A stretch of DNA of 64,000 nucleotides from Alphaproteobacteria bacterium (GTDB lineage Bacteria > Pseudomonadota > Alphaproteobacteria > Caulobacterales > Maricaulaceae). The translations under genes and the position numbers were made by a program. The stretch is from NCBI GenBank assembly GCA_024278855.1, contig JAJRSJ010000005.1, forward strand, positions 1-64,000. Reading direction: 5' to 3'. The notes under the pieces were generated by a model. That model was not told where the DNA came from and made no database searches. It saw only the letters and a list, made by a program, of their open reading frames with translations. Shown here piece after piece: positions 1 to 64,000 of this stretch; the stretch's first letter is position 1; every line of letters begins with the position of its first letter.

Positions 1-881
1 AGACCACCAACCGTTGCCGCCAAACCAGACAATTCAGCCGGGACGATAACCGTGCTTTGGTTGGGGGATGTGGCCAGTGCCTTAAAGGCTTGCACATAAT
101 CTTGGGCGATAAAATAATTGATCGCATTGACATCACCTTTGGCGATAGCGTCCGAAACCATTTCGGTCGCCTTGGCTTCGGCCAAAGCTTCCCGTTCACG
201 GGCATCGGCGTCCAGATAGGCGGCTTGTTTGCGGCCCTCGGCCTCGCGGATGGCAGCTTCTTTCTCGCCCTCGGCCCGCAGGATAGCGGACTGTTTGGAA
301 CCTTCGGCTTCTAGGATTTCGGCGCGTTTTTGACGCTCGGCAATCATTTGCTTGTTCATGGCTTGGGTAATATCGTGGGGCGGTGACAGATCTTTAATCT
401 CGATCCGCGTCACCTTGACCCCCCAAGGATCAGTGGCCGCATCAATAACACCGAGCAATTGAGCGTTGATCACGTCGCGTTGTGACAACACCTCGTCCAA
501 ATCCATGGCACCAACCACTGTCCGTACATTGGTCAAACACAGATTGATGATGGCATTGTCAAGATTGTTAACCTCATAAGCGGCTTGTCTTGCATCGATC
601 ACCTGAATAAACACCACCGCGTCTGCTGTGACCATAGCGTTATCTTTGGTGATCACGTCTTGTGAGGGAATATCAATAACCCGTTCGCGCATATTCATTT
701 TATAGCCGACTTTATCAAAAAACGGTGTCAAAATACCGAGACCCGGTTTTAGGGTGCGGGTGTAGCGGCCAAATCTCTCCACCGTGTATTCCATGCCCTG
801 GGGCACGAATTTGACGATCATTTTGCCAATGACAATGGCTAAAATCACCGCCACTATGGCAAATATTGCAAATTCATTCAT
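1..881 (-). CDS. SPFH/band-7 (stomatin-like, QmcA-type) membrane protein, 3' end cut by the window edge
   Basis: Reading the minus strand from an ATG at 881 gives an open frame to the left edge, about 293 codons, so the C-terminus is missing. Residues 3-21 form one hydrophobic N-terminal membrane anchor. It is followed by a band-7 domain ([15 protein letters not shown], then [16 protein letters not shown]) and a long charged Ala/Glu-rich coiled coil ([28 protein letters not shown]), which is the classic SPFH arrangement. Family members form oligomeric membrane scaffolds and are often paired with an NfeD-like protein, which could lie beyond the edge. A GAGAG ribosome-binding site precedes the ATG. 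The gene follows the peroxiredoxin by about 30 bases on the same strand, so the two are probably cotranscribed. Confidence 0.88.
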
Positions 882-913
882 TACTCTCTCCTCAAAATCC
901 TAACGATTATCTC

Positions 914-1396
914 TTAAATATGATCCAACATATAGCCCGCAGACGAAACGCGAAACTCGCCGCCCTCTTCCACGTTTAAAGCTTCCACAACACCGTCATT
1001 GACAATCATGGCATAGCGCTGTGAGCGCCGTCCCATACCAAAACCCGTGCCGTCCAGTTCAAGCCCGATGGCGGCGGTAAAATCACAATTCCCGTCCGCC
1101 AGCATCTCAATAGTGTCGCCGACATTTTGGTCGCGGCTCCAAGCGTCCATGACAAAGACATCATTGACCGACAAACAGGCGATTTTATCAATGCCCTTGG
1201 CCGCCAAAGCATCCGCATTTTCCATAAATCCCGGCAGATGTTTAGCCGAGCAGGTCGGCGTAAATGCACCGGGCAAGGCAAAGACGGCAACGCGTTTGCC
1301 CGCAAAAAAGTCTTCGGAAGCGATTGGTTCTGGGCCTTGTGCGCCCATATGCATGAATGTGGCGTCCGGGAGTTTGTCCCCTATTTTAATACCCAT
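914..1396 (-). CDS. Peroxiredoxin, Prx5-like (redoxin family)
   Basis: A 160-residue thiol peroxidase that should reduce hydrogen peroxide or organic hydroperoxides in the cytoplasm. The peroxidatic cysteine is Cys49 in PGAFTPTCS, which is the Prx5 form of the PxxxTxxC motif; the flanking KHLPGF and SVNDVFVMDAW also fit Prx5. I chose the ATG at 1396 because GGAGAG stands just upstream and the protein then starts MGIKIGDKLPD like its relatives; an in-frame extension to 1456 lacks support. Length matches the family. It lies directly upstream of the SPFH gene. Confidence 0.9.
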   Translation of the reverse strand: MGIKIGDKLPDATFMHMGAQGPEPIASEDFFAGKRVAVFALPGAFTPTCSAKHLPGFMENADALAAKGIDKIACLSVNDVFVMDAWSRDQNVGDTIEMLADGNCDFTAAIGLELDGTGFGMGRRSQRYAMIVNDGVVEALNVEEGGEFRVSSAGYMLDHI

Positions 1397-1456
1397 AACT
1401 CTCTCCTTACCTGCATATATAGGGATTAACCCGTGTTTTTCAAGATTTACAACCAC

Positions 1457-1480
1457 AATGCTGTTCTTAATGCTGTTCTT
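1457..1480. repeat. 12-bp perfect tandem duplication
   Basis: The unit AATGCTGTTCTT occurs twice in a row in the divergent intergenic region between the peroxiredoxin (minus) and algH-like (plus) genes. No function is evident. It is one of about a dozen short tandem duplications in the window. Confidence 0.85.
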
Positions 1481-1529
1481 GGGCGATTCTTATACTTGAT
1501 TTATTTCATTATGGGCGTCAGCATAGCCT

Positions 1530-2159
1530 ATGGCCAGTATTAAACAAAGCAATAAACCGAGCGGACTTGAAAACTGGGACGCTCAATATGGATACCAGGA
1601 CGGCAATAATCTGGCCGGGCAGTTGATTATTGCCGGACCGTCTATGGGCGATAAACGCTTTCACGGGACGGTTATTTATATGTGCGTCCACGACAGTCAG
1701 CAGGCTATGGGCATTATTATCAATCGGCCAAAACCCGACTTGAAGCTGTCTTCCATGCTGCCGCATCTGAATGTCAAAGGCCCTGTCACCCATGAGGACA
1801 CCATGGTTTTATACGGCGGCCCGGTTGAGCCAGAGCGCGGCTTTGTCTTGCATTCGCGTGACTATCTGGATCCGGATAATACACTCCCCTTAAGCGACAC
1901 CCTGGCCCTGACCACATCCAAATCCGTTCTCAAAGCCTTAACCAGTGCCAATGCGCCGAAAAAAGCGGTGCTGGCACTTGGCTACGCCGGATGGGAAAGC
2001 GGGCAGTTGGAGACCGAGCTTCAACATAACAGTTGGCTGGTGGCCCCGGCCCACGACGATATTATCTTTACTGGCGAGCCGCGCCATAAATGGAAACAAG
2101 CGCTCAGTAGCCTGGGTATTACGCCAGAGTTTTTATCCGCTAGCGCCGGAAATGCATAA
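1530..2159 (+). CDS. YqgE/AlgH family protein (DUF179)
   Basis: A 209-residue cytoplasmic protein. Recognised from NNLAGQLIIAGPSMGDKRF near residue 25, MCVHDSQQAMGIIINRP near 50-66, the PEDTMVLYGGPVE-like stretch VLYGGPVEPERGFVLHS, and ALGYAGWESGQLETEL toward the C-terminus, all hallmarks of the family. Length is near the usual 185-210. The biochemical function is unknown; the name AlgH comes from an alginate-regulation phenotype in Pseudomonas and should not be read as an established role here. It is divergent from the peroxiredoxin. The stop codon lies inside a 13-bp tandem repeat. Confidence 0.92.
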   Translation: MASIKQSNKPSGLENWDAQYGYQDGNNLAGQLIIAGPSMGDKRFHGTVIYMCVHDSQQAMGIIINRPKPDLKLSSMLPHLNVKGPVTHEDTMVLYGGPVEPERGFVLHSRDYLDPDNTLPLSDTLALTTSKSVLKALTSANAPKKAVLALGYAGWESGQLETELQHNSWLVAPAHDDIIFTGEPRHKWKQALSSLGITPEFLSASAGNA

Positions 2160-2187
2160 AAGACATGCATAAAAGACATGCATAAAG
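2152..2187. repeat. 13-bp tandem repeat across the algH-like stop codon
   Basis: The unit ATGCATAAAAGAC occurs twice exactly and a third time in part. The first copy carries the TAA stop of the upstream gene. Because 13 is not a multiple of 3, successive copies place TAA in different frames. It lies in the short gap between two convergent genes. Confidence 0.85.
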
Positions 2188-2191
2188 GCGG

Positions 2192-2982
2192 TTATGCCCG
2201 CTTAATGAAAAAGCAGTGGACGTTATCATTGGTATAGCGGGTGATTTTATTCTTCAGGACGAAACGATAGTTTTCATTGTCGGCCAATGTTTTTAAGGTG
2301 GCGATACCAAAATAATTGAGATGATCCGGGAAGCGAAACCCGCACCAGTCAATGCCGCGCACGGCCCGGTTTATGGTGTCAAAATTCGGCACTTTAATAT
2401 AGATAGCCCCGCCCGATTTTAGCTTGTCGGTACAAGCTTTGATCACCTGTCTTGGCTTTGCTTCATGCTCAAGATAGGAGCGCATGATAATCCCGTCCAA
2501 GAACCCGTCCTCAAATTGTTCCAGACCCTCCAGAGCCGGGGCATGGATAACATAACCGCCGCGTTTTTTCATCAACTTATGGGATATTTCGGCGGCCTGT
2601 TTTTCAATTTCAATACCGTAAGGCGTAAATTGCGCCGGGATATTATTCAAACCACCACAGCCAATATCCAGTACATTGCCGATTTTAACCTGGGTGCTAA
2701 TATAATCCCATTCATCGTCTCGAAACATATGTAAGCGCCACCGGGTTTTGGCGTCCAGCCAAGCGACAATCGGTTCTTTTTCCTTGCGACGTTTTTTCTC
2801 TTGGCAAACTGTTTTGTCCAAGCCAAATCCTCGCTCAGACTTTCATAGCCGGGGGCTTCGTCCAGATATATCATCGCGCACTTTTCGCACCTAACTGTAT
2901 TCCAGTCAGGATGGCTCAATTTGGGTAAAGCAGTGTTGTGTTTACTGGCACAAACCGGACAATTTCGTTTATTTTTTTTCAT
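2192..2982 (-). pseudogene. Class I SAM-dependent methyltransferase with N-terminal zinc knuckle, broken by a -1 frameshift
   Basis: Two overlapping minus-strand frames together make one protein. The first (2982 down to about 2797) has a zinc-knuckle pair, Cys8/Cys11 and Cys32/Cys35, then GYESLSEDLAW. The second (to 2192) continues with KEKEPIVAWLDAKTRWR and the SAM-binding motif VLDIGCGG. To join them the ribosome must step back one base at about 2791-2797. There the coding strand reads A AAA AAC in the upstream frame, a canonical -1 slippery heptamer but also a homopolymer prone to one-base loss. The substrate is unknown. It is followed on the same strand's upstream side by a GT2 glycosyltransferase gene, which hints at envelope work, but that is inference. 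A one-base deletion, real or a sequencing error, is the simplest explanation. Confidence 0.8.
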
Positions 2983-3011
2983 AATACCACATTAGTTCAA
3001 ATCTATAGACG

Positions 3012-3755
3012 CTAAACTTCATCAATAACGCCCGGATTACGCGACCGCCTATTTAGCCACATAACCCCGCGCAAATCTGAAATTGACACAATCAAGCGGC
3101 CAAAATTGGTGTATTTGGACACCCCGAATTGGCGGTTACGGTGGCCCACATCGGCAAATTCGATTTTATAGCCCTCGCGCAACATCAAGGCCGGGATATA
3201 ACGGTGGATATGGTCGAAATATGGCAAGCGTAAAAACGCGGTGCGCTTGAACACTTTCAGACCGCAGCCCGTATCGTCCGCCTCGTCTTTAAGCAGAAAT
3301 TTGCGCACCTTATTACCAAATTTTGAGGCGGTGCGTTTGGCCCATGTATCCTTGCGTTTGGCCCGGCGCCCCCCGACCATAGCCAGATTATCCGGCGCGT
3401 CCTTACGGGTCATAATCTTGATCAGGTTCGGAATATCCGCCGGGTCGTTCTGTCCGTCCCCGTCTAGCGTCGCAATGATTTCGCCCACCGCCGCCAAAAC
3501 CCCGGAACGCACTGAACGGCTTTGGCCGGAGTTCTCCCGGTGGCTCAACACCCGCAAGGTCTTGTGGGTGGATTTTAGTTCGCTAAGCGCCGCCAAAGTC
3601 CCGTCCGTACTGGCGTCATTGACGAAAATCATCTCGTAAGGCATTCCGCTCATGGCCGCGGCAATCTCTGCGGCGAGCGGCCCGACATTTTCCTGCTCAT
3701 TATACACCGGAACCACGACGCTGAATTTGATTTTTGTTTGTTTTTTTGCGGGCAC
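3012..3755 (-). CDS. Family 2 glycosyltransferase (DPM1/DPG-synthase-like)
   Basis: A 247-residue GT-A fold transferase. The start FSVVVPVYNEQENVGPL, then FVNDASTDGT and the metal/nucleotide motif TLDGDGQNDP near residue 95 are typical of polyprenyl-phosphate sugar transferases. It lacks the C-terminal pair of membrane helices seen in many relatives, so it is probably a soluble or peripherally bound enzyme. It would move a sugar from a nucleotide donor to a lipid carrier; the sugar cannot be told. The start is GTG at 3755, preceded by GAGGA. The methyltransferase follows 29 bases downstream on the same strand. Confidence 0.88.
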   Translation of the reverse strand: MPAKKQTKIKFSVVVPVYNEQENVGPLAAEIAAAMSGMPYEMIFVNDASTDGTLAALSELKSTHKTLRVLSHRENSGQSRSVRSGVLAAVGEIIATLDGDGQNDPADIPNLIKIMTRKDAPDNLAMVGGRRAKRKDTWAKRTASKFGNKVRKFLLKDEADDTGCGLKVFKRTAFLRLPYFDHIHRYIPALMLREGYKIEFADVGHRNRQFGVSKYTNFGRLIVSISDLRGVMWLNRRSRNPGVIDEV

Positions 3756-3840
3756 ATCATCCTCAAAACTGTTTGAAGTCTAATGGCACGAGCGCAGCCA
3801 ACACGCAAGCCACCTTTGCCCCTGATGTAAGGTAGACCAC

Positions 3841-3857
3841 AGATAGTGTAACTATCT
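3841..3857. other. Hairpin in the 216-bp divergent gap
   Basis: AGATAGT-GTA-ACTATCT is a perfect 7-bp inverted repeat with a 3-base loop, followed by a weaker CCAGGC/GCCTTGG pair to about 3875. It sits between the GT2 gene (minus) and the HupE-like gene (plus). It could be an operator or a transcript structure; there is no T-run. I see no gene in 3756-3971. Confidence 0.35.
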
Positions 3858-3971
3858 CCAGGCTTCAGCCTTGGTGTATAGTTTGGTTTTAGAGGCTGTG
3901 TATGATTTTGGCATTGCACATATGCGCCTTGAACCCTATGTCTGTATTTTTTACGAATTACAGGTGTTTGA

Positions 3972-4703
3972 ATGGGCCACTATAGATCATGGTCATTTGC
4001 TATAAATAGACGGGCTTTATTTGCAGGCTTAATGGTCTGCTTGGCCGTGATATTGGGCTTGGCCGTGGACGCATTTGCCCACGGCGTTACCCAGGGCGAC
4101 AAGGGGTATATTGCCGAGACGAGCGGTGTACAGATATTGCCGTTTCTCTATCTGGGTGCCAAGCATATGATGACCGGCTATGACCATTTGTTGTTTTTGT
4201 TCGGGGTTGTGTTCTTTTTGTACAAGCTCAAAGATGTCAGCATTTATGTCACCTTGTTCGCGGTCGGCCATATTATCACCTTGCTCGGCGGCGTTTTGTT
4301 CGAGATCAAATTTAATCCTTATATTATCGACGCGATTATCGGGTTTTCGGTGGTTTATAAGGCGCTTGACAATATGGGCGCTTATCAACGCTGGTTCGGG
4401 TTTCAGCCCAATACCAAGGCCGCGACTTTTATTTTCGGGCTGTTTCACGGCTTTGGTCTGGCCACCAAAATATTGGACTACGAAATCTCCAAAGACGGCC
4501 TGTTGGCCAATTTAATTGCCTTTAATGTCGGGGTTGAGATTGGCCAAATACTGGCTCTGGTCGCCATATTGATCTTGATGAATTTTTGGCGGCGCACGGA
4601 TAGTTTTATGCGCCGGGCCTATAGCGTCAATACGGCCTTGATGATGGCCGGATTTTTACTCATTAGCTATCAACTCACCGGACTATTGTATCTACCGGCT
4701 TAA
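3972..4703 (+). CDS. HupE/UreJ family membrane protein
   Basis: A 243-residue polytopic inner-membrane protein. After an N-terminal hydrophobic segment ending in DAFAHG (probable cleavable signal) come about six membrane helices. The conserved motifs GAKHMMTGYDHLLFLFG, VGHIITLLGG and FGLFHGFGLA belong to the HupE/UreJ_2 group. Characterised relatives take up nickel or cobalt, and the many histidines near the membrane fit a metal role, but no hydrogenase or urease genes are nearby, so the substrate is open. The gene for a membrane-anchor protein follows 12 bases downstream and the pair looks like one operon. Confidence 0.85.
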   Translation: MGHYRSWSFAINRRALFAGLMVCLAVILGLAVDAFAHGVTQGDKGYIAETSGVQILPFLYLGAKHMMTGYDHLLFLFGVVFFLYKLKDVSIYVTLFAVGHIITLLGGVLFEIKFNPYIIDAIIGFSVVYKALDNMGAYQRWFGFQPNTKAATFIFGLFHGFGLATKILDYEISKDGLLANLIAFNVGVEIGQILALVAILILMNFWRRTDSFMRRAYSVNTALMMAGFLLISYQLTGLLYLPA

Positions 4704-4715
4704 GAAGGAAGCACT

Positions 4716-5402
4716 ATGTATAATTCCAACCCGCCCGCAAAAACTGACCTGCCGTCAACGGCGAAACTGGTTAAATCGACAATTTTAGCCAGTGTCGCCG
4801 CCGGGGTCATCTTGGTCGCAGTGGTGATGCCCGCCGAATACGGCATTGACCCAACCGGCATTGGCAAAATCACCGGGCTTAAAAAAATGGGTGCAATAAA
4901 AACCTCCTTGGCCAAAGATGCCGCCGAGGAACAGGCAAAAGCCTTGGCCGCTATAACGAACCCGGCCCCAGTAATTTCTGAACCTGTAATTTCTGAACCT
5001 GTAATTTCTGAACCTGTGATTTCTGAACCAGTGGCCCGGGAAACAATAGTTAAGGAAACATCGCCGCCGGCCGACGCTAGCCTGCAAACAGACGAGAAAA
5101 TCTTCACTCTGGCCCCCGACGCATGGACGGAGATCAAGCTGAAAATGACCAAAGGCGCCAAGGCGGATTTTGTCTGGTTTACGGACGGCGAGCGGGCCAA
5201 TTTCGACACCCATGCTGATTCCAAAACCCTAGACATTGACTATCACAATTATGCCAAAGGCTCCAAAATCCGCGACGCAGGCACTCTCGAAGCCGCATTT
5301 GATGGTGGTCACGGTTGGTTTTGGCGCAATAGAAGCGGCAAAACCATGATTGTCACCCTGCAAACGAGCGGCGAATATTCGGATATAGTCGTGATGGATT
5401 AG
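4716..5402 (+). CDS. Single-pass transmembrane anchor protein paired with the HupE-like gene
   Basis: A 228-residue protein with a cytoplasmic N-terminus (about 20 residues), one membrane helix (residues 24-44, TILASVAAGVILVAVVM), then YGIDPTGIGKITGLKKMG, a low-complexity Glu/Pro linker with four copies of VISEP, and a C-terminal periplasmic domain (FVWFTDGERANFDTHAD, GGHGWFWRNRSGKTMIVTL). The helix plus GIDPTG...GIGKITGLKKMG stretch matches proteins usually annotated only as transmembrane anchor protein and found beside HupE/UreJ homologs. Function is unknown; a partner role for the upstream membrane protein is inference. Confidence 0.75.
   Translation: MYNSNPPAKTDLPSTAKLVKSTILASVAAGVILVAVVMPAEYGIDPTGIGKITGLKKMGAIKTSLAKDAAEEQAKALAAITNPAPVISEPVISEPVISEPVISEPVARETIVKETSPPADASLQTDEKIFTLAPDAWTEIKLKMTKGAKADFVWFTDGERANFDTHADSKTLDIDYHNYAKGSKIRDAGTLEAAFDGGHGWFWRNRSGKTMIVTLQTSGEYSDIVVMD
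4971..5030. repeat. 15-bp tandem repeat, 4 copies, coding for VISEP
   Basis: Four in-frame copies of GTAATTTCTGAACCT, nearly identical at DNA level, sit in the linker of the anchor protein. Near-identity at third positions points to recent slippage expansion, so copy number may vary between strains. Confidence 0.9.
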
Positions 5403-5449
5403 GGTTTAATATAGCTTGTGTGAACCCGTCTGAATGCTAATCTAGCCCT

Positions 5450-7210
5450 ATGAACAAGATAAACTTGCAAATTCGCGATATGGTAATGTTGGCTCTGTTA
5501 GTGTTGGCTATGGCTTTGCCGGGATTGGCAAGCTTACCGGTGATTGACCGCGACGAAGCCCGCTATGCCCAAGCGACCGTACAGATGCTAGAGAGCGGTG
5601 ATTATATCAATATCCGCTTCCAAGACCAAGCCCGCAATAAAAAACCCGCCGGGGCTTACTGGGCGCAAGCGGCCAGTGTCAAAGCATTCTCGGATGTAGA
5701 AAAACGCCAGATATGGGCGCACCGCATTCCGTCGGTTCTAGGGGCGTTATTGGCTATTCTCGCAAGCTATTGGGCCGGGCGGCGTTTGTTGGGCCGCGAG
5801 GCGGCTTTATACGGTTCGGCCATGTTGGCGGTCAGTTTTATCTTTGTGTTTGAAGCCCATATCGCCAAAACCGACGCGCTTTTATTGGGGTTTTCCGCAT
5901 TGGTTCTTTGTGCAATTGTCGCCTTGCGAAATGTTCCCGGCCGCTCACAAAAGCAAAAAGAAACATTAAAAGCCGCGATCAAGAACAAACATGCCGTAAA
6001 GCCCGCCGTTTTATTCTGGTTCGGCCTTGGTATGGCCGTGATGATCAAAGGCCCGATCTTGCCATTTTTGCTGATTTTGTGTTTTGCCGCTTTGTTTATT
6101 TGGGAACGTAATGCCAACTGGTTAAAACCCCTGCTCTATTGGCCGGGGCCGTTGTTGTTTTTACTGATCGTTTTGCCTTGGGCCATTTTGATTGGCCGCG
6201 AAACCGGTGGCGCGTTTTTCACCGAGGCAATTGGCAATGATCTGGTGCCAAAACTGCAAGGCGTTCAAGAAAGCCATCCCGGTCCGCCGGGCTATTACGC
6301 CCTTACGATCTGGCTCGCTTTTTGGCCTGCCTGTCTGTTCTTGCTGCCGGGGCTTGTCTTTGCGGTTCGCGCCGCAAGAAATAAATCCAGCTTTGATGCG
6401 CCCGTCGCCAAAGCCGCCCGTTTGTTGTTGTGCTGGGCCGTGCCATTTTTCATTGTTACGGAATTCATACCGACCAAATTGCCCCACTACACCTTGTTGA
6501 CCTTTCCGGCCCTTGCCCTGTTGGCCGGTGCGGCAGTTGCCACCATGACCAAAGTCAATGAATTCACCTTGAGCCGCCGTGTTGGGGCCATTTTGTTTTC
6601 GGCCATCACCATAATTGTCGTCGCCGTGCTGTTAATCGCCGAATCCTATTATGGTAATTTTCCGAGTTGGAGTTTTTTAGTCTTGTATTCGGGTATTTTG
6701 CTCAGCTTATTTGCCAGTTGGAGCCTATGGCGCGGCAAAGCGTTTTATGCGTTTTTGGGCGCGGTGGTGACGGCGGCCATGCTGAATATTTTCACCTATC
6801 AATTTACCTTACCCTCCCTAAAAACCTTGCAAATTAGCGCTCAAGTAAAAACGGCGCTTGGCAACAATAATATCGATACCCCCATCTCAAACATGACCAT
6901 TCTTTCGACCCAATTTACAGAGCCTAGCCTGGTTTACCGTCTGGGTACGGGGATGTTACTGGGCAAGCCCGAAGAAAGACTGGCCAATTTAAATCTGGTT
7001 GTTGGTGATATTGTACTTTTGGATACAAACCGGAAAGACACCGAAGACTATACCCAAAAGCTGACAGAAAAATTGGCGCTGACTGACTTATGCCTGACCA
7101 ATTTGCACACCATTAAAGGGTTTAACTATGCCAAGGGCGACGCCGTTAAACTTGATATATTACAAGCAAATACCTGCCCAGAGCTGATACCGGAACCTAG
7201 TTTACCGTAA
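5450..7210 (+). CDS. ArnT/PMT-like membrane glycosyltransferase (GT-C fold)
   Basis: A 586-residue polytopic protein with about 12 membrane helices. The first periplasmic loop holds the GT-C acidic motif PVIDRDEARYAQAT (Asp33, Asp35, Glu36), followed by FQDQARNKKPAGAYWAQA, a pattern shared by ArnT and other dolichyl/undecaprenyl-phosphate-sugar dependent transferases. HIAKTDALLL and FIPTKLPHYTLLTFPALALL are further family signatures. It should transfer a sugar from a polyprenyl-phosphate carrier to lipid A or another envelope acceptor. The GT2 enzyme encoded at 3012-3755 could supply such a carrier, but this is inference; it is on the other strand. Confidence 0.87.
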   Translation: MNKINLQIRDMVMLALLVLAMALPGLASLPVIDRDEARYAQATVQMLESGDYINIRFQDQARNKKPAGAYWAQAASVKAFSDVEKRQIWAHRIPSVLGALLAILASYWAGRRLLGREAALYGSAMLAVSFIFVFEAHIAKTDALLLGFSALVLCAIVALRNVPGRSQKQKETLKAAIKNKHAVKPAVLFWFGLGMAVMIKGPILPFLLILCFAALFIWERNANWLKPLLYWPGPLLFLLIVLPWAILIGRETGGAFFTEAIGNDLVPKLQGVQESHPGPPGYYALTIWLAFWPACLFLLPGLVFAVRAARNKSSFDAPVAKAARLLLCWAVPFFIVTEFIPTKLPHYTLLTFPALALLAGAAVATMTKVNEFTLSRRVGAILFSAITIIVVAVLLIAESYYGNFPSWSFLVLYSGILLSLFASWSLWRGKAFYAFLGAVVTAAMLNIFTYQFTLPSLKTLQISAQVKTALGNNNIDTPISNMTILSTQFTEPSLVYRLGTGMLLGKPEERLANLNLVVGDIVLLDTNRKDTEDYTQKLTEKLALTDLCLTNLHTIKGFNYAKGDAVKLDILQANTCPELIPEPSLP

Positions 7211-7269
7211 TTTATTTCCCGGCAAAAATGGTGATATTCTAGTGCTCTCCAACAACACAATTTGTTATT

Positions 7270-7297
7270 CTATAGGCGTAAGTCTATGGGCGTAAGT
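7270..7297. repeat. 14-bp tandem duplication at the thrS stop codon
   Basis: CTATAGGCGTAAGT is followed directly by CTATGGGCGTAAGT (one mismatch). The second copy contains the thrS stop (TAG on the minus strand at 7284-7286). Confidence 0.75.
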
Positions 7298-9215
7298 CGG
7301 GCGGGGTCGCCTCTTTGGTTAAGTTGGCAATAGCATCGGCCAAAACAAGAACCTCCTGTTGCCTGTCGCCAAGAAACCGCAGGGCCAATTTACCTTCCTC
7401 GGCTTCTTTGCGGCCTATGACTGCAATGACCGGGACTTTCGCGAGGGAATGCTCACGGATTTTGTAATTGATTTTCTCGTTGCGCACATCAGTTTCGACC
7501 CGAAGCCCCGCCGCCCGTAATGCAGCCGCCGCCTCTAGGGCATAGGCGTCTGCGTCCGAAGTAATGGTCGCCAAAACCACCTGAACAGGCGCCAACCACA
7601 ACGGAAACCGCCCGGCATGTTCTTCGATCAATATGCCCAAAAACCGCTCCATGGAACCAAGGATAGCCCGGTGCAACATGACGGGCCGTTTTTTGGTATC
7701 GTCTTTGGCAATATAACTGGCGTCCAGTCGTTCGGGCGTGCCGAAATCTACCTGTAAAGTCCCGCATTGCCAGTCACGGCCAATGGCATCGCGCAAGACA
7801 AATTCCAGGTTTGGGCCGTAAAATGCACCCTCTCCGGGGTTCAGTATCACCTCAAGTCCGGCGGCGTTAACCGCGTCCATCAAGGCTTTTTCGGATTTAT
7901 CCCAAGTCTCGTCAGAGCCGGTACGCACGTCCGGGCGATCAGAAAATTTCACCACAACATCGGTAAAACCAAAATCGGCATAAATACCCATGAGCAAATC
8001 AATAAAGGTTTTAGTCTCGTCAATAATTTGCTCTTCGGTGCAAAAAATGTGGGCGTCGTCCTGGGTAAACCCGCGCACCCGCATAATGCCGTGCAAAGCC
8101 CCGGACGGTTCATTTCTATGGCAACAGCCAAATTCGGCCATGCGCAAGGGCAAATCACGGTAGGATTTCTGGCCCTGGTTAAAAATCTGCACATGGGCCG
8201 GGCAGTTCATGGGCTTTAGGGCATGGATTTCGTCGTGTTCGCCGTGGCTAACCTTCGACACAAACATGTTCTCGCGAAATTTATCCCAATGCCCCGACGC
8301 CACCCATAATTTATGGTCGATGAGCATGGGGGTTTTGACCTCTTCATAATCGGCCTTTTGCAGTTTACGGCGAATATAGTCTTCCACCTGCCGCCAGATC
8401 GTCGCGCCTTTATCGTGCCAGAACACCATGCCTTGCGCTTCGGGTTGCAAATGAAATAAATCCATCTCGCGGCCTATGCGGCGGTGGTCGCGTTTTTCGG
8501 CTTCTGCAATGCGGTGCAAATGTGCATCCAAATCGTCTTTGTTGGCCCAGGCCGTGCCGTAAATCCGTTGTAATTGCGCGTTATTACTGTCGCCGCGCCA
8601 ATAGGCTCCGGCAACTTTCATCAGTTTGAAAGCATTACCAACTTTGATAGTACTGGGCAGGTGTGGCCCCAGACATAAGTCTAACCACTCTCCCTGTTTA
8701 TAAATGGTAATGGTTTCGTCTGCAGGCAAATCTGAAATCAATTCGGCTTTGTAGGTTTCACCCTTGTCGGTGAAATACTTAATCGCATCATCTCTGTCCC
8801 AAACCTCGCGCACGAACGGTTTGTTTTGCTGGATGATGAATTTCATCTTTTTCTCGATAGCGGCAAAGTCTTCACTGGAAAATGGCTCGTCGCGGGCAAA
8901 GTCGTAATAAAAACCGTCTTCAATCACCGGGCCGATGGTCACTTGGGTACCGGGGAATAGTGCTTGCACGGCTTCGGCCATCACATGGGCGCAATCATGG
9001 CGGATGAGCTCCAAGCCTTCTGGATCGGCGGCGGTGATCAATTGCAGTTTGGTATCACCCTCTAGGGCCCGCGTCGCATCCCAAAGTTCGCCGTTCACCC
9101 GCGCCGCCAATACTTTTTTGGCCAGAGATTTTGACAAGGCTTTGGCCACATCCATTGCAGATGTGCCGTCTTCAAATTCGCGGGTTGCACCGTCAGGAAA
9201 TGTTATTGTCAACAT
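7284..9215 (-). CDS. thrS: Threonyl-tRNA synthetase
   Basis: A 643-residue class II synthetase that charges tRNA-Thr. Order: N-terminal TGS domain (residues 1-60), the editing domain with [13 protein letters not shown], the catalytic core with [12 protein letters not shown] (the zinc-binding Cys), [19 protein letters not shown] and the class II motif 3 region [21 protein letters not shown], then a C-terminal anticodon-binding domain ([15 protein letters not shown] to the end). Full length. The ATG at 9215 lies inside the end of yidD (23-base overlap), so the gene is the last of an overlapping four-gene operon. Confidence 0.98.
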
Positions 9216-9552
9216 TGTTATTACTGCTTTCTTTATTCGTATCTGGATTTTTATCTAGTCGTTCATTCCAAGCCCAATCACCATAACGCCACGGTGCCCA
9301 CATTGCTTGTTTATGTATAGTCTCAGGCACCGGGTCAATACCAGATGACCCCCAAGGATGGCAACGCAAAAGCCGCGATAAAGTCAGCCAAAATCCGCGC
9401 CACACCCCGTGTGCGCCAAATGCCGCAATAGAATAATTGGCACAGCCCGGTTCGTGGCGGCACCTTACGCCGAGTGCATAAAATATAGGCGACAGGGTGA
9501 ATTTGTAGATTTTCAGCAAACCGATCGCAGGATATATGAGCGGGTTTTTCAT
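9193..9552 (-). CDS. yidD: YidD membrane protein insertion efficiency factor
   Basis: A 119-residue membrane-associated protein thought to help YidC-dependent insertion. The diagnostic stretch is [26 protein letters not shown], then [19 protein letters not shown] with conserved cysteines. The core is about 80 residues; the C-terminal tail of about 40 residues is Asn/Ser-rich and overlaps the thrS start, so it may be a read-out of the overlap rather than a functional domain. It starts inside the stop codon of the amidohydrolase (ATGA overlap at 9549-9552). Confidence 0.93.
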
Positions 9553-11282
9553 TTAGTCCCCTGTTTAAATTTATTGTGCGGATCATAAACCACATCGCCG
9601 TTCATAATCGTGACCAAGATTTTGGTTCGTTTGATATGTGATATTGGTAGCGAAAATATATCTTTATCCAATACCGCCATATCAGCATATTTACCCGCTT
9701 CCAAAGACCCAGTTAAATCGTCCTGACCCAGTAATTTGGCGCTGTCAATTGTCATCATAGCCACGGCGGCATTCACACCGGGTCCGGTTTCACCGCTCCG
9801 GCTTAAAATGTGTCCAATTTTAACCAGTGGTGATAATTCGTCTGCGTCCCAATCGCTACTGATGGTTATGGGTGCGTTGGCTGACATCAATGCGTCCAGA
9901 GGAACAAGCCCGTTCACACGACCCCCTATCACCCTCTTGTAAAATGCTATGGTTTGCGGATCAAATGTGCTGGGGGTCATTTGTAGATCAGCAGTTACAC
10001 CCAGAGCCGCAAATCTGGCATGGTCGGCGGGTGCGGCGAGAAAAATATGGGTAAGTCTATGGCGGTTTGCGCTGAGCCCATTGGCTTTTTGCGCCGCCTC
10101 TACGGCGTCCAAAGCCAGACCTACACCCCGATCACCTACGGCGTGAAAATGCAAGCTAAACCCGGCCGCGTCCAGACGCCGGGCATAGGCAAATAAATCC
10201 GGTTTTGAAAAATATTCAAACCCGTATTTGCCGGCAACACCAAAATCTTGCGCATATGGTTCGTATAAAGCCGCCGTACCCAGGCTCAATATGCCGTCCA
10301 CATAGATTTTAACCTGGTTAAATTTGGCTAGATTGTTTTTGTTAGATATCTTGAGCGTTATTAGGTGGGCAATTTGTTCATCAATATCTCTGTCGGGAAA
10401 CACATAAAGCCCATTGCTGGCCCGTACCGTTAAGACCCCCTCCTTTTCCGCCCTTATCCAGGCCAAATGATGACCCCGGGGCCAATACCCGCCCGCGTCG
10501 CTGACCGAGGTAATGCCGTGCGCGGCCAGGGTTTTCAGCGCCGTGCGCAGGGCTAAATAATTCACCTCTCTATTGGCCTTGGTCGGGGGCAAGGCGGCGG
10601 TGCGCAAAACCTGTTGGGCATTTTCGTAAACAATACCCGTCGGGCGGCCATCCGCATTTCTGTCAATAATCCCGCCGGGCGGGTTCCCGGTCATTGTGTC
10701 ATAGCGGACAGCTTTTAACGCCGGACTATTGGCCCAAGCCCCATGGCCGAGATTATCAAGAATAAGTGCAGGTTTGTCAGGGAAAAGACCGTCGAGGAAA
10801 TCAACAGGCATGGCAATTTGCTCTAGCAAGTCCGGCATTGATACCCCTGCCCCGATAAACCAGTCGGCGGCGGATTGATCAAATGCGCAAGTGGCTATTT
10901 CATTTTTGTATTGTTTGGGTGTGCCAAACTCTGATAAAACACAGCGTCCTTCATTGATGCCGGCCTCTAGAGCATGCAGGTGAACATCATGAAAGCCCGG
11001 CAACACGATAGCCCCGCCCAGATCAATAATTTTCGCCCCGGTTTTGGCGGCAATTTCCGCGTCTTCATTGCCCCCAACCCAGAGAATTTTCCCGGACGTG
11101 TCATAGGCGAGCGCGTCTGCGGTTGGCTGGGCGTCATTCATCGTATATATTTTACCACCAACTAACACAGTCACGGGGTTTTCCGTAACTGGTGCGGCAG
11201 TAGATTTGATGACAATTTCGCCCTCACCTCTAGCGGAACACGCGCACAGAAGCACCAAAAAAGAGGCGGTAATAAATTTCAC
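9549..11282 (-). CDS. Amidohydrolase_3 family lipoprotein (YtcJ-like)
   Basis: A 577-residue metal-dependent hydrolase. The N-terminus MKFITASFLVLLCACSA carries a lipobox (LCAC), so the protein is probably an outer- or inner-membrane lipoprotein. FHDVHLHALEAG (HxH metal motif, near residue 100), FSLHFHAVGDRGVGLALDA, ISSDWDADELSPL and the C-terminal GKYADMAVLDKD strand are typical of the amidohydrolase_3 group. Substrate unknown. The start is GTG at 11282, overlapping the TGA of the upstream NifU-like gene (GTGA), which implies translational coupling. The position between an Fe-S scaffold gene and yidD is not explained by the predicted function. Confidence 0.88.
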   Translation of the reverse strand: MKFITASFLVLLCACSARGEGEIVIKSTAAPVTENPVTVLVGGKIYTMNDAQPTADALAYDTSGKILWVGGNEDAEIAAKTGAKIIDLGGAIVLPGFHDVHLHALEAGINEGRCVLSEFGTPKQYKNEIATCAFDQSAADWFIGAGVSMPDLLEQIAMPVDFLDGLFPDKPALILDNLGHGAWANSPALKAVRYDTMTGNPPGGIIDRNADGRPTGIVYENAQQVLRTAALPPTKANREVNYLALRTALKTLAAHGITSVSDAGGYWPRGHHLAWIRAEKEGVLTVRASNGLYVFPDRDIDEQIAHLITLKISNKNNLAKFNQVKIYVDGILSLGTAALYEPYAQDFGVAGKYGFEYFSKPDLFAYARRLDAAGFSLHFHAVGDRGVGLALDAVEAAQKANGLSANRHRLTHIFLAAPADHARFAALGVTADLQMTPSTFDPQTIAFYKRVIGGRVNGLVPLDALMSANAPITISSDWDADELSPLVKIGHILSRSGETGPGVNAAVAMMTIDSAKLLGQDDLTGSLEAGKYADMAVLDKDIFSLPISHIKRTKILVTIMNGDVVYDPHNKFKQGTK

Positions 11283-11704
11283 GGCTTTGCGGCTTCTACA
11301 GCGGCGAGAACCGCATCAAAGGCTAGCATGGTCGAGGTATGGCGGGCCGGATAATTGGCCACATCCGACAACAAAGCCAATTTTGCAAACCGGCCCTTTG
11401 GCGGCGCGGCACTTTGTTTAAGCATGGCATATAGATCGTCCCGCGCCATTTGGATGTCCGCCGGGTTGGCACCAATGACGCTCCCAGCCAAAATAGCCGC
11501 CGCCGCCTGCCCCAACGCGCAAGCTTGCAAGCGTTGGGCGAAATCCGTCACCATCCCGTTCTCTATACACACATCAATTTCGACCCAAGAGCCGCATAAT
11601 TTGGCCACCTTGCGGGCCGTACCGTCCGGGGCGTCCAACCGACCCACATGGGAAATATTCGCCGCCAGCGTCAAAACATCCGTATTATAAAGTCCGTCAA
11701 TCAT
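11279..11704 (-). CDS. NifU/IscU-like iron-sulfur cluster assembly scaffold protein
   Basis: A 141-residue protein of the alphaproteobacterial IscU/NifU-N-like group. KLCGSWVEIDV and LQACALGQAAAAIL carry two conserved cysteines; the third family position, after YPARHTS, is Ser/Thr rather than Cys, as in other members of this divergent group that end in YPARHxSTxLxF. It therefore may not build clusters like true IscU. It is the first gene of the overlapping operon with the amidohydrolase, yidD and thrS, and is divergent from ccrM. Confidence 0.85.
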   Translation of the reverse strand: MIDGLYNTDVLTLAANISHVGRLDAPDGTARKVAKLCGSWVEIDVCIENGMVTDFAQRLQACALGQAAAAILAGSVIGANPADIQMARDDLYAMLKQSAAPPKGRFAKLALLSDVANYPARHTSTMLAFDAVLAAVEAAKP

Positions 11705-11791
11705 AGGGTTTGTTTACGCTCGGCTTGGCATGAGTGCAAATACTGTTTGTCGCGCATCAAGGATTATTGGCCAGAAAGAATATGGCCTACA

Positions 11792-11839
11792 TTAAACTTT
11801 TATGAATCTTTTGGCGCAACTTTGACCTTTGACTGATTC
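11792..11839 (+). promoter_or_regulatory. ccrM leader: CtrA-like box and two GANTC sites
   Basis: TTAA-N7-TGAA (11792-11806) matches the CtrA consensus TTAA-N7-TTAA with one mismatch. GAATC (11804-11808) and GATTC (11835-11839) are two GANTC sites within 70 bases of the ccrM start. In Caulobacter the ccrM promoter is activated by CtrA and its leader holds two GANTC sites, so the layout suggests the same cell-cycle feedback. The CtrA box is degenerate and its use is inference. Confidence 0.55.
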
Positions 11840-11858
11840 GTTTGCATAGGCGGCGTGA

Positions 11859-12977
<1,119 letters not shown>

Positions 12978-13124
12978 AGTAGAGGTACGTTTATTGCCAA
13001 TCCTTGATTTTACCTACGCAAAACATCGGCGCGACTGTACTTGATTGTACTTTTGCTCTCATACATCCACGAGAACCACACCTGAAATATACTTGTTTGA
13101 AGTTTAAACCCAAAGAGTATTTTC

Positions 13125-14216
13125 ATGTCCACATCTTTCACGAGCCCAAATTTAAAACTCCCCTATATCGCCCCGGCACAGGCCCAGAAACATGTGACCG
13201 TCAATGAAGCCTTGCGCAAGTTGGACGCGGTTGTGCAATTGTCTGTGCTTGACAAGGATTTGGCCACGCCACCGCCGTCCCCGGCACAGGGAGACCGTTA
13301 TATCATCGCCGCAAATGCTACGGGTGATTGGCTAGGGGCTGATCTCACAATTGCCGCCTACCAGGACGGCGCATGGGCGCACATCACACCCCAGACAGGT
13401 TGGGCCGCTTATGTTCAAGACGAAAGCACCAATTATCAATTTGACGGCGCGGCATGGGTCGCAATAACATTTGGCACTCTCAACAATGGGGACGATGTTG
13501 TTTTTGGCACGTTAGGCATTGGCGGGGCCACCGCCAACGCAACCAATATTTTGTCTTTTAACGGGGCTGCCGCCTTGTTTAATAATGCGGGCAACGGCAT
13601 TCAATTAAAGCTGAATAAAAATCTCACATCAGATACGGCCAGTTTTTTGTTCCAAACCGGATTTAGCGGGCGGGCCGAGATCGGGCTAGCGGGTGATGAT
13701 GATTTCCATTTCAAAGTTAGCCCGGATGGAGCCAGTTGGGCCAATGCACTCGTTATAGATAATTCAACGGGGGGAATAACAATGGCAGAGGGGCTAAATT
13801 TACAGTCTAGACTTCATGTAACTACGCCCGCAGGTATAACTACGTCAATCCGCATACAACGGGCAGCGACAGGTATATGGGACCAAGGAATAAGCTCTAC
13901 AAACCAATTCTTTATTAGAGACGTGTTTTCGAGTGGGAACCCCATTCCTTTCCTTATAGACCAAGAAGCCCCATCAAACACATTTATCATAAAAAACACT
14001 GGCTATGTAGGCCTAGGCACCCCCTTACCAACCACAAAGCTTGACGTGGACGGCCCCATACGGTGTAAATCTTACACCGTCGCTGCACTTCCGTCAGCTT
14101 CAGCCAATGGGGCCGGGTCTATGATATATGTGACCGACGAAACCGGGGGTGCGGTTTTGGCGTTTTCGGACGGCACGAATTGGTTGCGGGTCACAGACCG
14201 GGCGGTGGTTTCATAA
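13125..14216 (+). CDS. DUF2793 domain protein (phage tail/GTA-associated)
   Basis: A 363-residue protein. The first 115 or so residues (LKLPYIAPAQAQKHVTVNEA, GDRYIIAANATGDWLG, AYQDGAWAHITPQTGW) are a DUF2793 module, a domain seen in prophage and gene-transfer-agent structural regions. The rest is repetitive beta-rich sequence ending in SMIYVTDETGGAVLAFSDGTNWLRV, as in tail-fibre tips. No signal peptide and no other phage gene is near, so it is a lone structural-type gene between ccrM and mutY. The stretch around 13760-14040 is visibly richer in A/T than the first third, which suggests a mosaic origin. Its last 6 bases overlap the end of mutY on the other strand. Confidence 0.78.
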   Translation: MSTSFTSPNLKLPYIAPAQAQKHVTVNEALRKLDAVVQLSVLDKDLATPPPSPAQGDRYIIAANATGDWLGADLTIAAYQDGAWAHITPQTGWAAYVQDESTNYQFDGAAWVAITFGTLNNGDDVVFGTLGIGGATANATNILSFNGAAALFNNAGNGIQLKLNKNLTSDTASFLFQTGFSGRAEIGLAGDDDFHFKVSPDGASWANALVIDNSTGGITMAEGLNLQSRLHVTTPAGITTSIRIQRAATGIWDQGISSTNQFFIRDVFSSGNPIPFLIDQEAPSNTFIIKNTGYVGLGTPLPTTKLDVDGPIRCKSYTVAALPSASANGAGSMIYVTDETGGAVLAFSDGTNWLRVTDRAVVS

Positions 14217-15311
14217 CCGCGCCGCTTTGGCAATCGCTTTGCGCATAAGGCTTGGCAGGGCGTAATCATCCAGCCTGTTGACATCAGCAGAAATGGCAAA
14301 ACCGCTAGAGCGCACCTGAGCTGTAAACACAGTCAAATATAAGGTAAAGTGCGTAAACACATGTACAATTTCCCCTTCAATAGGCTGCCAATCCCCCTTG
14401 AGCGGAGCTTGGGACAGCCATGTCTCGACATTCGGTTTGCCCACACTCCAGTCCGTTCCCGGTAATTCCATCATGCCGCCGAGCAAGCCTTTATCCGGAC
14501 GCCGCCTTAACCAGATATAGCCGTCCTGCTCCACATAAAACACGGCCCCGTAGCGGCTTGGCCGTTCGGGTTTAGGCTTGCGTTTAGGGTAATTCTCCGG
14601 GTCGCCTGTCGCAAAGGCAAGGCAATGACCCTGCCACGGGCATAGATTACATTTCGGGTTTTTCGGCTTGCAGATATGTGCACCCAAATCCATCAAACCC
14701 TGGGCGTAATCACCGGGGTGACCCAAATATGATCCAACATGTGATCCAGAATGTGAGAATGCACCTGCCAATGTTGCCGCCAGATTTCGGAGCACCGGCT
14801 TGGCTTTTGGTAATTTCTCCTGCACACGGAATATCCTTGAAATTACCCGCTCCACATTACCGTCCACCACATTGCTAGCTTCCTTGTAACAAATAGCGGC
14901 AATGGCGGCGGCGCTATAGGGGCCGATCCCCGGCAGTTTCAATAATTCAGCTTCGGTCTTTGGAAACACGCCATTATAATCGGCACAAATTATTTGCGCA
15001 CATTTATGCAAGTTTCGCGCTCTGGCATAATAGCCTAGCCCGGCCCACGCACCCATAATATCGTCTCGCGGGGCCGCTGCCAAATCCTGCACACCTGGCC
15101 ATTTATCCAAAAACTTATACCAATAGGCCGCCGCCGCGTTCGTGGTGGTTTGCTGGCACATAATTTCTGACAGCCAAACCTTATAGGGATCAACGGCGCG
15201 GCCAGCGGCGCGGTCTTCGGGCCTGATGCGCCACGGCAATGTCCTGTCTTGCTGGACGTACCAGTCCAGTAATTCGCCGCACATAGCCTGTAGTTGTTGC
15301 GAAGTTTTCAT
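14211..15311 (-). CDS. mutY: A/G-specific adenine DNA glycosylase MutY
   Basis: A 366-residue base-excision repair enzyme that removes A opposite 8-oxoG. It has the helix-hairpin-helix LPGIGPYSAAAIAAI with the catalytic region NVVDGNVERVISRIF. The Fe-S ligands are C-x6-C-x2-C-x5-C (CKPKNPKCNLCPWQGHC), and a C-terminal NUDIX-like domain recognises 8-oxoG (GGMMELPGTDW). I chose the ATG at 15311; the longer frame begins at a TTG inside the divergent DUF721 gene. A 12-bp repeat produces SHSGSHVGSYLG after the Ala-rich linker. Neighbour order mutY-DUF721-dsbA-smc is conserved in related bacteria. Confidence 0.95.
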   Translation of the reverse strand: MKTSQQLQAMCGELLDWYVQQDRTLPWRIRPEDRAAGRAVDPYKVWLSEIMCQQTTTNAAAAYWYKFLDKWPGVQDLAAAPRDDIMGAWAGLGYYARARNLHKCAQIICADYNGVFPKTEAELLKLPGIGPYSAAAIAAICYKEASNVVDGNVERVISRIFRVQEKLPKAKPVLRNLAATLAGAFSHSGSHVGSYLGHPGDYAQGLMDLGAHICKPKNPKCNLCPWQGHCLAFATGDPENYPKRKPKPERPSRYGAVFYVEQDGYIWLRRRPDKGLLGGMMELPGTDWSVGKPNVETWLSQAPLKGDWQPIEGEIVHVFTHFTLYLTVFTAQVRSSGFAISADVNRLDDYALPSLMRKAIAKAARL

Positions 15312-15346
15312 GGTAATATGACTGGACGTTTGCTCGGTTTTTGGCA

Positions 15347-15907
15347 ATGATAAACTTTATGGATGATCTGCGTACACAAGATAGCTTAAAAGCCCGCGCC
15401 GCACGCGGCAATGTGTTGGACTATTTGCAGAAAAACCGGGGCCGCAAGCAATACCGCCCCCCCCCAAGCGCAGCCAAAGCCGTAAACCGTGTATTACGCC
15501 CCCTGTCCAAAAAATTCGGCCCTGGTATTAACGGCCTGCGCACACATTGGTCAGAAATTATCGGCGAACGCTGGGCGGCTCTATCCAAACCCATTGCCCT
15601 GCGCGGTGCCAAAGGGGCTAAAACATTGATCATAGAGGCCAAAGGCCCGGCTAGCGCCATGCTGCAGGCACAGTCGGCGCAGCTCTTGGGTAAGATCAAC
15701 CAATTCCTCGGCGCCAAGAGCATCACAAAAATTATAGTCAAGCAAGGCCGCATCCAAGCGCGAGAAAGCGGCAATCTAGCTGCAACACCCCCTCATAAGC
15801 ATGGGCAAAAAAACATACCCACGGAAATTATACCCACAGATGGGGAAAATAGTTTACAAGCCGCACTAGACAAATTGGGATCAATCGTTAAATCCCGTAA
15901 AACCTGA
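15347..15907 (+). CDS. DUF721 (DciA-like) protein
   Basis: A 186-residue basic protein. The core WSEIIGERWAALSKPIALRG and LIIEAKGPASAMLQAQSAQLLGKINQFLG is the DUF721 domain; DciA proteins of this family load the replicative helicase DnaB in bacteria without DnaC. The N-terminal 45 residues are Arg/Lys-rich and the C-terminus is probably disordered. The ATG at 15347 was chosen over a TTG two codons upstream; a further ATG lies at 15359. It is divergent from mutY and 13 bases before a DsbA-like gene. Confidence 0.85.
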   Translation: MINFMDDLRTQDSLKARAARGNVLDYLQKNRGRKQYRPPPSAAKAVNRVLRPLSKKFGPGINGLRTHWSEIIGERWAALSKPIALRGAKGAKTLIIEAKGPASAMLQAQSAQLLGKINQFLGAKSITKIIVKQGRIQARESGNLAATPPHKHGQKNIPTEIIPTDGENSLQAALDKLGSIVKSRKT

Positions 15908-15920
15908 ACAAGGCAAACTT

Positions 15921-16628
15921 ATGAAATTCGTCAAAATTATTGTATGTGGTATTGCACTTATGGCAATTGGCCGGTTTGCCACGGCGCAAACCGCCCATGA
16001 CCATGATAATGACAATGAACATACACATGAAACCCAACATCCGCCCCTGCCAACCGAAGGCGTCTATTCTGAACTGGACACCGACCATGTGATCGGCGCC
16101 CCCATGGCGCCCGTGACCATGATTATTTATGCTTCCGTGACCTGCCCACATTGTGCCAGTTGGTTTAACTCGATCTGGCCAGATATAAAGAAAAATTATG
16201 TAGAAAAAAGCGAGTTGCGGGTGATCTTGCGCGAATTCCCTACGGCCCCTTCAAATATAGCCGTTATCGGGTTTCAAATCGCCAATTGTGCGCCAGAAGA
16301 CCAATATTTCGCCATGCTTGAACACCAATTTGCCGAGCAGGAGAACATTTTCAAAGCCCTGCGGGCCAATCAAGCCAAGGAAAAATATCTGGAAATCGCC
16401 AAAAAAGCGGGGCTAGCCGATGAAGCCGCTATGAATAAATGCCTTAGCAATCCCGCCGGGATCGAGCGCATCAACGCCGCCATGTTATTATCCCAAGCCG
16501 CCGGTATCAAGTCCGTACCAAATTTGATCATTGACGGGAAAGTTTACAAGGGTGGTCTGGATTATCTGCCCTTGTCCAAATATTTGGACAGCCTTGCCAA
16601 ACGCGGGTACTCAGCCGTGCCTAGATAA
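15921..16628 (+). CDS. DsbA-family thiol:disulfide oxidoreductase, periplasmic
   Basis: A 235-residue protein with an N-terminal signal peptide (about 23 residues, ending in ATAQ) and a His-rich segment before the thioredoxin fold. The active site is CPHC in ASVTCPHCASWF, and the cis-proline loop is in KSVPNLIIDGKVYKGGLDYL. It belongs to the thioredoxin_4/DsbA group with the helical insert (QIANCAPEDQYFAM). It should handle disulfides of exported proteins. It is followed by a paralog. Confidence 0.9.
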   Translation: MKFVKIIVCGIALMAIGRFATAQTAHDHDNDNEHTHETQHPPLPTEGVYSELDTDHVIGAPMAPVTMIIYASVTCPHCASWFNSIWPDIKKNYVEKSELRVILREFPTAPSNIAVIGFQIANCAPEDQYFAMLEHQFAEQENIFKALRANQAKEKYLEIAKKAGLADEAAMNKCLSNPAGIERINAAMLLSQAAGIKSVPNLIIDGKVYKGGLDYLPLSKYLDSLAKRGYSAVPR

Positions 16629-16741
16629 TTAAGTATAAGCAATAAGCTAGGGACTGTGTTATTTTAAATCTATCCACACCCATTCGTTAGCAAAACCTTT
16701 ATAATTCCTTGCCATTAAGGCGTAAATTGAGAGAGTAGACC

Positions 16742-17449
16742 ATGTTTATAAATTCACGATTCGATTCGTTTGCAAAAACGACCATTTTGATTACCGCTAG
16801 CGCCCTATTGTTTGGGGCCTGTTCTGGTGATAGCGCCGCCCCCACATCCGGGGCTGTCTCTGGCGAGCGCACGTCCTATGAAATTACTGGCGATCATGCT
16901 TTGGGCAATCCTGATGCTAAAGTGACCATTGTTGAATATGCCTCCGTGACCTGCGGGGCTTGCGGCAATTGGCACACGAATGTATGGCCCGAGCTTAAAT
17001 CCACATATGTCGACACCGGCAAAGTTCGTTTTGTGTACCGGGAATTTCCCACGGGCGTTGTAAATTTAGCCAATGTCGGGCATCTCTTGGCCAATTGTGC
17101 TGGCGAGGATAAATCTTTCGGACTGATTGATGTGCAAATGAAACGTCAAAGACAGATCATAAATTCGGCTGATGTCAAAGGCGAATATGTCGCCTTGGCC
17201 AAATCGGCCGGCATGAATGAAGCCGCCTTTGACGCCTGCATGGCCGATCAGGAAAAAATAGACCGATTGAAGAAAGTGGCAGATGATGCCAGCAATGCCG
17301 GTGTAACCGGAACCCCGACATTTTTCATCAATGGCAAAAAAGAGCAAATGTTCGTTATCGAAGATTTCCACAAAAAGCTTGCGCCATTATTAGGCGAAGA
17401 TACGCCTACACTTGCCGACAAAGCGGCTGAAGAACCGGTTGAAGAATAA
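16742..17449 (+). CDS. DsbA-family lipoprotein, paralog of the preceding gene
   Basis: A 235-residue DsbA-like protein with a lipobox (LLFGAC, Cys at residue 27), so it is probably membrane-anchored in the periplasm. The active site is CGAC in ASVTCGACGNWH, and GVTGTPTFFINGKKEQ holds the cis-proline. It shares the layout of the upstream gene (NPDAKVTIVEYASVTC, YREFPTG, LLANCAGEDKSFGLI), indicating tandem duplication. SMC starts 8 bases downstream, the usual order in this group of bacteria. Confidence 0.92.
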   Translation: MFINSRFDSFAKTTILITASALLFGACSGDSAAPTSGAVSGERTSYEITGDHALGNPDAKVTIVEYASVTCGACGNWHTNVWPELKSTYVDTGKVRFVYREFPTGVVNLANVGHLLANCAGEDKSFGLIDVQMKRQRQIINSADVKGEYVALAKSAGMNEAAFDACMADQEKIDRLKKVADDASNAGVTGTPTFFINGKKEQMFVIEDFHKKLAPLLGEDTPTLADKAAEEPVEE

Positions 17450-17457
17450 GGATATAT

Positions 17458-20400
17458 ATGGGGTCTTTGCGTTTTAATCATATAAAACTGGTCGGGTTCA
17501 AATCCTTTGTTGAACCGACTATTTTTGAGATTAAACCGGGCCTTACGGGGGTTGTCGGGCCGAACGGCTGTGGCAAATCCAATCTACTTGAGGCCATACG
17601 TTGGGTCATGGGGGCCAATTCCGCCAAAGCCATGCGCGGCAAGGCCATGGATGATGTAATCTTTTCCGGCACCAAAACCCGCCCGGCCCGTAATCTGGCC
17701 AGCGTCACATTAGAAATCGACAATTCGGCCCGTATGGCACCGTCCATGTTTAACGACAATGAAGTGCTGGAGGTAACCCGCACCATTACCAAAGGCGCAG
17801 GCTCCAAATATCAGGTCAACGGCCAAACGGTCAGAGCCAAAGACGTACAGCTTTTGTTTGCCGATGCCTCCACCGGTGCCAACTCCCCTGCCCTGGTGCG
17901 CCAAGGCCAAATTAGTGAGTTGATCTCGGCCAAGCCGGAAACCCGCCGCAAAATTCTGGAAGAAGCCGCCGGCATTTCCGGCCTGCACACGCGGCGCCAC
18001 GAAGCGGAATTGCGCCTAAGAGCCGCCGAGACCAATCTAGACAGACTTGAAGACATATTAAGCCAGATCGAAAGCCAGCTCCTCAGCCTGCGCCGCCAAT
18101 CGAGACAGGCCGCACGCTTCAAACGCCTGGCCGGAGAAATTCGTGAATACCGCACATTACTATGGCTGAAACGTTGGCAACAAGCTTTGCAAGCCCTTGA
18201 GCTTTCTACCACCGAACTCAAAGACAGCGAAATAAAAGTCGCCGAATTAACCTCGCAAGTCACCGTACTGACCACGCAAGTCACAGAAATTTCCGCCAAA
18301 CTGGAGCCCCACCGCGAAGAACAAATCGTCGCTGCCGCCATTTGCGGGCGGCTCAATGCGGCCAAGGAAGCTTTGGATAATGATGCTCAGGCGGCCAAGT
18401 CGGAGATTAACAAACTCGAAGCCCGCCTCGCCCACCTCAAAGGCGATATTGAGCGCGAAGCAAACATTGTGGTTGATGCGGACGCGGCTTGCGAGAGACT
18501 GGCAAGTGAATTGTCCGAATTGCAAGCACAAGGAGACACCGGTGCCGCCTTGAAAACCGCGCAAAAATCCGCCCACACAGCCATAGAAGCCCGCAGCAAA
18601 TTGGAAGATCAGGTCGCAGACTTAACCAAAAAAACCGCCTTGCAAGCGGCGGGGCATGCCAGTGCAGTCCGTGAATGCGAGCGCCTTTCCGGGCAAAAGT
18701 CCCGCCTTGAGCAGGATATCGAAACGGCTATTGCCGCACTTTCTGAATTGGAAAATACGGCGGAAACTTCTGGTAATGACAACTTGTTCGCCGCCGCATT
18801 GGACAGTGCCCAGGCTGCGCTCATCAATGCCAAAGAACACGAACAAGCCACCATATTGGCCAGAGAAGATGCGGCAAAACGCGAACGCGATCTGCACGAT
18901 AAATTTAGCACAGCCCGGCGCAATGTCTCCGATCTGGAAGCCGAACACAAAGCGTTATCGCGCATTATCAGCGCTGGCAGCGGCGAACAAAACTGGGAAG
19001 CTGTACTTGAATCCGTCGGTACTAAAAAGGGTTATGAAACCGCATTGGCTGCCGCACTGGGCGATGATCTTGACGCGGGCCTGGAAACTGGCTCACCCTT
19101 GCACTGGCAAGGAGCGCATACGCCGGACGCGCAACTGCCCGCAGGCATTAAATCTTTGGCGAATTATGTGGCCGCACCCAATGCGCTGGCCGCACGTCTT
19201 AGCCAAATCGGTGTGGTTGAAACCGCCGACGGTAAAGCCAAATCGAAACATCTCGCGCCGGGCCAACGTCTGGTCAGCCTGCGGGGTGATCTGTGGCGCT
19301 GGGACGGGTTTGTCTCGTCTGGCGAGGTTAAATCCGTAGCCGCCGTGAAATTGGAAAACAAAAACCGCTTGATCGAGATTGAGGATGCATTGGAAGATGT
19401 GCGCAAAGCCGCCTCTCGCACCGAAGCCGAATGGCAAGCGGCGCAAACGGCCCGCAGCCAAACGAATGAAGCGGCGCGAAATGCCCGCCAAGTTCTGCCA
19501 GACTTGGAGGCCGAAGACCGCGCTGCCCGTGCGACCCTTAACACTTTTGAGAACGATCAAGCCCGCAAGGCCGAGCAAAAAAACAGTTTACAAGACCGAT
19601 TAGCCCGGCGCAAGTTTGAGCTTTTGGAAACACAAACCGCACTTGAAAGCGCCAACAAAATACTGGCGGAAGCCCAGACCGATGAGGCTCTGGAAGGTCA
19701 GCTTGAAGACTTGCGGATAACACTACAAACCGCCCGCGATGCGGCTGATGAGGCTAGCGCCCAATACCGCAGTCTTAAAAACGAAGCCCAGGCCCGCGCC
19801 GCCCGCCTTGGTGCCGTAGAACAAGACCTCAAAGACTGGCAAGGCCGGGGCGCTCATGCCAAACAGCGCATCACCTCCTTACAAGGCCGCGAGGCGGAAA
19901 CCGCTATGGCGCTAACCGCCGCCAATGACAGCCCGGACGAATTTGCCAAACGCCAACAAACATTACTGTCTGATTTAAACAATGCCGAACAGCGGCGCAA
20001 AAATGCCAGTGATGATTTGGCCGAGATTGAGAATATTTTACGCGAAGTGGACGGTAATTTACGCGCTACCGAGCGCGACCTTGGCCAAGCTCGCGAAGAC
20101 CGCGCCGCCGCCGAGGCCCGCAAAACGGCTGCCAATGAACGCAAACAGGAAATCAATGCCCGCATTTTGGAAAACCTATCCTGCGAACCCACAGACTTGA
20201 AAAGCCAATTGGAAGAGTTAAGCCCAGACAGTACTCCTGGCAGCACCTTGTCCGAACCTGATATAGAGCGCAAATTGGAACGCCTGAACCGGGAGCGGGA
20301 AAATCTGGGCGGAGTAAATTTACGCGCCGACGAGGAAGCCGCCGAGCAAGAACAGCGTTTGTCTGCCATGAATGATGAACGCCAGGATTTACTGGCGGCA

Positions 20401-20925
20401 ATCGCCAAACTCCGCGTTGGTATTGAAAGCTTAAATTCCGAAGGCCGCGAACGTCTGTTGAAAGCTTTTGATGTGGTCAACGGGCATTTCGGACGTTTGT
20501 TCACCACATTGTTCGGTGGTGGTCAGGCCTCGCTTGCCTTAAGCGAAAACGATGACCCTTTGGAAGCCGGGTTGGAAATTTTGGCGAGCCCGCCGGGCAA
20601 ACGCTTGGGCAATATGTCTTTACTGTCCGGCGGTGAGCAAGCTTTGACGGCTACGGCGCTGATTTTTGCGGTATTTTTGTCCAACCCCGCTCCTGTCTGT
20701 GTGCTCGACGAAGTTGATGCCCCCCTCGACGATAGCAATGTGGAACGTTATTGTGATCTTTTGGACGAGATGTGCAAACAGACCCAGACCAAGTTTATCG
20801 CCATCACCCACAACCCGGTGACCATGGCCCGCATGGACAGATTATTCGGCGTTACCATGGCCGAACAAGGCGTCTCGCAAATGGTCTCGATAGATTTGGG
20901 CACAGCCGAAAAAATGACGGCGTAA
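17458..20925 (+). CDS. smc: Chromosome segregation protein SMC
   Basis: A 1155-residue structural-maintenance-of-chromosomes ATPase that compacts and segregates DNA. The Walker A motif GPNGCGKSN is at residues 34-42. Two long coiled coils flank a hinge around residues 510-640 (KKGYETALAAALGDDLDAG). The C-terminal ATPase half has the signature MSLLSGGEQALTATAL and Walker B VCVLDEVDAPLDD. Full length for the alphaproteobacterial type. ScpA/ScpB are not in the window. Confidence 0.98.
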   Translation: MGSLRFNHIKLVGFKSFVEPTIFEIKPGLTGVVGPNGCGKSNLLEAIRWVMGANSAKAMRGKAMDDVIFSGTKTRPARNLASVTLEIDNSARMAPSMFNDNEVLEVTRTITKGAGSKYQVNGQTVRAKDVQLLFADASTGANSPALVRQGQISELISAKPETRRKILEEAAGISGLHTRRHEAELRLRAAETNLDRLEDILSQIESQLLSLRRQSRQAARFKRLAGEIREYRTLLWLKRWQQALQALELSTTELKDSEIKVAELTSQVTVLTTQVTEISAKLEPHREEQIVAAAICGRLNAAKEALDNDAQAAKSEINKLEARLAHLKGDIEREANIVVDADAACERLASELSELQAQGDTGAALKTAQKSAHTAIEARSKLEDQVADLTKKTALQAAGHASAVRECERLSGQKSRLEQDIETAIAALSELENTAETSGNDNLFAAALDSAQAALINAKEHEQATILAREDAAKRERDLHDKFSTARRNVSDLEAEHKALSRIISAGSGEQNWEAVLESVGTKKGYETALAAALGDDLDAGLETGSPLHWQGAHTPDAQLPAGIKSLANYVAAPNALAARLSQIGVVETADGKAKSKHLAPGQRLVSLRGDLWRWDGFVSSGEVKSVAAVKLENKNRLIEIEDALEDVRKAASRTEAEWQAAQTARSQTNEAARNARQVLPDLEAEDRAARATLNTFENDQARKAEQKNSLQDRLARRKFELLETQTALESANKILAEAQTDEALEGQLEDLRITLQTARDAADEASAQYRSLKNEAQARAARLGAVEQDLKDWQGRGAHAKQRITSLQGREAETAMALTAANDSPDEFAKRQQTLLSDLNNAEQRRKNASDDLAEIENILREVDGNLRATERDLGQAREDRAAAEARKTAANERKQEINARILENLSCEPTDLKSQLEELSPDSTPGSTLSEPDIERKLERLNRERENLGGVNLRADEEAAEQEQRLSAMNDERQDLLAAIAKLRVGIESLNSEGRERLLKAFDVVNGHFGRLFTTLFGGGQASLALSENDDPLEAGLEILASPPGKRLGNMSLLSGGEQALTATALIFAVFLSNPAPVCVLDEVDAPLDDSNVERYCDLLDEMCKQTQTKFIAITHNPVTMARMDRLFGVTMAEQGVSQMVSIDLGTAEKMTA

Positions 20926-21000
20926 GCGCGAAATACTTTAATTGTAAAAATATTTTCATTTAGCCTTATTTTTCAATCACTTAACACTATACGGCTTTTG

Positions 21001-21029
21001 TTGACACCGCATAGAGGTGCGCGTAAGTT
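21001..21029 (+). promoter_or_regulatory. Possible sigma-70-type promoter of the F0 operon
   Basis: TTGACA (21001-21006), a 17-base spacer and a poor -10 (TAAGTT, 21024-21029) lie about 60 bases before the proposed atpI start. A GANTC site (GAATC, 21058-21062) lies between. I see no gene in 20926-21090. Confidence 0.35.
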
Positions 21030-21090
21030 GCCCGCGTTTGATGGGTGACCATCTTGCGAATCGAACATTTTTATCCACGAGGGAAATTCT

Positions 21091-21420
21091 CTGAAACAAA
21101 CACCAAAATCCGACCAAGACCGCGCGAAAAAACTGGAGGCTTTGGGGGAGAAAGTAAAATCCGCACAAAAAGCCAGAACACCTGATTTAGACGAAGAGGC
21201 TTCTGGATGGGCGGTCGGTATAAATTATGCCAGTGTGTTTACAGGCGCCGTTATAGTTGGCGGCGCATTTGGGTATGGGTTTGATTTTTTAGCCGGCACC
21301 AAGCCTTGGGGTTTGATGGTCGGGGTGGTTCTAGGCTTTGCCGCAGGCACACGCAGTGTCGTGCAAATGGCGCAAGGTATGATGAATGAAGACGGCGAAG
21401 ATGCAGACGGCGAAAGCTGA
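21091..21420 (+). CDS. atpI: ATP synthase protein I, probable CTG start
   Basis: A 109-residue small membrane protein that assists F0 assembly. Two membrane helices (INYASVFTGAVIVGGAFGYGFDFLAG and PWGLMVGVVLGFAAGTRSV) with the acidic C-terminus are typical. No in-frame ATG or GTG serves as start. The first is TTG at 21142, but GAGGGA stands 6 bases before an in-frame CTG at 21091, and starting there gives the charged N-terminal helix (DRAKKLEALGEKVKSAQ) that family members have. CTG as a start is rare; a changed ATG or a sequence error is an alternative. First gene of the F0 operon. Confidence 0.75.
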   Translation: MKQTPKSDQDRAKKLEALGEKVKSAQKARTPDLDEEASGWAVGINYASVFTGAVIVGGAFGYGFDFLAGTKPWGLMVGVVLGFAAGTRSVVQMAQGMMNEDGEDADGES

Positions 21421-21469
21421 TTTGAAATACAAATAGCGAAATTTTCGCAAAAGAATTGAAAGACCAGTA

Positions 21470-22243
21470 ATGGCAAAAGAAGCAGGCAAACAGTTTGACC
21501 CGATCAGACAATTTGATCTCCACAATATGGTGGATATTCAGATCGGCAAATACGACATAAGTTTCACCAATTCATCCTTTATGATGGTGGTGGCCGTAGT
21601 CTGTATTTGTCTATTTTTGTATTTATCCACGACGAAAAAATCCCTTGTGCCGGGACGTTGGTAGTCCGTTGCAGAAATTTCCTATGAATTTGTCGCCGAC
21701 ATGGTGCGCTCAACTGCCGGACGCGACGGGCTTAAATTTTTCCCATTTGTCTACGCCCTGTTCATGTTTATTTTGTTTGCCAACATGCTCGGGCTCGTCC
21801 CGTTCTTTTTCACCCCTACCTCACATATTATTGTAACCTTTGCTTTGGCTATGATGGTGATGACCACGGTATTAATTGTCGGGTTTTGGAAAAACGGGCT
21901 TGGGTTTTTGCAATTATTCAACCCGTCCGGCGTGCCTATGATCCTAAAGATCGTATTGGTCACACCCCTTGAAATTATATCGTTCATGTCGCGCCCCTTG
22001 TCCCATTCAATCAGGCTTTGGGCCAATATGTTGGCCGGGCATATTATGCTGAAACTGTTCGCCAGCTTCATTATTGCCATGGCGGTCGGCTTGACGGGGG
22101 CGTTTAAATTGGGGGCAATTGCGCCTGCAATTATGACCATTGCCCTGACCCCTCTTGAAATTCTGGTGGCGTTTTTGTAAGCCTATGTGTTTGCCATTCT
22201 CACCAGCGTATATTTAAACGACGCGCTCCATCCGGGGCATTAA
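21470..22243 (+). pseudogene. atpB: ATP synthase F0 subunit a, interrupted by in-frame TAG and TAA
   Basis: The frame would encode about 257 residues, normal length for subunit a, which carries the proton half-channels. Codon 65 is TAG (21662-21664) in VPGRW-stop-SVAEISYEF, and codon 237 is TAA (22178-22180) in LVAFL-stop-AYVFAIL. Relatives have glutamine at both places (PGRLQS, AFLQAYVF). Everything else is intact, including SHSIRLWANMLAGHIMLK with the essential Arg and the C-terminal YLNDALHPGH. Both stops equal one C-to-T change of a Gln codon (CAG, CAA). Interpretations: real nonsense mutations, readthrough or suppression, or errors in the sequence. Conservation between the stops argues that any loss is very recent. 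Confidence 0.88.
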
Positions 22244-22293
22244 GACCACTAAGAAACTTACGTTAACTGCACAACCAAATTAGGAGAAATATC

Positions 22294-22518
22294 ATGGACG
22301 CAGAAGCAGCAAGACTAATCGGCGCAGGCCTGGCCTGTTCAGGCATGATCGGTGCCGGTATTGGCCTCGGCCACATTTTCGGCAATTATCTAAGTGCCGC
22401 CATTCGCAACCCCTCGGCCGCCAAAGGCCAGTTCGGTAATCTGATTTTCGGCTTTGCCGTGACAGAAGCTCTGGGCATTTTCTCACTATTGATCGCGTTT
22501 TTGCTCCTGTTCGGGTAA
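22294..22518 (+). CDS. atpE: ATP synthase F0 subunit c
   Basis: A 74-residue proteolipid, the rotor ring subunit. Two membrane helices flank a polar loop ([18 protein letters not shown]); the proton-carrying acid is Glu in [16 protein letters not shown]. The start [14 protein letters not shown] is typical for alphaproteobacteria. The first helix has a Cys ([10 protein letters not shown]), which is slightly unusual. AGGAGAAATATC precedes the ATG. Intact, unlike its neighbours atpB and atpF'. Confidence 0.96.
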
Positions 22519-22549
22519 CAAGACCAAATACGTTTAAAGGACATCACTT

Positions 22550-23085
22550 ATGAGTGGCTTTACTATCATGATGGCAGCGGCGAGCGGAGCCGAGAGCGCA
22601 AAAGTTTTTGCGCCCCTGGATACGTCCACTTTCCCGTCACAGCTTTTTGGCTGTTTCTCACATTTGGTGTCTTGTTATTTCTTCTCGCCAAGGTGCTGTT
22701 ACCGCGCCTTGGCGGCATTTTGGAAGAACGGTCCAACCGTATTGCTGACGATCTTGACGTGGCAGCACGCATGCAAAGAGAAGCGGAATTGGCCGGAAAA
22801 GCTTATGAGCAGTCCTTGGGTGATGCCCGTGCCAAAGCCCATAATGTGGCCGAAACCACACGGGCGAGCGTCGACGCTGAACTGGAAGCAGAAATGCAAA
22901 CAGCTGACGAACAGACCGCCAAGCAAATGCAACGGGCCGAGACTAAAATCCAGGCAATGCGCGAAACGGCTTTGGCCAATGTTGACGAGATTGCCGTCGA
23001 GACTGCCAAGGCTTTGGTCGAGCAGTTATACACAAAGAAAATCAGTATAGCCACCGTTCGTAAAACGGTCAAAGCACTCGGATAG
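22550..23085 (+). pseudogene. ATP synthase F0 subunit b', broken by a -1 frameshift
   Basis: The first 33 codons give a normal b' start (SAKVFAPLDTSTFPSQLF). The rest of the protein is in the -1 frame: WLFLTFGVLLFLLAKVLLPR, LGGILEERSNRIADDLD, then the coiled coil to KTVKALG. Stepping back one base at CTT TTT (T run 22644-22648, TTT 22646-22648 re-read as 22645-22647) restores the expected SQLF-WLF junction exactly. A lost T in a T6 run is the simplest cause; single-tRNA slippage at TTT is an alternative. The zero frame stays open to 23050 but encodes unrelated sequence. The b' subunit forms the peripheral stalk with b. Confidence 0.85.
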
Positions 23086-23107
23086 AAACCGGTTAAAGGA
23101 GCAGATT

Positions 23108-23608
23108 ATGCACTGGGAATTTAGTTTTGGATATCCAACAATTTGGGTGTTTCTAGCACTGGTCGTCTTCATTGTCGGCCTAATGTATAAGGGCATCCAT
23201 AAAGTCATAGCCAAAGCGTTGGACGACCGGGCCGATGCTATCCGCAAAGAACTGGACGAAGCCCGCACATTGCGCGAAGAAGCACAAACTTTATTATCGT
23301 CCTTCCAACGTAAACAGGTAGAAGCCGAGCAACAGGCCAAGGATATTGTCAAGCAAGCCCGCAAAGACGCCGAAACCATGGCCGTCAATGCCCGCAAAGA
23401 CATGGCGGAACGCTTGCAGCGCCGCGCCGAGCAGGCCGAAGCCAAGATTAAAAATGCTGAAACCCAGGCACTGACAGATGTAAAGCTGCGCGCCGTCCAA
23501 TTGGCCGCTATCGCTGCAGAGCAAGTCCTGCGCACTGAACTGGCTAGCACCGACCATAAAGCATTGGTCAAAAACGGCATTACCGATATGGGCAAAGCTT
23601 TTAATTAG
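23108..23608 (+). CDS. atpF: ATP synthase F0 subunit b
   Basis: A 166-residue peripheral-stalk subunit: one N-terminal membrane helix (PTIWVFLALVVFIVGLMY) then a long charged coiled coil (ALDDRADAIRKELDEARTL to EQVLRTEL). Intact, with AAAGGAGC before the ATG. Last gene of the F0 operon; a terminator follows. Confidence 0.94.
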   Translation: MHWEFSFGYPTIWVFLALVVFIVGLMYKGIHKVIAKALDDRADAIRKELDEARTLREEAQTLLSSFQRKQVEAEQQAKDIVKQARKDAETMAVNARKDMAERLQRRAEQAEAKIKNAETQALTDVKLRAVQLAAIAAEQVLRTELASTDHKALVKNGITDMGKAFN

Positions 23609-23642
23609 GCAGACCCTAGGTTTTTCGGTATAGATATGTATT

Positions 23643-23668
23643 AAAAAAGGGCCTTGCGGCCCTTTTTT
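23643..23668. terminator. Bidirectional rho-independent terminator
   Basis: AAAAAAGGGCC-TTGC-GGCCCTTTTTT: an 11-bp stem including A/T flanks with a 4-base loop. It lies between atpF (plus) and the FKBP gene (minus), which are convergent, and can serve both. Confidence 0.92.
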
Positions 23669-23678
23669 GTTTCCTGAT

Positions 23679-24272
23679 TTAATCGGATATGCCGAGCAAT
23701 TGCACGTGAAATACCAATGGGGTTTTTGGCGGAATTGACCCGCGACCACCATCGCCGTAGGCTAGGTCTGAAGGAATATAAAACGTCCAGGCATCACAAG
23801 GGCGCATCATGCCGACCCCTTCCGTCCAGCCCGCAATCACCCGGTTAAGGGGAAACTCTATATCCTGACCGCGCTCATAGGAGCTGTCAAACTTCTCGCC
23901 GTTCAAAAACTGACCGTGATAATTCACCCGCACGGTTTGGGTCGGCTTGGCCGGTGTGGTTTTTAAAGTGCTGGATGTGTTGACCGAATATTGCAGGCCG
24001 GACGCCGTGGTGATAACGCCGTCGCGTTTTGCATTGGCGGCAAACCATGCGGTTTGCTCCAAAGCCGGGTCAGGCATTTCGGTGGAATAGCTGGAAATAT
24101 CTTTAAGCACCTTATCGTCCGAACAGGTGCGAAACCGCTCAAGATTAGCCTTGGCGGTTTCGTAAGCGCTTACCGCTTCCGCCTCCGTGTTTGGTGTTTT
24201 CATGCCGATTTCACTACATGCCGACAGGCCGAGCAGGGCAATAGACACGCCCGTAATAAGATATTTTTGCAT
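23679..24272 (-). CDS. FKBP-type peptidyl-prolyl cis-trans isomerase, exported lipoprotein
   Basis: A 197-residue protein. The N-terminus MQKYLITGVSIALLGLSACSE has a lipobox (LSAC). A middle segment with a Cys (RFRTCSDDK) precedes the FKBP domain (residues ~105-197): VRVNYHGQFLNGEKFDSSYERG, LNRVIAGWTEGVGMMRPCDAWTFYIPSDLAYG and PLVFHVQLLGI. It should speed prolyl isomerisation of periplasmic proteins. Confidence 0.93.
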   Translation of the reverse strand: MQKYLITGVSIALLGLSACSEIGMKTPNTEAEAVSAYETAKANLERFRTCSDDKVLKDISSYSTEMPDPALEQTAWFAANAKRDGVITTASGLQYSVNTSSTLKTTPAKPTQTVRVNYHGQFLNGEKFDSSYERGQDIEFPLNRVIAGWTEGVGMMRPCDAWTFYIPSDLAYGDGGRGSIPPKTPLVFHVQLLGISD

Positions 24273-24355
24273 AGATTTCTCCCAATATTATTTAAGTGTT
24301 GTCGTTGTTCGCCTCATCTTTTAACGAGCCGATAATCCTAAGTCTAGGCGGATCT

Positions 24356-25327
24356 TTAATGCGGCAGGAAAACCTCAATTTCTGAAAATTCTTTGGGGTG
24401 GATATAGTCTTGCTGGAACCAAGGCTGCTGCGTGGACGAGAACACATCCGCCATCCAGTCGGCAACCACATTCACTCTGGCCATATTGGCCGTGTGCGGG
24501 CTGCGCACGAGCCAAAAATTGTAAGAATACATGATCCCGTAATCGAGCATCAATAACTCCGGATGTAGTTTCGCCATATAGCTCGGCAGCATGGAAATCC
24601 CGGCGCCGTTTAACACGGCACTGAGGACAATCGCACATGAATTGGCGCTTAAGGACGGGGTAGCAAGTTCCCGCAAAGCCCGGGATTTTTTCTCCCAGGT
24701 TTCGACCTCCAAGCCGGAGCGGCGTAAATACATCAATTTATAATTGACCACATCCTCCATAGTGCGCGGGATCCCGTTTTTTTCCTTATATTGTCGGCTC
24801 ACCATGGGCACATAATGCACCGTACCAAGTTGGCGGGCGACAAAATCCATCGGCTTGCTTGTATTAAATTGCACCGCCAAATCAGGCTCATTTTCCGGGC
24901 TTAACCCGGATGTGTTTTGCGTATAAAAACTTAAGTTCAAGCCTTTGCGCTCCTCCTGCAAAGCAGGTAAAGCCGGAATAAGCCAGTCTGTGACAAGCCC
25001 GTCCAGACACCGGATAAACACATCGCCCATTTCCGCTTTATCATGATGGTTTGCCATGCGTTCAATACTAGACGCAGACCGGTTCATGGCGGCGGCATGA
25101 ACCAACATGGATTTACCAATATCTGTTACCGCCATGCCGGACGTGGTGCGGGTAAATAAAGGCGTGCCGAGGCGAGCTTCCAAATTCTCGATCCGCTTGG
25201 AAATTGTCGGCTGGGTACGGCCCATCAATGCAGCCGCTTTGGAGATCGAGCCGGTGTTATATATGGCCAAAAACACCGAATAATCATCCCAACTCACCAG
25301 GCGCGAAATTTTCTCTATACCCGCCAT
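24356..25327 (-). CDS. LysR-family transcriptional regulator
   Basis: A 323-residue regulator. The winged HTH spans residues 14-75 (DYSVFLAIYNTGSISKAAAL, RTQPTISKRIENLEARLGTPLF), followed by a substrate-binding domain that is divergent (LNLSFYTQNTSG, GAGISMLPSYMAKLHPEL). Its target and ligand are unknown; the divergent neighbour is ispZ, 273 bases away with a structured region between. Confidence 0.92.
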   Translation of the reverse strand: MAGIEKISRLVSWDDYSVFLAIYNTGSISKAAALMGRTQPTISKRIENLEARLGTPLFTRTTSGMAVTDIGKSMLVHAAAMNRSASSIERMANHHDKAEMGDVFIRCLDGLVTDWLIPALPALQEERKGLNLSFYTQNTSGLSPENEPDLAVQFNTSKPMDFVARQLGTVHYVPMVSRQYKEKNGIPRTMEDVVNYKLMYLRRSGLEVETWEKKSRALRELATPSLSANSCAIVLSAVLNGAGISMLPSYMAKLHPELLMLDYGIMYSYNFWLVRSPHTANMARVNVVADWMADVFSSTQQPWFQQDYIHPKEFSEIEVFLPH

Positions 25328-25387
25328 ACAATTTTTGCACTCCCCATTAAAGTTAAGTTCCCCTATGCCATAGCTCTACAGACTAAT

Positions 25388-25457
25388 CCAGTCATTCCCC
25401 AGCTCTCCCCAGCTAAACTGGACTGTTTGTACCAAATAACCACCCTGCAGGGTGGTT
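25388..25457 (+). other. Two hairpins ahead of the terminator: possible small RNA or leader structure
   Basis: CCAGT...ACTGG (25388-25421, enclosing two copies of TCCCCAGCT-like sequence) is followed by the perfect 20-base palindrome AACCACCCTG/CAGGGTGGTT (25438-25457). With the terminator at 25491-25540 they form three consecutive structures on the plus strand, with no coding sequence. The palindrome could also be a regulator operator. Status as an RNA gene is inference. Confidence 0.4.
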
Positions 25458-25490
25458 CACCTGTTCATTTTGTGATTGGGGCAGGTTGGC

Positions 25491-25540
25491 GGGGTAAGAA
25501 TTCTGGCGGAGTGCCAGAATTCTTACCCCGTTTTTTATTT
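25491..25540 (+). terminator. Strong rho-independent terminator in a divergent intergenic region
   Basis: GGGGTAAGAATTCTGGC (25491-25507) pairs perfectly with 25513-25529 around the loop GGAGT, a 17-bp stem, followed by GTTTTTTATTTTTTT. It terminates plus-strand transcription, yet the gene upstream (LysR) is on the minus strand, so what it terminates is a short transcript from within 25328-25490 or the ispZ leader. Confidence 0.88.
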
Positions 25541-25600
25541 TTTTGTAATACCGCCTAGCAAATACTTGCTTTCACAGACGCAATCAGGCAAACCGCCCTC

Positions 25601-26257
25601 ATGATTGAAACACCCCCCTCCCCAAAACCCCAATCCTCCATGTGGACTGATCTTGGCCCGGTTATTGCCTATGTGATTGTGTTTAATATCGCCCGTAGAA
25701 TGATCGACAAGGGTGCCGAGTTCAATCTGCTCGGCATGACCGTACCAGGCGAAGATGCACCGCTTTATATTGGTACACTGGTCTTTGCCCTCGCCATTAT
25801 CATCGCCGTGATTTATTCGAAATTAAAGACCGGTAAAGTATCCGTCATGTTGTGGGTTACGGCAATCATTGTACTCGGTACCGCCGCTATAACCCTCGGG
25901 CTTAAAAGCCCGACAGTGTTTAAAATGAAACCCACCGCCATCAATCTCTTGTTCGGAATAACCATTCTTGGTTCCTTGGCCATAGGCAAAAATGTGTTTC
26001 GACAGTTATTTGCCAGTGTTTATAACCTGCCTGACAAGGTATGGCGGGTTTTCGCCTTTCGTTGGGGTTTGTTTTTCTTGTTCCTCGCGGGCGTAAACGA
26101 ATTTATCTGGCGTAATTTCTCCGTTGATTTTTGGTCAAATTTCAAACTGGTCGGTGTATTGCCAATTACTTTTTTGTTTATACTGCTCAACATGCCTTTG
26201 TTGATGAAACATATGCCGGATATGGCCACCACGCCAGCCAAAGAAAAAGAAGAATAA
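25601..26257 (+). CDS. ispZ: Septation protein A / YciB-type inner membrane protein
   Basis: A 218-residue protein with about six membrane helices. DLGPVIAYVIVFNIARRM, YSKLKTGKVSVMLWVTAIIV, FKMKPTAINLLFGITILGSL, RVFAFRWGLFFLFLAGVNEFIWRN and FWSNFKLVGVLPITFLFIL follow the IspZ/YciB pattern. Members affect cell-envelope integrity and division. It lies upstream of acnA. Confidence 0.93.
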   Translation: MIETPPSPKPQSSMWTDLGPVIAYVIVFNIARRMIDKGAEFNLLGMTVPGEDAPLYIGTLVFALAIIIAVIYSKLKTGKVSVMLWVTAIIVLGTAAITLGLKSPTVFKMKPTAINLLFGITILGSLAIGKNVFRQLFASVYNLPDKVWRVFAFRWGLFFLFLAGVNEFIWRNFSVDFWSNFKLVGVLPITFLFILLNMPLLMKHMPDMATTPAKEKEE

Positions 26258-26324
26258 ATACTATATTGCGACCAAATTCAAGCCGCGCTATAAACCTGAA
26301 ACCAGATACAAAAAGGAAACCCAT

Positions 26325-29006
26325 ATGGCCTCTCTAGACAGCTTTAATTGTAAACGTGAAATGACGGTACGCGGCGGTACATATACCTATTTTGATCTTA
26401 AAGAAGCCGAGAAAAACGGACTATCCGGAATTTCCAAATTGCCCTATTCTCTCAAGGTTTTACTGGAAAACCTGCTGCGCAATGAAGACGACAAAACCGT
26501 CACTCGCGCCGATATCGAGGCCGTCGCGGCTTGGCTCAAAACCAAAACCTCGACCCACGAAATTGCATTTCGCCCGGCCAGGGTTTTGATGCAGGATTTT
26601 ACCGGTGTCCCTGCCGTGGTCGATTTGGCCGCCATGCGCGACGCCGTGGTTAAACTGGGCGCATCCGCAAGCGCCATCAACCCGCAAAATCCGGTGCATC
26701 TGGTTATCGATCATTCGGTTATGATCGATTATTCCGGCACCAATGCCGCCTTTGCCAAAAACGTCAAGCGGGAATATGAACGCAACGGCGAGCGCTATGA
26801 TTTTCTGAAATGGGGCCAGACCGCCTTTGACAATTTCTCGGTTGTACCGCCCGGTACAGGTATCTGCCATCAGGTTAATCTGGAGCATCTGTCCCAAACC
26901 GTGTGGACGAAAACCGAAAACGGCGCCACCTATGCATTCCCTGACACTTTGGTTGGCACGGATAGCCACACCACCATGGTCAACGGCCTGTCGGTTCTAG
27001 GTTGGGGCGTTGGCGGTATCGAAGCCGAAGCCGCCATGCTCGGGCAACCCATATCCATGCTCATCCCCGAAGTAATCGGCATGGAGCTTACCGGAAAAAT
27101 GCCGGAAGGTGCCACCGCCACCGATTTGGTGCTTATCGTTGTCGCCCAATTGCGCGCACGCGGTGTTGTTGGTAAATTCGTCGAGTTTTACGGCGACGGC
27201 CTGGATCATTTATCCTTGGAAGACCAAGCAACATTGGCCAATATGGCCCCGGAATACGGCGCGACCTGCGGGTTTTTCCCTATTGATGAAGACACTATAA
27301 CCTATCTCAAAGCCACCGGCCGCGACGGGGCCCGTATCGAATTGGTTGAAAAATACGCCAAAGCTCAAGGGCTTTGGCGCGGCGACATCATTCCAGTGTT
27401 CACAGACACTCTACATCTGGACATGAGCACCATAGTGCCGACAATTTCCGGCCCCAAACGCCCGGAAGAAAAAATCAATCTAAAAACCGCCAGCCGTGAT
27501 TTTGGAAAAATCCTAAGCAAAACATTCGGTAAATCCCCTATGGACGGTAGCCCCACCCCAGTCAAAGGTAAAGACTACAGCGTTGACCACGGCGATATTT
27601 TCATTGCCTCCATCACCTCATGCACCAACACCTCTAACCCCAGTGTGATGATCGGCGCAGGTCTTCTGGCCAAACGCGCCCATGCTTTGGGCCTAAAGGT
27701 CAAGCCTTGGGTCAAGACCTCCCTGGCACCCGGTTCGCAAGTGGTGGCGGAATATCTCAAAAAAGCCGATTTGCAAAAACACATGGACGCGCTCGGCTTT
27801 AACATTGTCGGCTTTGGCTGTACCACATGTATCGGCAATTCCGGCCCGATTGCGCCGGAATTATCAAAGGCCATAGCGGACGGCGATCTGATCTCTTGCT
27901 CGGTGCTTTCGGGCAACCGCAATTTTGAAGGGCGCATTGGCCCGGACATTCGTGCTAATTTCCTGGCCTCGCCGCCTCTGGTGGTCGCCTATGCTTTGGC
28001 CGGTTCCATGCACCATGATTTTGAGCGCGATCCGCTCGGTGTGGGGCAGGGCGGCGAAGAAATTTATCTGCGGGATCTATGGCCGAGCTCCAAACAAATT
28101 GATGCTTTGGTGCGCAAGACCATCACCCGCAAAATGTTCGTCGATCGCTATAAAGACGTCTATAAAGGTGATGCCCAGTGGCGCAAAATCAAAGTCGAGG
28201 GCGGCGAGACCTATAAATGGAATTCAAGCTCTACCTATGTGCAACACCCGCCTTATTTTGAGGGCATGACCATGACGCCAGACCCGGTGTCGGATGTTAA
28301 AAACGCCAACATTCTGGCTTTGCTCGGCGAAGCTATCACCACCGACCATATCTCCCCGGCCGGAGCCATAGCCCAAAAAAGTCCGGCCGGTACATATCTG
28401 GCCGAGCGGCAAGTCCCGACGAGCGCCTTTAACTCTTACGGATCGCGCCGAGGTAATCACCAGATTATGATGCGCGGCACCTTTGCCAATATCCGCATCA
28501 AAAACCAAATGGTGCCGGGCAGTACCGGCGGGGTTTCCAAATATGTCCCCACGGGGAAAACCATGTCGATTTATGATGCGGCCATGAAATACAAGCAAGA
28601 CGGCAAAGATTTGGTCATATTGGCAGGCAGCCTATACGGTAATGGCAGTTCGCGCGACTGGGCCGCCAAGGGTACAATCCTGCTCGGCGTCAAAGCCGTA
28701 ATCGCCAAAAGTTTCGAGCGCATTCACCGCTCAAACCTGATCGGCATGGGCGTCTTGCCCCTTGAATTTACGGACGGCGAAGGTTGGCAGGAATTGGGCC
28801 TGACGGGCGACGAGACCATAGACATAGGCGGTGTCAGCAACATCACGCCCCGCTCCGGTATTGATGTCACCATCACCGATAAATCCGGCAAAGCACGAAC
28901 CATCCAAGCCCGGGTGCGCATCGACACAGAAAACGAACTGGAATACTACAAGCACGGCGGAATTTTGCACTATGTGCTGCGAAATTTGGCAGCGGCGGCT
29001 AAATAG
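26325..29006 (+). CDS. acnA: Aconitate hydratase A
   Basis: An 893-residue 4Fe-4S enzyme that isomerises citrate and isocitrate in the TCA cycle. The cluster ligands are Cys433 (ITSCTNTSNP), Cys499 and Cys502 (FGCTTCIGNSG). DSHTTMVNGLSVLGWGVGGIEAEA and GSLYGNGSSRDWAAKG are further signatures. Full length for the AcnA/IRP1 type, including the C-terminal swivel domain (from about residue 690). Ribosome-binding site AAGGAAA before the ATG. Downstream 200 bases are non-coding. Confidence 0.98.
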   Translation: MASLDSFNCKREMTVRGGTYTYFDLKEAEKNGLSGISKLPYSLKVLLENLLRNEDDKTVTRADIEAVAAWLKTKTSTHEIAFRPARVLMQDFTGVPAVVDLAAMRDAVVKLGASASAINPQNPVHLVIDHSVMIDYSGTNAAFAKNVKREYERNGERYDFLKWGQTAFDNFSVVPPGTGICHQVNLEHLSQTVWTKTENGATYAFPDTLVGTDSHTTMVNGLSVLGWGVGGIEAEAAMLGQPISMLIPEVIGMELTGKMPEGATATDLVLIVVAQLRARGVVGKFVEFYGDGLDHLSLEDQATLANMAPEYGATCGFFPIDEDTITYLKATGRDGARIELVEKYAKAQGLWRGDIIPVFTDTLHLDMSTIVPTISGPKRPEEKINLKTASRDFGKILSKTFGKSPMDGSPTPVKGKDYSVDHGDIFIASITSCTNTSNPSVMIGAGLLAKRAHALGLKVKPWVKTSLAPGSQVVAEYLKKADLQKHMDALGFNIVGFGCTTCIGNSGPIAPELSKAIADGDLISCSVLSGNRNFEGRIGPDIRANFLASPPLVVAYALAGSMHHDFERDPLGVGQGGEEIYLRDLWPSSKQIDALVRKTITRKMFVDRYKDVYKGDAQWRKIKVEGGETYKWNSSSTYVQHPPYFEGMTMTPDPVSDVKNANILALLGEAITTDHISPAGAIAQKSPAGTYLAERQVPTSAFNSYGSRRGNHQIMMRGTFANIRIKNQMVPGSTGGVSKYVPTGKTMSIYDAAMKYKQDGKDLVILAGSLYGNGSSRDWAAKGTILLGVKAVIAKSFERIHRSNLIGMGVLPLEFTDGEGWQELGLTGDETIDIGGVSNITPRSGIDVTITDKSGKARTIQARVRIDTENELEYYKHGGILHYVLRNLAAAAK

Positions 29007-29085
29007 AGATTGGGTAAATTTATCTCGTTGCTGTGTGTTGCCAACCCGGCCAGTAATGTCTGGACGCCTCAAATAAGAAGCATTT

Positions 29086-29099
29086 GGCGAAATTTCGCC
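29086..29099. promoter_or_regulatory. 14-bp perfect palindrome between acnA and ihfB
   Basis: GGCGAAATTTCGCC is perfectly self-complementary without a loop, as in a dimeric repressor site, and lies 108 bases before ihfB. There is no T-run, so it is not a terminator. The regulator is unknown. I see no gene in 29007-29206. Confidence 0.35.
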
Positions 29100-29206
29100 T
29101 TGCACGCGATGATATTAACGCAATAATTAGTGTTTTTTTGCAAAAAATCTTGCACACGGGTCAAAGCAGGGATTGACGCACGCGGTTTTGGAGGCGATAA
29201 AAGGCC

Positions 29207-29497
29207 ATGCTCAAGTCTGATTTAATCGAAAAACTGGAATTGGAAAACCCGCACCTTAGCCCGGCTGAGTGCGAGCGGGTCGTGGCTATCTTTTTCGAAA
29301 GCATTACCCAAACTTTAGAAGCAGGTGCCCGTGTAGAATTACGCGGGTTTGGCAGTTTTACGCCGCGCCGCCGCAAAGCCCGTGCAGCCCGCAACCCCAA
29401 AACTGGCGAATCGATTACAATTCCCGAAAAGTTCGTCCCGTTTTTTCGCACCGCAAAAGCCTTAGCCAAGAAAATCGACAATTTTTCCAAAACATAA
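29207..29497 (+). CDS. ihfB: Integration host factor beta subunit
   Basis: A 96-residue HU/IHF-family DNA-bending protein. MLKSDLIEKLELENPHLSPAE and the arm region ELRGFGSFTPRRRKARAARNPKTGE are closest to the IHF beta type, not HU. It pairs with IhfA to bend DNA at specific sites. ihfB near trpFBA is a common order in alphaproteobacteria. Confidence 0.92.
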   Translation: MLKSDLIEKLELENPHLSPAECERVVAIFFESITQTLEAGARVELRGFGSFTPRRRKARAARNPKTGESITIPEKFVPFFRTAKALAKKIDNFSKT

Positions 29498-29629
29498 AGC
29501 CAGTATTTGGCCATTTTGGCTGTATTCGCATGAAAAACGCGCATTTTCGACAAGTCCTGACATATTGACGCCTCAGGGTTTTTCCTGTCTTATGCCCCCA
29601 TATTAAACTTAAACCTAAAGGGGGTAATT

Positions 29630-30019
29630 ATGGGAATGATCTCGGAATTTAAAAAATTTGCAGTCAAAGGCAATATGCTCGACATGGCCGTCGGTATTAT
29701 CATGGGGGCCGCATTTGGCACGGTGATTAAATCACTGGTAGAAGATGTCATCATGCCGCCAATTGGGGCTTTAACTGGCGGTATTGACTTTTCCAAACTG
29801 TCATTTGTGATTAAAGAAGCGACAGACGGCAACGAAGCCGTGGCCATCAATTACGGCTCATTTATCAACGCGCTGATCGCCTTTCTCATCGTTGCTTGGG
29901 TGTTGTTCATCATCATCAAAGGCATGAATAAATTTAAAGAAGAAGAAGAAGCCGCACCTTCAGCTCCGCCTGCACAAGAAGTGCTGCTCGCTGAAATCCG
30001 CGATTTGCTTAAGAAGTAA
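29630..30019 (+). CDS. mscL: Large-conductance mechanosensitive channel
   Basis: A 129-residue channel that opens on osmotic downshock. MISEFKKFAVKGNMLDMAVGIIMGAAFG (N-terminal helix and TM1) and the second helix INALIAFLIVAWVLFIIIKGMNK are diagnostic, as is the C-terminal cytoplasmic helix LLAEIRDLLKK. Intact. GGGGG precedes the ATG. It sits between ihfB and trpF. Confidence 0.96.
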   Translation: MGMISEFKKFAVKGNMLDMAVGIIMGAAFGTVIKSLVEDVIMPPIGALTGGIDFSKLSFVIKEATDGNEAVAINYGSFINALIAFLIVAWVLFIIIKGMNKFKEEEEAAPSAPPAQEVLLAEIRDLLKK

Positions 30020-30037
30020 TCTCGGTAAAATATGCGA

Positions 30038-30079
30038 GAAAAGGGTGTCCTTTGTTATTGGCAAGGGGCACCTTTTTTG
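30038..30079 (+). terminator. Probable rho-independent terminator after mscL
   Basis: AAAAGGGTGTCC pairs with GGGCACCTTTTTT around a 15-base loop, with one bulged G and a T-run. It ends mscL transcription just before trpF, so trpFBA probably has its own promoter or relies on read-through. Confidence 0.7.
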
Positions 30080-30094
30080 TAAGAGAAGCCTTAA

Positions 30095-30730
30095 ATGCAA
30101 ACACATATAAAAATATGCGGCCTGACCCGGCCCCAAGATATCGAGAATGCTTTGCGGTACGGGGCGGATATGCTCGGGTTTATTGTGGAGGCGCAAAGCC
30201 CGCGCAAGCTAAGTGTCGAGACGGCGGCGCGGATTTCCCGCCCGGCAATGGGGTGCGCCAAAACTGTAGCCGTTACCGTCAATGCGGATGCAGCATTATT
30301 GCGCCGCATATGCGCCGTAATGCGGCCAGACGTTTTGCAGATGCACGGGGACGAAAGCCCGGAGCGGTTGCGCGAAGTTAAGGAACTTACGGGGCTAGAG
30401 ATCATCAAAGTCGTGGCGGTGCGTGAACGCCGTGATCTTAAACAGATCAAAGCCTATGAGGGTTGTGCTGATTATATTTTGCTAGACGCGAAAGCCCCCA
30501 AAGGTGAAGAACAAAGAGGCGGTCACGGGGTTTCATTTGACTGGAATTTGCTCAAGGGGTTTTCCGCCAAAACAACGTTTATCTTGGCGGGCGGGCTTAA
30601 TTTGGACAATATCCTTGCGGCCAAAGCTACGGGCATAAAGTTTTTTGATGTTAGTTCTGGCGTTGAGGCAGCACCGGGCATAAAAGACCGTTCTTTAATT
30701 CGCGCATTTACGGAAACGATATATGAGTAA
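30095..30730 (+). CDS. trpF: Phosphoribosylanthranilate isomerase
   Basis: A 211-residue TIM-barrel enzyme of tryptophan synthesis, isomerising PRA to Cd[24 protein letters not shown] (catalytic Cys in KICG), [21 protein letters not shown] and [11 protein letters not shown] with VSSGVE are family motifs. Its end overlaps the trpB start by 8 bases. Confidence 0.97.
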
Positions 30731-31928
30731 TACTCCAGACAATAGCCCAGACGAAAATGGGCGTTTCGGCACATTTGGCGGACGTTATGTGGCCGAGACT
30801 TTGATGCCGCCTATATTGGCTTTGCAGGAAGCCTATGAGAAGGCCCGGGCGGACAAAAGCTTCTGGACTGAATTCGACAATTTCGCCCAACATTATGTCG
30901 GACGCCCTAGCCCGCTGTATTTTGCGGAGCGTCTTACGCAACACGGCGGCGGCGCAAAAATTTACCTGAAACGAGAAGACTTAAACCATACGGGTGCCCA
31001 TAAAATCAACAATGTTTTGGGGCAATTATTGTTGGCCAAGCGTATGGGTAAAAAGCGCATTATCGCCGAAACAGGCGCCGGGCAACACGGTGTTGCTACG
31101 GCGACTATGGCGGCGCGGCTCGGCATGGACTGTATCGTGTTCATGGGCGCGGTGGATATTGAGCGGCAAAAACCCAATGTATTTCGCATGAAGTTATTGG
31201 GCGCGGAGGTACGCCCGGTCACGTCTGGCACTTCAACCCTCAAAGACGCCATGAATGATGCCCTGCGCGACTGGGTCACCCATGCGAGCGAGACATTTTA
31301 CTGTATCGGCACGGTGGCAGGCCCCCACCCCTACCCTGAAATGGTCCGCGAATTTCAAAGCATTATTGGCCGCGAAGCCAAGGCACCAATCATGAAAGCT
31401 GAAGCAAGATTGCCAGACGCGGTGGTCGCTTGTATCGGCGGCGGCTCCAATGCATTGGGGATTTTCCACGAATTTACCCCAGACAAAGATGTGCGGTTAA
31501 TTGGCGTCGAAGCCGCCGGGCGCGGAATAGACACCGGGCTGCACGCGGCTTCACTGACGGGCGGCTCGCCGGGCATACTGCACGGCAACCGCACATATTT
31601 ACTGCAAGACCAACACGGCCAAATCAAGGATGCCCATTCTATTTCCGCTGGCCTGGACTATCCGGGTATCGGCCCCGAACATTCATACCTGCACGAAATA
31701 GGCCGCGCCGAATATGTGTCGTGTACGGACGATGAAGCTGCCCAGGCGTTCCAACTCTGCACCAAATTAGAAGGCATAATCCCGGCCCTAGAAAGCGCCC
31801 ACGCCGTCCCGCGTGCTTTGGACTTGGCCAAAGAGTTAGGCGAAGACGGGCTAATCATTATGAACATGTCCGGGCGCGGCGACAAGGATGTGAATACAAT
31901 AGCGAACTTGATGAGGGTGGAGGTATGA
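30723..31928 (+). CDS. trpB: Tryptophan synthase beta chain
   Basis: A 401-residue PLP enzyme that joins indole and serine. The PLP lysine is in [23 protein letters not shown] and [12 protein letters not shown] (phosphate loop) are conserved, and the C-terminus ends [13 protein letters not shown]. Full length. It overlaps trpA by 4 bases (ATGA). Confidence 0.98.
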
Positions 31929-32710
31929 CCCGCATCGACCAAACATTCGCCCGGCTCAAGGCCGCTAAACAATCCGGCTTCGTTGCTTATATCATGGGCG
32001 GGGATCCTAGCCACGCGTCTTCTTTGGAACTCATGAAAACCCTGCCAAGCGCGGGCGTTGACATTATCGAACTTGGCATGCCGTTTACGGACCCGGCCGC
32101 TGACGGGCCGGTGATTGAACTGGCCGGGCTTCGGGCACTCAAGTCCGGGACAACGGTTACAACCGTGCTTGATATGGCCGCAGATTTTCGCAAAACCAAT
32201 GACACAACCCCGATCATTCTTATGGGGTATGCCAACCCGATCCACCATATGGGCTACGGTAAATTTGCCGCCGCCGCGAAAGCCGCTGGTGTGGACGGGG
32301 CGATTATTGTGGATTTACCGCCCGAAGAAGACGCAGAACTCCGCGCCGAATTTGAACGGCACGACCTAGCCCTGATCCGCCTCGCTACCCCGACCACGGA
32401 TGCTGCTCGCTTGCCCAAAGTGGTCGCGAACACCAACGGTTTCGTCTATTATGTCTCGGTAGCCGGCATAACCGGAAAAGCGTTAGGCGCAGAGAAATCT
32501 GTTGCAAATGCTGTGGAGCGTATCCGCAAAGCTGCGGGCTTGCCAGTTGTCGTAGGTTTTGGTATCAAAACGCCGCAGCAAGCCGAACAAGTGGCGCGCA
32601 GTGCTGATGCGGTTGTTGTCGGTAGTGCTATTGTTGATGTGTATCACAAAGACGGTCATGAGACGGCTCTTGAACTGACGCGGCGCTTAAGTGCCGCCGC
32701 TCATAAATAA
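31925..32710 (+). CDS. trpA: Tryptophan synthase alpha chain
   Basis: A 261-residue TIM-barrel lyase that releases indole from indole-glycerol phosphate. The catalytic Glu and Asp lie in [31 protein letters not shown] and [14 protein letters not shown] are typical. It ends the trpFBA operon; the DUF2147 gene converges on it 14 bases downstream. Confidence 0.98.
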
Positions 32711-32724
32711 CATAGGCTTTTTTG

Positions 32725-33168
32725 TCATTCAGCTATAACCTTTGTCCACACCAAGGTTTTACAAAACGGGCCGACGCAGCCTTTGACTTCCAACCGGTCA
32801 TCACCGGCCAGTTTGAGTTTGGATTTATAGGTTTTACCGTCGCGGGCATCATAGATTTTACCGCTACCCCATTTGTCTTTTTTAGATTTGAACCCCCACA
32901 GCATTTTGGAGCCGACAATATTTTGGCCCTTAAGCTCTGGGTCAGGGTTATTGTCATCGGTAGCGGAACCATCTTGGTTAGGATCTACCCAGACCACCGT
33001 GCCGCACGGCGTGCCGTCACCACAATCCGAAATTTGTACACGAGCGGCACCATCCGCCGTCAACCACAACCCAACAACATTTATCCCAGATACATTATCT
33101 GAATGTGCCGGAATTGAAACGACGGCAGAAAATATTACAAACAGTGATATGGAAAATAAAATGCGCAT
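32725..33168 (-). CDS. DUF2147 family exported protein
   Basis: A 147-residue protein with a signal peptide (MRILFSISLFVIFSAVVSIPAHS). The mature part, VVGLWLTADGAARVQISDCGDG then CGTVVWVDPN, GSKMLWGFK, WGSGKIYDARDGKTYKSKL and LEVKGCVGPFCKTLVWTKV, matches DUF2147, a periplasmic beta-rich domain with conserved cysteines. Function unknown. Convergent with trpA. Confidence 0.85.
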   Translation of the reverse strand: MRILFSISLFVIFSAVVSIPAHSDNVSGINVVGLWLTADGAARVQISDCGDGTPCGTVVWVDPNQDGSATDDNNPDPELKGQNIVGSKMLWGFKSKKDKWGSGKIYDARDGKTYKSKLKLAGDDRLEVKGCVGPFCKTLVWTKVIAE

Positions 33169-33198
33169 AAACTTGTCCTTTGCAATTATTATTATAAT

Positions 33199-36033
33199 CT
33201 ATTCTTGCGGTAAAATCTGTATCCGGTAGGCATTTTCGGCTTTGAATATTTGTGCTGCCAACGGCTTGAGATCGTCCAGACCCATATTTTGATACGCGAC
33301 ATCGCGGCTACGGAAATTATCAACCCCCCATGTATCGGTTTGGGCCGTGGCGATTACCCCGGCCCAATATGAATTGCTTTCCAACGACGTATCCAGATTT
33401 TCCAAAACCGGGGTAATGGCGCGTTTATAATCATCGTCGCTAATATTTCCGGTTTGAAAATCTTTGGCAATGGCGTCCAACACCTTGATCATATCCTGGA
33501 CTTTCTCCGGCTTGAGGCTAAGGGAGGCCGACATATAGCCGTAGCCCGGATAAAAGCGCGACCCGCTACGCCCGGCCGACGGTGAATAAGCAGCCGCCTC
33601 GTCCTCGCGAATAATATCGGTCAAGCGGTTGGAAAACATCCTGCGCAAAACATTAAGGCGGCGGTTGACCATCATATCCGTACCGTCCGGCGCCGGCCAA
33701 TAAACCTGCAACAAAGCCCGGTTGGCATCGCCGGAATGGCTCAGGGTCACGGGTTTGCGCACGGCCTTTGGGAATGTCAGTTTGGTCATGTCCGGGTAAG
33801 AGCCAAGACCTATATCGCGTTTTGGTAATGCGCCAAAAGTTCGCGCCACTTGCTCAACTATGGTGTCCTTGTCAATATCCCCGACCACGGTGATTTCAAT
33901 TTGGCCGCTTGCTAAAAACGGGGTCAACCAGTCTTTGATTTCGTCCGTTTGCGAGGCCATCAATTCACCCAAAGGCGGAATACCGTAGCGCGGATCACCA
34001 GAACGCAAGAGCCGTCCCACATCGCGGCTGGCAACACCGCCCGGCGTCGAATCGAGAGTTGGGTACCAACTTTCAAGCGATTTTAAATACCGCGCCCGCG
34101 CCTCGTCCCGATATCCCGGCGCGGTTAATTGCGCCGCCATGATATTAAATTGATCAGGAAGGTCAGACGGGACAGTGCTACCCGACAAAAAGAAATATTT
34201 TGTCCCAAACCCAAAGGAAACCCCCACAGCCTTACCGGCCAGTAAAGTCCGGATTTCGTCAGCGCTATGGGCCTCAAGACCACCTGCCCCCATCACACTA
34301 CGGGCCAGATAACTTAGGGCCGAACTTTTACGCGGCATGGATAAGCTGCCGCCTCCAATGCGCACGGTAATATTTATACTATCCTTGGCAAAGTCGGTGC
34401 GCTTGAAATTGAGCATGACATTATTGTCAAATTTGATCAGATCAGCGCCGACATCTTCAATGCGCGTTTCGCTTACAACCTTGCCCGGTGCACCAAAATC
34501 CGTGTAGGCGAATGTAGCCGTTTCTTTGCTCTGGTTGGCCTGCACAACCACCGCCAGACTGTCCTCATAGGCGGTGCGGATTTCTCCTTGGGGATCGTCC
34601 AGAATTTCACTGGTTTGCAGATACAGCAAAGGTGTATCCAAATCCGACCATTTTTCCTTGAACGCATCCCAAACCTGTTCCAGAGTAATGCTATCACTAT
34701 AACTCGCAAACCGTTCCAAGCCTGCCGAGGGGTGGTTAAACACACTCTCTCTGGCAAACCCGCCCAAGATATTGCCAGCCAAGCCATTGGTACGGCGGGT
34801 CTCGGCGGTTTGCACGGCTATTTCCATGGATTTTCGCGAATTGGCCAATTGTTCGTCCAACTCGGCTTGGGTGAAACCGTATGCAAGCGCTTTGCGCAAT
34901 TCCTGCTCGCCGACCGCCAAAGCCTTTTTCCAATTTTCAGGCCGTGACGACATGGTCAAACTCGCCTGTTCCATGGTTTTAAACGAATAGGACATACCGA
35001 CACCCCCCGAGAGAAACACTGCGTCAGATTTTTGCGCCAAGGCCGAAATACGGCGGTTGAGGATCCGGTTGCCCAAACTTTCAATAAATCCGCGTTTGCG
35101 GTGCGCAACGCTATCACTGAAATCGGTATAGGGCTTGATGGTGGCCAATGTGATGCTGGTTTGTATCTCCGGGTCGGTAAAATAGCCCACTTCTGTCGCA
35201 CGGGGCGGCGTCGTGCCGGCGTCCATATCTGGCCCGGCCGCGCCGACCGCTTGCCAGTCAGCAAAATATTCTGCGATTTTGGCGCTCGCATAGTCGGTTT
35301 CAATATCCCCGACCAATACCACAAATGTGTTTTCGGGCCGGTAATAGCTTTGATAAAAATCGCGAAACAAATCCGCATTCATGGTTTCCAAGGTTTCGTC
35401 CACACCAATGGGCATACGACCAAACAGGCGCGAACCTTTAGAGAAGAAGTTGAACCGGTCCAATGAAGCCCGCACGCCCGGACTGTCTTGGCGACGTTTT
35501 TCTGATTGAACAACGCCGCGCTCGCGGTCAATGGCACTTTGCTCCAGGGTTAAATTCTCGACCGTTTCGCGCATGATCATCAAGGTTTCGTCGAGCATTT
35601 CCTCGTTAACATCCGGCAAATTCAGCATATAAACCGTTTGGTCAAAACTGGTATAAGCATTGGTGTCAGCCCCAAAAGACAAGCCGAAACGCTCCAGACG
35701 CTTGGTCATTTCACCTTCAGGGATGTTTTTAGAGCCGTTAAAGGCCATATGTTCCAAAAAATGCGCCCCGCCGCGAAAATCGTCGGTCTCGTTTAAGGAC
35801 CCCGTCCCGATACGCACCCTGAGGGCCGCCGTATTGGTCGGCGTATCATTGCGCATCACCGCATAACGCACCCCATTGGGTAATTTTCCGTAGACCACGG
35901 CCGGGTCGGGTTTTAAATCACTGGCCTGATGAGCGAAATCCACATCATCAATTGTTGGGGTTTTGTCTTTGGGCGTGCATGCACCAAGCAAGAGCGTAGC
36001 CAATGTCACAGATAAAATGAATTGCAGTTTCAT
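33199..36033 (-). CDS. M16 (insulinase/pitrilysin-type) zinc metallopeptidase lipoprotein
   Basis: A 944-residue protein with lipobox LLLGACTP. The inverted zinc motif HxxEH is in GGAHFLEHMAFNGSKNIPEGEM near residue 90, with the downstream Glu in the ERGVVQSEKRR region. A second M16 half (residues ~500-944) lacks the motif, as usual. It should degrade peptides in the periplasm. It is followed closely by the isoprenylcysteine-methyltransferase-like gene upstream on the same strand. Confidence 0.94.
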   Translation of the reverse strand: MKLQFILSVTLATLLLGACTPKDKTPTIDDVDFAHQASDLKPDPAVVYGKLPNGVRYAVMRNDTPTNTAALRVRIGTGSLNETDDFRGGAHFLEHMAFNGSKNIPEGEMTKRLERFGLSFGADTNAYTSFDQTVYMLNLPDVNEEMLDETLMIMRETVENLTLEQSAIDRERGVVQSEKRRQDSPGVRASLDRFNFFSKGSRLFGRMPIGVDETLETMNADLFRDFYQSYYRPENTFVVLVGDIETDYASAKIAEYFADWQAVGAAGPDMDAGTTPPRATEVGYFTDPEIQTSITLATIKPYTDFSDSVAHRKRGFIESLGNRILNRRISALAQKSDAVFLSGGVGMSYSFKTMEQASLTMSSRPENWKKALAVGEQELRKALAYGFTQAELDEQLANSRKSMEIAVQTAETRRTNGLAGNILGGFARESVFNHPSAGLERFASYSDSITLEQVWDAFKEKWSDLDTPLLYLQTSEILDDPQGEIRTAYEDSLAVVVQANQSKETATFAYTDFGAPGKVVSETRIEDVGADLIKFDNNVMLNFKRTDFAKDSINITVRIGGGSLSMPRKSSALSYLARSVMGAGGLEAHSADEIRTLLAGKAVGVSFGFGTKYFFLSGSTVPSDLPDQFNIMAAQLTAPGYRDEARARYLKSLESWYPTLDSTPGGVASRDVGRLLRSGDPRYGIPPLGELMASQTDEIKDWLTPFLASGQIEITVVGDIDKDTIVEQVARTFGALPKRDIGLGSYPDMTKLTFPKAVRKPVTLSHSGDANRALLQVYWPAPDGTDMMVNRRLNVLRRMFSNRLTDIIREDEAAAYSPSAGRSGSRFYPGYGYMSASLSLKPEKVQDMIKVLDAIAKDFQTGNISDDDYKRAITPVLENLDTSLESNSYWAGVIATAQTDTWGVDNFRSRDVAYQNMGLDDLKPLAAQIFKAENAYRIQILPQE

Positions 36034-36053
36034 GATTTTTCCTTTTCGGGATG

Positions 36054-36530
36054 TTAAATCCAGCGCCGAACTCTGGATTGGTATGCTATATATGCGTCGC
36101 CGAACCGGCCAACAAGATATGCCTCTTCGCGGGCAATCACATAAAACCGCAAGGCAAACCAGACTAGCGGCGCACCCAACAGGGCCAAGGGCGCATTTAT
36201 GATAAGACTAATGCCGACAAATACGATCAACATGCCCAGATAAATCGGATTGCGCGAAAACCCAAATGGGCCAGTTTCGATCAAATTACTATCGGCGGTA
36301 TTGGGTAGAATATTGGTCTTGGCCTTGCGGTAGAGAACCGCGCACCAAAGGTTCAAAGCCAGACCCAAAACCACCAAACCAATGCCGAGAAGTTGTAACC
36401 ACCAAGCGGACATACCAAACCCGGTCTTGACAACAAAATCAACCCCAAGCCCGGCCAGTAATATGACCAGAACAATCAGCGGCGGCGGTATACGAACGCC
36501 CGGCGTTGTATTGTTCTTTGGTTTTTTCAT
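36054..36530 (-). CDS. Isoprenylcysteine carboxylmethyltransferase-like membrane methyltransferase
   Basis: A 158-residue membrane protein with about four helices. The C-terminal signature LIETGPFGFSRNPIYLGMLIVFVG and AREEAYLVGRFGDAYIAYQSRVRRW is that of the ICMT/PEMT superfamily, which uses SAM at the membrane. Bacterial substrates are mostly unknown. It lies between the AbgT transporter and the M16 peptidase genes, all on the minus strand. Confidence 0.9.
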   Translation of the reverse strand: MKKPKNNTTPGVRIPPPLIVLVILLAGLGVDFVVKTGFGMSAWWLQLLGIGLVVLGLALNLWCAVLYRKAKTNILPNTADSNLIETGPFGFSRNPIYLGMLIVFVGISLIINAPLALLGAPLVWFALRFYVIAREEAYLVGRFGDAYIAYQSRVRRWI

Positions 36531-36545
36531 ATACTATATCCGCTA

Positions 36546-38171
36546 TTATTGACCCGGCAGGGTATAGCCAACTGGAGAGTCTGGCCCAAGCGGTACACCC
36601 AATATAACCCAGATGATCATCAGCGCCGTCCCCGAGAGCAACATCCACACCGAATAGGGGATCATCAAGGCGGTCAAACTGCCCAGACCAAAGTCTTTTT
36701 GCCAACGTTTGGCAAAAATCAGGATAAGTGGGAAATACACCATGAGCGGTGTGATGATATTGGTAGCACTATCCCCGACCCTGTAAGCGGCGGTGGACGC
36801 TTCAGGACTAAAGCCCAAAAGCATCAACATCGGCACCAGTATCGGCGCCGACAATGCCCATTTGGCGCTAGCGGAGCCGATAAACAGATTGAGTGTTGCC
36901 GAGAAAATAATAATCAAACCCAGAACAATCGGCAGTGGCAGGCCCGTAGACTGGATAGCATCCGCCCCGTGTACCGCCGAAATCAACCCCAAATTTGACC
37001 AACCAAACATGGCAACAAAATGCGCTGCCGCAAAGGACAAGACCAGATAATAACCCATGTCCTTCATGGCTCCGGTCATCATATCAACCAAATCCTGTTT
37101 GTTTTTAATCGTGCCTGAAACCTTGCCGTAAACCCAGCCACAGGCCAGAAACAACGCCATAAACCCGCCCACCAAGGATGTGTAAAACGGACTTAATGTT
37201 TTTTGTACAGAGCAGGTACCCGCTTCGATCGTGCCGGGGGCACAAGCCTCTTCGTTAATTAAGGGGGTTCCTGGACCAAAGGTCATAACCAACCACAAGC
37301 CAACAATACCCAACGCCGCCAACCCGGCTAATTTCAGGCCTTTTTTCTCACTAGCAGAAAGTTCCGTATCCTTGCCTTCAAACTGTGCCGCTAATTCGCC
37401 GTCGCTTTTCTCGCCGCCGGGCGACCATTTGCCAAGGCGTGGCTCGATGACTTTGTCGGTAACAAACCAGATGAGCGGTAGATATAATATGGTCATAACA
37501 GCAATGAAATACCAGTTTCCGGCAATATTCATCGTCCAACTTGGATCTAGCCCGCTTATGGAAACGGCCTCTTCGGTAATCCCGAACAATAACGCATCAA
37601 GTTGGCCGGGCAGTAAATTAGCAGAAAAACCGCCGGAAACACCCGCAAAGGCGGCAGCAATGCCGGCCAATGGATGGCGACCAGCGGCCGCAAACAAAAT
37701 CCCGGCTAGCGGAATAAGCACAACATAACCCGCGTCCGCCGCATGATTGCCGAGCATGGCCACCAAAGCTACGACGGGGGTCAGCAAAAACACAGGCGTG
37801 GAGCGCACGGCGGCCCGCATACCGGCTGCAAAAAACCCGGAGCGTTCAGCCACACCCGCGCCCAACATCACCACCAGCACATAGCCTAGCGGATGGAAAT
37901 GGGTGAAGGTCTTGGGCATTTGCACCCAGAGCTTTTGGATATTGTCCGCAGACAACAAGCTTTGGGATTTAATGACCAACGGACTACCGTCAGCATTTAC
38001 TTGCACAGGATGGTTGGCCGTAACCCCGAAAAACGCCATGAGTATGGACACGACCATTAAAATGCCGATCAGGTAGAAAAAGATAAACACCGGATCCGGC
38101 AAGCGGTTACCCGTCCGTTCCACCCAACCTAAGATACCCTTTTGCGTGCTCTCTATTTTTGCCTCGCCCAT
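36546..38171 (-). CDS. AbgT-family transporter
   Basis: A 541-residue inner-membrane protein with about 12 helices. WVERTGNRLPDPVFIFFYLIG at the start, HPLGYVLVVMLGAGVAERSGFF, GNHAADAGYVVLIPLAGILF, and VGDSATNIITPLMVYFPLIL are AbgT signatures. Known members carry p-aminobenzoyl-glutamate inward or export sulfonamides; which applies here is open. GGGGAGAG precedes the ATG. Divergent from the SLC13 gene. Confidence 0.93.
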   Translation of the reverse strand: MGEAKIESTQKGILGWVERTGNRLPDPVFIFFYLIGILMVVSILMAFFGVTANHPVQVNADGSPLVIKSQSLLSADNIQKLWVQMPKTFTHFHPLGYVLVVMLGAGVAERSGFFAAGMRAAVRSTPVFLLTPVVALVAMLGNHAADAGYVVLIPLAGILFAAAGRHPLAGIAAAFAGVSGGFSANLLPGQLDALLFGITEEAVSISGLDPSWTMNIAGNWYFIAVMTILYLPLIWFVTDKVIEPRLGKWSPGGEKSDGELAAQFEGKDTELSASEKKGLKLAGLAALGIVGLWLVMTFGPGTPLINEEACAPGTIEAGTCSVQKTLSPFYTSLVGGFMALFLACGWVYGKVSGTIKNKQDLVDMMTGAMKDMGYYLVLSFAAAHFVAMFGWSNLGLISAVHGADAIQSTGLPLPIVLGLIIIFSATLNLFIGSASAKWALSAPILVPMLMLLGFSPEASTAAYRVGDSATNIITPLMVYFPLILIFAKRWQKDFGLGSLTALMIPYSVWMLLSGTALMIIWVILGVPLGPDSPVGYTLPGQ

Positions 38172-38316
38172 ACCAACTCTCCCCTATCTTTTTGTTGCCG
38201 ATTTTTGTTCCCGCGCAACATGCCAATAACTTATACACTGTGTCAATATTTATCGAAATTCTTATCAGCACGCAAACACTCTCGCCAAGCTTAAATTTAC
38301 CTGCTAGAGCCAAATC

Positions 38317-40146
38317 ATGGATGCACAGTTACTTGAAACCAGTTGGCAAATGTGGGCAGTTTTCGCGATTGTCCTGTTCGGCATTGCCCAATACGCCTTT
38401 GAAAAATACTCAATTGAGTTGGTTTCCCTTGGTATTTTAGCCGTTTTATTGCTGTTTTTTCAAATATTTGTACCTGAAAGCTTATCAGATACAAATGCAC
38501 GCACTTTGCTGTCCGGGTTTTCGGATCCGGCCTTAATCACGATTATGGCCCTATTGGTGATTGGTCAGGGCATATTTCATACGGGTGCGCTCGAAACCCC
38601 GACCCGGGTGTTAAATTCTTATTTGGACAGCTACCCAAAGCGCACATTGACTATGGTGTTTGTCGTCGCTTTCGTCACCTCCATGTTCATGAACAACACC
38701 CCGGTCGTCGTGATGTTTATCCCGGTGTTGACGGCTATGGCTTTGCAATTGCGCGGCTCGGCTTCCAGGTTCATGATGCCGCTTAGCTTTATTTGTATAC
38801 TGGCGGGCATGACCACATTGATCGGCTCATCCACCAATATTCTGGTGGCGGGGGCTTTGGAGCGCTCTACCGATGAGAGCATTGCGTTTTTTGATCCGGC
38901 CTGGCCCGGTTTGGTTTTGGCGGCGATCGGAGTGGCGTTCATTGTCCTGACGTCAAAATGGTTATTGCCAAATAGAGGCCCTGCCCCCGGGACCACGTCG
39001 CGTTCAGGCCGACAATATATCGCGCCCATACGCATCACCGCATCCCATCCCCTGATCGGCGCAAAACCTGTGGCTGGCCTGTTTCGTGATTTACGCATGA
39101 TGACGGTACGCTCAATCCAGCGCGGCGACAAAAAACTATTGCCGCCCTTTGAAACCCCGTTGCAAAAAGAAGACATCTTAACCGTAGCCGCAACCCGCAA
39201 GGCTTTAACGAGCCTGCTCTCCGCCTACCCGGAATACCTTAAAGGCATGTTGGAAACCCCCGGCTTTAGTAAGGGCGAAGGCACGGCGCGTATAGTCATT
39301 AGCGAAGCGGTGATTGCGCCCGGCTCGCAGATGATTGGCCAAACCATTGAAGAAGCAGGCTTTCAACGCCAGACCGGCTGCCTGGTTCTCGGCATCCAAA
39401 GACGCTCGCGCATGATGCGCGAACGCATGATGCAAATCCGGCTAGAGGCCGGAGATGATTTGCTGCTATTTGGTTATGTGCCGCAAATCGAAGCCATGCG
39501 GAGCAATCACGATATTATGCTGCTTGACTGGGCCACACAGGATTTGCCGGACATTCGCAAAGCCAATATAGCACGCATAATATTTGCTGCCGTTATCCTC
39601 ATGGCCTCACTAGGTGTACTGCCCATTGTCCACGCCGCCTTTAGCGGGGCGGCGCTAATGATTGCCACCCAATGTTTAAATATTCGCCAAGCCATTCGGG
39701 CCCTAGACACCAAAATTTTCATGCTCATAGGTGCCGCCTTTGCCATGGGCATTGCCCTGGAGGCGACCGGAGGGGCTAATTATGTGGCGGCGCAAGTGGT
39801 CGGGGCCTTGCAAGGCTACGGGCCACAGGTTTTGTTGGGCGGGCTGTTTTTATTGGTGGCGGTGATGACCAATCTGCTGTCCAATAATGCGACGGCTTTG
39901 CTGTTTGCGCCTATTGCAATTGGTATTTCCAACCAGACGGGAATTGACCCCAAAGTTCTTATCCTGACCGTCCTATTTGCCGCCAATTGCTCATTTGCTA
40001 CCCCGATTGCCTACCAAACGAATTTGCTGGTCATGGGGCCGGGACATTATAAATTCATAGACTATGTCCGATTCGGCGTGCCGCTTATTTTAGTTATATG
40101 GGTAAGTTATATTCTCATGCTTCCCTTTGTGTTTGATTTGGGCTAA
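38317..40146 (+). CDS. SLC13-family permease with two TrkA-C domains
   Basis: A 609-residue transporter of the divalent anion:Na+ symporter group. Membrane helices flank two soluble TrkA-C (RCK-C) domains at about residues 220-300 and 315-395 (EDILTVAATRKALTSLL, IGQTIEEAGFQRQTGCLVLG, LEAGDDLLLFGYVPQ). MFMNNTPVVVMFIPVLTAMA and NCSFATPIAYQTNLLVMGPG are typical. Substrate could be sulfate or dicarboxylates. The next gene begins 9 bases downstream. Confidence 0.92.
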   Translation: MDAQLLETSWQMWAVFAIVLFGIAQYAFEKYSIELVSLGILAVLLLFFQIFVPESLSDTNARTLLSGFSDPALITIMALLVIGQGIFHTGALETPTRVLNSYLDSYPKRTLTMVFVVAFVTSMFMNNTPVVVMFIPVLTAMALQLRGSASRFMMPLSFICILAGMTTLIGSSTNILVAGALERSTDESIAFFDPAWPGLVLAAIGVAFIVLTSKWLLPNRGPAPGTTSRSGRQYIAPIRITASHPLIGAKPVAGLFRDLRMMTVRSIQRGDKKLLPPFETPLQKEDILTVAATRKALTSLLSAYPEYLKGMLETPGFSKGEGTARIVISEAVIAPGSQMIGQTIEEAGFQRQTGCLVLGIQRRSRMMRERMMQIRLEAGDDLLLFGYVPQIEAMRSNHDIMLLDWATQDLPDIRKANIARIIFAAVILMASLGVLPIVHAAFSGAALMIATQCLNIRQAIRALDTKIFMLIGAAFAMGIALEATGGANYVAAQVVGALQGYGPQVLLGGLFLLVAVMTNLLSNNATALLFAPIAIGISNQTGIDPKVLILTVLFAANCSFATPIAYQTNLLVMGPGHYKFIDYVRFGVPLILVIWVSYILMLPFVFDLG

Positions 40147-40155
40147 ACGGGTCTT

Positions 40156-40875
40156 ATGTCACGCCATTTCGATCCAAATCAATTGCAGTTTTATATTACT
40201 CTGCCGGCCCCCTGCCCGTATCTGGACGGGGAGATGGAGCGCAAGATTTTCACGCCGTTGGAACCGCTCGACGGGCCACATGTTAATGATTATCTGACCC
40301 ATTCAGGGTTTCGCCGCTCGCAAAATGTGATTTACCGGCCGGCCTGCGAAACCTGTCATGCCTGCCATTCATTGCGGGTAAAAGCGCCAGCTTTCAAACC
40401 GGGGGCCAGCTTTAAACGCACGATCAAAGCCAATGCTGATCTAACCCGCAGCGTCAATGAAGCTTATGCGACCCGTGAGCAATATGATTTGCTGCAAAAA
40501 TATCTTGAAAGCCGTCACCCGGACGGCGGCATGGCCGAAATGGATTTTGCACGCTACGAGATGATGGTGGAGGACTGCGCCGCCCAAACGCAAATATTTG
40601 AATACCGCGACAATACAGACCGCTTGGTCGCGTGCTGTATCACAGATACATTGCGCGACGGCCTGTCTATGGTTTACAGTTTTTTTGATATTGGCCAGAC
40701 CAAACGCAGTTTGGGCAATTATATGATATTGGATCATATTACCGCCTGCTCCAATGCCGGACTGGCATTTGTCTATTTAGGGTATTGGGTAAAAAACAGC
40801 CCTAAAATGTCCTATAAAGCTCGCTTTAAACCACATCAGGTGTTACGAAAAATTGGTTGGTGCAATGTAGATTAA
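40156..40875 (+). CDS. bpt: Leucyl/aspartate-protein transferase (arginyltransferase family)
   Basis: A 239-residue N-end-rule enzyme that would add leucine to N-terminal Asp/Glu and so mark proteins for ClpS/ClpAP. LQFYITLPAPCPYLDGEMERK, HSGFRRSQNVIYRPACETCHACHSLRVK (Cys cluster), and the C-terminal YLGYWVKNSPKMSYKARFKP are diagnostic of Bpt/Ate. Full length. Confidence 0.95.
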   Translation: MSRHFDPNQLQFYITLPAPCPYLDGEMERKIFTPLEPLDGPHVNDYLTHSGFRRSQNVIYRPACETCHACHSLRVKAPAFKPGASFKRTIKANADLTRSVNEAYATREQYDLLQKYLESRHPDGGMAEMDFARYEMMVEDCAAQTQIFEYRDNTDRLVACCITDTLRDGLSMVYSFFDIGQTKRSLGNYMILDHITACSNAGLAFVYLGYWVKNSPKMSYKARFKPHQVLRKIGWCNVD

Positions 40876-40922
40876 AGCTTCAAAAATAAGAAGCGTAAAA
40901 CACAAAGTACGAAATAGGGGAA

Positions 40923-42068
40923 ATGGGTATTATGAAACGACGACATTTACTGGCTGCTGCCGCAGCCTTGGCAACTGGTGCAACCACTGTATCTGTGCTT
41001 GGCGGAAAACCGGATACTAAAACCACACAAACCATAAACACACCAGGCTCACCTAATATAAGCAAAAACCGCCGCCAATTACGCTTGGTCACATCATGGC
41101 CAAAGGATTTCCCCGGCTTGGGCATTATGGCCAACCGGCTCGCCGACTTTGTAGGCACAATGACCGAGGGCCGCATTGAGATAAAAGTCTATGCGGCAGG
41201 AGAATTGGTCGGGGCTACAGAGGTTTTCGATGCCGTCTCCACAGGCGCGGCGGATATGTACCATTCAGCCGAATATTACTGGCAGGGCAAAGCCAAAGGC
41301 TTTTCATTTTTCACCGCCGTCCCCATGGGCATGACCGCGACCGAGATTGCCGGATGGGTTAATTTCGGCGGCGGTCAGGCCTTGTGGGACAAATTGTCAG
41401 GCCGGTTCAATATTAAACCCTTTCAAGCAGGTAATACCGGGCACCAAATGGGTGGCTGGTTTAAAAAAGAAATTAACTCACTTGAGGATTTCAAAGGCTT
41501 AAAAATGCGCATGCCCGGCATGGGCGGCGAGGTTGTGCGCAGGCTCGGCGGGGCGGCGGTGCGCTTGTCGGGCGGCGAAATATACCAAGCCTTGCAATCC
41601 GGTGCCATTGACGCCACGGAATGGGTCGGGCCGTGGAATGATTATGCCTTCGGATTTTACCGCGAAGCTCCCTATTATTACGGCCCCGGGTTTCACGAAT
41701 CCGGTGCGGCATTGTGTTTAGGGGTAAATCTTGATGTTTGGAATAGCCTGTCGCCCCATGACCAAGTTATTTTCGAAGCCGCGTGCCGCACCGCCAATGA
41801 TCTCAGCGTCGGCGAATACACCCACGAAAACGGCAAGGCTTTGGAGATCTTGAAGACGGAGCACAATATCGTCCCGCGCACTTTCCCAGACGAAGTTCTG
41901 GATAAAATCGGTCGCACCAGCGAGGCCGTGGTCGCAGAAATCGGCAATAGCAATGCCGAGACCCAAACTATTTATGACAGTTATCTCAAGGCTAGGGACA
42001 GCTACCGTAGATGGACAGAAATCAGCGACGGTGCCTATATAGCCGCAAGAGCGGCAGCGCTTAAGTGA
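40923..42068 (+). CDS. TRAP transporter substrate-binding protein (DctP, mannitol/chloroaromatic-type)
   Basis: A 381-residue periplasmic receptor. The N-terminus has a twin-arginine-like signal (MKRRHLLAAAAALATGAT); the ATG at 40932 is an equally good start. LVTSWPKDFPGLGIMA, EYYWQGKAKGFSFF, GLKMRMPGMGGEVVRRLGG and DATEWVGPWNDYAFGFY place it in the subgroup whose characterised members bind alpha-keto acids or lactate. The permease genes follow, but the small one is interrupted. Confidence 0.93.
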   Translation: MGIMKRRHLLAAAAALATGATTVSVLGGKPDTKTTQTINTPGSPNISKNRRQLRLVTSWPKDFPGLGIMANRLADFVGTMTEGRIEIKVYAAGELVGATEVFDAVSTGAADMYHSAEYYWQGKAKGFSFFTAVPMGMTATEIAGWVNFGGGQALWDKLSGRFNIKPFQAGNTGHQMGGWFKKEINSLEDFKGLKMRMPGMGGEVVRRLGGAAVRLSGGEIYQALQSGAIDATEWVGPWNDYAFGFYREAPYYYGPGFHESGAALCLGVNLDVWNSLSPHDQVIFEAACRTANDLSVGEYTHENGKALEILKTEHNIVPRTFPDEVLDKIGRTSEAVVAEIGNSNAETQTIYDSYLKARDSYRRWTEISDGAYIAARAAALK

Positions 42069-42096
42069 TGGTGGTAAAAAAACTCCGCATTTACAT

Positions 42097-42170
42097 TGTC
42101 ATTCCGGGCTTGCCCCGGGACCTCGTATTCGTCGCAAACATTGAGGCCCCAGATCAAGTCCGGGGTGACA
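42097..42170. repeat. Palindromic intergenic repeat (REP-like)
   Basis: Two 28-base arms, 42097-42124 and 42143-42170, form an imperfect inverted repeat (TGTCATTCCGGGCTTGCC... and ...CAAGTCCGGGGTGACA) around an 18-base loop. The TGTCAttCCGGGCTTG pattern resembles interspersed palindromes common in alphaproteobacteria. Only one copy is seen here, between dctP and dctQ, where it may damp transcription. Confidence 0.7.
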
Positions 42171-42194
42171 GAACTACTGTGTTCGGAGGCTTAT

Positions 42195-42884
42195 ATGAAC
42201 CCTGATCTCCTCGACATTATCGGGCGTAGTTTGCAAGCCGTAGGTTGGGTGTTTTTGCCGGTTTTGCTGACGCCTTTGCTGTGTTTGTTTTTCCCGAAAC
42301 GGCAAGCCCTGCGCAGCTTCCTGACTACACTCATCCAAACCATAGACGGATTTAATATGTGAGTTGGTGAAGCTGTGAAATGGCTTTTGCCGATTTTGGT
42401 GGTCAGCATAGCCTTCGGGGTTATTGCCCTGTCTATATTTGGCCAAGCCTGGACGAAATTTGACGAAAGTGCCATTTATTTTCACGCCACTATTATATTG
42501 CTTGGCTCTGGCGCCACACTGTTGGCCGGAAAACATGTCAGGGTGGATATATTTCACGCCAATATGCCGCCCAAGTCCAAGGCTTTGGTTGATTTTTTCG
42601 GATTTTACGCGCTTATGATACCGTTTTGTCTGGTGCTTTTGTGGAACGCCCAAAGCTTTGTCGCTCTCTCTTGGTCATCTTTTGAAGGCTCGGCCGAATC
42701 GGACGGTATCAAAGGCTTGTTTATTCTCAAAACTTTCGTGTCCATATTTACACTGATGATGCTGAGCCAAGGCTTGTCATTGGCCGGGCGGGCGGCTTTG
42801 TTAATCGGCGGTGCGCCGCCCCCGCCGCTCCCGCCAAATATAGAGGACCCATTCGCCAAAAATCATGCGGGAGACGGTCTATGA
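42195..42884 (+). pseudogene. TRAP transporter small permease (DctQ), interrupted by in-frame TGA
   Basis: A frame of 229 codons for a four-helix DctQ protein. MNPDLLDIIGRSLQAVGW and IQTIDGFNM lead to TGA at codon 56 (42360-42362), then VGEAVKWLLPILVVSIAFGV, ESAIYFHATIILLGSG and KHVRVDIFHANM continue in the same frame. Homologs read through here with a Trp or Arg, so TGG-to-TGA or CGA-to-TGA is the likely change. A GTG at 42375 could restart translation, giving a protein lacking only the N-terminal segment; the core helices would then be intact. The end overlaps dctM by 4 bases. The rest is well conserved, so any loss is recent. Confidence 0.85.
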
Positions 42885-44464
42885 GCCCGGCTGAATATCT
42901 GGCCTTGTTGATGTTTGCCGCCGCTTGCGCCGGACTTATGGCGGGCTACGGCGTCGCTTTTACATTGGGCGGGGTGTCACTGATATTCGCGGCGCTCGGC
43001 GTTTTTACTGGACAATTTGAGACCAGTTTTCTCTTGGCCCTACCCGGTCGGGTTTTCCCACTAATCACCCGCGATATTCTCATGGCGGTACCATTGTTTG
43101 TCTTCATGGGGGTGATGTTGGAAAAATCCCGCATTGCCGAAGATTTATTGGAGGCTATGGGGGACTTGTTCGGCAATCTTCGCGGCGGTTTGGGTATTTC
43201 AGTAGTTTTGGTCGGGGCTTTGTTGGCCGCTTCTACTGGCATTGTCGGAGCTACAGTTGTGACCATGGGACTTTTGTCTCTGCCCACCATGCTCAAACGC
43301 GGTTACGCCCCGTCTTTGGCCGCCAGTTCCATAGCGGCTTCGGGGACTTTGGGGCAAATCATACCGCCGTCCATTGTACTGGTTATATTGGGCGACCAGC
43401 TTTCCAACGCTTACCAAGAAGCCCAGCGCAGCCACGGCTTGCAAGGCAGCGGGACAATTTCCGTGGGCGATTTGTTCGCAGGTGCGCTCCTGCCCGGCTT
43501 GATACTGGTTGGGCTTTACGCCCTATATATTGCCGTCGTTGCGGCACTGAAACCCCATATAGCCCCGGCCAGTGGTTGGGATAAAGATGTGCAAATGGGC
43601 AAGTTCATCCGCCGTACCCTACGCGCTATGTTGCCGCCATTACTTCTGATCATAGCCGTGCTTGGCTCGATTTTGTCGGGCTATGCCACCCCCACACGCG
43701 GTGCAGCGCTTGGGGCTTTGGGTGCCATTCTTTTGGCAGGTTATAAGCTCTCGGGCGACAAACCGGGTGTCCAAAAATTGATCGTACTCGCAACATTGGG
43801 GCTTGGTGCGCTTATTATCATAGACCTAAGCGGCATTGACATGCGCTTTAACCAGACCGGTTGGGCGGTTAGCGAACGTATAGCCGTGACATTGGCTTTG
43901 GCATTTAGCGGGCTGGCCATATTGGGCACAGGTGCGGCATTGGCATATCTAAAGAACAAAGGCCAATTAGCCGATGTGTCGCGCTCGACCATGTATATCA
44001 CAAGCATGGTGTTTGTCATCCTGATCGGAGCCACCATGTTCAGCTTGGTATTTCGCGGGTTTGGCGGTGATGAACTGGTCGCTCATATGTTGGCCAGCGC
44101 GCCCGGCGGCCCCGCAGGTGCTTTAATACTCGTGATGATCGTAATGTTTTTTCTAGGCTTTTTCCTAGATTTTATCGAAATTACCTTTGTTATCGTGCCT
44201 CTGGTCGCGCCGCCGCTCATGGCTATGGGCATGGACCCGATTTGGCTTGGTATCTTGATGGCGCTGAACTTACAGACCAGTTTCCTAACCCCGCCCTTCG
44301 GCTTTGCCTTGTTTTATTTGCGCGGTGTCGCGCCGCCGGAAGTAACAACGACAGCTCTCTATAAAGGCATAATTCCGTTTATCGGCATTCAGATATTTGT
44401 AATTTTACTGGTCGCGTTTTTTCCTGAAATCGCCACGACATTGCCCAAATTGATGGCAGGGTGA
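42881..44464 (+). CDS. TRAP transporter large permease (DctM)
   Basis: A 527-residue polytopic permease, with about 12-14 helices. FEGVMLEKS-like FMGVMLEKSRIAEDLLEAMG, GALLAASTGIVGATVVTMGL, ASGTLGQIIPPSIVLVILGD and FLDFIEITFVIVPLVAP plus LQTSFLTPPFGFALFYLRGV are signature stretches. It has an insertion of extra helices (residues ~265-390), as in the mannitol/chloroaromatic subgroup. Translation is coupled to the interrupted dctQ by ATGA. Confidence 0.95.
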   Translation: MSPAEYLALLMFAAACAGLMAGYGVAFTLGGVSLIFAALGVFTGQFETSFLLALPGRVFPLITRDILMAVPLFVFMGVMLEKSRIAEDLLEAMGDLFGNLRGGLGISVVLVGALLAASTGIVGATVVTMGLLSLPTMLKRGYAPSLAASSIAASGTLGQIIPPSIVLVILGDQLSNAYQEAQRSHGLQGSGTISVGDLFAGALLPGLILVGLYALYIAVVAALKPHIAPASGWDKDVQMGKFIRRTLRAMLPPLLLIIAVLGSILSGYATPTRGAALGALGAILLAGYKLSGDKPGVQKLIVLATLGLGALIIIDLSGIDMRFNQTGWAVSERIAVTLALAFSGLAILGTGAALAYLKNKGQLADVSRSTMYITSMVFVILIGATMFSLVFRGFGGDELVAHMLASAPGGPAGALILVMIVMFFLGFFLDFIEITFVIVPLVAPPLMAMGMDPIWLGILMALNLQTSFLTPPFGFALFYLRGVAPPEVTTTALYKGIIPFIGIQIFVILLVAFFPEIATTLPKLMAG

Positions 44465-44465
44465 C

Positions 44466-44482
44466 GTCCGCGCCCGGCGGAC
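44466..44482 (+). terminator. Hairpin after dctM
   Basis: GTCCGC-GCCCG-GCGGAC, a 6-bp GC stem directly after the dctM stop. No T-run follows, so termination would be weak or rho-dependent. Confidence 0.4.
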
Positions 44483-44523
44483 CTGTAAGTTTATGATGTG
44501 AAGATCATCTTAGCCTCGAAAAA

Positions 44524-44600
44524 TGGTACCGCCTCTCAGGTTTGAACTGAGGACCTCTGGTTCCACAAACCAGCGCTCTAACCAACTGAGCTAAGGCGGC
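44524..44600 (-). tRNA. tRNA-His (GTG anticodon)
   Basis: The minus strand folds into a full cloverleaf: acceptor GCCGCCT/AGGCGGT, D stem GCTC/GAGC, anticodon stem CTGGT/ACCAG with loop TTGTGGA (anticodon GTG), T stem CTCAG/CTGAG, and an encoded CCA. The discriminator is A73 and the first pair is G1:U72; there is no encoded base pairing to make G-1. This is the derived alphaproteobacterial histidine tRNA. Confidence 0.97.
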
Positions 44601-44697
44601 ATACCAAAATGTGGGCATGGTCAGGCGGATTGCATATAGCAAGCCATCCACAGCATCAAGCCTCGATTGCCGCAAAAACAAATTTATAGGCGTCAAA

Positions 44698-45648
44698 TTA
44701 TGCCTTACAGGCTTCCAAAGCAGCTTTGAGGGTGTTATCACCCCAACCTTGCGACCCGAGGCGTTCTTGACAGCTGATATAATTGTGCAAATCACGGGCG
44801 CGGCGGGCCGGATCGGGATGGGTGGACAGAAATTCCGGCTGTTTACGTTGGTTGCCCTCGGCCATTTTTTCCCATAATTTCACTGCTTCATATGGTTTAT
44901 AGCCGGAACGTTGCATATAGCGCGCACCTAAAAGATCGCTTTGGCTTTCATGTTTGCGCGAGAACGGCAAGGCAATGCCGACCATAAATCCTATACCCAA
45001 AGCCTGATTGAGCAATTGCGTATTGCGGCTCGCGCCGCGCATACATTGATTACGTTGGCGTGCATCCGGGTATTGATTGCATCTTTTTTTCATTTGCGAG
45101 CCGGCCAAAATCGTCCCGCCGACCACGGCCAATTGTCCGGCCATATTGGTGCTGACCCGCTCGGCGGCATGTTTGCCCGCCACATGGCCAACCTCATGGC
45201 CCATAATGGCCGCGATTTGGTCGTCATTACCGGCAAAGTCCATCATGCCCGTATAAAACCCGACCCGGTTGCCCGGCAACACAAAGGCGTTTTTTTGCTC
45301 CGAATCAAATACCGCATAATCCCAAGGCTGTTTATCCCGTCTGGCGCCTCGGGCAATCCGCCCGCCAATATTGCGCAAGCGCGTCGTGTAGCGCGGGTCG
45401 GTTGACAGTTTTTGTTTGCGTTTGGCCTCAGCCCAGCTTTGCGCGGCGGCTTGACTTAAGGCATTTTCGCCGATCAGCAGCATTTGACTGGCGCCGGTTT
45501 CGGCATTGGTGGCACAGCCTGCAAGCCCGCCGGCCACTGCAACCGTGCCGCCTGCCGCTAAAGCCTGGATCATCTTGCGCCTGTTGAGCATTTCGCGGGT
45601 TTCTTTATCAGCGCCCTCGGTCACCTCCTGGTGGTCATGGTTACACAT
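44698..45648 (-). CDS. M48-family metallopeptidase, exported lipoprotein
   Basis: A 316-residue peptidase. The zinc motif HExxH is HEVGH in QIAAIMGHEVGHVAGKHAAERVS, with the third ligand Glu in SRKHESQSDLLGARYM. The N-terminus contains RRKMIQALAAGGTVAVAGGLAGC, a lipobox preceded by twin Arg, about 25 residues in. I chose the ATG at 45648 because GAGGA stands 7 bases upstream. It is similar to LoiP-type proteins, which act in outer-membrane quality control. Confidence 0.92.
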   Translation of the reverse strand: MCNHDHQEVTEGADKETREMLNRRKMIQALAAGGTVAVAGGLAGCATNAETGASQMLLIGENALSQAAAQSWAEAKRKQKLSTDPRYTTRLRNIGGRIARGARRDKQPWDYAVFDSEQKNAFVLPGNRVGFYTGMMDFAGNDDQIAAIMGHEVGHVAGKHAAERVSTNMAGQLAVVGGTILAGSQMKKRCNQYPDARQRNQCMRGASRNTQLLNQALGIGFMVGIALPFSRKHESQSDLLGARYMQRSGYKPYEAVKLWEKMAEGNQRKQPEFLSTHPDPARRARDLHNYISCQERLGSQGWGDNTLKAALEACKA

Positions 45649-45780
45649 AATAAATCCTCGCATTGGTGTTTAATTTGCCGTGTCGTGCCTTGCATTGGCC
45701 CCAGTATAACGGAGTTTTTACGGAAAATATAGGGCAAATTCCAGACAATTTGGCCACAAACCCTTTCATCGCGTGTTGAT

Positions 45781-45825
45781 ACATCTGGTGTTCATACATC
45801 TGATGTTCATACATCTGATGTTCAT
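45781..45825. repeat. 15-bp tandem repeat, 3 copies, upstream of asmA-like gene
   Basis: Units ACATCTGGTGTTCAT, ACATCTGATGTTCAT and ACATCTGATGTTCAT follow one another 76 bases before the asmA-like start, in the divergent gap with the M48 gene. Possible regulator array or plain slippage. Confidence 0.85.
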
Positions 45826-45900
45826 GGACAGTTTGTCAGATTGAAAACACAATCGTATGTGCTATATATATGGTCTGACAATTATGATCTGGAGAAATCT

Positions 45901-48900
45901 ATGCGGAAACTCATTATCGGTCTTAGCATCTTGCTTGCCGCGCTTGTTGCAGCCGCATTTATCTTGCCGGGCCTGATACCTGCATCGGTTTACAAAGATA
46001 AAATCACCGAGCAAGTCAGCAATGCCCTAGGCCGTGAAGTGACCATTGCTGGCGAGGTCAAACTCTCCATTTTGCCAACCATTACGGCCAAGGCCAATAC
46101 GGTACAAATCGCCAATGATGACGGTTTCAGCGATCAAGCCTTTGCCACAATGGACAGCCTACAAGCCAAGGTTAAACTGTGGCCCTTGTTTAAAAAACAG
46201 GTGGAGATTACAGAATTTAAACTGGTCAACCCGACAATATCTTTAGAGAAAACCAAAGACGGGCGGGTCAATTGGGTTTTCGGAGTTGAGCAAGCCGAGC
46301 CTCTAAAAAAACCCGAAACCGGGTTTGCCCGCGATGGGCGCTATACCGATCTGGAAATCGCTCTGGGGGTTTTTTCCCTAGATAACGGCACGGTTAATTA
46401 CAGTGACGCCTTCAGCGGCACACAGTATAACCTGCGAGCCGTCAACATGAAATTGACAATGCCGGGCCTGGATAAACCGGTCACGGCCAAGGGTGATTTG
46501 GTCGTCAACGATACGGCTTTGGACATAGAGTTCAGCCTTGATACCCCAAAATCATTTTTGAACGGCAAAGCCGCACCGGTTTTGTTCAAACTCAAATCCA
46601 GTCTGGGCAATCTAACCGCCAAAGGTGCATTTACCCCGTCGCAACTGCTGACATTTGATGTGGATATAGATGCGAACATTCCCTCCACCTCCAAACTTGA
46701 TGGTTTTTTTAATCAAAACAATCCGTATGGCGCGCTTACAGAAACCGCTAGCCTGAAAGGTAATTTGGTGTTTGACGGTCAAAACATGATAGGCAAAGGC
46801 ACACAAATCTCTCTGAAGAGCGATATTATTAACACCCGTTTTAGCGGTGATTTTACCGCTGGCATGGTGCCGTCTGCTACGGGAGATTTAACCATAGATA
46901 TCGCCAACCTGCCCGATTTGCAAACTGCGCTCGGCATGGCTATCCCGCAACTCACCGCCTTTGATACCGCGAATTTGACCACCAGTTTAAGCTCGGACGG
47001 CAAAGTTACGACGGCGAAAAACCTGACCATTGATGTCAAAGGTGACATCATCACCGCCAATTATGTGGGTGCAGCAGTTTTTGACACCGCCTTAAGTTTG
47101 GCGGGACGTTTTAAAGCCAACAGCCCGTCCATCCCTGCCCTATTGCCAAAGCTTGGCATGGTAAATCTGCAAGGTGCGCAAATTTTGGGCGATCTATCTC
47201 TGAGCAGTCGTGTGAACGGCGTCGTTGACGCACTGGTGTTTGAGGATTTTGACTTCAAAACCAAAGGCGAACACCTCACCGCCAGTTATATTGGCAAGAT
47301 AGAAACCGGCAAAACCACAAGGCTTAACGGCAGTTTTGTTATAAGTGCGCCCGCACTGAAATCATTGACAAATACGGGCGGTTTTGCGCTGCCCTATAGC
47401 GGTGCACTTGGGGCGCTAAAAGCGAGCGGGTCAATTGATGGCCGCCTAGATGCGTTAAACATATCCGGGCTTAAGGCCGCATTGACGGACGGCCTGCTTA
47501 ATCTTACTCTGGACGGCAATATGACCACGGGCAATAAAGGCGGCTATACGGGTCTGGTTAATCTAGACATTGCCTCCGTGCGCCAATTGGCAGATTTAAG
47601 CGGGGCCAAACTGCCTCCTAATACTGATGTCGGGCAGGTTTACGGCCCGCTGAACATATCCGGGCAGGCGGTCGCTAGCCTTAGCCAGATAGAATTCACC
47701 AATGCCAAAATTGGTTTTGACGCCCTTAGCGGCACCGGAAATTTTAGGGCCAATTTGAGCGGAAAACCAAACCTCAAAGGTGTTTTGGATATGCCAGGCT
47801 TGGACATTCGCCCCTACCAAGCGTCTATTTATGCCAACCGCCCAAAAGGGCTTCAGCCTTGGAGCGAAGCGCCGCTTAATTTGACCTTTCTGAAATTGTT
47901 TGACGCAAATTTCACCTTGAATACGCCCAATATTCTCACAAATGCGGTTGAACTGGGTCAAAGCACGATCAAGACTAGCGTTAAAAACGGGCAGTTAAAA
48001 ACCAGCATCCCCAATGTCAGCCTTTACGGCGGACAGGGCCAGTTGGACATGTCGTTAAATGCAACGACCAGCGTGCCGCAAGTGGCCCTTGATTTTACCT
48101 TAAACAATGTGGACGGCCAAGGTCTGCTAGGGGCAATTGCCGGATTTACCAAATTAACCGGCAATACCGGCACGACAATGCGCATTCAAGGTAGCGGCAA
48201 TTCCCAAGCCGAAATCATGCGGTCTTTGCGCGGAGACGGCAATTTTGAACTGGCCGAGGGTATGGTTTCAGGGGTCGATCTTGAGCAATTTATCAGCAAT
48301 TTAGGGAGCCTAAACACCCTGCTCCAAAGCCCTAGCCTGCCCGCCGGAATCGGGCCCGCCTATTCGACCCCGTTTAATAAACTAAACGGTTTATTTAGCA
48401 TCAAAAACGGCGTGGTAACAGTTGGAGATTTTGCTTTGACGGCCAACGGCCTACTGGCCGAAGGCGCAGGCACTCTGGATATTGGCCGCCAAAAAGTCGA
48501 TTTCAGCCTGCGGCCCCGCCTAAAGGACGGCAATGGCCAATTCAAAAAGGGTCTGGCCGGGTTTGGTATCCCCATAAAATTGAGCGGGGATTTTGGCGGT
48601 ATTCGCGCCGGGCTTGACACTGATTTGGTCGGAAAAATCATCGCGGCGCGGGCCAAGGCAGATATTCAAAACCGGATCACTGACCAATTGGGCGGTGAGC
48701 TTGGCGGGGTTATTGGCGGGTTATTGGGAAACCCGCAAACACCGCAACCCACAGATACGCCGCAACCTAATGGCCCACAACCGGCACAGCAAACGACACC
48801 AAAACCTACAGACCCGCTGAGTGATTTGCTGGGTGGTTTATTAGGCAGCCCTGAAACACCTGCGCCTGAGAGCTCATCTGGGAGCTCACCTGAGAGCCCA

Positions 48901-49080
48901 AATGATCCGAAAAATGCAGAGACAAATCCTGAAGGTGAAAATTCCGAAAACACAAATTCCGAAAACACTGGCACTGAAGGCACTGGCACTGAAGGCACTG
49001 GCACTGAAGGCACTGGAGACAAAAAGAAAGACTTTGATCCTTTAGAAAAAGCTTTACTAGATTTGCTCGGCGGTGATTGA
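45901..49080 (+). CDS. AsmA-family envelope protein
   Basis: A 1059-residue protein: N-terminal membrane anchor (KLIIGLSILLAALVAAAFIL, then PASVYKDKITEQVSNALGREVTIAGEV), a long periplasmic beta-rich body, and the conserved C-terminal block (GSGNSQAEIMRSLRGDGNFELAEGMVSGVDLEQF, PFNKLNGLFSIKNGVVTVGD). AsmA proteins form bridges thought to move phospholipids to the outer membrane. The tail (about residues 945-1045) is disordered and Pro/Thr/Glu-rich with TEGTG repeats. I chose ATG 45901, which has GGAG 7 bases upstream. Confidence 0.92.
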   Translation: MRKLIIGLSILLAALVAAAFILPGLIPASVYKDKITEQVSNALGREVTIAGEVKLSILPTITAKANTVQIANDDGFSDQAFATMDSLQAKVKLWPLFKKQVEITEFKLVNPTISLEKTKDGRVNWVFGVEQAEPLKKPETGFARDGRYTDLEIALGVFSLDNGTVNYSDAFSGTQYNLRAVNMKLTMPGLDKPVTAKGDLVVNDTALDIEFSLDTPKSFLNGKAAPVLFKLKSSLGNLTAKGAFTPSQLLTFDVDIDANIPSTSKLDGFFNQNNPYGALTETASLKGNLVFDGQNMIGKGTQISLKSDIINTRFSGDFTAGMVPSATGDLTIDIANLPDLQTALGMAIPQLTAFDTANLTTSLSSDGKVTTAKNLTIDVKGDIITANYVGAAVFDTALSLAGRFKANSPSIPALLPKLGMVNLQGAQILGDLSLSSRVNGVVDALVFEDFDFKTKGEHLTASYIGKIETGKTTRLNGSFVISAPALKSLTNTGGFALPYSGALGALKASGSIDGRLDALNISGLKAALTDGLLNLTLDGNMTTGNKGGYTGLVNLDIASVRQLADLSGAKLPPNTDVGQVYGPLNISGQAVASLSQIEFTNAKIGFDALSGTGNFRANLSGKPNLKGVLDMPGLDIRPYQASIYANRPKGLQPWSEAPLNLTFLKLFDANFTLNTPNILTNAVELGQSTIKTSVKNGQLKTSIPNVSLYGGQGQLDMSLNATTSVPQVALDFTLNNVDGQGLLGAIAGFTKLTGNTGTTMRIQGSGNSQAEIMRSLRGDGNFELAEGMVSGVDLEQFISNLGSLNTLLQSPSLPAGIGPAYSTPFNKLNGLFSIKNGVVTVGDFALTANGLLAEGAGTLDIGRQKVDFSLRPRLKDGNGQFKKGLAGFGIPIKLSGDFGGIRAGLDTDLVGKIIAARAKADIQNRITDQLGGELGGVIGGLLGNPQTPQPTDTPQPNGPQPAQQTTPKPTDPLSDLLGGLLGSPETPAPESSSGSSPESPNDPKNAETNPEGENSENTNSENTGTEGTGTEGTGTEGTGDKKKDFDPLEKALLDLLGGD
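48970..49014. repeat. 15-bp tandem repeat, 3 copies, coding TEGTG
   Basis: Three identical copies of GGCACTGAAGGCACT in the tail of the AsmA-like protein, next to a second, degenerate repeat coding SENTNSENT. In frame, so copy number can change without breaking the gene. Confidence 0.9.
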
Positions 49081-49083
49081 GCT

Positions 49084-49830
49084 TTATTCTTTCGAATTTC
49101 TAAGGGCTTCATCCAACATGTTTTGCAAGGCGGCAATATCGCCGCTAGCCATAAATTTGGTATTGATAACAAAAAACGGTGTACCTGTAAGTCCAGGAAT
49201 ACGTGAGGCCAAAAACATAGTGTCTTCAATCTGTTCCTCAACCGCGTCCGTTTTCATGTCAGCATGAAATTTTTTCATATCCAGACCCAATTTTATGGCT
49301 GCTGAATTGATAAATTTCTCGTTCAAATTTGTCCCGTCCATAAGTGCGAAATGCATTTCGCTATATTTACCCTGGCGTTTGGCCGCCAAAGCGGCTCTGG
49401 CAGCATTGCGCGAGGTTTTTGTGCGCCGTTCCAAAATCGGTAGCTCTTTGAAAATCACCCTTACATCATTTGGATGCTTGCGGATAACATCTTGCAACCA
49501 ATCGGTTGTGCGTTTGCAATATGTGCAATTATAATCGAAAAACTCTACCAGAGTTACCTTGGCGTCTTTCGCGCCTATGGAGAAATCCCGTTTATCAAAC
49601 CATAATTCCTGACCAACTGCGGTAATAGATTGACGGTCACGTTTCTCCGCCAGCAGGCGCAAAGCGTCTTCAATGATTTCAGGGTTGTCCAAAATATAGG
49701 ACTTTACGACATTCTCGATCTCGGCCTTGTTAGCGGGCGCAGGTTTTTGGTTGGCTTGCGCACAACCTGCTAGGGACGAAAATAGTAAAGTCGCTGATAT
49801 AAATGTCGCAGTTCTAAAGGCGGTATGCAT
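49084..49830 (-). CDS. DsbA/BdbD-like thiol oxidoreductase lipoprotein
   Basis: A 248-residue protein with lipobox LAGC (Cys 23). A short N-terminal helical part (IENVVKSYILDNPEIIEDAL) precedes the DsbA fold with active site CTYC in FFDYNCTYCKRT, FKELPIL and the cis-Pro loop GLTGTPFFVINTKF. It is the third DsbA-like gene in the window but of the Com1/BdbD type. Convergent with the AsmA-like gene, 3 bases apart. Confidence 0.92.
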   Translation of the reverse strand: MHTAFRTATFISATLLFSSLAGCAQANQKPAPANKAEIENVVKSYILDNPEIIEDALRLLAEKRDRQSITAVGQELWFDKRDFSIGAKDAKVTLVEFFDYNCTYCKRTTDWLQDVIRKHPNDVRVIFKELPILERRTKTSRNAARAALAAKRQGKYSEMHFALMDGTNLNEKFINSAAIKLGLDMKKFHADMKTDAVEEQIEDTMFLASRIPGLTGTPFFVINTKFMASGDIAALQNMLDEALRNSKE

Positions 49831-49864
49831 AAGGTTTCCTAATTTTCAGAGTAATGGTTTTCAG

Positions 49865-49900
49865 TGTGATTGGATTTAATCATGTGATTAGATTTAATAA
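49865..49900. repeat. 18-bp tandem duplication
   Basis: TGTGATTGGATTTAATCA is followed by TGTGATTAGATTTAATAA (two mismatches) in the gap between the DsbA-like and M48 genes. Confidence 0.75.
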
Positions 49901-49907
49901 AATGAAA

Positions 49908-51293
49908 TTAATGCCGCCGGTTTTTCTTTCTGGCAAGTTGGGTGCCGGCAATAACGATAATATCGTTGGCCCGACGATGCTGGGCCGGGTATTGTGCTAA
50001 ACCCTCTTGTGCGCGCACGGCAAATGAACGGGCGCGCTGATAATCATGTACGGCAAAGGCTTGCTCGGCAATCGCATAGCGGGCCAAGGCGGGCTCTCTC
50101 TTGCGGTCATAGCCCTGGGAGAGTTGATACCAGGCAAACCCGGTGGTGTGTTCCTTGCGCAAGGCGGATTTTAAATGTTTCACGGCTTCATCAATACTTT
50201 CCGTAGTATCTTTTTCAATCAAGGCCTGCCCAAGGGCAATCTCCAACAAAGGCGCAGACGGCTTGAGAGCGACAGCCTTGCGCAAAGGCGCGATGGCTTG
50301 TCCGCCCTTGCCGCTTTCATAGAGCATTTGACCTTTTAGCTCATAAAAATACGGGTTTTCAGGTTCTTCTGCGATCAGGCTTTCTATTTCGCGCAGAGCA
50401 TTGACTAAATCCGCCGCCCGGTAATTAGCAACTGCGCGGGCATAGCGGGCCGGTTTGCTTTGGTCACTGGCCGGGAATTTCGAAAACACAGTTTGCGGCG
50501 CATCAATGAAACCGATCAATTTGGCTTTGGCCATAGCAAGGGCGTGAATTTCTTCGTCCGTGTCCTTCACATCCCTGTATTCGCTATTGCTGGTAATTTC
50601 GCGCAGTTTATCAATGCGGTCACTGGACATGGGATGGCCCCGAAAATAAGGATAGCGCCGCGCATTGGACAGGACTTCCTGATAGCGGAATTTCTCGAAA
50701 AATTGAACCAATCCTTCTCCGGATTGCCCTGTGGCTTCAAGATATCTAGCAGCCGCCTGATCGGTAGAGGCTTCGGTTATGCGCGAATAGGCCAAGACTT
50801 CAATCATGCCAAATTGTTGGGAACCGGCCAATATAGCTGCTCCCGCCTGACCCTCACCTGCCAATATGGCCGCTAGACCAATGCCCGCCGCAATCAACAT
50901 GGCCCCGTAAGCACTTTTATTACTTTGGCTACGACGCACCAAATGTCCACCAGAGATATGTCCGACCTCATGGGCAATGACCCCCTTAAGTTGGTTAGGT
51001 GTCTTGGCTTCTAAAATAATACCCGTATGGATAAAAATGTTTTGCCCGCGTGTCACAAACGCATTCAAACTGCGATCATTGACCAGATACAAATCGACAC
51101 TGGCAGTATTAAGACCCGCAGCACGGATAAACGGGTTTGTATAGGCGCGTAGCGTTTCCTCAATCTCCGTATCGCGAATCAATGATTGCGCACTGGCTTG
51201 ACCCGGCAAGGCAGATACGGCCAACATGCCGACCATAATCACCGCAAGCAATTTGGTAAAAAAGAGGTTCAAGCCTGTCACATTAACTTTCAA
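49908..51293 (-). CDS. M48-family peptidase with TPR domain (BepA-like)
   Basis: A periplasmic chaperone-protease that in E. coli (BepA/YfgC) handles LptD/BAM assembly. HEVGH in GVIAHEVGHISGGHLVRRSQ with the third ligand region SRITEASTDQAAARYL; TPR repeats fill residues ~300-460, ending basic (RKKNRRH). The N-terminus has a signal (FFTKLLAVIMVGMLAVSALPGQASAQ). The start is uncertain: the frame is open to 51410 with an ATG at 51353, but a TTG near 51293 or 51272 gives a normal signal peptide. Second M48 gene in the window. Confidence 0.88.
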   Translation of the reverse strand: MKVNVTGLNLFFTKLLAVIMVGMLAVSALPGQASAQSLIRDTEIEETLRAYTNPFIRAAGLNTASVDLYLVNDRSLNAFVTRGQNIFIHTGIILEAKTPNQLKGVIAHEVGHISGGHLVRRSQSNKSAYGAMLIAAGIGLAAILAGEGQAGAAILAGSQQFGMIEVLAYSRITEASTDQAAARYLEATGQSGEGLVQFFEKFRYQEVLSNARRYPYFRGHPMSSDRIDKLREITSNSEYRDVKDTDEEIHALAMAKAKLIGFIDAPQTVFSKFPASDQSKPARYARAVANYRAADLVNALREIESLIAEEPENPYFYELKGQMLYESGKGGQAIAPLRKAVALKPSAPLLEIALGQALIEKDTTESIDEAVKHLKSALRKEHTTGFAWYQLSQGYDRKREPALARYAIAEQAFAVHDYQRARSFAVRAQEGLAQYPAQHRRANDIIVIAGTQLARKKNRRH

Positions 51294-51490
51294 TTTGCCG
51301 TAATTTTCTAACAATATACCAAGGTTTTTGGAATATACTAGCAAATACCACATCACGAATAAGTCAATCCGGCAAGTTACAGAATTGTAAGATTGCAGTT
51401 GGGTTTGCAATGCCTAAATCACGCCAATATACCGAGCAAGCAAAGCACGCCAATAATATTGTGTAGCGTTCATTTTGTCTGCTCCCTTTA

Positions 51491-51530
51491 TTGCCCAACC
51501 TGTGTTGCCCAACTCGTATTGCTCAATAAG
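51491..51530. repeat. 14-bp degenerate tandem repeat, about 3 copies
   Basis: TTGCCCAACCTGTG, TTGCCCAACTCGTA and TTGCTCAATAAG follow each other in the gap before pcm. The divergent gap 51411-51639 has no other feature I can support. Confidence 0.6.
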
Positions 51531-51639
51531 TTTTTCAATATTTTATGCCCCCTGTTCATTTTTGTGTCATTGCTTTGTCGAGCGGGTGGTTCTATATTGC
51601 GGTTACAAAATATTTCATTTCGCCTAAAGGACATAAACT

Positions 51640-52293
51640 ATGTTTGATTTTGCCTCTGCCCGCGAGACCATGTTGGACAGCCAGGTTCGCACCAATGATG
51701 TGACCGACAAAGCCATTCAGGCCGCCCTCAAATTTGTACCGCGCGAAAATTTTGTCCCCAAAGCCAAAATGGCCTTGGCCTATAGTGATGTGCATATTGA
51801 TTTGGGCGACGGGCGTTTCATGTTGCGGCCAAGAGATTTTGCCAAAATGTTGGACGCCGCCGATATTGCGGCCACGGATGTGGTTTTGGACATTGGCTGT
51901 GGGCGCGGGTATTCCTCAGCCGTCATGTCGCGTCTGGCCGAAACGGTTGTGGCTTTGGAACAAACCGAAGCGGCGGTCAACCGGGCTACAACATTGCTGG
52001 ACCAATGCGGGGCCAGTAATGTCGCGGTCATGCAGGCTGATTTTCGAGCTGGTGCCCCAGAACACGGCCCTTATGATGTGATTTTTATCGGCGGTTCAGT
52101 GAGCCATGTACCGGCAACATGGCTTGATCAACTGGCCAACCATGGTCGTTTGGTTGTCGGGGGCAATGACGGCCCCATTGCCCGCATCAATATTATAACA
52201 AAATCATATGACAGTGTTGGAGAACGTATTGCTTTTGATGCCAATATTCCGGTGCTTTCAGGGTTTGCGCCCGAACAAGCCTTTGTACTGTAA
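51640..52293 (+). CDS. pcm: Protein-L-isoaspartate O-methyltransferase
   Basis: A 217-residue SAM-dependent repair enzyme for isoaspartyl residues. MLDSQVRTNDVTDKAI, FVPRENFVPK, VLDIGCGRGYSSAVMSRLAETV (SAM site near residue 85) and FIGGSVSHVPATWLDQL fit the alphaproteobacterial PCMT group. AAAGGACATAAACT precedes the ATG. Its TAA is followed directly by the tolC start, an order conserved in relatives. Confidence 0.92.
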   Translation: MFDFASARETMLDSQVRTNDVTDKAIQAALKFVPRENFVPKAKMALAYSDVHIDLGDGRFMLRPRDFAKMLDAADIAATDVVLDIGCGRGYSSAVMSRLAETVVALEQTEAAVNRATTLLDQCGASNVAVMQADFRAGAPEHGPYDVIFIGGSVSHVPATWLDQLANHGRLVVGGNDGPIARINIITKSYDSVGERIAFDANIPVLSGFAPEQAFVL

Positions 52294-53988
52294 ATGCCCG
52301 GCGTGCCGCATTTTTCTATTTCGTACGGTATAAAATTCTTATGGGTTTCAGCCTTGGCAGTATTTGCTAGTGCTAGTCCGGCCTGGGCCGAAAATTTCGG
52401 CGAAGCTCTGGTCTCAGCCTATCAAAAAAACCCGCGCCTGATGGCAGAGCGGGCCAGGGTACGCGAAATAGATGAAAACTATGTCCAAGCCCAAGCTGGC
52501 GGTCGGTTTACCTTAAATGCCGATGCCAGTGTTGCGCGCAATGTGACAAAAAACCAAAGCAGTTTCAGCCTCGGCCCTTTGCCGCCGACAACGGTGAATT
52601 CTACCGATTGGCTCACCCCCCACGCCGGACAATTGAGCTTTGTGCAACCCCTCTACCAAGGGGGCCGGGTCAATGGTTTGAAAGCCCAAGCCCGCGCCGG
52701 TATTTTGGCAGCGCGGCAAAATCTGCGCAACGCCGAACAAAACCTGCTCTTATCCGCCGCCACCGCCTATATGGATGTGATGCGCGACGAGGAGGTTGCA
52801 AAAATTCGCCGCAATAATGTCCGGGTCTTGACCCAACAAAAACGAGCGGCCCAAGCCCGGTTTGATGTGGGCGCAGGTACGCGCACAGATATTGCCCAGG
52901 CCGATGCCCGTATGGCGGCGGCTGAAATTGGTTTGGCCAATGCGGATGCGGCTCTAGCTATTAGCCGGGCATCCTATATCCGCTTCATTGGCCATATTCC
53001 GACGAACTTAAGCGCACCGCCGCAATTTGTCCTCCCGCCTAACCTAGAAAAAGCAGTTCGACTGGCACGGGCCAATCATCCGCAATTGATCGCGGCCCGT
53101 TATAATGAAAATGTGGCCCAATCCGCCGTCTATGTAGCCCAATCAGCCGGACGTCCCATATTATCCCTCAATGCTACCTTGCAAAGTGCACGGGAAAACA
53201 GTGCCAACTTCCCTTTGTCAGAATCCATCAGTATCGGCGCACAATTGCGCATCCCGATATATCAAGGCGGGCTGAACAGCTCTCGTGTGCGCGCTGCCAA
53301 ACACGCGAAAACCCGTTCAAAATTTGAAACCCGCGAAACCGAATTGGCCGTAGATCAGGCCGTGGCCAATTTATGGGCGCAGGTGAGCGCCTCTAAACGC
53401 GCTCTTATAGCCAGTAAAAAACAAGTGGACGCCGCCAATATTGCATTTGAAGGCGTGCAATTGGAGCAGCAGGTCGGAACCCGCGATACTTTGGATGTCC
53501 TCAATGCCGAGCAAGAGGTACTGGACGCAAAACTGTCCGTCGTGCAAGCAGCACGTAATTTCAATGTCGCAACCTATCAATTATTGGTCAATATTGGCGG
53601 TTTTGACGCCTATGCCTTGCAGCTCCCCGTAGAGCTTTATGATCCGTCGCGCAATTATAATGCGGTCACGGCCAACCCTTTTACAGGCTATTTGCCAACC
53701 CCGCTCAAGGAAATTATCGGAGAAATACCAAATATCACGAAAGATATTGGCGGATTTATAGAGCCGGGTTTCGACAAAATTAGCGAGAGCAACCGTGATT
53801 TGGTCACGAATTTGCGTGTATTCAAACCTGCTACTGGCACGATTGGGCCGAACATAAACACGGACGGACTTGACCCAAAAACCGATGATCCAAAAACAGA
53901 TAATCTGGGAACAGGCATTGCAGACCCTGACGACATTGATCCCAAACCGATTCTTCTTGTCACAAAAACCAAAAAACAAGCTGAGTGA
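52294..53988 (+). CDS. tolC: TolC-family outer membrane efflux protein
   Basis: A 564-residue outer-membrane channel for efflux and type I secretion. The signal peptide ends at ASPAWA; FGEALVSAYQKNPRLMAERARVREIDE, FVQPLYQGGRVNGLKAQARAG and AQARFDVGAGTRTDIAQADAR, repeated as LEQQVGTRDTLDVLNAEQE, are the two OEP halves. The last 110 or so residues are an Asp/Pro-rich extension absent from E. coli TolC. Starts directly after pcm, suggesting coupled translation. Confidence 0.94.
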   Translation: MPGVPHFSISYGIKFLWVSALAVFASASPAWAENFGEALVSAYQKNPRLMAERARVREIDENYVQAQAGGRFTLNADASVARNVTKNQSSFSLGPLPPTTVNSTDWLTPHAGQLSFVQPLYQGGRVNGLKAQARAGILAARQNLRNAEQNLLLSAATAYMDVMRDEEVAKIRRNNVRVLTQQKRAAQARFDVGAGTRTDIAQADARMAAAEIGLANADAALAISRASYIRFIGHIPTNLSAPPQFVLPPNLEKAVRLARANHPQLIAARYNENVAQSAVYVAQSAGRPILSLNATLQSARENSANFPLSESISIGAQLRIPIYQGGLNSSRVRAAKHAKTRSKFETRETELAVDQAVANLWAQVSASKRALIASKKQVDAANIAFEGVQLEQQVGTRDTLDVLNAEQEVLDAKLSVVQAARNFNVATYQLLVNIGGFDAYALQLPVELYDPSRNYNAVTANPFTGYLPTPLKEIIGEIPNITKDIGGFIEPGFDKISESNRDLVTNLRVFKPATGTIGPNINTDGLDPKTDDPKTDNLGTGIADPDDIDPKPILLVTKTKKQAE

Positions 53989-54202
53989 TTCTTAATCGCC
54001 TAGGTTATCTGGCCCGTACAAGACCCGCACAAGACCGAGACAGGGATAGTTTCGGGCTAAAAACCCATTATGTCCTGTTTTTTTCCGATTCGTGTCTGAA
54101 TTGTGCAAAGACCTCGCTAGACAATCTACAGGGGTTATCATAGACTTCGGTATAAAATAGACGCTTTTACAATTATTTGTGGGAGAGTAGACGGGGACAG
54201 TT

Positions 54203-56116
54203 ATGTCGGACACATCAAAACTGGCCAGTGACAGTATGGAGCCAAGCATGGAGGATATTTTATCCTCTATCCGTCAGGTTATAGCTGATGATATTGCCCC
54301 TGAACAAACCGATGAACAGACTGATGGGTCAATTCATGAGCAAGCTAATGCGAAGGCTGATGAAGCGGTAAGCGCGAAGGCCAAAGAATTGGTCAAAACC
54401 ATAGACGGCGAGCCCAGCGCTACAACTATAGATTCTGAAACATTTATAGATTTCCCTCAGATTGACGCCAAACTCGATTTAGCACTTGACCAGACCTCTG
54501 ACTTGGGCACATCTGATTTGGATGCCTCTGATCTGCAAGATGATATTTTTGAAAACATTCTGGAGCTTGAAACTCTGGCCGATGAGTCGCAGGCCAGTTC
54601 GAAAAACCCTGAAAACCCAGAAAGCGAAAACCCTGTAAACGAAAACCTTGTATCTGACAATTTACTAGAGACGACCGGGCTTAATGAAAATACATTAGAG
54701 GGCATCCAAACTGAAGATATGGTCGACATCTTAGGGCCAGATGAAATTACTCCAGATAAGAAAGACCTTGCAAGCAGCCTGACCGAAGACACTAAAACCA
54801 TCACGGCCGAGGTTGGCTTTGACCCCAACCTTGATTTGGTCTTGGATGGAGATGGTTCTGATTTTTTAACCACCTTAGGCTCTAAAGACGAAACTGCTAA
54901 ACCTGTTAATTTGGACGACGGTTTGGATGTTGATTTGGACGCTGATTTGGATACCCATGCCAGACTTGAAATCCCGGATGCCACTGCGCAAAACCAGCCG
55001 GACGATGAAATAGATTTGGTCAAATCATTACTCGCCGACCTCATGGACGAACCTGCGACCGCCACCCCAGTTGATAGCGAGCAAAAAAGTGAATTTGCAA
55101 ATGAAACGCCGCGCCCTAACCATGAAGCTATATTTACGCCGCACACCGTAGCCCCGCACACCGTAGCAATGGCAGAAGAACAATTTTTGGCAGAAGAATT
55201 GATCATCCCCGAACCTGGCACCACCGAACCGCATACACCAAAACCTAATACACCTGAACAGGGTACATCTGAACTGGGCGCATCTGAATTAGAGCAAGAT
55301 TTTCCTAGAGAACCACACAAAACCGAATTTGTAGATATTTCGCCGCAAGATTTTTTCACCCAAGAAGATGCGCACCCAGTTACGGCTAACACACCAGTTA
55401 CGGCAAGCGTAGATGAACCTGCCCAAGATGAACTGGCCCAAAATACGCCCACTCAGGACATATCTGCTCCAGATGCGAATTTTCAAGAACCGTTGCACAG
55501 CACGGAAAGCGCCGACAGTGAGACAAAACCCGACACTGCATTGGCCGACATAGCTGAAGCCGCTCTCTTGGCAAATGAAGACAGGCAAACAAATGAAGGC
55601 TTGGCTGGCGGCATCTCTGTTGAAACTACGACTGAAGTTACTGCGAATCTATCTGAAACGGATATGCTATCCAAGCTAACCCTGCTTGCCAGTTCATCGT
55701 CGGTGAGCGGCGAGGCTAGTAAAACTGAAAAACATGGCGGGCTAGAAGATGAAAGCCCAACACACGATCAAGCTGAAATCGACAGCTTACTAGAACCGGT
55801 ACAGCTCGCAAATATTCCAAAAATCAACAAACCAGACACAAACGAACCAAAACAGGAGGACAATGCTATGGTCACCCCTTTACAAAAAGAAACCCTCATT
55901 GACGAGCAAACCGAAGAAATTACCAGTACGGCCTTTGCATCCTTGACCAGTGCGGTGGCCGAGAAATCCCTGTTGGAGGAAAACGGCCCGCCCATTGGCG
56001 AATTGGTCAAAGAAGCCCTGAAGCCTATGTTACAAGAATGGCTGGATAAAAACCTCAAAACCATGGTACAACGGGCCGTGACCAAAGAGATCAAGCGGAT
56101 TTCGTCAGGTAAATAA
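54203..56116 (+). CDS. popZ: PopZ-like polar organising protein (DUF2497) with a very long disordered linker
   Basis: A 637-residue protein. The N-terminal helix EPSMEDILSSIRQVIADD (residues 12-29) and the C-terminal block (ALTSAV-like ASLTSAVAEKSLLEENGPPIGELVKEALKPMLQEWLDKNLKTMVQRAVTKEIKRIS, residues ~570-635) are the PopZ/DUF2497 ends that bind clients and oligomerise. Between them about 540 residues are acidic and rich in Asp, Glu, Thr, Pro and Ser with short repeats. Caulobacter PopZ is 177 residues, so the linker is several times longer. In Caulobacter PopZ forms polar condensates that tether the centromere. Position next to valS is conserved. Confidence 0.9.
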   Translation: MSDTSKLASDSMEPSMEDILSSIRQVIADDIAPEQTDEQTDGSIHEQANAKADEAVSAKAKELVKTIDGEPSATTIDSETFIDFPQIDAKLDLALDQTSDLGTSDLDASDLQDDIFENILELETLADESQASSKNPENPESENPVNENLVSDNLLETTGLNENTLEGIQTEDMVDILGPDEITPDKKDLASSLTEDTKTITAEVGFDPNLDLVLDGDGSDFLTTLGSKDETAKPVNLDDGLDVDLDADLDTHARLEIPDATAQNQPDDEIDLVKSLLADLMDEPATATPVDSEQKSEFANETPRPNHEAIFTPHTVAPHTVAMAEEQFLAEELIIPEPGTTEPHTPKPNTPEQGTSELGASELEQDFPREPHKTEFVDISPQDFFTQEDAHPVTANTPVTASVDEPAQDELAQNTPTQDISAPDANFQEPLHSTESADSETKPDTALADIAEAALLANEDRQTNEGLAGGISVETTTEVTANLSETDMLSKLTLLASSSSVSGEASKTEKHGGLEDESPTHDQAEIDSLLEPVQLANIPKINKPDTNEPKQEDNAMVTPLQKETLIDEQTEEITSTAFASLTSAVAEKSLLEENGPPIGELVKEALKPMLQEWLDKNLKTMVQRAVTKEIKRISSGK

Positions 56117-56131
56117 TCCGGTAAATAATTT
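56108..56131. repeat. 12-bp tandem duplication across the popZ stop codon
   Basis: GGTAAATAATCC then GGTAAATAATTT. Because 12 is a multiple of three, the duplication gives a second in-frame TAA four codons after the first. Confidence 0.75.
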
Positions 56132-56213
56132 TCTGGAATTGTGCGCAAGGGCGCGTTAAACCAACAAACCGCTCTCTGTGATAGAGGGCGGTTTATTTAT
56201 GTGAGTATAGAGA

Positions 56214-59129
56214 ATGTTGGACAAGAGTTTTAATCCGAGCGAGGCCGAACAGCGCATTTACGAAGCTTGGGAAAACAGCGGCGCGTTTAAGCCCCGCCCT
56301 GCCCGGCCTACGGACACCAAGGACGATAATTATTCCATCGTCATCCCGCCGCCCAATGTCACGGGCAATCTGCATATGGGCCATGCGCTCAACAACACCC
56401 TGCAAGACATTCTCATCCGCTATAACCGCATGCAAGGCAAGGCGGTACTGTGGCAGCCGGGCATGGACCATGCCGGCATTGCCACACAAATGGTGGTCGA
56501 GCGGCAAATGGCCGAAGCAGGAGAGCCCAAACGCACCGAGATAGGCCGCGAGGCGTTCATCAAGAAAGTTTGGGAATGGAAAGAAAAATCAGGCGGCACG
56601 ATTGAGAAACAAACCCGCAGGCTCGGCGCGTCTTGCGACTGGTCACGCACACGCTTTACCATGGACGACGGTCTGTCGGACGCCGTGCGCAAAGTGTTTG
56701 TGCAAATGTATAATGAAGGGCTGATTTACCGCGATAAACGTCTGGTCAATTGGGATCCCCACTTCCAAACCGCCATCTCCAATATCGAGGTTGAAAACGA
56801 AGAACGAGACGGTTTTTTCTGGCATTTCAAATACCCGCTTGAAAACGGTGAAACCTACGAATATGTGGAAAAAGACGAGGACGGCAAAGTCACCTTGCGC
56901 GAGACCCGCGACTATATTTCCATCGCCACCACCCGCCCCGAAACCATGCTCGGCGACGGCGCGGTGGCCGTACATCCGTCCGACGAACGCTATGCGCCTA
57001 TCGTAGGCAAACGGGTTTTGCTCCCCCTAGCCGACAGATATATCCCGATCATCACCGACCGTTACCCCGACCCGGACAAAGGTTCCGGCGCCGTAAAAAT
57101 CACCGGGGCCCACGATTTCAACGACTACGAAGTCGCCAAACGTCACGACCTGCCCCTGCACGTAATCATGGACGAAAAAGCCCGCATGAAAGCGGGCGAG
57201 ATTATGCCAGAAAAATATGTCGGCATGGACAGGTTCGATGCCCGCAAAGCCGTAGTCGCGGACATAGACGCGCTCGGGCTTTTAGAAAAAGTCGAAGACC
57301 ACAAAGCCGCCGTCCCCATTGGCGATAGATCCGGCGTAGTCATAGAACCCATGCTGACGGATCAATGGTATGTGGACGCGAAGAAATTATCGGTAGATGC
57401 GGTAGCCGCCATGAATGCGGGGCATTCTGGCGAGGACGGGGATAAAGGCGAAACCCGTTTCATCCCGCCCAATTGGAAAAAGACATGGGACCAATGGATG
57501 GACGAAATCCAGCCCTGGTGTATCTCCAGACAACTCTGGTGGGGGCATCAGGTTCCGGCTTGGTATGGGCCAGAAAATCCAATTTCAGAGAATCAAGAGA
57601 GAGTTGATTATTCAGGTTTAAAACCTTTCGTCGCTCATAACGCAACATCCGCAATTAGTCTTGCTCAAAAATATTACGATGAAACATATGGCACAGGAAA
57701 AATAAAGGTCACAGGTACAGTAGATGGCGGTGGCGAGCCAAGATCACCCGGTATGGACGTGAGACAAAGGTCAGGTGGCTCAAATCTCCATACAGGCGAA
57801 ATACATGTTGATCTGACCCGCGACCCAGACGTACTCGACACATGGTTCTCGTCTGGCCTTTGGCCGTTCGCCACCCTTGGCTGGCCGGAGGAGACGCCGG
57901 AGTTTGACCGCTTCTACCCGACCTCCACCCTTGTTACCGCATTTGATATTATCTTTTTCTGGGTGGCGCGGATGATGATGCAGGGTTTGCATTTAACCGG
58001 GCAAGTGCCGTTTAAGGACGTGTATATCCATGCGCTGGTGTTGGATGAACACGGCCAGAAAATGTCCAAATCCAAGGGCAATGTGGTTGACCCGCTTGTG
58101 CTGATCGACAAATACGGCGCGGACGCTCTGCGGTTCTCGCTGGCCGCCCAAGCGGCCCAGGGCCGCAATATCCGGCTCTCGGAACCACGCATCGAGGGCT
58201 ACCGTAATTTCGGCACCAAGCTATGGAACGCCGCCAATTTTTGCCAGCTGAAAGGCTGCGCCCCCGTAACCGGGTTCGACCCGCTCTCGTGCCAACAAAC
58301 CGTCAATAAATGGGTTGTCGGCGAGGTCGCCAAGGCGTCTGCACTGGTCACATCAGCCATCGAAGCCTATAGATTTAACGAAGCCGCAGACGCCGCCTAC
58401 AAGTTTTCACGTGGACAGTATTGTGACTGGTATGTGGAACTGATCCAGCCGGTATTCGATTCTGGAGATGATGAAGCAATCAATGAGACCAAAGCCTGCG
58501 CGGCATGGGCTTTTGATCAAATCCTGAAAATGTTGCACCCGTTCATGCCGTTTATCACCGAGGAACTCTGGGCGCAAACGGCGGGCGAAACACCCCGCGA
58601 GGGCTTCCTCATGGCCGCCCCATGGCCTGATATGGACGACAATTATATCAACACCCAAGCCGAAACCGACATCGCTTGGCTCATTGACCTAATCAGCGAA
58701 GTCCGCTCCGTGCGCACCGAAATGAACATCCCGCCGTCCAAAAAAGCCAAAATGGTACTGGTCGGCGCGTCCGAGCAAACCATATCCCGCATGGGCACTT
58801 ACAAAGAAGCTCTGGAACGCATGGCCCGCATGGAAAATTGGGAGGTCGCCGACACCGCCCCCAAAGGTGCTATCCAGGCGGTTGTCGGCGAAACCACCAT
58901 CGCCATGCCGTTAGAAGGCCTTATCGACCTGAACGCAGAACGCGCCCGAACCCTCAAAGAAATCGCCAAAGTCGAGATTGAGATCAAGAAAATCGACAGC
59001 AAGCTCGCCAATAAAAACTTTACAGACCGCGCCCCCGAAGCCGTTGTCAACGAACAACACACAAGACACACAGCATTTACGGCAGAGCTGGAAAAACTAA
59101 AATCGGCATTGGATAATTTACCAAGCTAG
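56214..59129 (+). CDS. valS: Valyl-tRNA synthetase
   Basis: A 971-residue class I synthetase. The HIGH motif is PPPNVTGNLHMGHAL near residue 45 and KMSKS is in GQKMSKSKGNVVDP near 615. The editing domain, anticodon-binding domain and C-terminal coiled coil (VEIEIKKIDSKLANKNFTDRAPEAVV) are present. Between WYGPENP (~residue 450) and DPDVLDTWFSSGLWPF (~540) there are about 84 residues, roughly 45 more than in E. coli; the DNA there (about 57570-57830) is clearly richer in A/T and reads unlike its surroundings. Function should be normal. Confidence 0.97.
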   Translation: MLDKSFNPSEAEQRIYEAWENSGAFKPRPARPTDTKDDNYSIVIPPPNVTGNLHMGHALNNTLQDILIRYNRMQGKAVLWQPGMDHAGIATQMVVERQMAEAGEPKRTEIGREAFIKKVWEWKEKSGGTIEKQTRRLGASCDWSRTRFTMDDGLSDAVRKVFVQMYNEGLIYRDKRLVNWDPHFQTAISNIEVENEERDGFFWHFKYPLENGETYEYVEKDEDGKVTLRETRDYISIATTRPETMLGDGAVAVHPSDERYAPIVGKRVLLPLADRYIPIITDRYPDPDKGSGAVKITGAHDFNDYEVAKRHDLPLHVIMDEKARMKAGEIMPEKYVGMDRFDARKAVVADIDALGLLEKVEDHKAAVPIGDRSGVVIEPMLTDQWYVDAKKLSVDAVAAMNAGHSGEDGDKGETRFIPPNWKKTWDQWMDEIQPWCISRQLWWGHQVPAWYGPENPISENQERVDYSGLKPFVAHNATSAISLAQKYYDETYGTGKIKVTGTVDGGGEPRSPGMDVRQRSGGSNLHTGEIHVDLTRDPDVLDTWFSSGLWPFATLGWPEETPEFDRFYPTSTLVTAFDIIFFWVARMMMQGLHLTGQVPFKDVYIHALVLDEHGQKMSKSKGNVVDPLVLIDKYGADALRFSLAAQAAQGRNIRLSEPRIEGYRNFGTKLWNAANFCQLKGCAPVTGFDPLSCQQTVNKWVVGEVAKASALVTSAIEAYRFNEAADAAYKFSRGQYCDWYVELIQPVFDSGDDEAINETKACAAWAFDQILKMLHPFMPFITEELWAQTAGETPREGFLMAAPWPDMDDNYINTQAETDIAWLIDLISEVRSVRTEMNIPPSKKAKMVLVGASEQTISRMGTYKEALERMARMENWEVADTAPKGAIQAVVGETTIAMPLEGLIDLNAERARTLKEIAKVEIEIKKIDSKLANKNFTDRAPEAVVNEQHTRHTAFTAELEKLKSALDNLPS

Positions 59130-59187
59130 GGCAATGTAGCTAAAGGAAAGCATAAAGCCCCCGCAAATTGAGAGTTGTGATAGCCGG

Positions 59188-60480
59188 CTATTTAGTATTG
59201 AAACTCCAAATTTCCGGCACATCTACAAGCATGTCTTGGTAATACGTTTGGAAACCGGGGAGTTTGACTTGGTTTAGAAAACTTGAATAGGCCAGATAAC
59301 TGACCAGAAACCGCATATCGCTGATCCAGGGCGGCAGGATTTTGGCCGGGATTATCTTCCCATTTGCCGCCAAGATAGCCATAGCGGGAATATCCTCGAT
59401 GTCTAATTTACCCACGAACAAGAGCCGCAATAAATCGGCCCGACCAAGCTTGGTAGCCGTGCGCATGAAATTATGGACGCGCAGCAAACCGTTGAGATAA
59501 ACCCCGTCTTTAGTAAACGGCGCCCCGCCGGTAATGACGCCGCCCCTGAACACCCGGCGCGTATCGGCGAAAGCCTGCGTGCTTGGGTTGTCACAAGATT
59601 TAAAGTATCGGAACACCTGCATAAAATCCGCCCCGTCCACCGACATTTGTATGGCAATCACCCGGTCAACCAGACGGCGAAACCGCACCGGATCCATAGC
59701 ACCAGTAATGATTTCGGCGAATACGGCCAAGCCTTCTTGGATCTCGGTCGTGCCTGCATGGGAAGCACCGAGGATGGGAAAGTCCGCCTGTGTTCGCCCG
59801 TTTCGAGCCGTTGCCACATGGACGAGGGCTTCATGGTGCAAGAGTTGGCGCACATCCAAGGCGGTAAAACGAGCATCAGAACGCACCCGGATTCGCCGCG
59901 ACCCGGCCAAAACCTTGGCGGACAAATCCGGAGACAATTCGGCAATAGGCGCATTGCCATCAAAATAGCGGGATAATTTGCCCGACAAGCGCTTGGTAAA
60001 TTCTTCCGCCCCGAAATCTTCGTCCGCGCCGCCCAATACCAATTGTTCGAAACTTAGCCCCGACAATGTCCCGTCTAAATGCTTGGCCAGATCTACATTT
60101 CTGGTTTTACGGTCAAGCATGGTATCGGTTGGTGTGCCGTAGAGCCGTTTTGAATGGCTATAAAATTCCGGCGTGCCGACGGCCTCTAACATATTGGCCC
60201 CATGCTCCAACTTATTCGCGGTTCGGCTTAACCATTGCAACACCGGATGCTCGCCCGCCACCAATGGCTTAATTTTTGCAAGTTCTGCACGGGTTTTCTC
60301 GCCGTCAAATTTCGGATATTCAGGCTTTGGTAAACCCGCACACCCGCTCGCTAAAAACGCCGCTTCAATTTCAGGTTCCCAGTTTAGTGTGCGCAAAATT
60401 CGAATTTTGCGTTCCGCCTGTTTGAGCAATTTAGCCGCCCTACTCGCTTGTTCATAAATTTTCGGGCTGAGACCGGACAT
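59188..60480 (-). CDS. DUF1704 / QEGLA-motif putative metallopeptidase
   Basis: A 430-residue protein. HHEALVHVATARNG carries an HExxxH-type metal motif, followed by TTEIQEGLAVFAEIITG with the QEGLA motif, as in proteins annotated flavohemoglobin expression-modulating QEGLA motif protein and related to the eukaryotic tubulin carboxypeptidase MATCAP. Peptidase activity is a family-based inference. I chose ATG 60480, just after the tdk stop; a longer frame to 60561 overlaps tdk. Confidence 0.88.
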   Translation of the reverse strand: MSGLSPKIYEQASRAAKLLKQAERKIRILRTLNWEPEIEAAFLASGCAGLPKPEYPKFDGEKTRAELAKIKPLVAGEHPVLQWLSRTANKLEHGANMLEAVGTPEFYSHSKRLYGTPTDTMLDRKTRNVDLAKHLDGTLSGLSFEQLVLGGADEDFGAEEFTKRLSGKLSRYFDGNAPIAELSPDLSAKVLAGSRRIRVRSDARFTALDVRQLLHHEALVHVATARNGRTQADFPILGASHAGTTEIQEGLAVFAEIITGAMDPVRFRRLVDRVIAIQMSVDGADFMQVFRYFKSCDNPSTQAFADTRRVFRGGVITGGAPFTKDGVYLNGLLRVHNFMRTATKLGRADLLRLLFVGKLDIEDIPAMAILAANGKIIPAKILPPWISDMRFLVSYLAYSSFLNQVKLPGFQTYYQDMLVDVPEIWSFNTK

Positions 60481-60484
60481 CACA

Positions 60485-61075
60485 TTACCCGGTATCTTTA
60501 TGGGGCTCACCGGATTTCCAATGCTTGCGGCACACGGATGCATAAACATCATTACCGCCAATCACGACTTGGGTTCCGGCCTTTACCGACTTGCCACCTG
60601 CGTCCATGCGCAGCACCATAGAAGCTTTGCTGCCGCACCAACATATGGTGCGAATTTCGCGCAGATGATCGGCGAGCGCCAACAGGGCCGCACTGCCGGG
60701 GAATAATTCGCCGGCAAAATCCGTGCGCAGACCGTAACATAAAACCGGAATGCGAAGCTCGTCTGTCACTTTAGAGAGCTGCCAAACCTGTTCAGCACTT
60801 AAAAATGGCGCCTCGTCGATCATCACGCAATCAACCGGGTTTTCCTTGTGGCGTGCCGTAATCGCAGCATATACATCCGTACCACTTGAAAATAAATCTG
60901 CCGGTTTATCCAAACCAATGCGCGACGCAATTTGCCCAACCCCGGCCCGATCGTCCAAAGCCGCCGTCATGAGCAAAGTCCGCATGCCTTGCTCATAATA
61001 GTTATGGCTAGCCTGCAAAAGCACCGTAGACTTGCCCGCATTCATCGCGGAATAGTTAAAATATAATTTGGCCAA
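60485..61075 (-). CDS. tdk: Thymidine kinase
   Basis: A 196-residue salvage enzyme phosphorylating thymidine. The P-loop is SAMNAGKST (residues 9-17), Walker B-like VMIDEAPFL with the catalytic Glu, the substrate lasso [23 protein letters not shown], and zinc cysteines in ICWCGSKAS and VCRKH. Full length for the type II family. Upstream of the DUF1704 gene with 4 bases between. Confidence 0.96.
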
Positions 61076-61137
61076 TTTGTTGCTTTAGAATCTGTTAAAA
61101 CAAAACCTTACTGCGAACAAAAGCTTGGCGCAAATAC

Positions 61138-61806
61138 CTAGCCAATAATAAACTTTGCTAAATCTGCTGGTGGCATCAGGCCTTGCAGATTTCTTGGATC
61201 GTCGATTGGTTTTCCGACATTTGTGGTCACAGGTAATATACCGGCCCAGATCGGCAACCCATAATCATCTTCATCATCCACGGGCGGGCCTGTCCTGATT
61301 TTGGCAGAGGCCTCATCAATCGGTATCGATAGAATACTGGTCGCTTTTAATTCCTTTGCCAACATAGGCCGCATATTGTCCCAACGGCCGGGAAACCATT
61401 GCTCAAACATAGCTTTCAAACTCGCGGTTTTGGCGGCTTCGCCTTCGACTAAACTGGCTTTGCCAAACATCATCACCGACCTATAATTGACACTATGATG
61501 AAATGCGGATCGCGCCATGACCATGCCGTCCATGAGGGTAACGGCCATACAGACATCCGTCCCCTCAGCCTTGCGTATCAAGCGGCTCGCTGCGGATCCG
61601 TGCCAGTAAACATGCGCTCCTTCGCGCTACTGCAAAGTGGGCGTGACCACTGGTTTACCTTCAAAACTATATGCCACATGACATAAGGGCATCGCGTCCA
61701 GAATATTATAGATCGTATCCTTGGAATAATCAGCGCGCTTATGTCCTCTTTTTACGCGGGTGCGCTCGGATGCGGGGCCTTGTTTTCCTATACTTTTTTT
61801 AGACAT
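61138..61806 (-). pseudogene. Pyridoxamine-5'-phosphate-oxidase-like flavin protein, interrupted by in-frame TAG
   Basis: The ATG at 61806 has GGAGG 5 bases upstream. The frame runs KADYSKDTIYNILDAMPLCH and VVTPTLQ, then TAG at codon 60 (61627-61629), then REGAHVYWHGSAASRLIRK and on to NLQGLMPPADLAKFIIG, 222 residues in all. The split-barrel FMN-binding fold (HVYWHGSAASR) marks the PNPOx-like superfamily. Relatives have Trp (TLQWREG) where the TAG stands, so TGG-to-TAG is likely. The remaining sequence is intact. Confidence 0.82.
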
Positions 61807-61882
61807 TATACCTCCCGTATTTGCGCGCAAGCTAGCGCAAATATTACGTTCAGCAAAACAAGCATGGTTTCAATATATTACT

Positions 61883-62224
61883 CTACTCAAAAACCATGAC
61901 ACCATCATTGATCTTACCCCACCGGATTGCTTTATAGTCTTTAAGGTAATTTTCAGGGTTGCGCCAAGGCATGTGTTTGCCTTGTTTTGGCAAGACGTCC
62001 AATGCACGCAAGAAATACCCCGAACGCAAATTGACCAATCGCTCCGTCTCCATGTCGGAGTCCGACCGAATGCCGGGATATTTAAATAAATCCCAAGTGC
62101 CGCCTAAATTCTCCCGGCTTTCCAGTACGGCATAGGACTGATCGGGACTGGTCATGGTCAGATGACATCCGGCCCCAATCCCGGAAATCCCCGCACCGAT
62201 TATCAAGACATCAACATGTTCCAT
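61883..62224 (-). pseudogene. Remnant of a flavin-dependent (Baeyer-Villiger/AlmA-like) monooxygenase with its middle deleted
   Basis: 113 residues. Residues 1-58 ([43 protein letters not shown]) are the FAD-binding start. Residue 59 on ([47 protein letters not shown]) is the C-terminal end of the same family. About 380 central residues, with the NADPH site and the fingerprint motif, are missing, with the frame kept. The junction is at about 62050. The product cannot be an active monooxygenase. Confidence 0.85.
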
Positions 62225-62249
62225 TAAATTATATCACCAAGCAAACCCG

Positions 62250-62912
62250 TCACCAAGGAAGCTCATAGCCCTCAGCGTGCCAGAATGTACCGCTTGTGTC
62301 CATGCTAAGCGCGTCCATACGTTCTATTAGCCCGGCGGCAGCAGTGCTTGCGTCGGTCATACCATTACCATTTGTCATATTCGTGCGCACATACCCCGGA
62401 TGCAGGAGGGTAACGGCAATACCGCGCGGGCGCATATCATGGGACAGGTTTACCCCGGCCATATTGGCGGCGGTTTTGGACATGCGGTAGCCGTACATGC
62501 CGCCGGATGAATTATCGTCCAGAGAGCCAACCCGCGAGGTGACGATTCCGATTTTGGCACCATCTTTAAGGTTTGCGTTCAGGGCTTGGGTGACGCGAAG
62601 TGGCCCGAGCGTATTGACCTCATATTGTGCGCGCATCCGCTCAAAATCGAGGGTCCCAAAGCTCTCACCCGTAAGGATACCGGCATTGTTGATCAGTACA
62701 TCAAGCTTGCGCTCACCAACAATTTTTGCCAAAGCCGCCACACTGTCCGCACTGGTGACATCAATGTTTTGGGCAATCTCGCACCCCGCCGCACGCAGTT
62801 CATCACTGGCGCTGCGACAAGTGGCAATCACTTCGTCCCCCCGCTGCGCATATTGTTTCGCCATCTCAAGACCAATGCCCTGATTAGTCCCGGTAATTAA
62901 TATTTGTGCCAT
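62250..62912 (-). CDS. SDR-family oxidoreductase
   Basis: A 220-residue Rossmann-fold dehydrogenase/reductase. TGTNQGIGLEMAKQYAQRGD (cofactor loop), NNAGIL, and catalytic Ser/Tyr/Lys in SRVGSLDDNSSGGMYGYRMSK; HPGYVRTNM follows. Substrate unknown. I chose ATG 62912; the open frame continues upstream only because a 12-bp repeat has no stop. Directly downstream is the truncated monooxygenase. Confidence 0.9.
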   Translation of the reverse strand: MAQILITGTNQGIGLEMAKQYAQRGDEVIATCRSASDELRAAGCEIAQNIDVTSADSVAALAKIVGERKLDVLINNAGILTGESFGTLDFERMRAQYEVNTLGPLRVTQALNANLKDGAKIGIVTSRVGSLDDNSSGGMYGYRMSKTAANMAGVNLSHDMRPRGIAVTLLHPGYVRTNMTNGNGMTDASTAAAGLIERMDALSMDTSGTFWHAEGYELPW

Positions 62913-62926
62913 TTTGTTTCTCCCTA

Positions 62927-63010
62927 GTCTGGTATCAAGTCTGGTATCAAGTCTGGTATCAAGTCTGGTATCAAGTCTGGGATCAAGTCTGGCACCAAGC
63001 CCAGCACCAA
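62927..63010. repeat. 12-bp tandem repeat array, 7 copies
   Basis: Four exact copies of GTCTGGTATCAA, then GTCTGGGATCAA, GTCTGGCACCAA and GCCCAGCACCAA. It lies 15 bases upstream of the SDR start, between gene and any promoter. The decay in one direction shows growth from one end. Copies may vary between strains. Confidence 0.92.
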
Positions 63011-63411
63011 TAGCATCATACCCGTTGGGTTGACGTTGTGCTACTTCATTCTTGAACATCCGGTAAATAAATGGGACGTCCGTGTGGTTTTGCCCGACAC
63101 TGGAATACCAGATTAGAGCGCTTAGTTGAGTTTCGTGAGGAGCTAGCCACACGGCGGTGTCTTTTCACATAGGGGGCCCGTAGGTTAGTCGAGAACCAAG
63201 GACCTCACCCGGAGCCGGCCGACCACTCTTTGTTATCAGAGCATCTACACCGACGAAACACCGTCTTCCCTCCAGCCAGCCAACGATCGCTTGCCTGTCC
63301 CTGACGGAAGAACAATTTCAATATAAGGGTAGCCATATAATCAGGGATAAAACTTCTTGTCTTTCTGTAATAATAGAAATTGACACTGTGTGAATAAATT
63401 AGAGACAAACC
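63011..63411. other. Unassigned region, possible mobile-element remnant
   Basis: About 400 bases without a supportable gene. CCGTGTGG (63080-63087) and CCACACGG (63147-63154) form an 8-bp inverted repeat around 59 bases. The sequence around 63150-63300 (GGGGGCCCGTAGGTTAG) reads unlike its surroundings. The part near the hydrolase is A/T-rich. I could not identify the element. Confidence 0.3.
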
Positions 63412-64000
63412 CTATCTACAATTCACACTTAACCATTTGACCACTTCTCCTGTTAACTCCATTCTTGTCCATGAGTATGAATGGTCACCCTCCAGGATTT
63501 TGTGGGTCAGATTTACGCCGTCTGCTTGTTCAAACGCCGCCACCAAAACGCTGTGATAAATGTCCGGCGGTAGAACCGTATCACCTTTGGCAGCCAGCAA
63601 AAATACATTGCGACCGGCGAACTCTCCCGCTTGTTTGGAGACGCTAAATGCGGCCATATTATCGGCAATTTCTGCCATCATACGTTTACCGCTGATGCCC
63701 TTAAGCGGGCCACGCCCAAGTAAGTGTTCTGCGTCCACATAGGCCGAAAACCCGGCGCGGGCCTTTGCCGCCTGCTCCCACCCGTCTGCGTCATCCTCAA
63801 ACCCCTCTACACCCTCAAACATAGAGCCGCGAATGCCGTAATCCACGGGCGACATACCGACCACACAGCCAATTTGTTTGTCCTTTGCCGCCGCCGCCAG
63901 CGCCGCAAACCCGCCCATAGAATGACCGACATAACTTATGCGTTTTGGGTCAATCCGGTATTTGGCAATACTGTCCGGTGCGCGGACAAACATGGCTGCC
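63412..64000 (-). CDS. Alpha/beta hydrolase, 5' end cut by the window edge
   Basis: The C-terminal 196 or so residues of a hydrolase; the frame stays open through the right edge, and the internal Met at 63993 is not the start. The nucleophile elbow is SYVGHSMGGFAALAAAA (GHSMGG), the acid probably in LAAKGDTVLPPDIY, and the His in ILEGDHSYSWTRMEL. Similar to dienelactone-hydrolase or chlorophyllase-like proteins. Substrate unknown. Confidence 0.85.
   Translation of the reverse strand, partial: AAMFVRAPDSIAKYRIDPKRISYVGHSMGGFAALAAAAKDKQIGCVVGMSPVDYGIRGSMFEGVEGFEDDADGWEQAAKARAGFSAYVDAEHLLGRGPLKGISGKRMMAEIADNMAAFSVSKQAGEFAGRNVFLLAAKGDTVLPPDIYHSVLVAAFEQADGVNLTHKILEGDHSYSWTRMELTGEVVKWLSVNCR

Follow-up and report, generated by a model that had tools for sequence, protein, structure and literature searches.

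In Robiginitomaculum-like MAGs, such as NORP61, the F0 genes are arranged in the order a, c, b', b, and subunit a (PF00119) is encoded without internal stops (0 of the 59 matches in 56 relatives). The same gene order is present in the window analyzed here, i.e., the whole stretch of 64,000 nt, while its atpB gene carries two internal stops, both at glutamine positions. Glutamine-position stops are also a feature of the codes of some eukaryotic nuclei, in which UAA and UAG are reassigned to glutamine, whereas in bacteria, according to the available text of the same study, the stop codon named as reassigned is UGA (PMC8629427). Unlike the nuclear codes as outlined there, no suppressor tRNA is among the 35 tRNAs found here, the release factors are intact, and TAA and TAG still terminate genes. 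According to that text, screens of the genetic code can be misled by false in-frame stops from pseudogenes or foreign contigs (Shulgina and Eddy 2021, PMC8629427). As in such false-stop cases, so far as the available text describes them, single-base changes from few codons at conserved positions can mimic a reassignment in the present draft. Unlike those cases, however, genes expected to be vital are broken here, with frameshifts in numbers equal to those of stops, and this favors sequence error over pseudogenes. We consider it very probable that the two atpB stops, together with a frameshift in the neighboring b' gene, are consensus errors spread through the draft and absent from the living organism. 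A literature search for this atpB case found no publication.

Table 1. Features of the F0 operon and other lesions in the 64,000-nt window.
Feature	Position	Strand	Remark and basis
Unrelated gene	2195..2985	-	One base lost near 2.8 kb compared with sister G011; alignment
atpI-like gene (presumed name, from position)	21091..21420	+	Operon head; sequence, alignment with NORP61
atpB, F0 subunit a	21470..22243	+	Two internal stops; sequence, profile match, alignment
TAG, atpB codon 65	21662..21664	+	CAG or CAA (Gln) in 11/11 genus sequences
TAA, atpB codon 237	22178..22180	+	CAA or CAG (Gln) in 11/11 genus sequences
atpE, F0 subunit c	22294..22518	+	Open; protein identical to NORP61; named from sequence and position
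F0 subunit b' gene (presumed name, from position)	22550..23085	+	Frameshifted; alignment
T-run	22644..22648	+	Five bases, six in NORP61; source of the b' frameshift; alignment
F0 subunit b gene (presumed name, from position)	23108..23608	+	Open; sequence, alignment
TRAP-transporter small-subunit-like gene (presumed name)	42186..42884	+	Nonsense change; alignment with G011 and G006

A preliminary description of this DNA had reported TAG and TAA at two conserved glutamine positions of atpB and otherwise normal codons, and both points were confirmed: the frame holds exactly two internal stops and reads on normally to YLNDALHPGH, followed by the final TAA. In a profile search of the genome, atpB scored 200.2 bits against PF00119 (cut-off, 33.9), which places it in the family, with the TAG and the TAA interrupting its frame. 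It is the sole match, and no second one was found in the 79 contigs (2,720,210 bases). Matches to PF00119 are present in 57 of the 61 genomes searched, this genome counted; among the 60 relatives, 56 hold the 59 matches, one of which (in G004) is partial and comprises the C-terminal part only, and four have no match. A codon alignment of 11 genus sequences from 10 genomes showed CAG or CAA throughout at both stop sites. Moreover, 131 columns of atpB are invariant across these 11 sequences, and in these columns nothing but the two stops is private to this genome, private missense changes being absent; as judged from the alignment, atpB bears no sign of drift or relaxed selection. The earlier remark that the stops came without other decay therefore holds for atpB itself, which has no private missense, but not for the operon, since b' has lost one base.

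The closest named relative is the MAG Robiginitomaculum sp. NORP61 (NVVO01000022.1), whose atpB protein is about 98% identical when the stops are excluded and whose codons at the two sites are CAG and CAA. It had been suggested that raw reads or a sister strain with these codons would turn the stops into a sequence error. The codons are indeed present, but NORP61 is a sister species, with an atpB DNA identity of about 87%, and alone is no proof of an error. Within positions 20955-23610, the atpB protein is nearest to that of NORP61 (98%, vs 81% to G011), while smc, which adjoins atpB, is nearest to that of G011 (90% vs 83.5%), and this contrast suggests that the F0 operon was exchanged between lineages. 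As well, the presumed atpI-like gene, the first of the operon, appears to start with CTG or another unusual codon, both here and in NORP61.

The option that atpB is a pseudogene with F0 supplied from elsewhere, which the preliminary description had listed, is not supported, because neither a second atpB in the 79 contigs nor an excess of private missense changes was found; it would also leave the breaks in proS, ftsY, and accA unaccounted for. The F0 operon nevertheless combines three lesions, i.e., the two atpB stops and the b' deletion. Because the measured background lesion rate already gives about 0.36 two-stop genes per genome (2,600 genes assumed) and about 0.1 clusters of three lesions within 540 codons (1,500 such units assumed), we regard this cluster as a mild excess, of a kind that a reader would naturally spot.

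The three lesions could alternatively mean that the sampled population truly lost F0 recently, as part of a wider decay of genes in its lineage, and that it lives by substrate-level phosphorylation. Lesions in likely dispensable genes, such as those for a TonB receptor, an ABC ATPase, and xanthine dehydrogenase, are in line with this reading, which we nonetheless consider unlikely. The F1 gamma gene, located on a separate contig, is intact, and the open frames around it (505, 510, 185, and 122 aa) would correspond to beta, alpha, delta, and epsilon by their size and order. Relaxed selection is not seen in atpB. Furthermore, proS, ftsY, accA, and lysC are broken too, although a living lineage should keep them, barring second copies; to our knowledge, loss of proS, ftsY, or accA is incompatible with life. 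Both mutS and mutL, which serve mismatch repair, are open, which speaks against real inactivation and leaves a mismatch-repair mutator lineage unsupported as well. Compared with G006 and G011, the MutS protein carries a 6-residue insert within the MutS_V match (contig C15 40248-40826, L200).

Similar lesions were found in many other genes when the draft was compared with its sisters. The comparison with sister G011 drew on 1,027,816 bases of the draft and 723,528 bases of the sister, 414 ORFs were aligned, and true lesions were told from spurious rows by eye, unblinded. Over 138,146 codons of the draft, it flagged 14 stops, of which 11 were kept, and 10 frameshifts, all of which were kept; together these affect 19 genes. 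The reverse comparison, over 137,560 codons of G011, flagged nine stops and one frameshift, of which one stop and no frameshift were kept. Under equal rates, the raw flags (24 in the draft vs 10 in G011) have a P of 0.012, and the kept lesions (21 vs 1) a P of 5e-6 for at most one in 22. The kept lesions are scattered over many contigs, roughly one in twenty ORFs in the compared sample is broken, and extrapolation to the whole genome gives about 65 stops and 59 frameshifts. Apart from their lesions, the genes that are broken are conserved, with 66 to 97% identity in the matched pieces.

Three of the 14 stops flagged in the draft were dropped, including one upstream of the trpS start (L200), one in a weak match that is probably upstream of a start (L204 18672), and one in a doubtful 120-aa frame (L259 9743). 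In G011, eight of the nine stops were dropped: that of L229 is a natural gene end after which the next gene follows, those of L227 and L219 8695 are upstream of starts, and those of L228, L254 (twice), L249, and L248 lie in weak or short frames that are probably not genes. The sole frameshift of G011 was dropped because it falls in an 81-aa frame. From an earlier comparison, the rows of L240, whose three stops share one probable antisense frame, and the row L241 5326 were also dropped; they are absent from the later comparison. Against G006, 21,283 codons of the draft yielded five stops and three frameshifts, all of which were kept and several of which were already in the G011 set, while 21,197 codons of G006 yielded three stops against the draft, none of which was kept, as one precedes a probable start and two fall in a 94-aa frame.

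Between the two sisters, one frameshift was seen in 24,021 codons of G006, near L116 5710 (G006:C10), and is a candidate lesion of that genome; one stop in 23,839 codons of G011 was dropped as a weak local match. The stop kept in G011 in the comparison with the draft is a TAA at a Lys position of a highly conserved gene, which we take to be ABC-F-like (G011:C38:258130-258531, L219). Sister MAGs may also carry rare errors. In family searches, one of the 21 TonB receptor matches in the draft carries a stop vs none of 89 in four relatives, and one of 32 ABC ATPases does so vs one of 124 in four relatives. Additionally, a PF00106 search of this genome alone, made apart from the sister alignments and outside the lesion count, revealed a broken short-chain dehydrogenase on contig C9, and one natural stop has apparently been lost (TAA to TAC), fusing an ABC permease-like gene with the next gene.

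The kept stops, which include the two at Gln codons of atpB and one in the TRAP-like gene, affect genes of diverse functions. Stops at Glu codons were found in proline--tRNA ligase and aspartate kinase (both over the family cut-off), a CpdR-like regulator (163 vs 180 bits, below the cut-off), and an ABC ATPase, whereas stops at Gln codons were found in the xanthine dehydrogenase small subunit (over the family cut-off), an ETF-alpha-like protein (electron-transfer flavoprotein alpha, below the family cut-off), a TPR-like protein, and a TonB receptor, the last seen against G006. A glycosyltransferase-like protein has a stop at a Leu position, where the base change of origin is ambiguous. Frameshifts were detected in FtsY, AccA, and acetate--CoA ligase, all over the family cut-off, as well as in a 1620-aa protein that is presumably glutamate dehydrogenase-like, a RhlE-like helicase, the unrelated window gene at 2195..2985, a PhzF-family protein, an MBL-fold-like protein, and a 531-aa protein that was hit twice; the comparison with G006 added b' and a methyltransferase-like gene. 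Where no family match is given, the names of these broken genes are our assumption. Each of the 12 frameshifts checked stems from the deletion of one base in the draft, and about eight of them can be read as a loss from a run of at least two identical bases, the runs being short. The stop-making changes with a clear origin are C-to-T, G-to-T, or G-to-A, all of them from C or G.

Among 12 stop positions, six are Gln and 10 are Gln or Glu (P 7e-4 and 7e-5, respectively, under a uniform spectrum), and all of the 10 kept TAA/TAG lesions lie at Gln (six) or Glu (four) codons. Such a pattern would agree with UAG and UAA being read as glutamine, by suppression or a changed code, which would render the stops harmless. 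If only G:C pairs change, to A:T or T:A, the bias toward Gln and Glu is weak (P 0.02 for 10 of 11, and 0.03 for the 10 TAA/TAG lesions). Suppression or a changed code is highly improbable, since the lesions are not confined to Gln stops but extend to Glu, Trp/Gly, and Leu positions as well as to 12 frameshifts; the frameshifts and two TGA lesions would be left unexplained. Gene ends speak against it as well: the 326 matched ends among 331 examined comprise 160 TAA, 91 TAG, and 75 TGA, near the usage of the sister, so that TAA and TAG still terminate 251 of 326 matched genes. Loss of a release factor is unsupported, as the RF-1/RF-2 family (PF00472) is represented by two full-length open genes (357 and 358 aa) without stops.

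Stop suppression by a Gln-charging tRNA had also been put forward, and it is not supported: no TTA or CTA anticodon is present among the 35 tRNAs found, a set that seems incomplete (no Ile-GAT or Ser-TGA), TAA and TAG terminate genes, and stops hardly outnumber frameshifts. In the main tRNA-Gln(TTG), the anticodon stem is 4 base pairs long, a feature that would favor suppression and that has been tied to stop readthrough in tRNA-Trp in the available text of one study (PMC13092985). There is a very slight chance that this tRNA inserts Gln at some UAA and UAG codons even though these codons continue to terminate genes, in which case a stop at a Gln or Glu codon would be nearly silent and the frameshifts would need a separate cause. 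However, the same tRNA-Gln sequence is present in G011, where lesions are few, and the short stem therefore does not explain the difference. RNA-level correction, by editing or slippage that would restore the frame and the Gln codons, is scarcely credible. U-to-C editing would regain Gln, but U-to-C and U-to-G changes plus base insertion would be demanded across many unrelated genes, and the runs at the frameshifts are short.

Sequence error, which was one of the options raised in the preliminary description, is now the best supported explanation, because similar lesions occur genome-wide, including in genes that we take to be vital. Neither stop suppression nor a changed code nor the loss of F0 would explain frameshifts together with breaks in genes expected to be vital. 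This genome-wide lesion pattern carries most of the argument. Under sequence error, the draft consensus would be sprinkled with wrong bases and dropped single bases, and in the living cell atpB would encode a normal F0 subunit a that has glutamine at the two sites. The cause is presumably technical, be it low depth, damaged DNA, or base-calling.

Several observations nevertheless weigh against an error. The contigs reach up to 200 kb and the draft was rated 100% complete with 0.11% contamination, and very poor data are argued against by such long contigs, high completeness, and low contamination. Two stops with zero missense changes at the invariant atpB sites have a P of 0.0016 under uniform random substitution, 0.0029 under C-to-T and G-to-A changes, and 0.0035 under coding-strand C-to-T changes. 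The bias of stops toward Gln and Glu, the mild excess in the F0 cluster, and the presence of some lesions in the sister drafts (G011 and G006) point in the same direction. A homopolymer-losing sequencing platform was also considered and is not supported, as the draft bears no general mark of it and its homopolymer run lengths are distributed like those of the sisters.

Real stops would mean that a free-living bacterium grows with a broken proton channel or reads stops as glutamine, either of which would be striking. As matters stand, the case calls for caution, since a draft rated complete and clean may hold more than 100 breaks that mimic recoding, gene loss, or lost respiration.

Two odd tRNA pairs were also observed. 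The first, a low-scoring tRNA-Gln(TTG)/tRNA-Asn(GTT) pair at L182:6089-6245 (contig C64), lies directly upstream of frames 6211-7551 and 7547-8617, which presumably are rtcB and rtcA. The second, at L112:1037-1184 (C6 65037-65184, beyond the window), consists of a 71-nt tRNA with a Gln-like D-arm, the anticodon TAA, and CCT in place of CCA, which adjoins a variant tRNA-Arg(ACG) upstream of a gene that we take to be slipin-like. A literature search on odd tRNA pairs and the RNA-repair regulon found none; as a guess, both pairs may belong to such a regulon.

Finally, we also identified lesions elsewhere in the window, in addition to the F0 operon. The TRAP-like gene, a name that we assume and for whose G011 counterpart no NCBIfam match was found, carries a TGA at 42360-42362, a codon that reads TGG (Trp) in G011 and GGA (Gly) in G006. 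The row at 15879-14232 was left out, as it is in two frames in both this genome and G011 and in one frame only in G006. A short stretch at about 42097-42171 matches many places in G006 and G011 and is probably a dispersed repeat.
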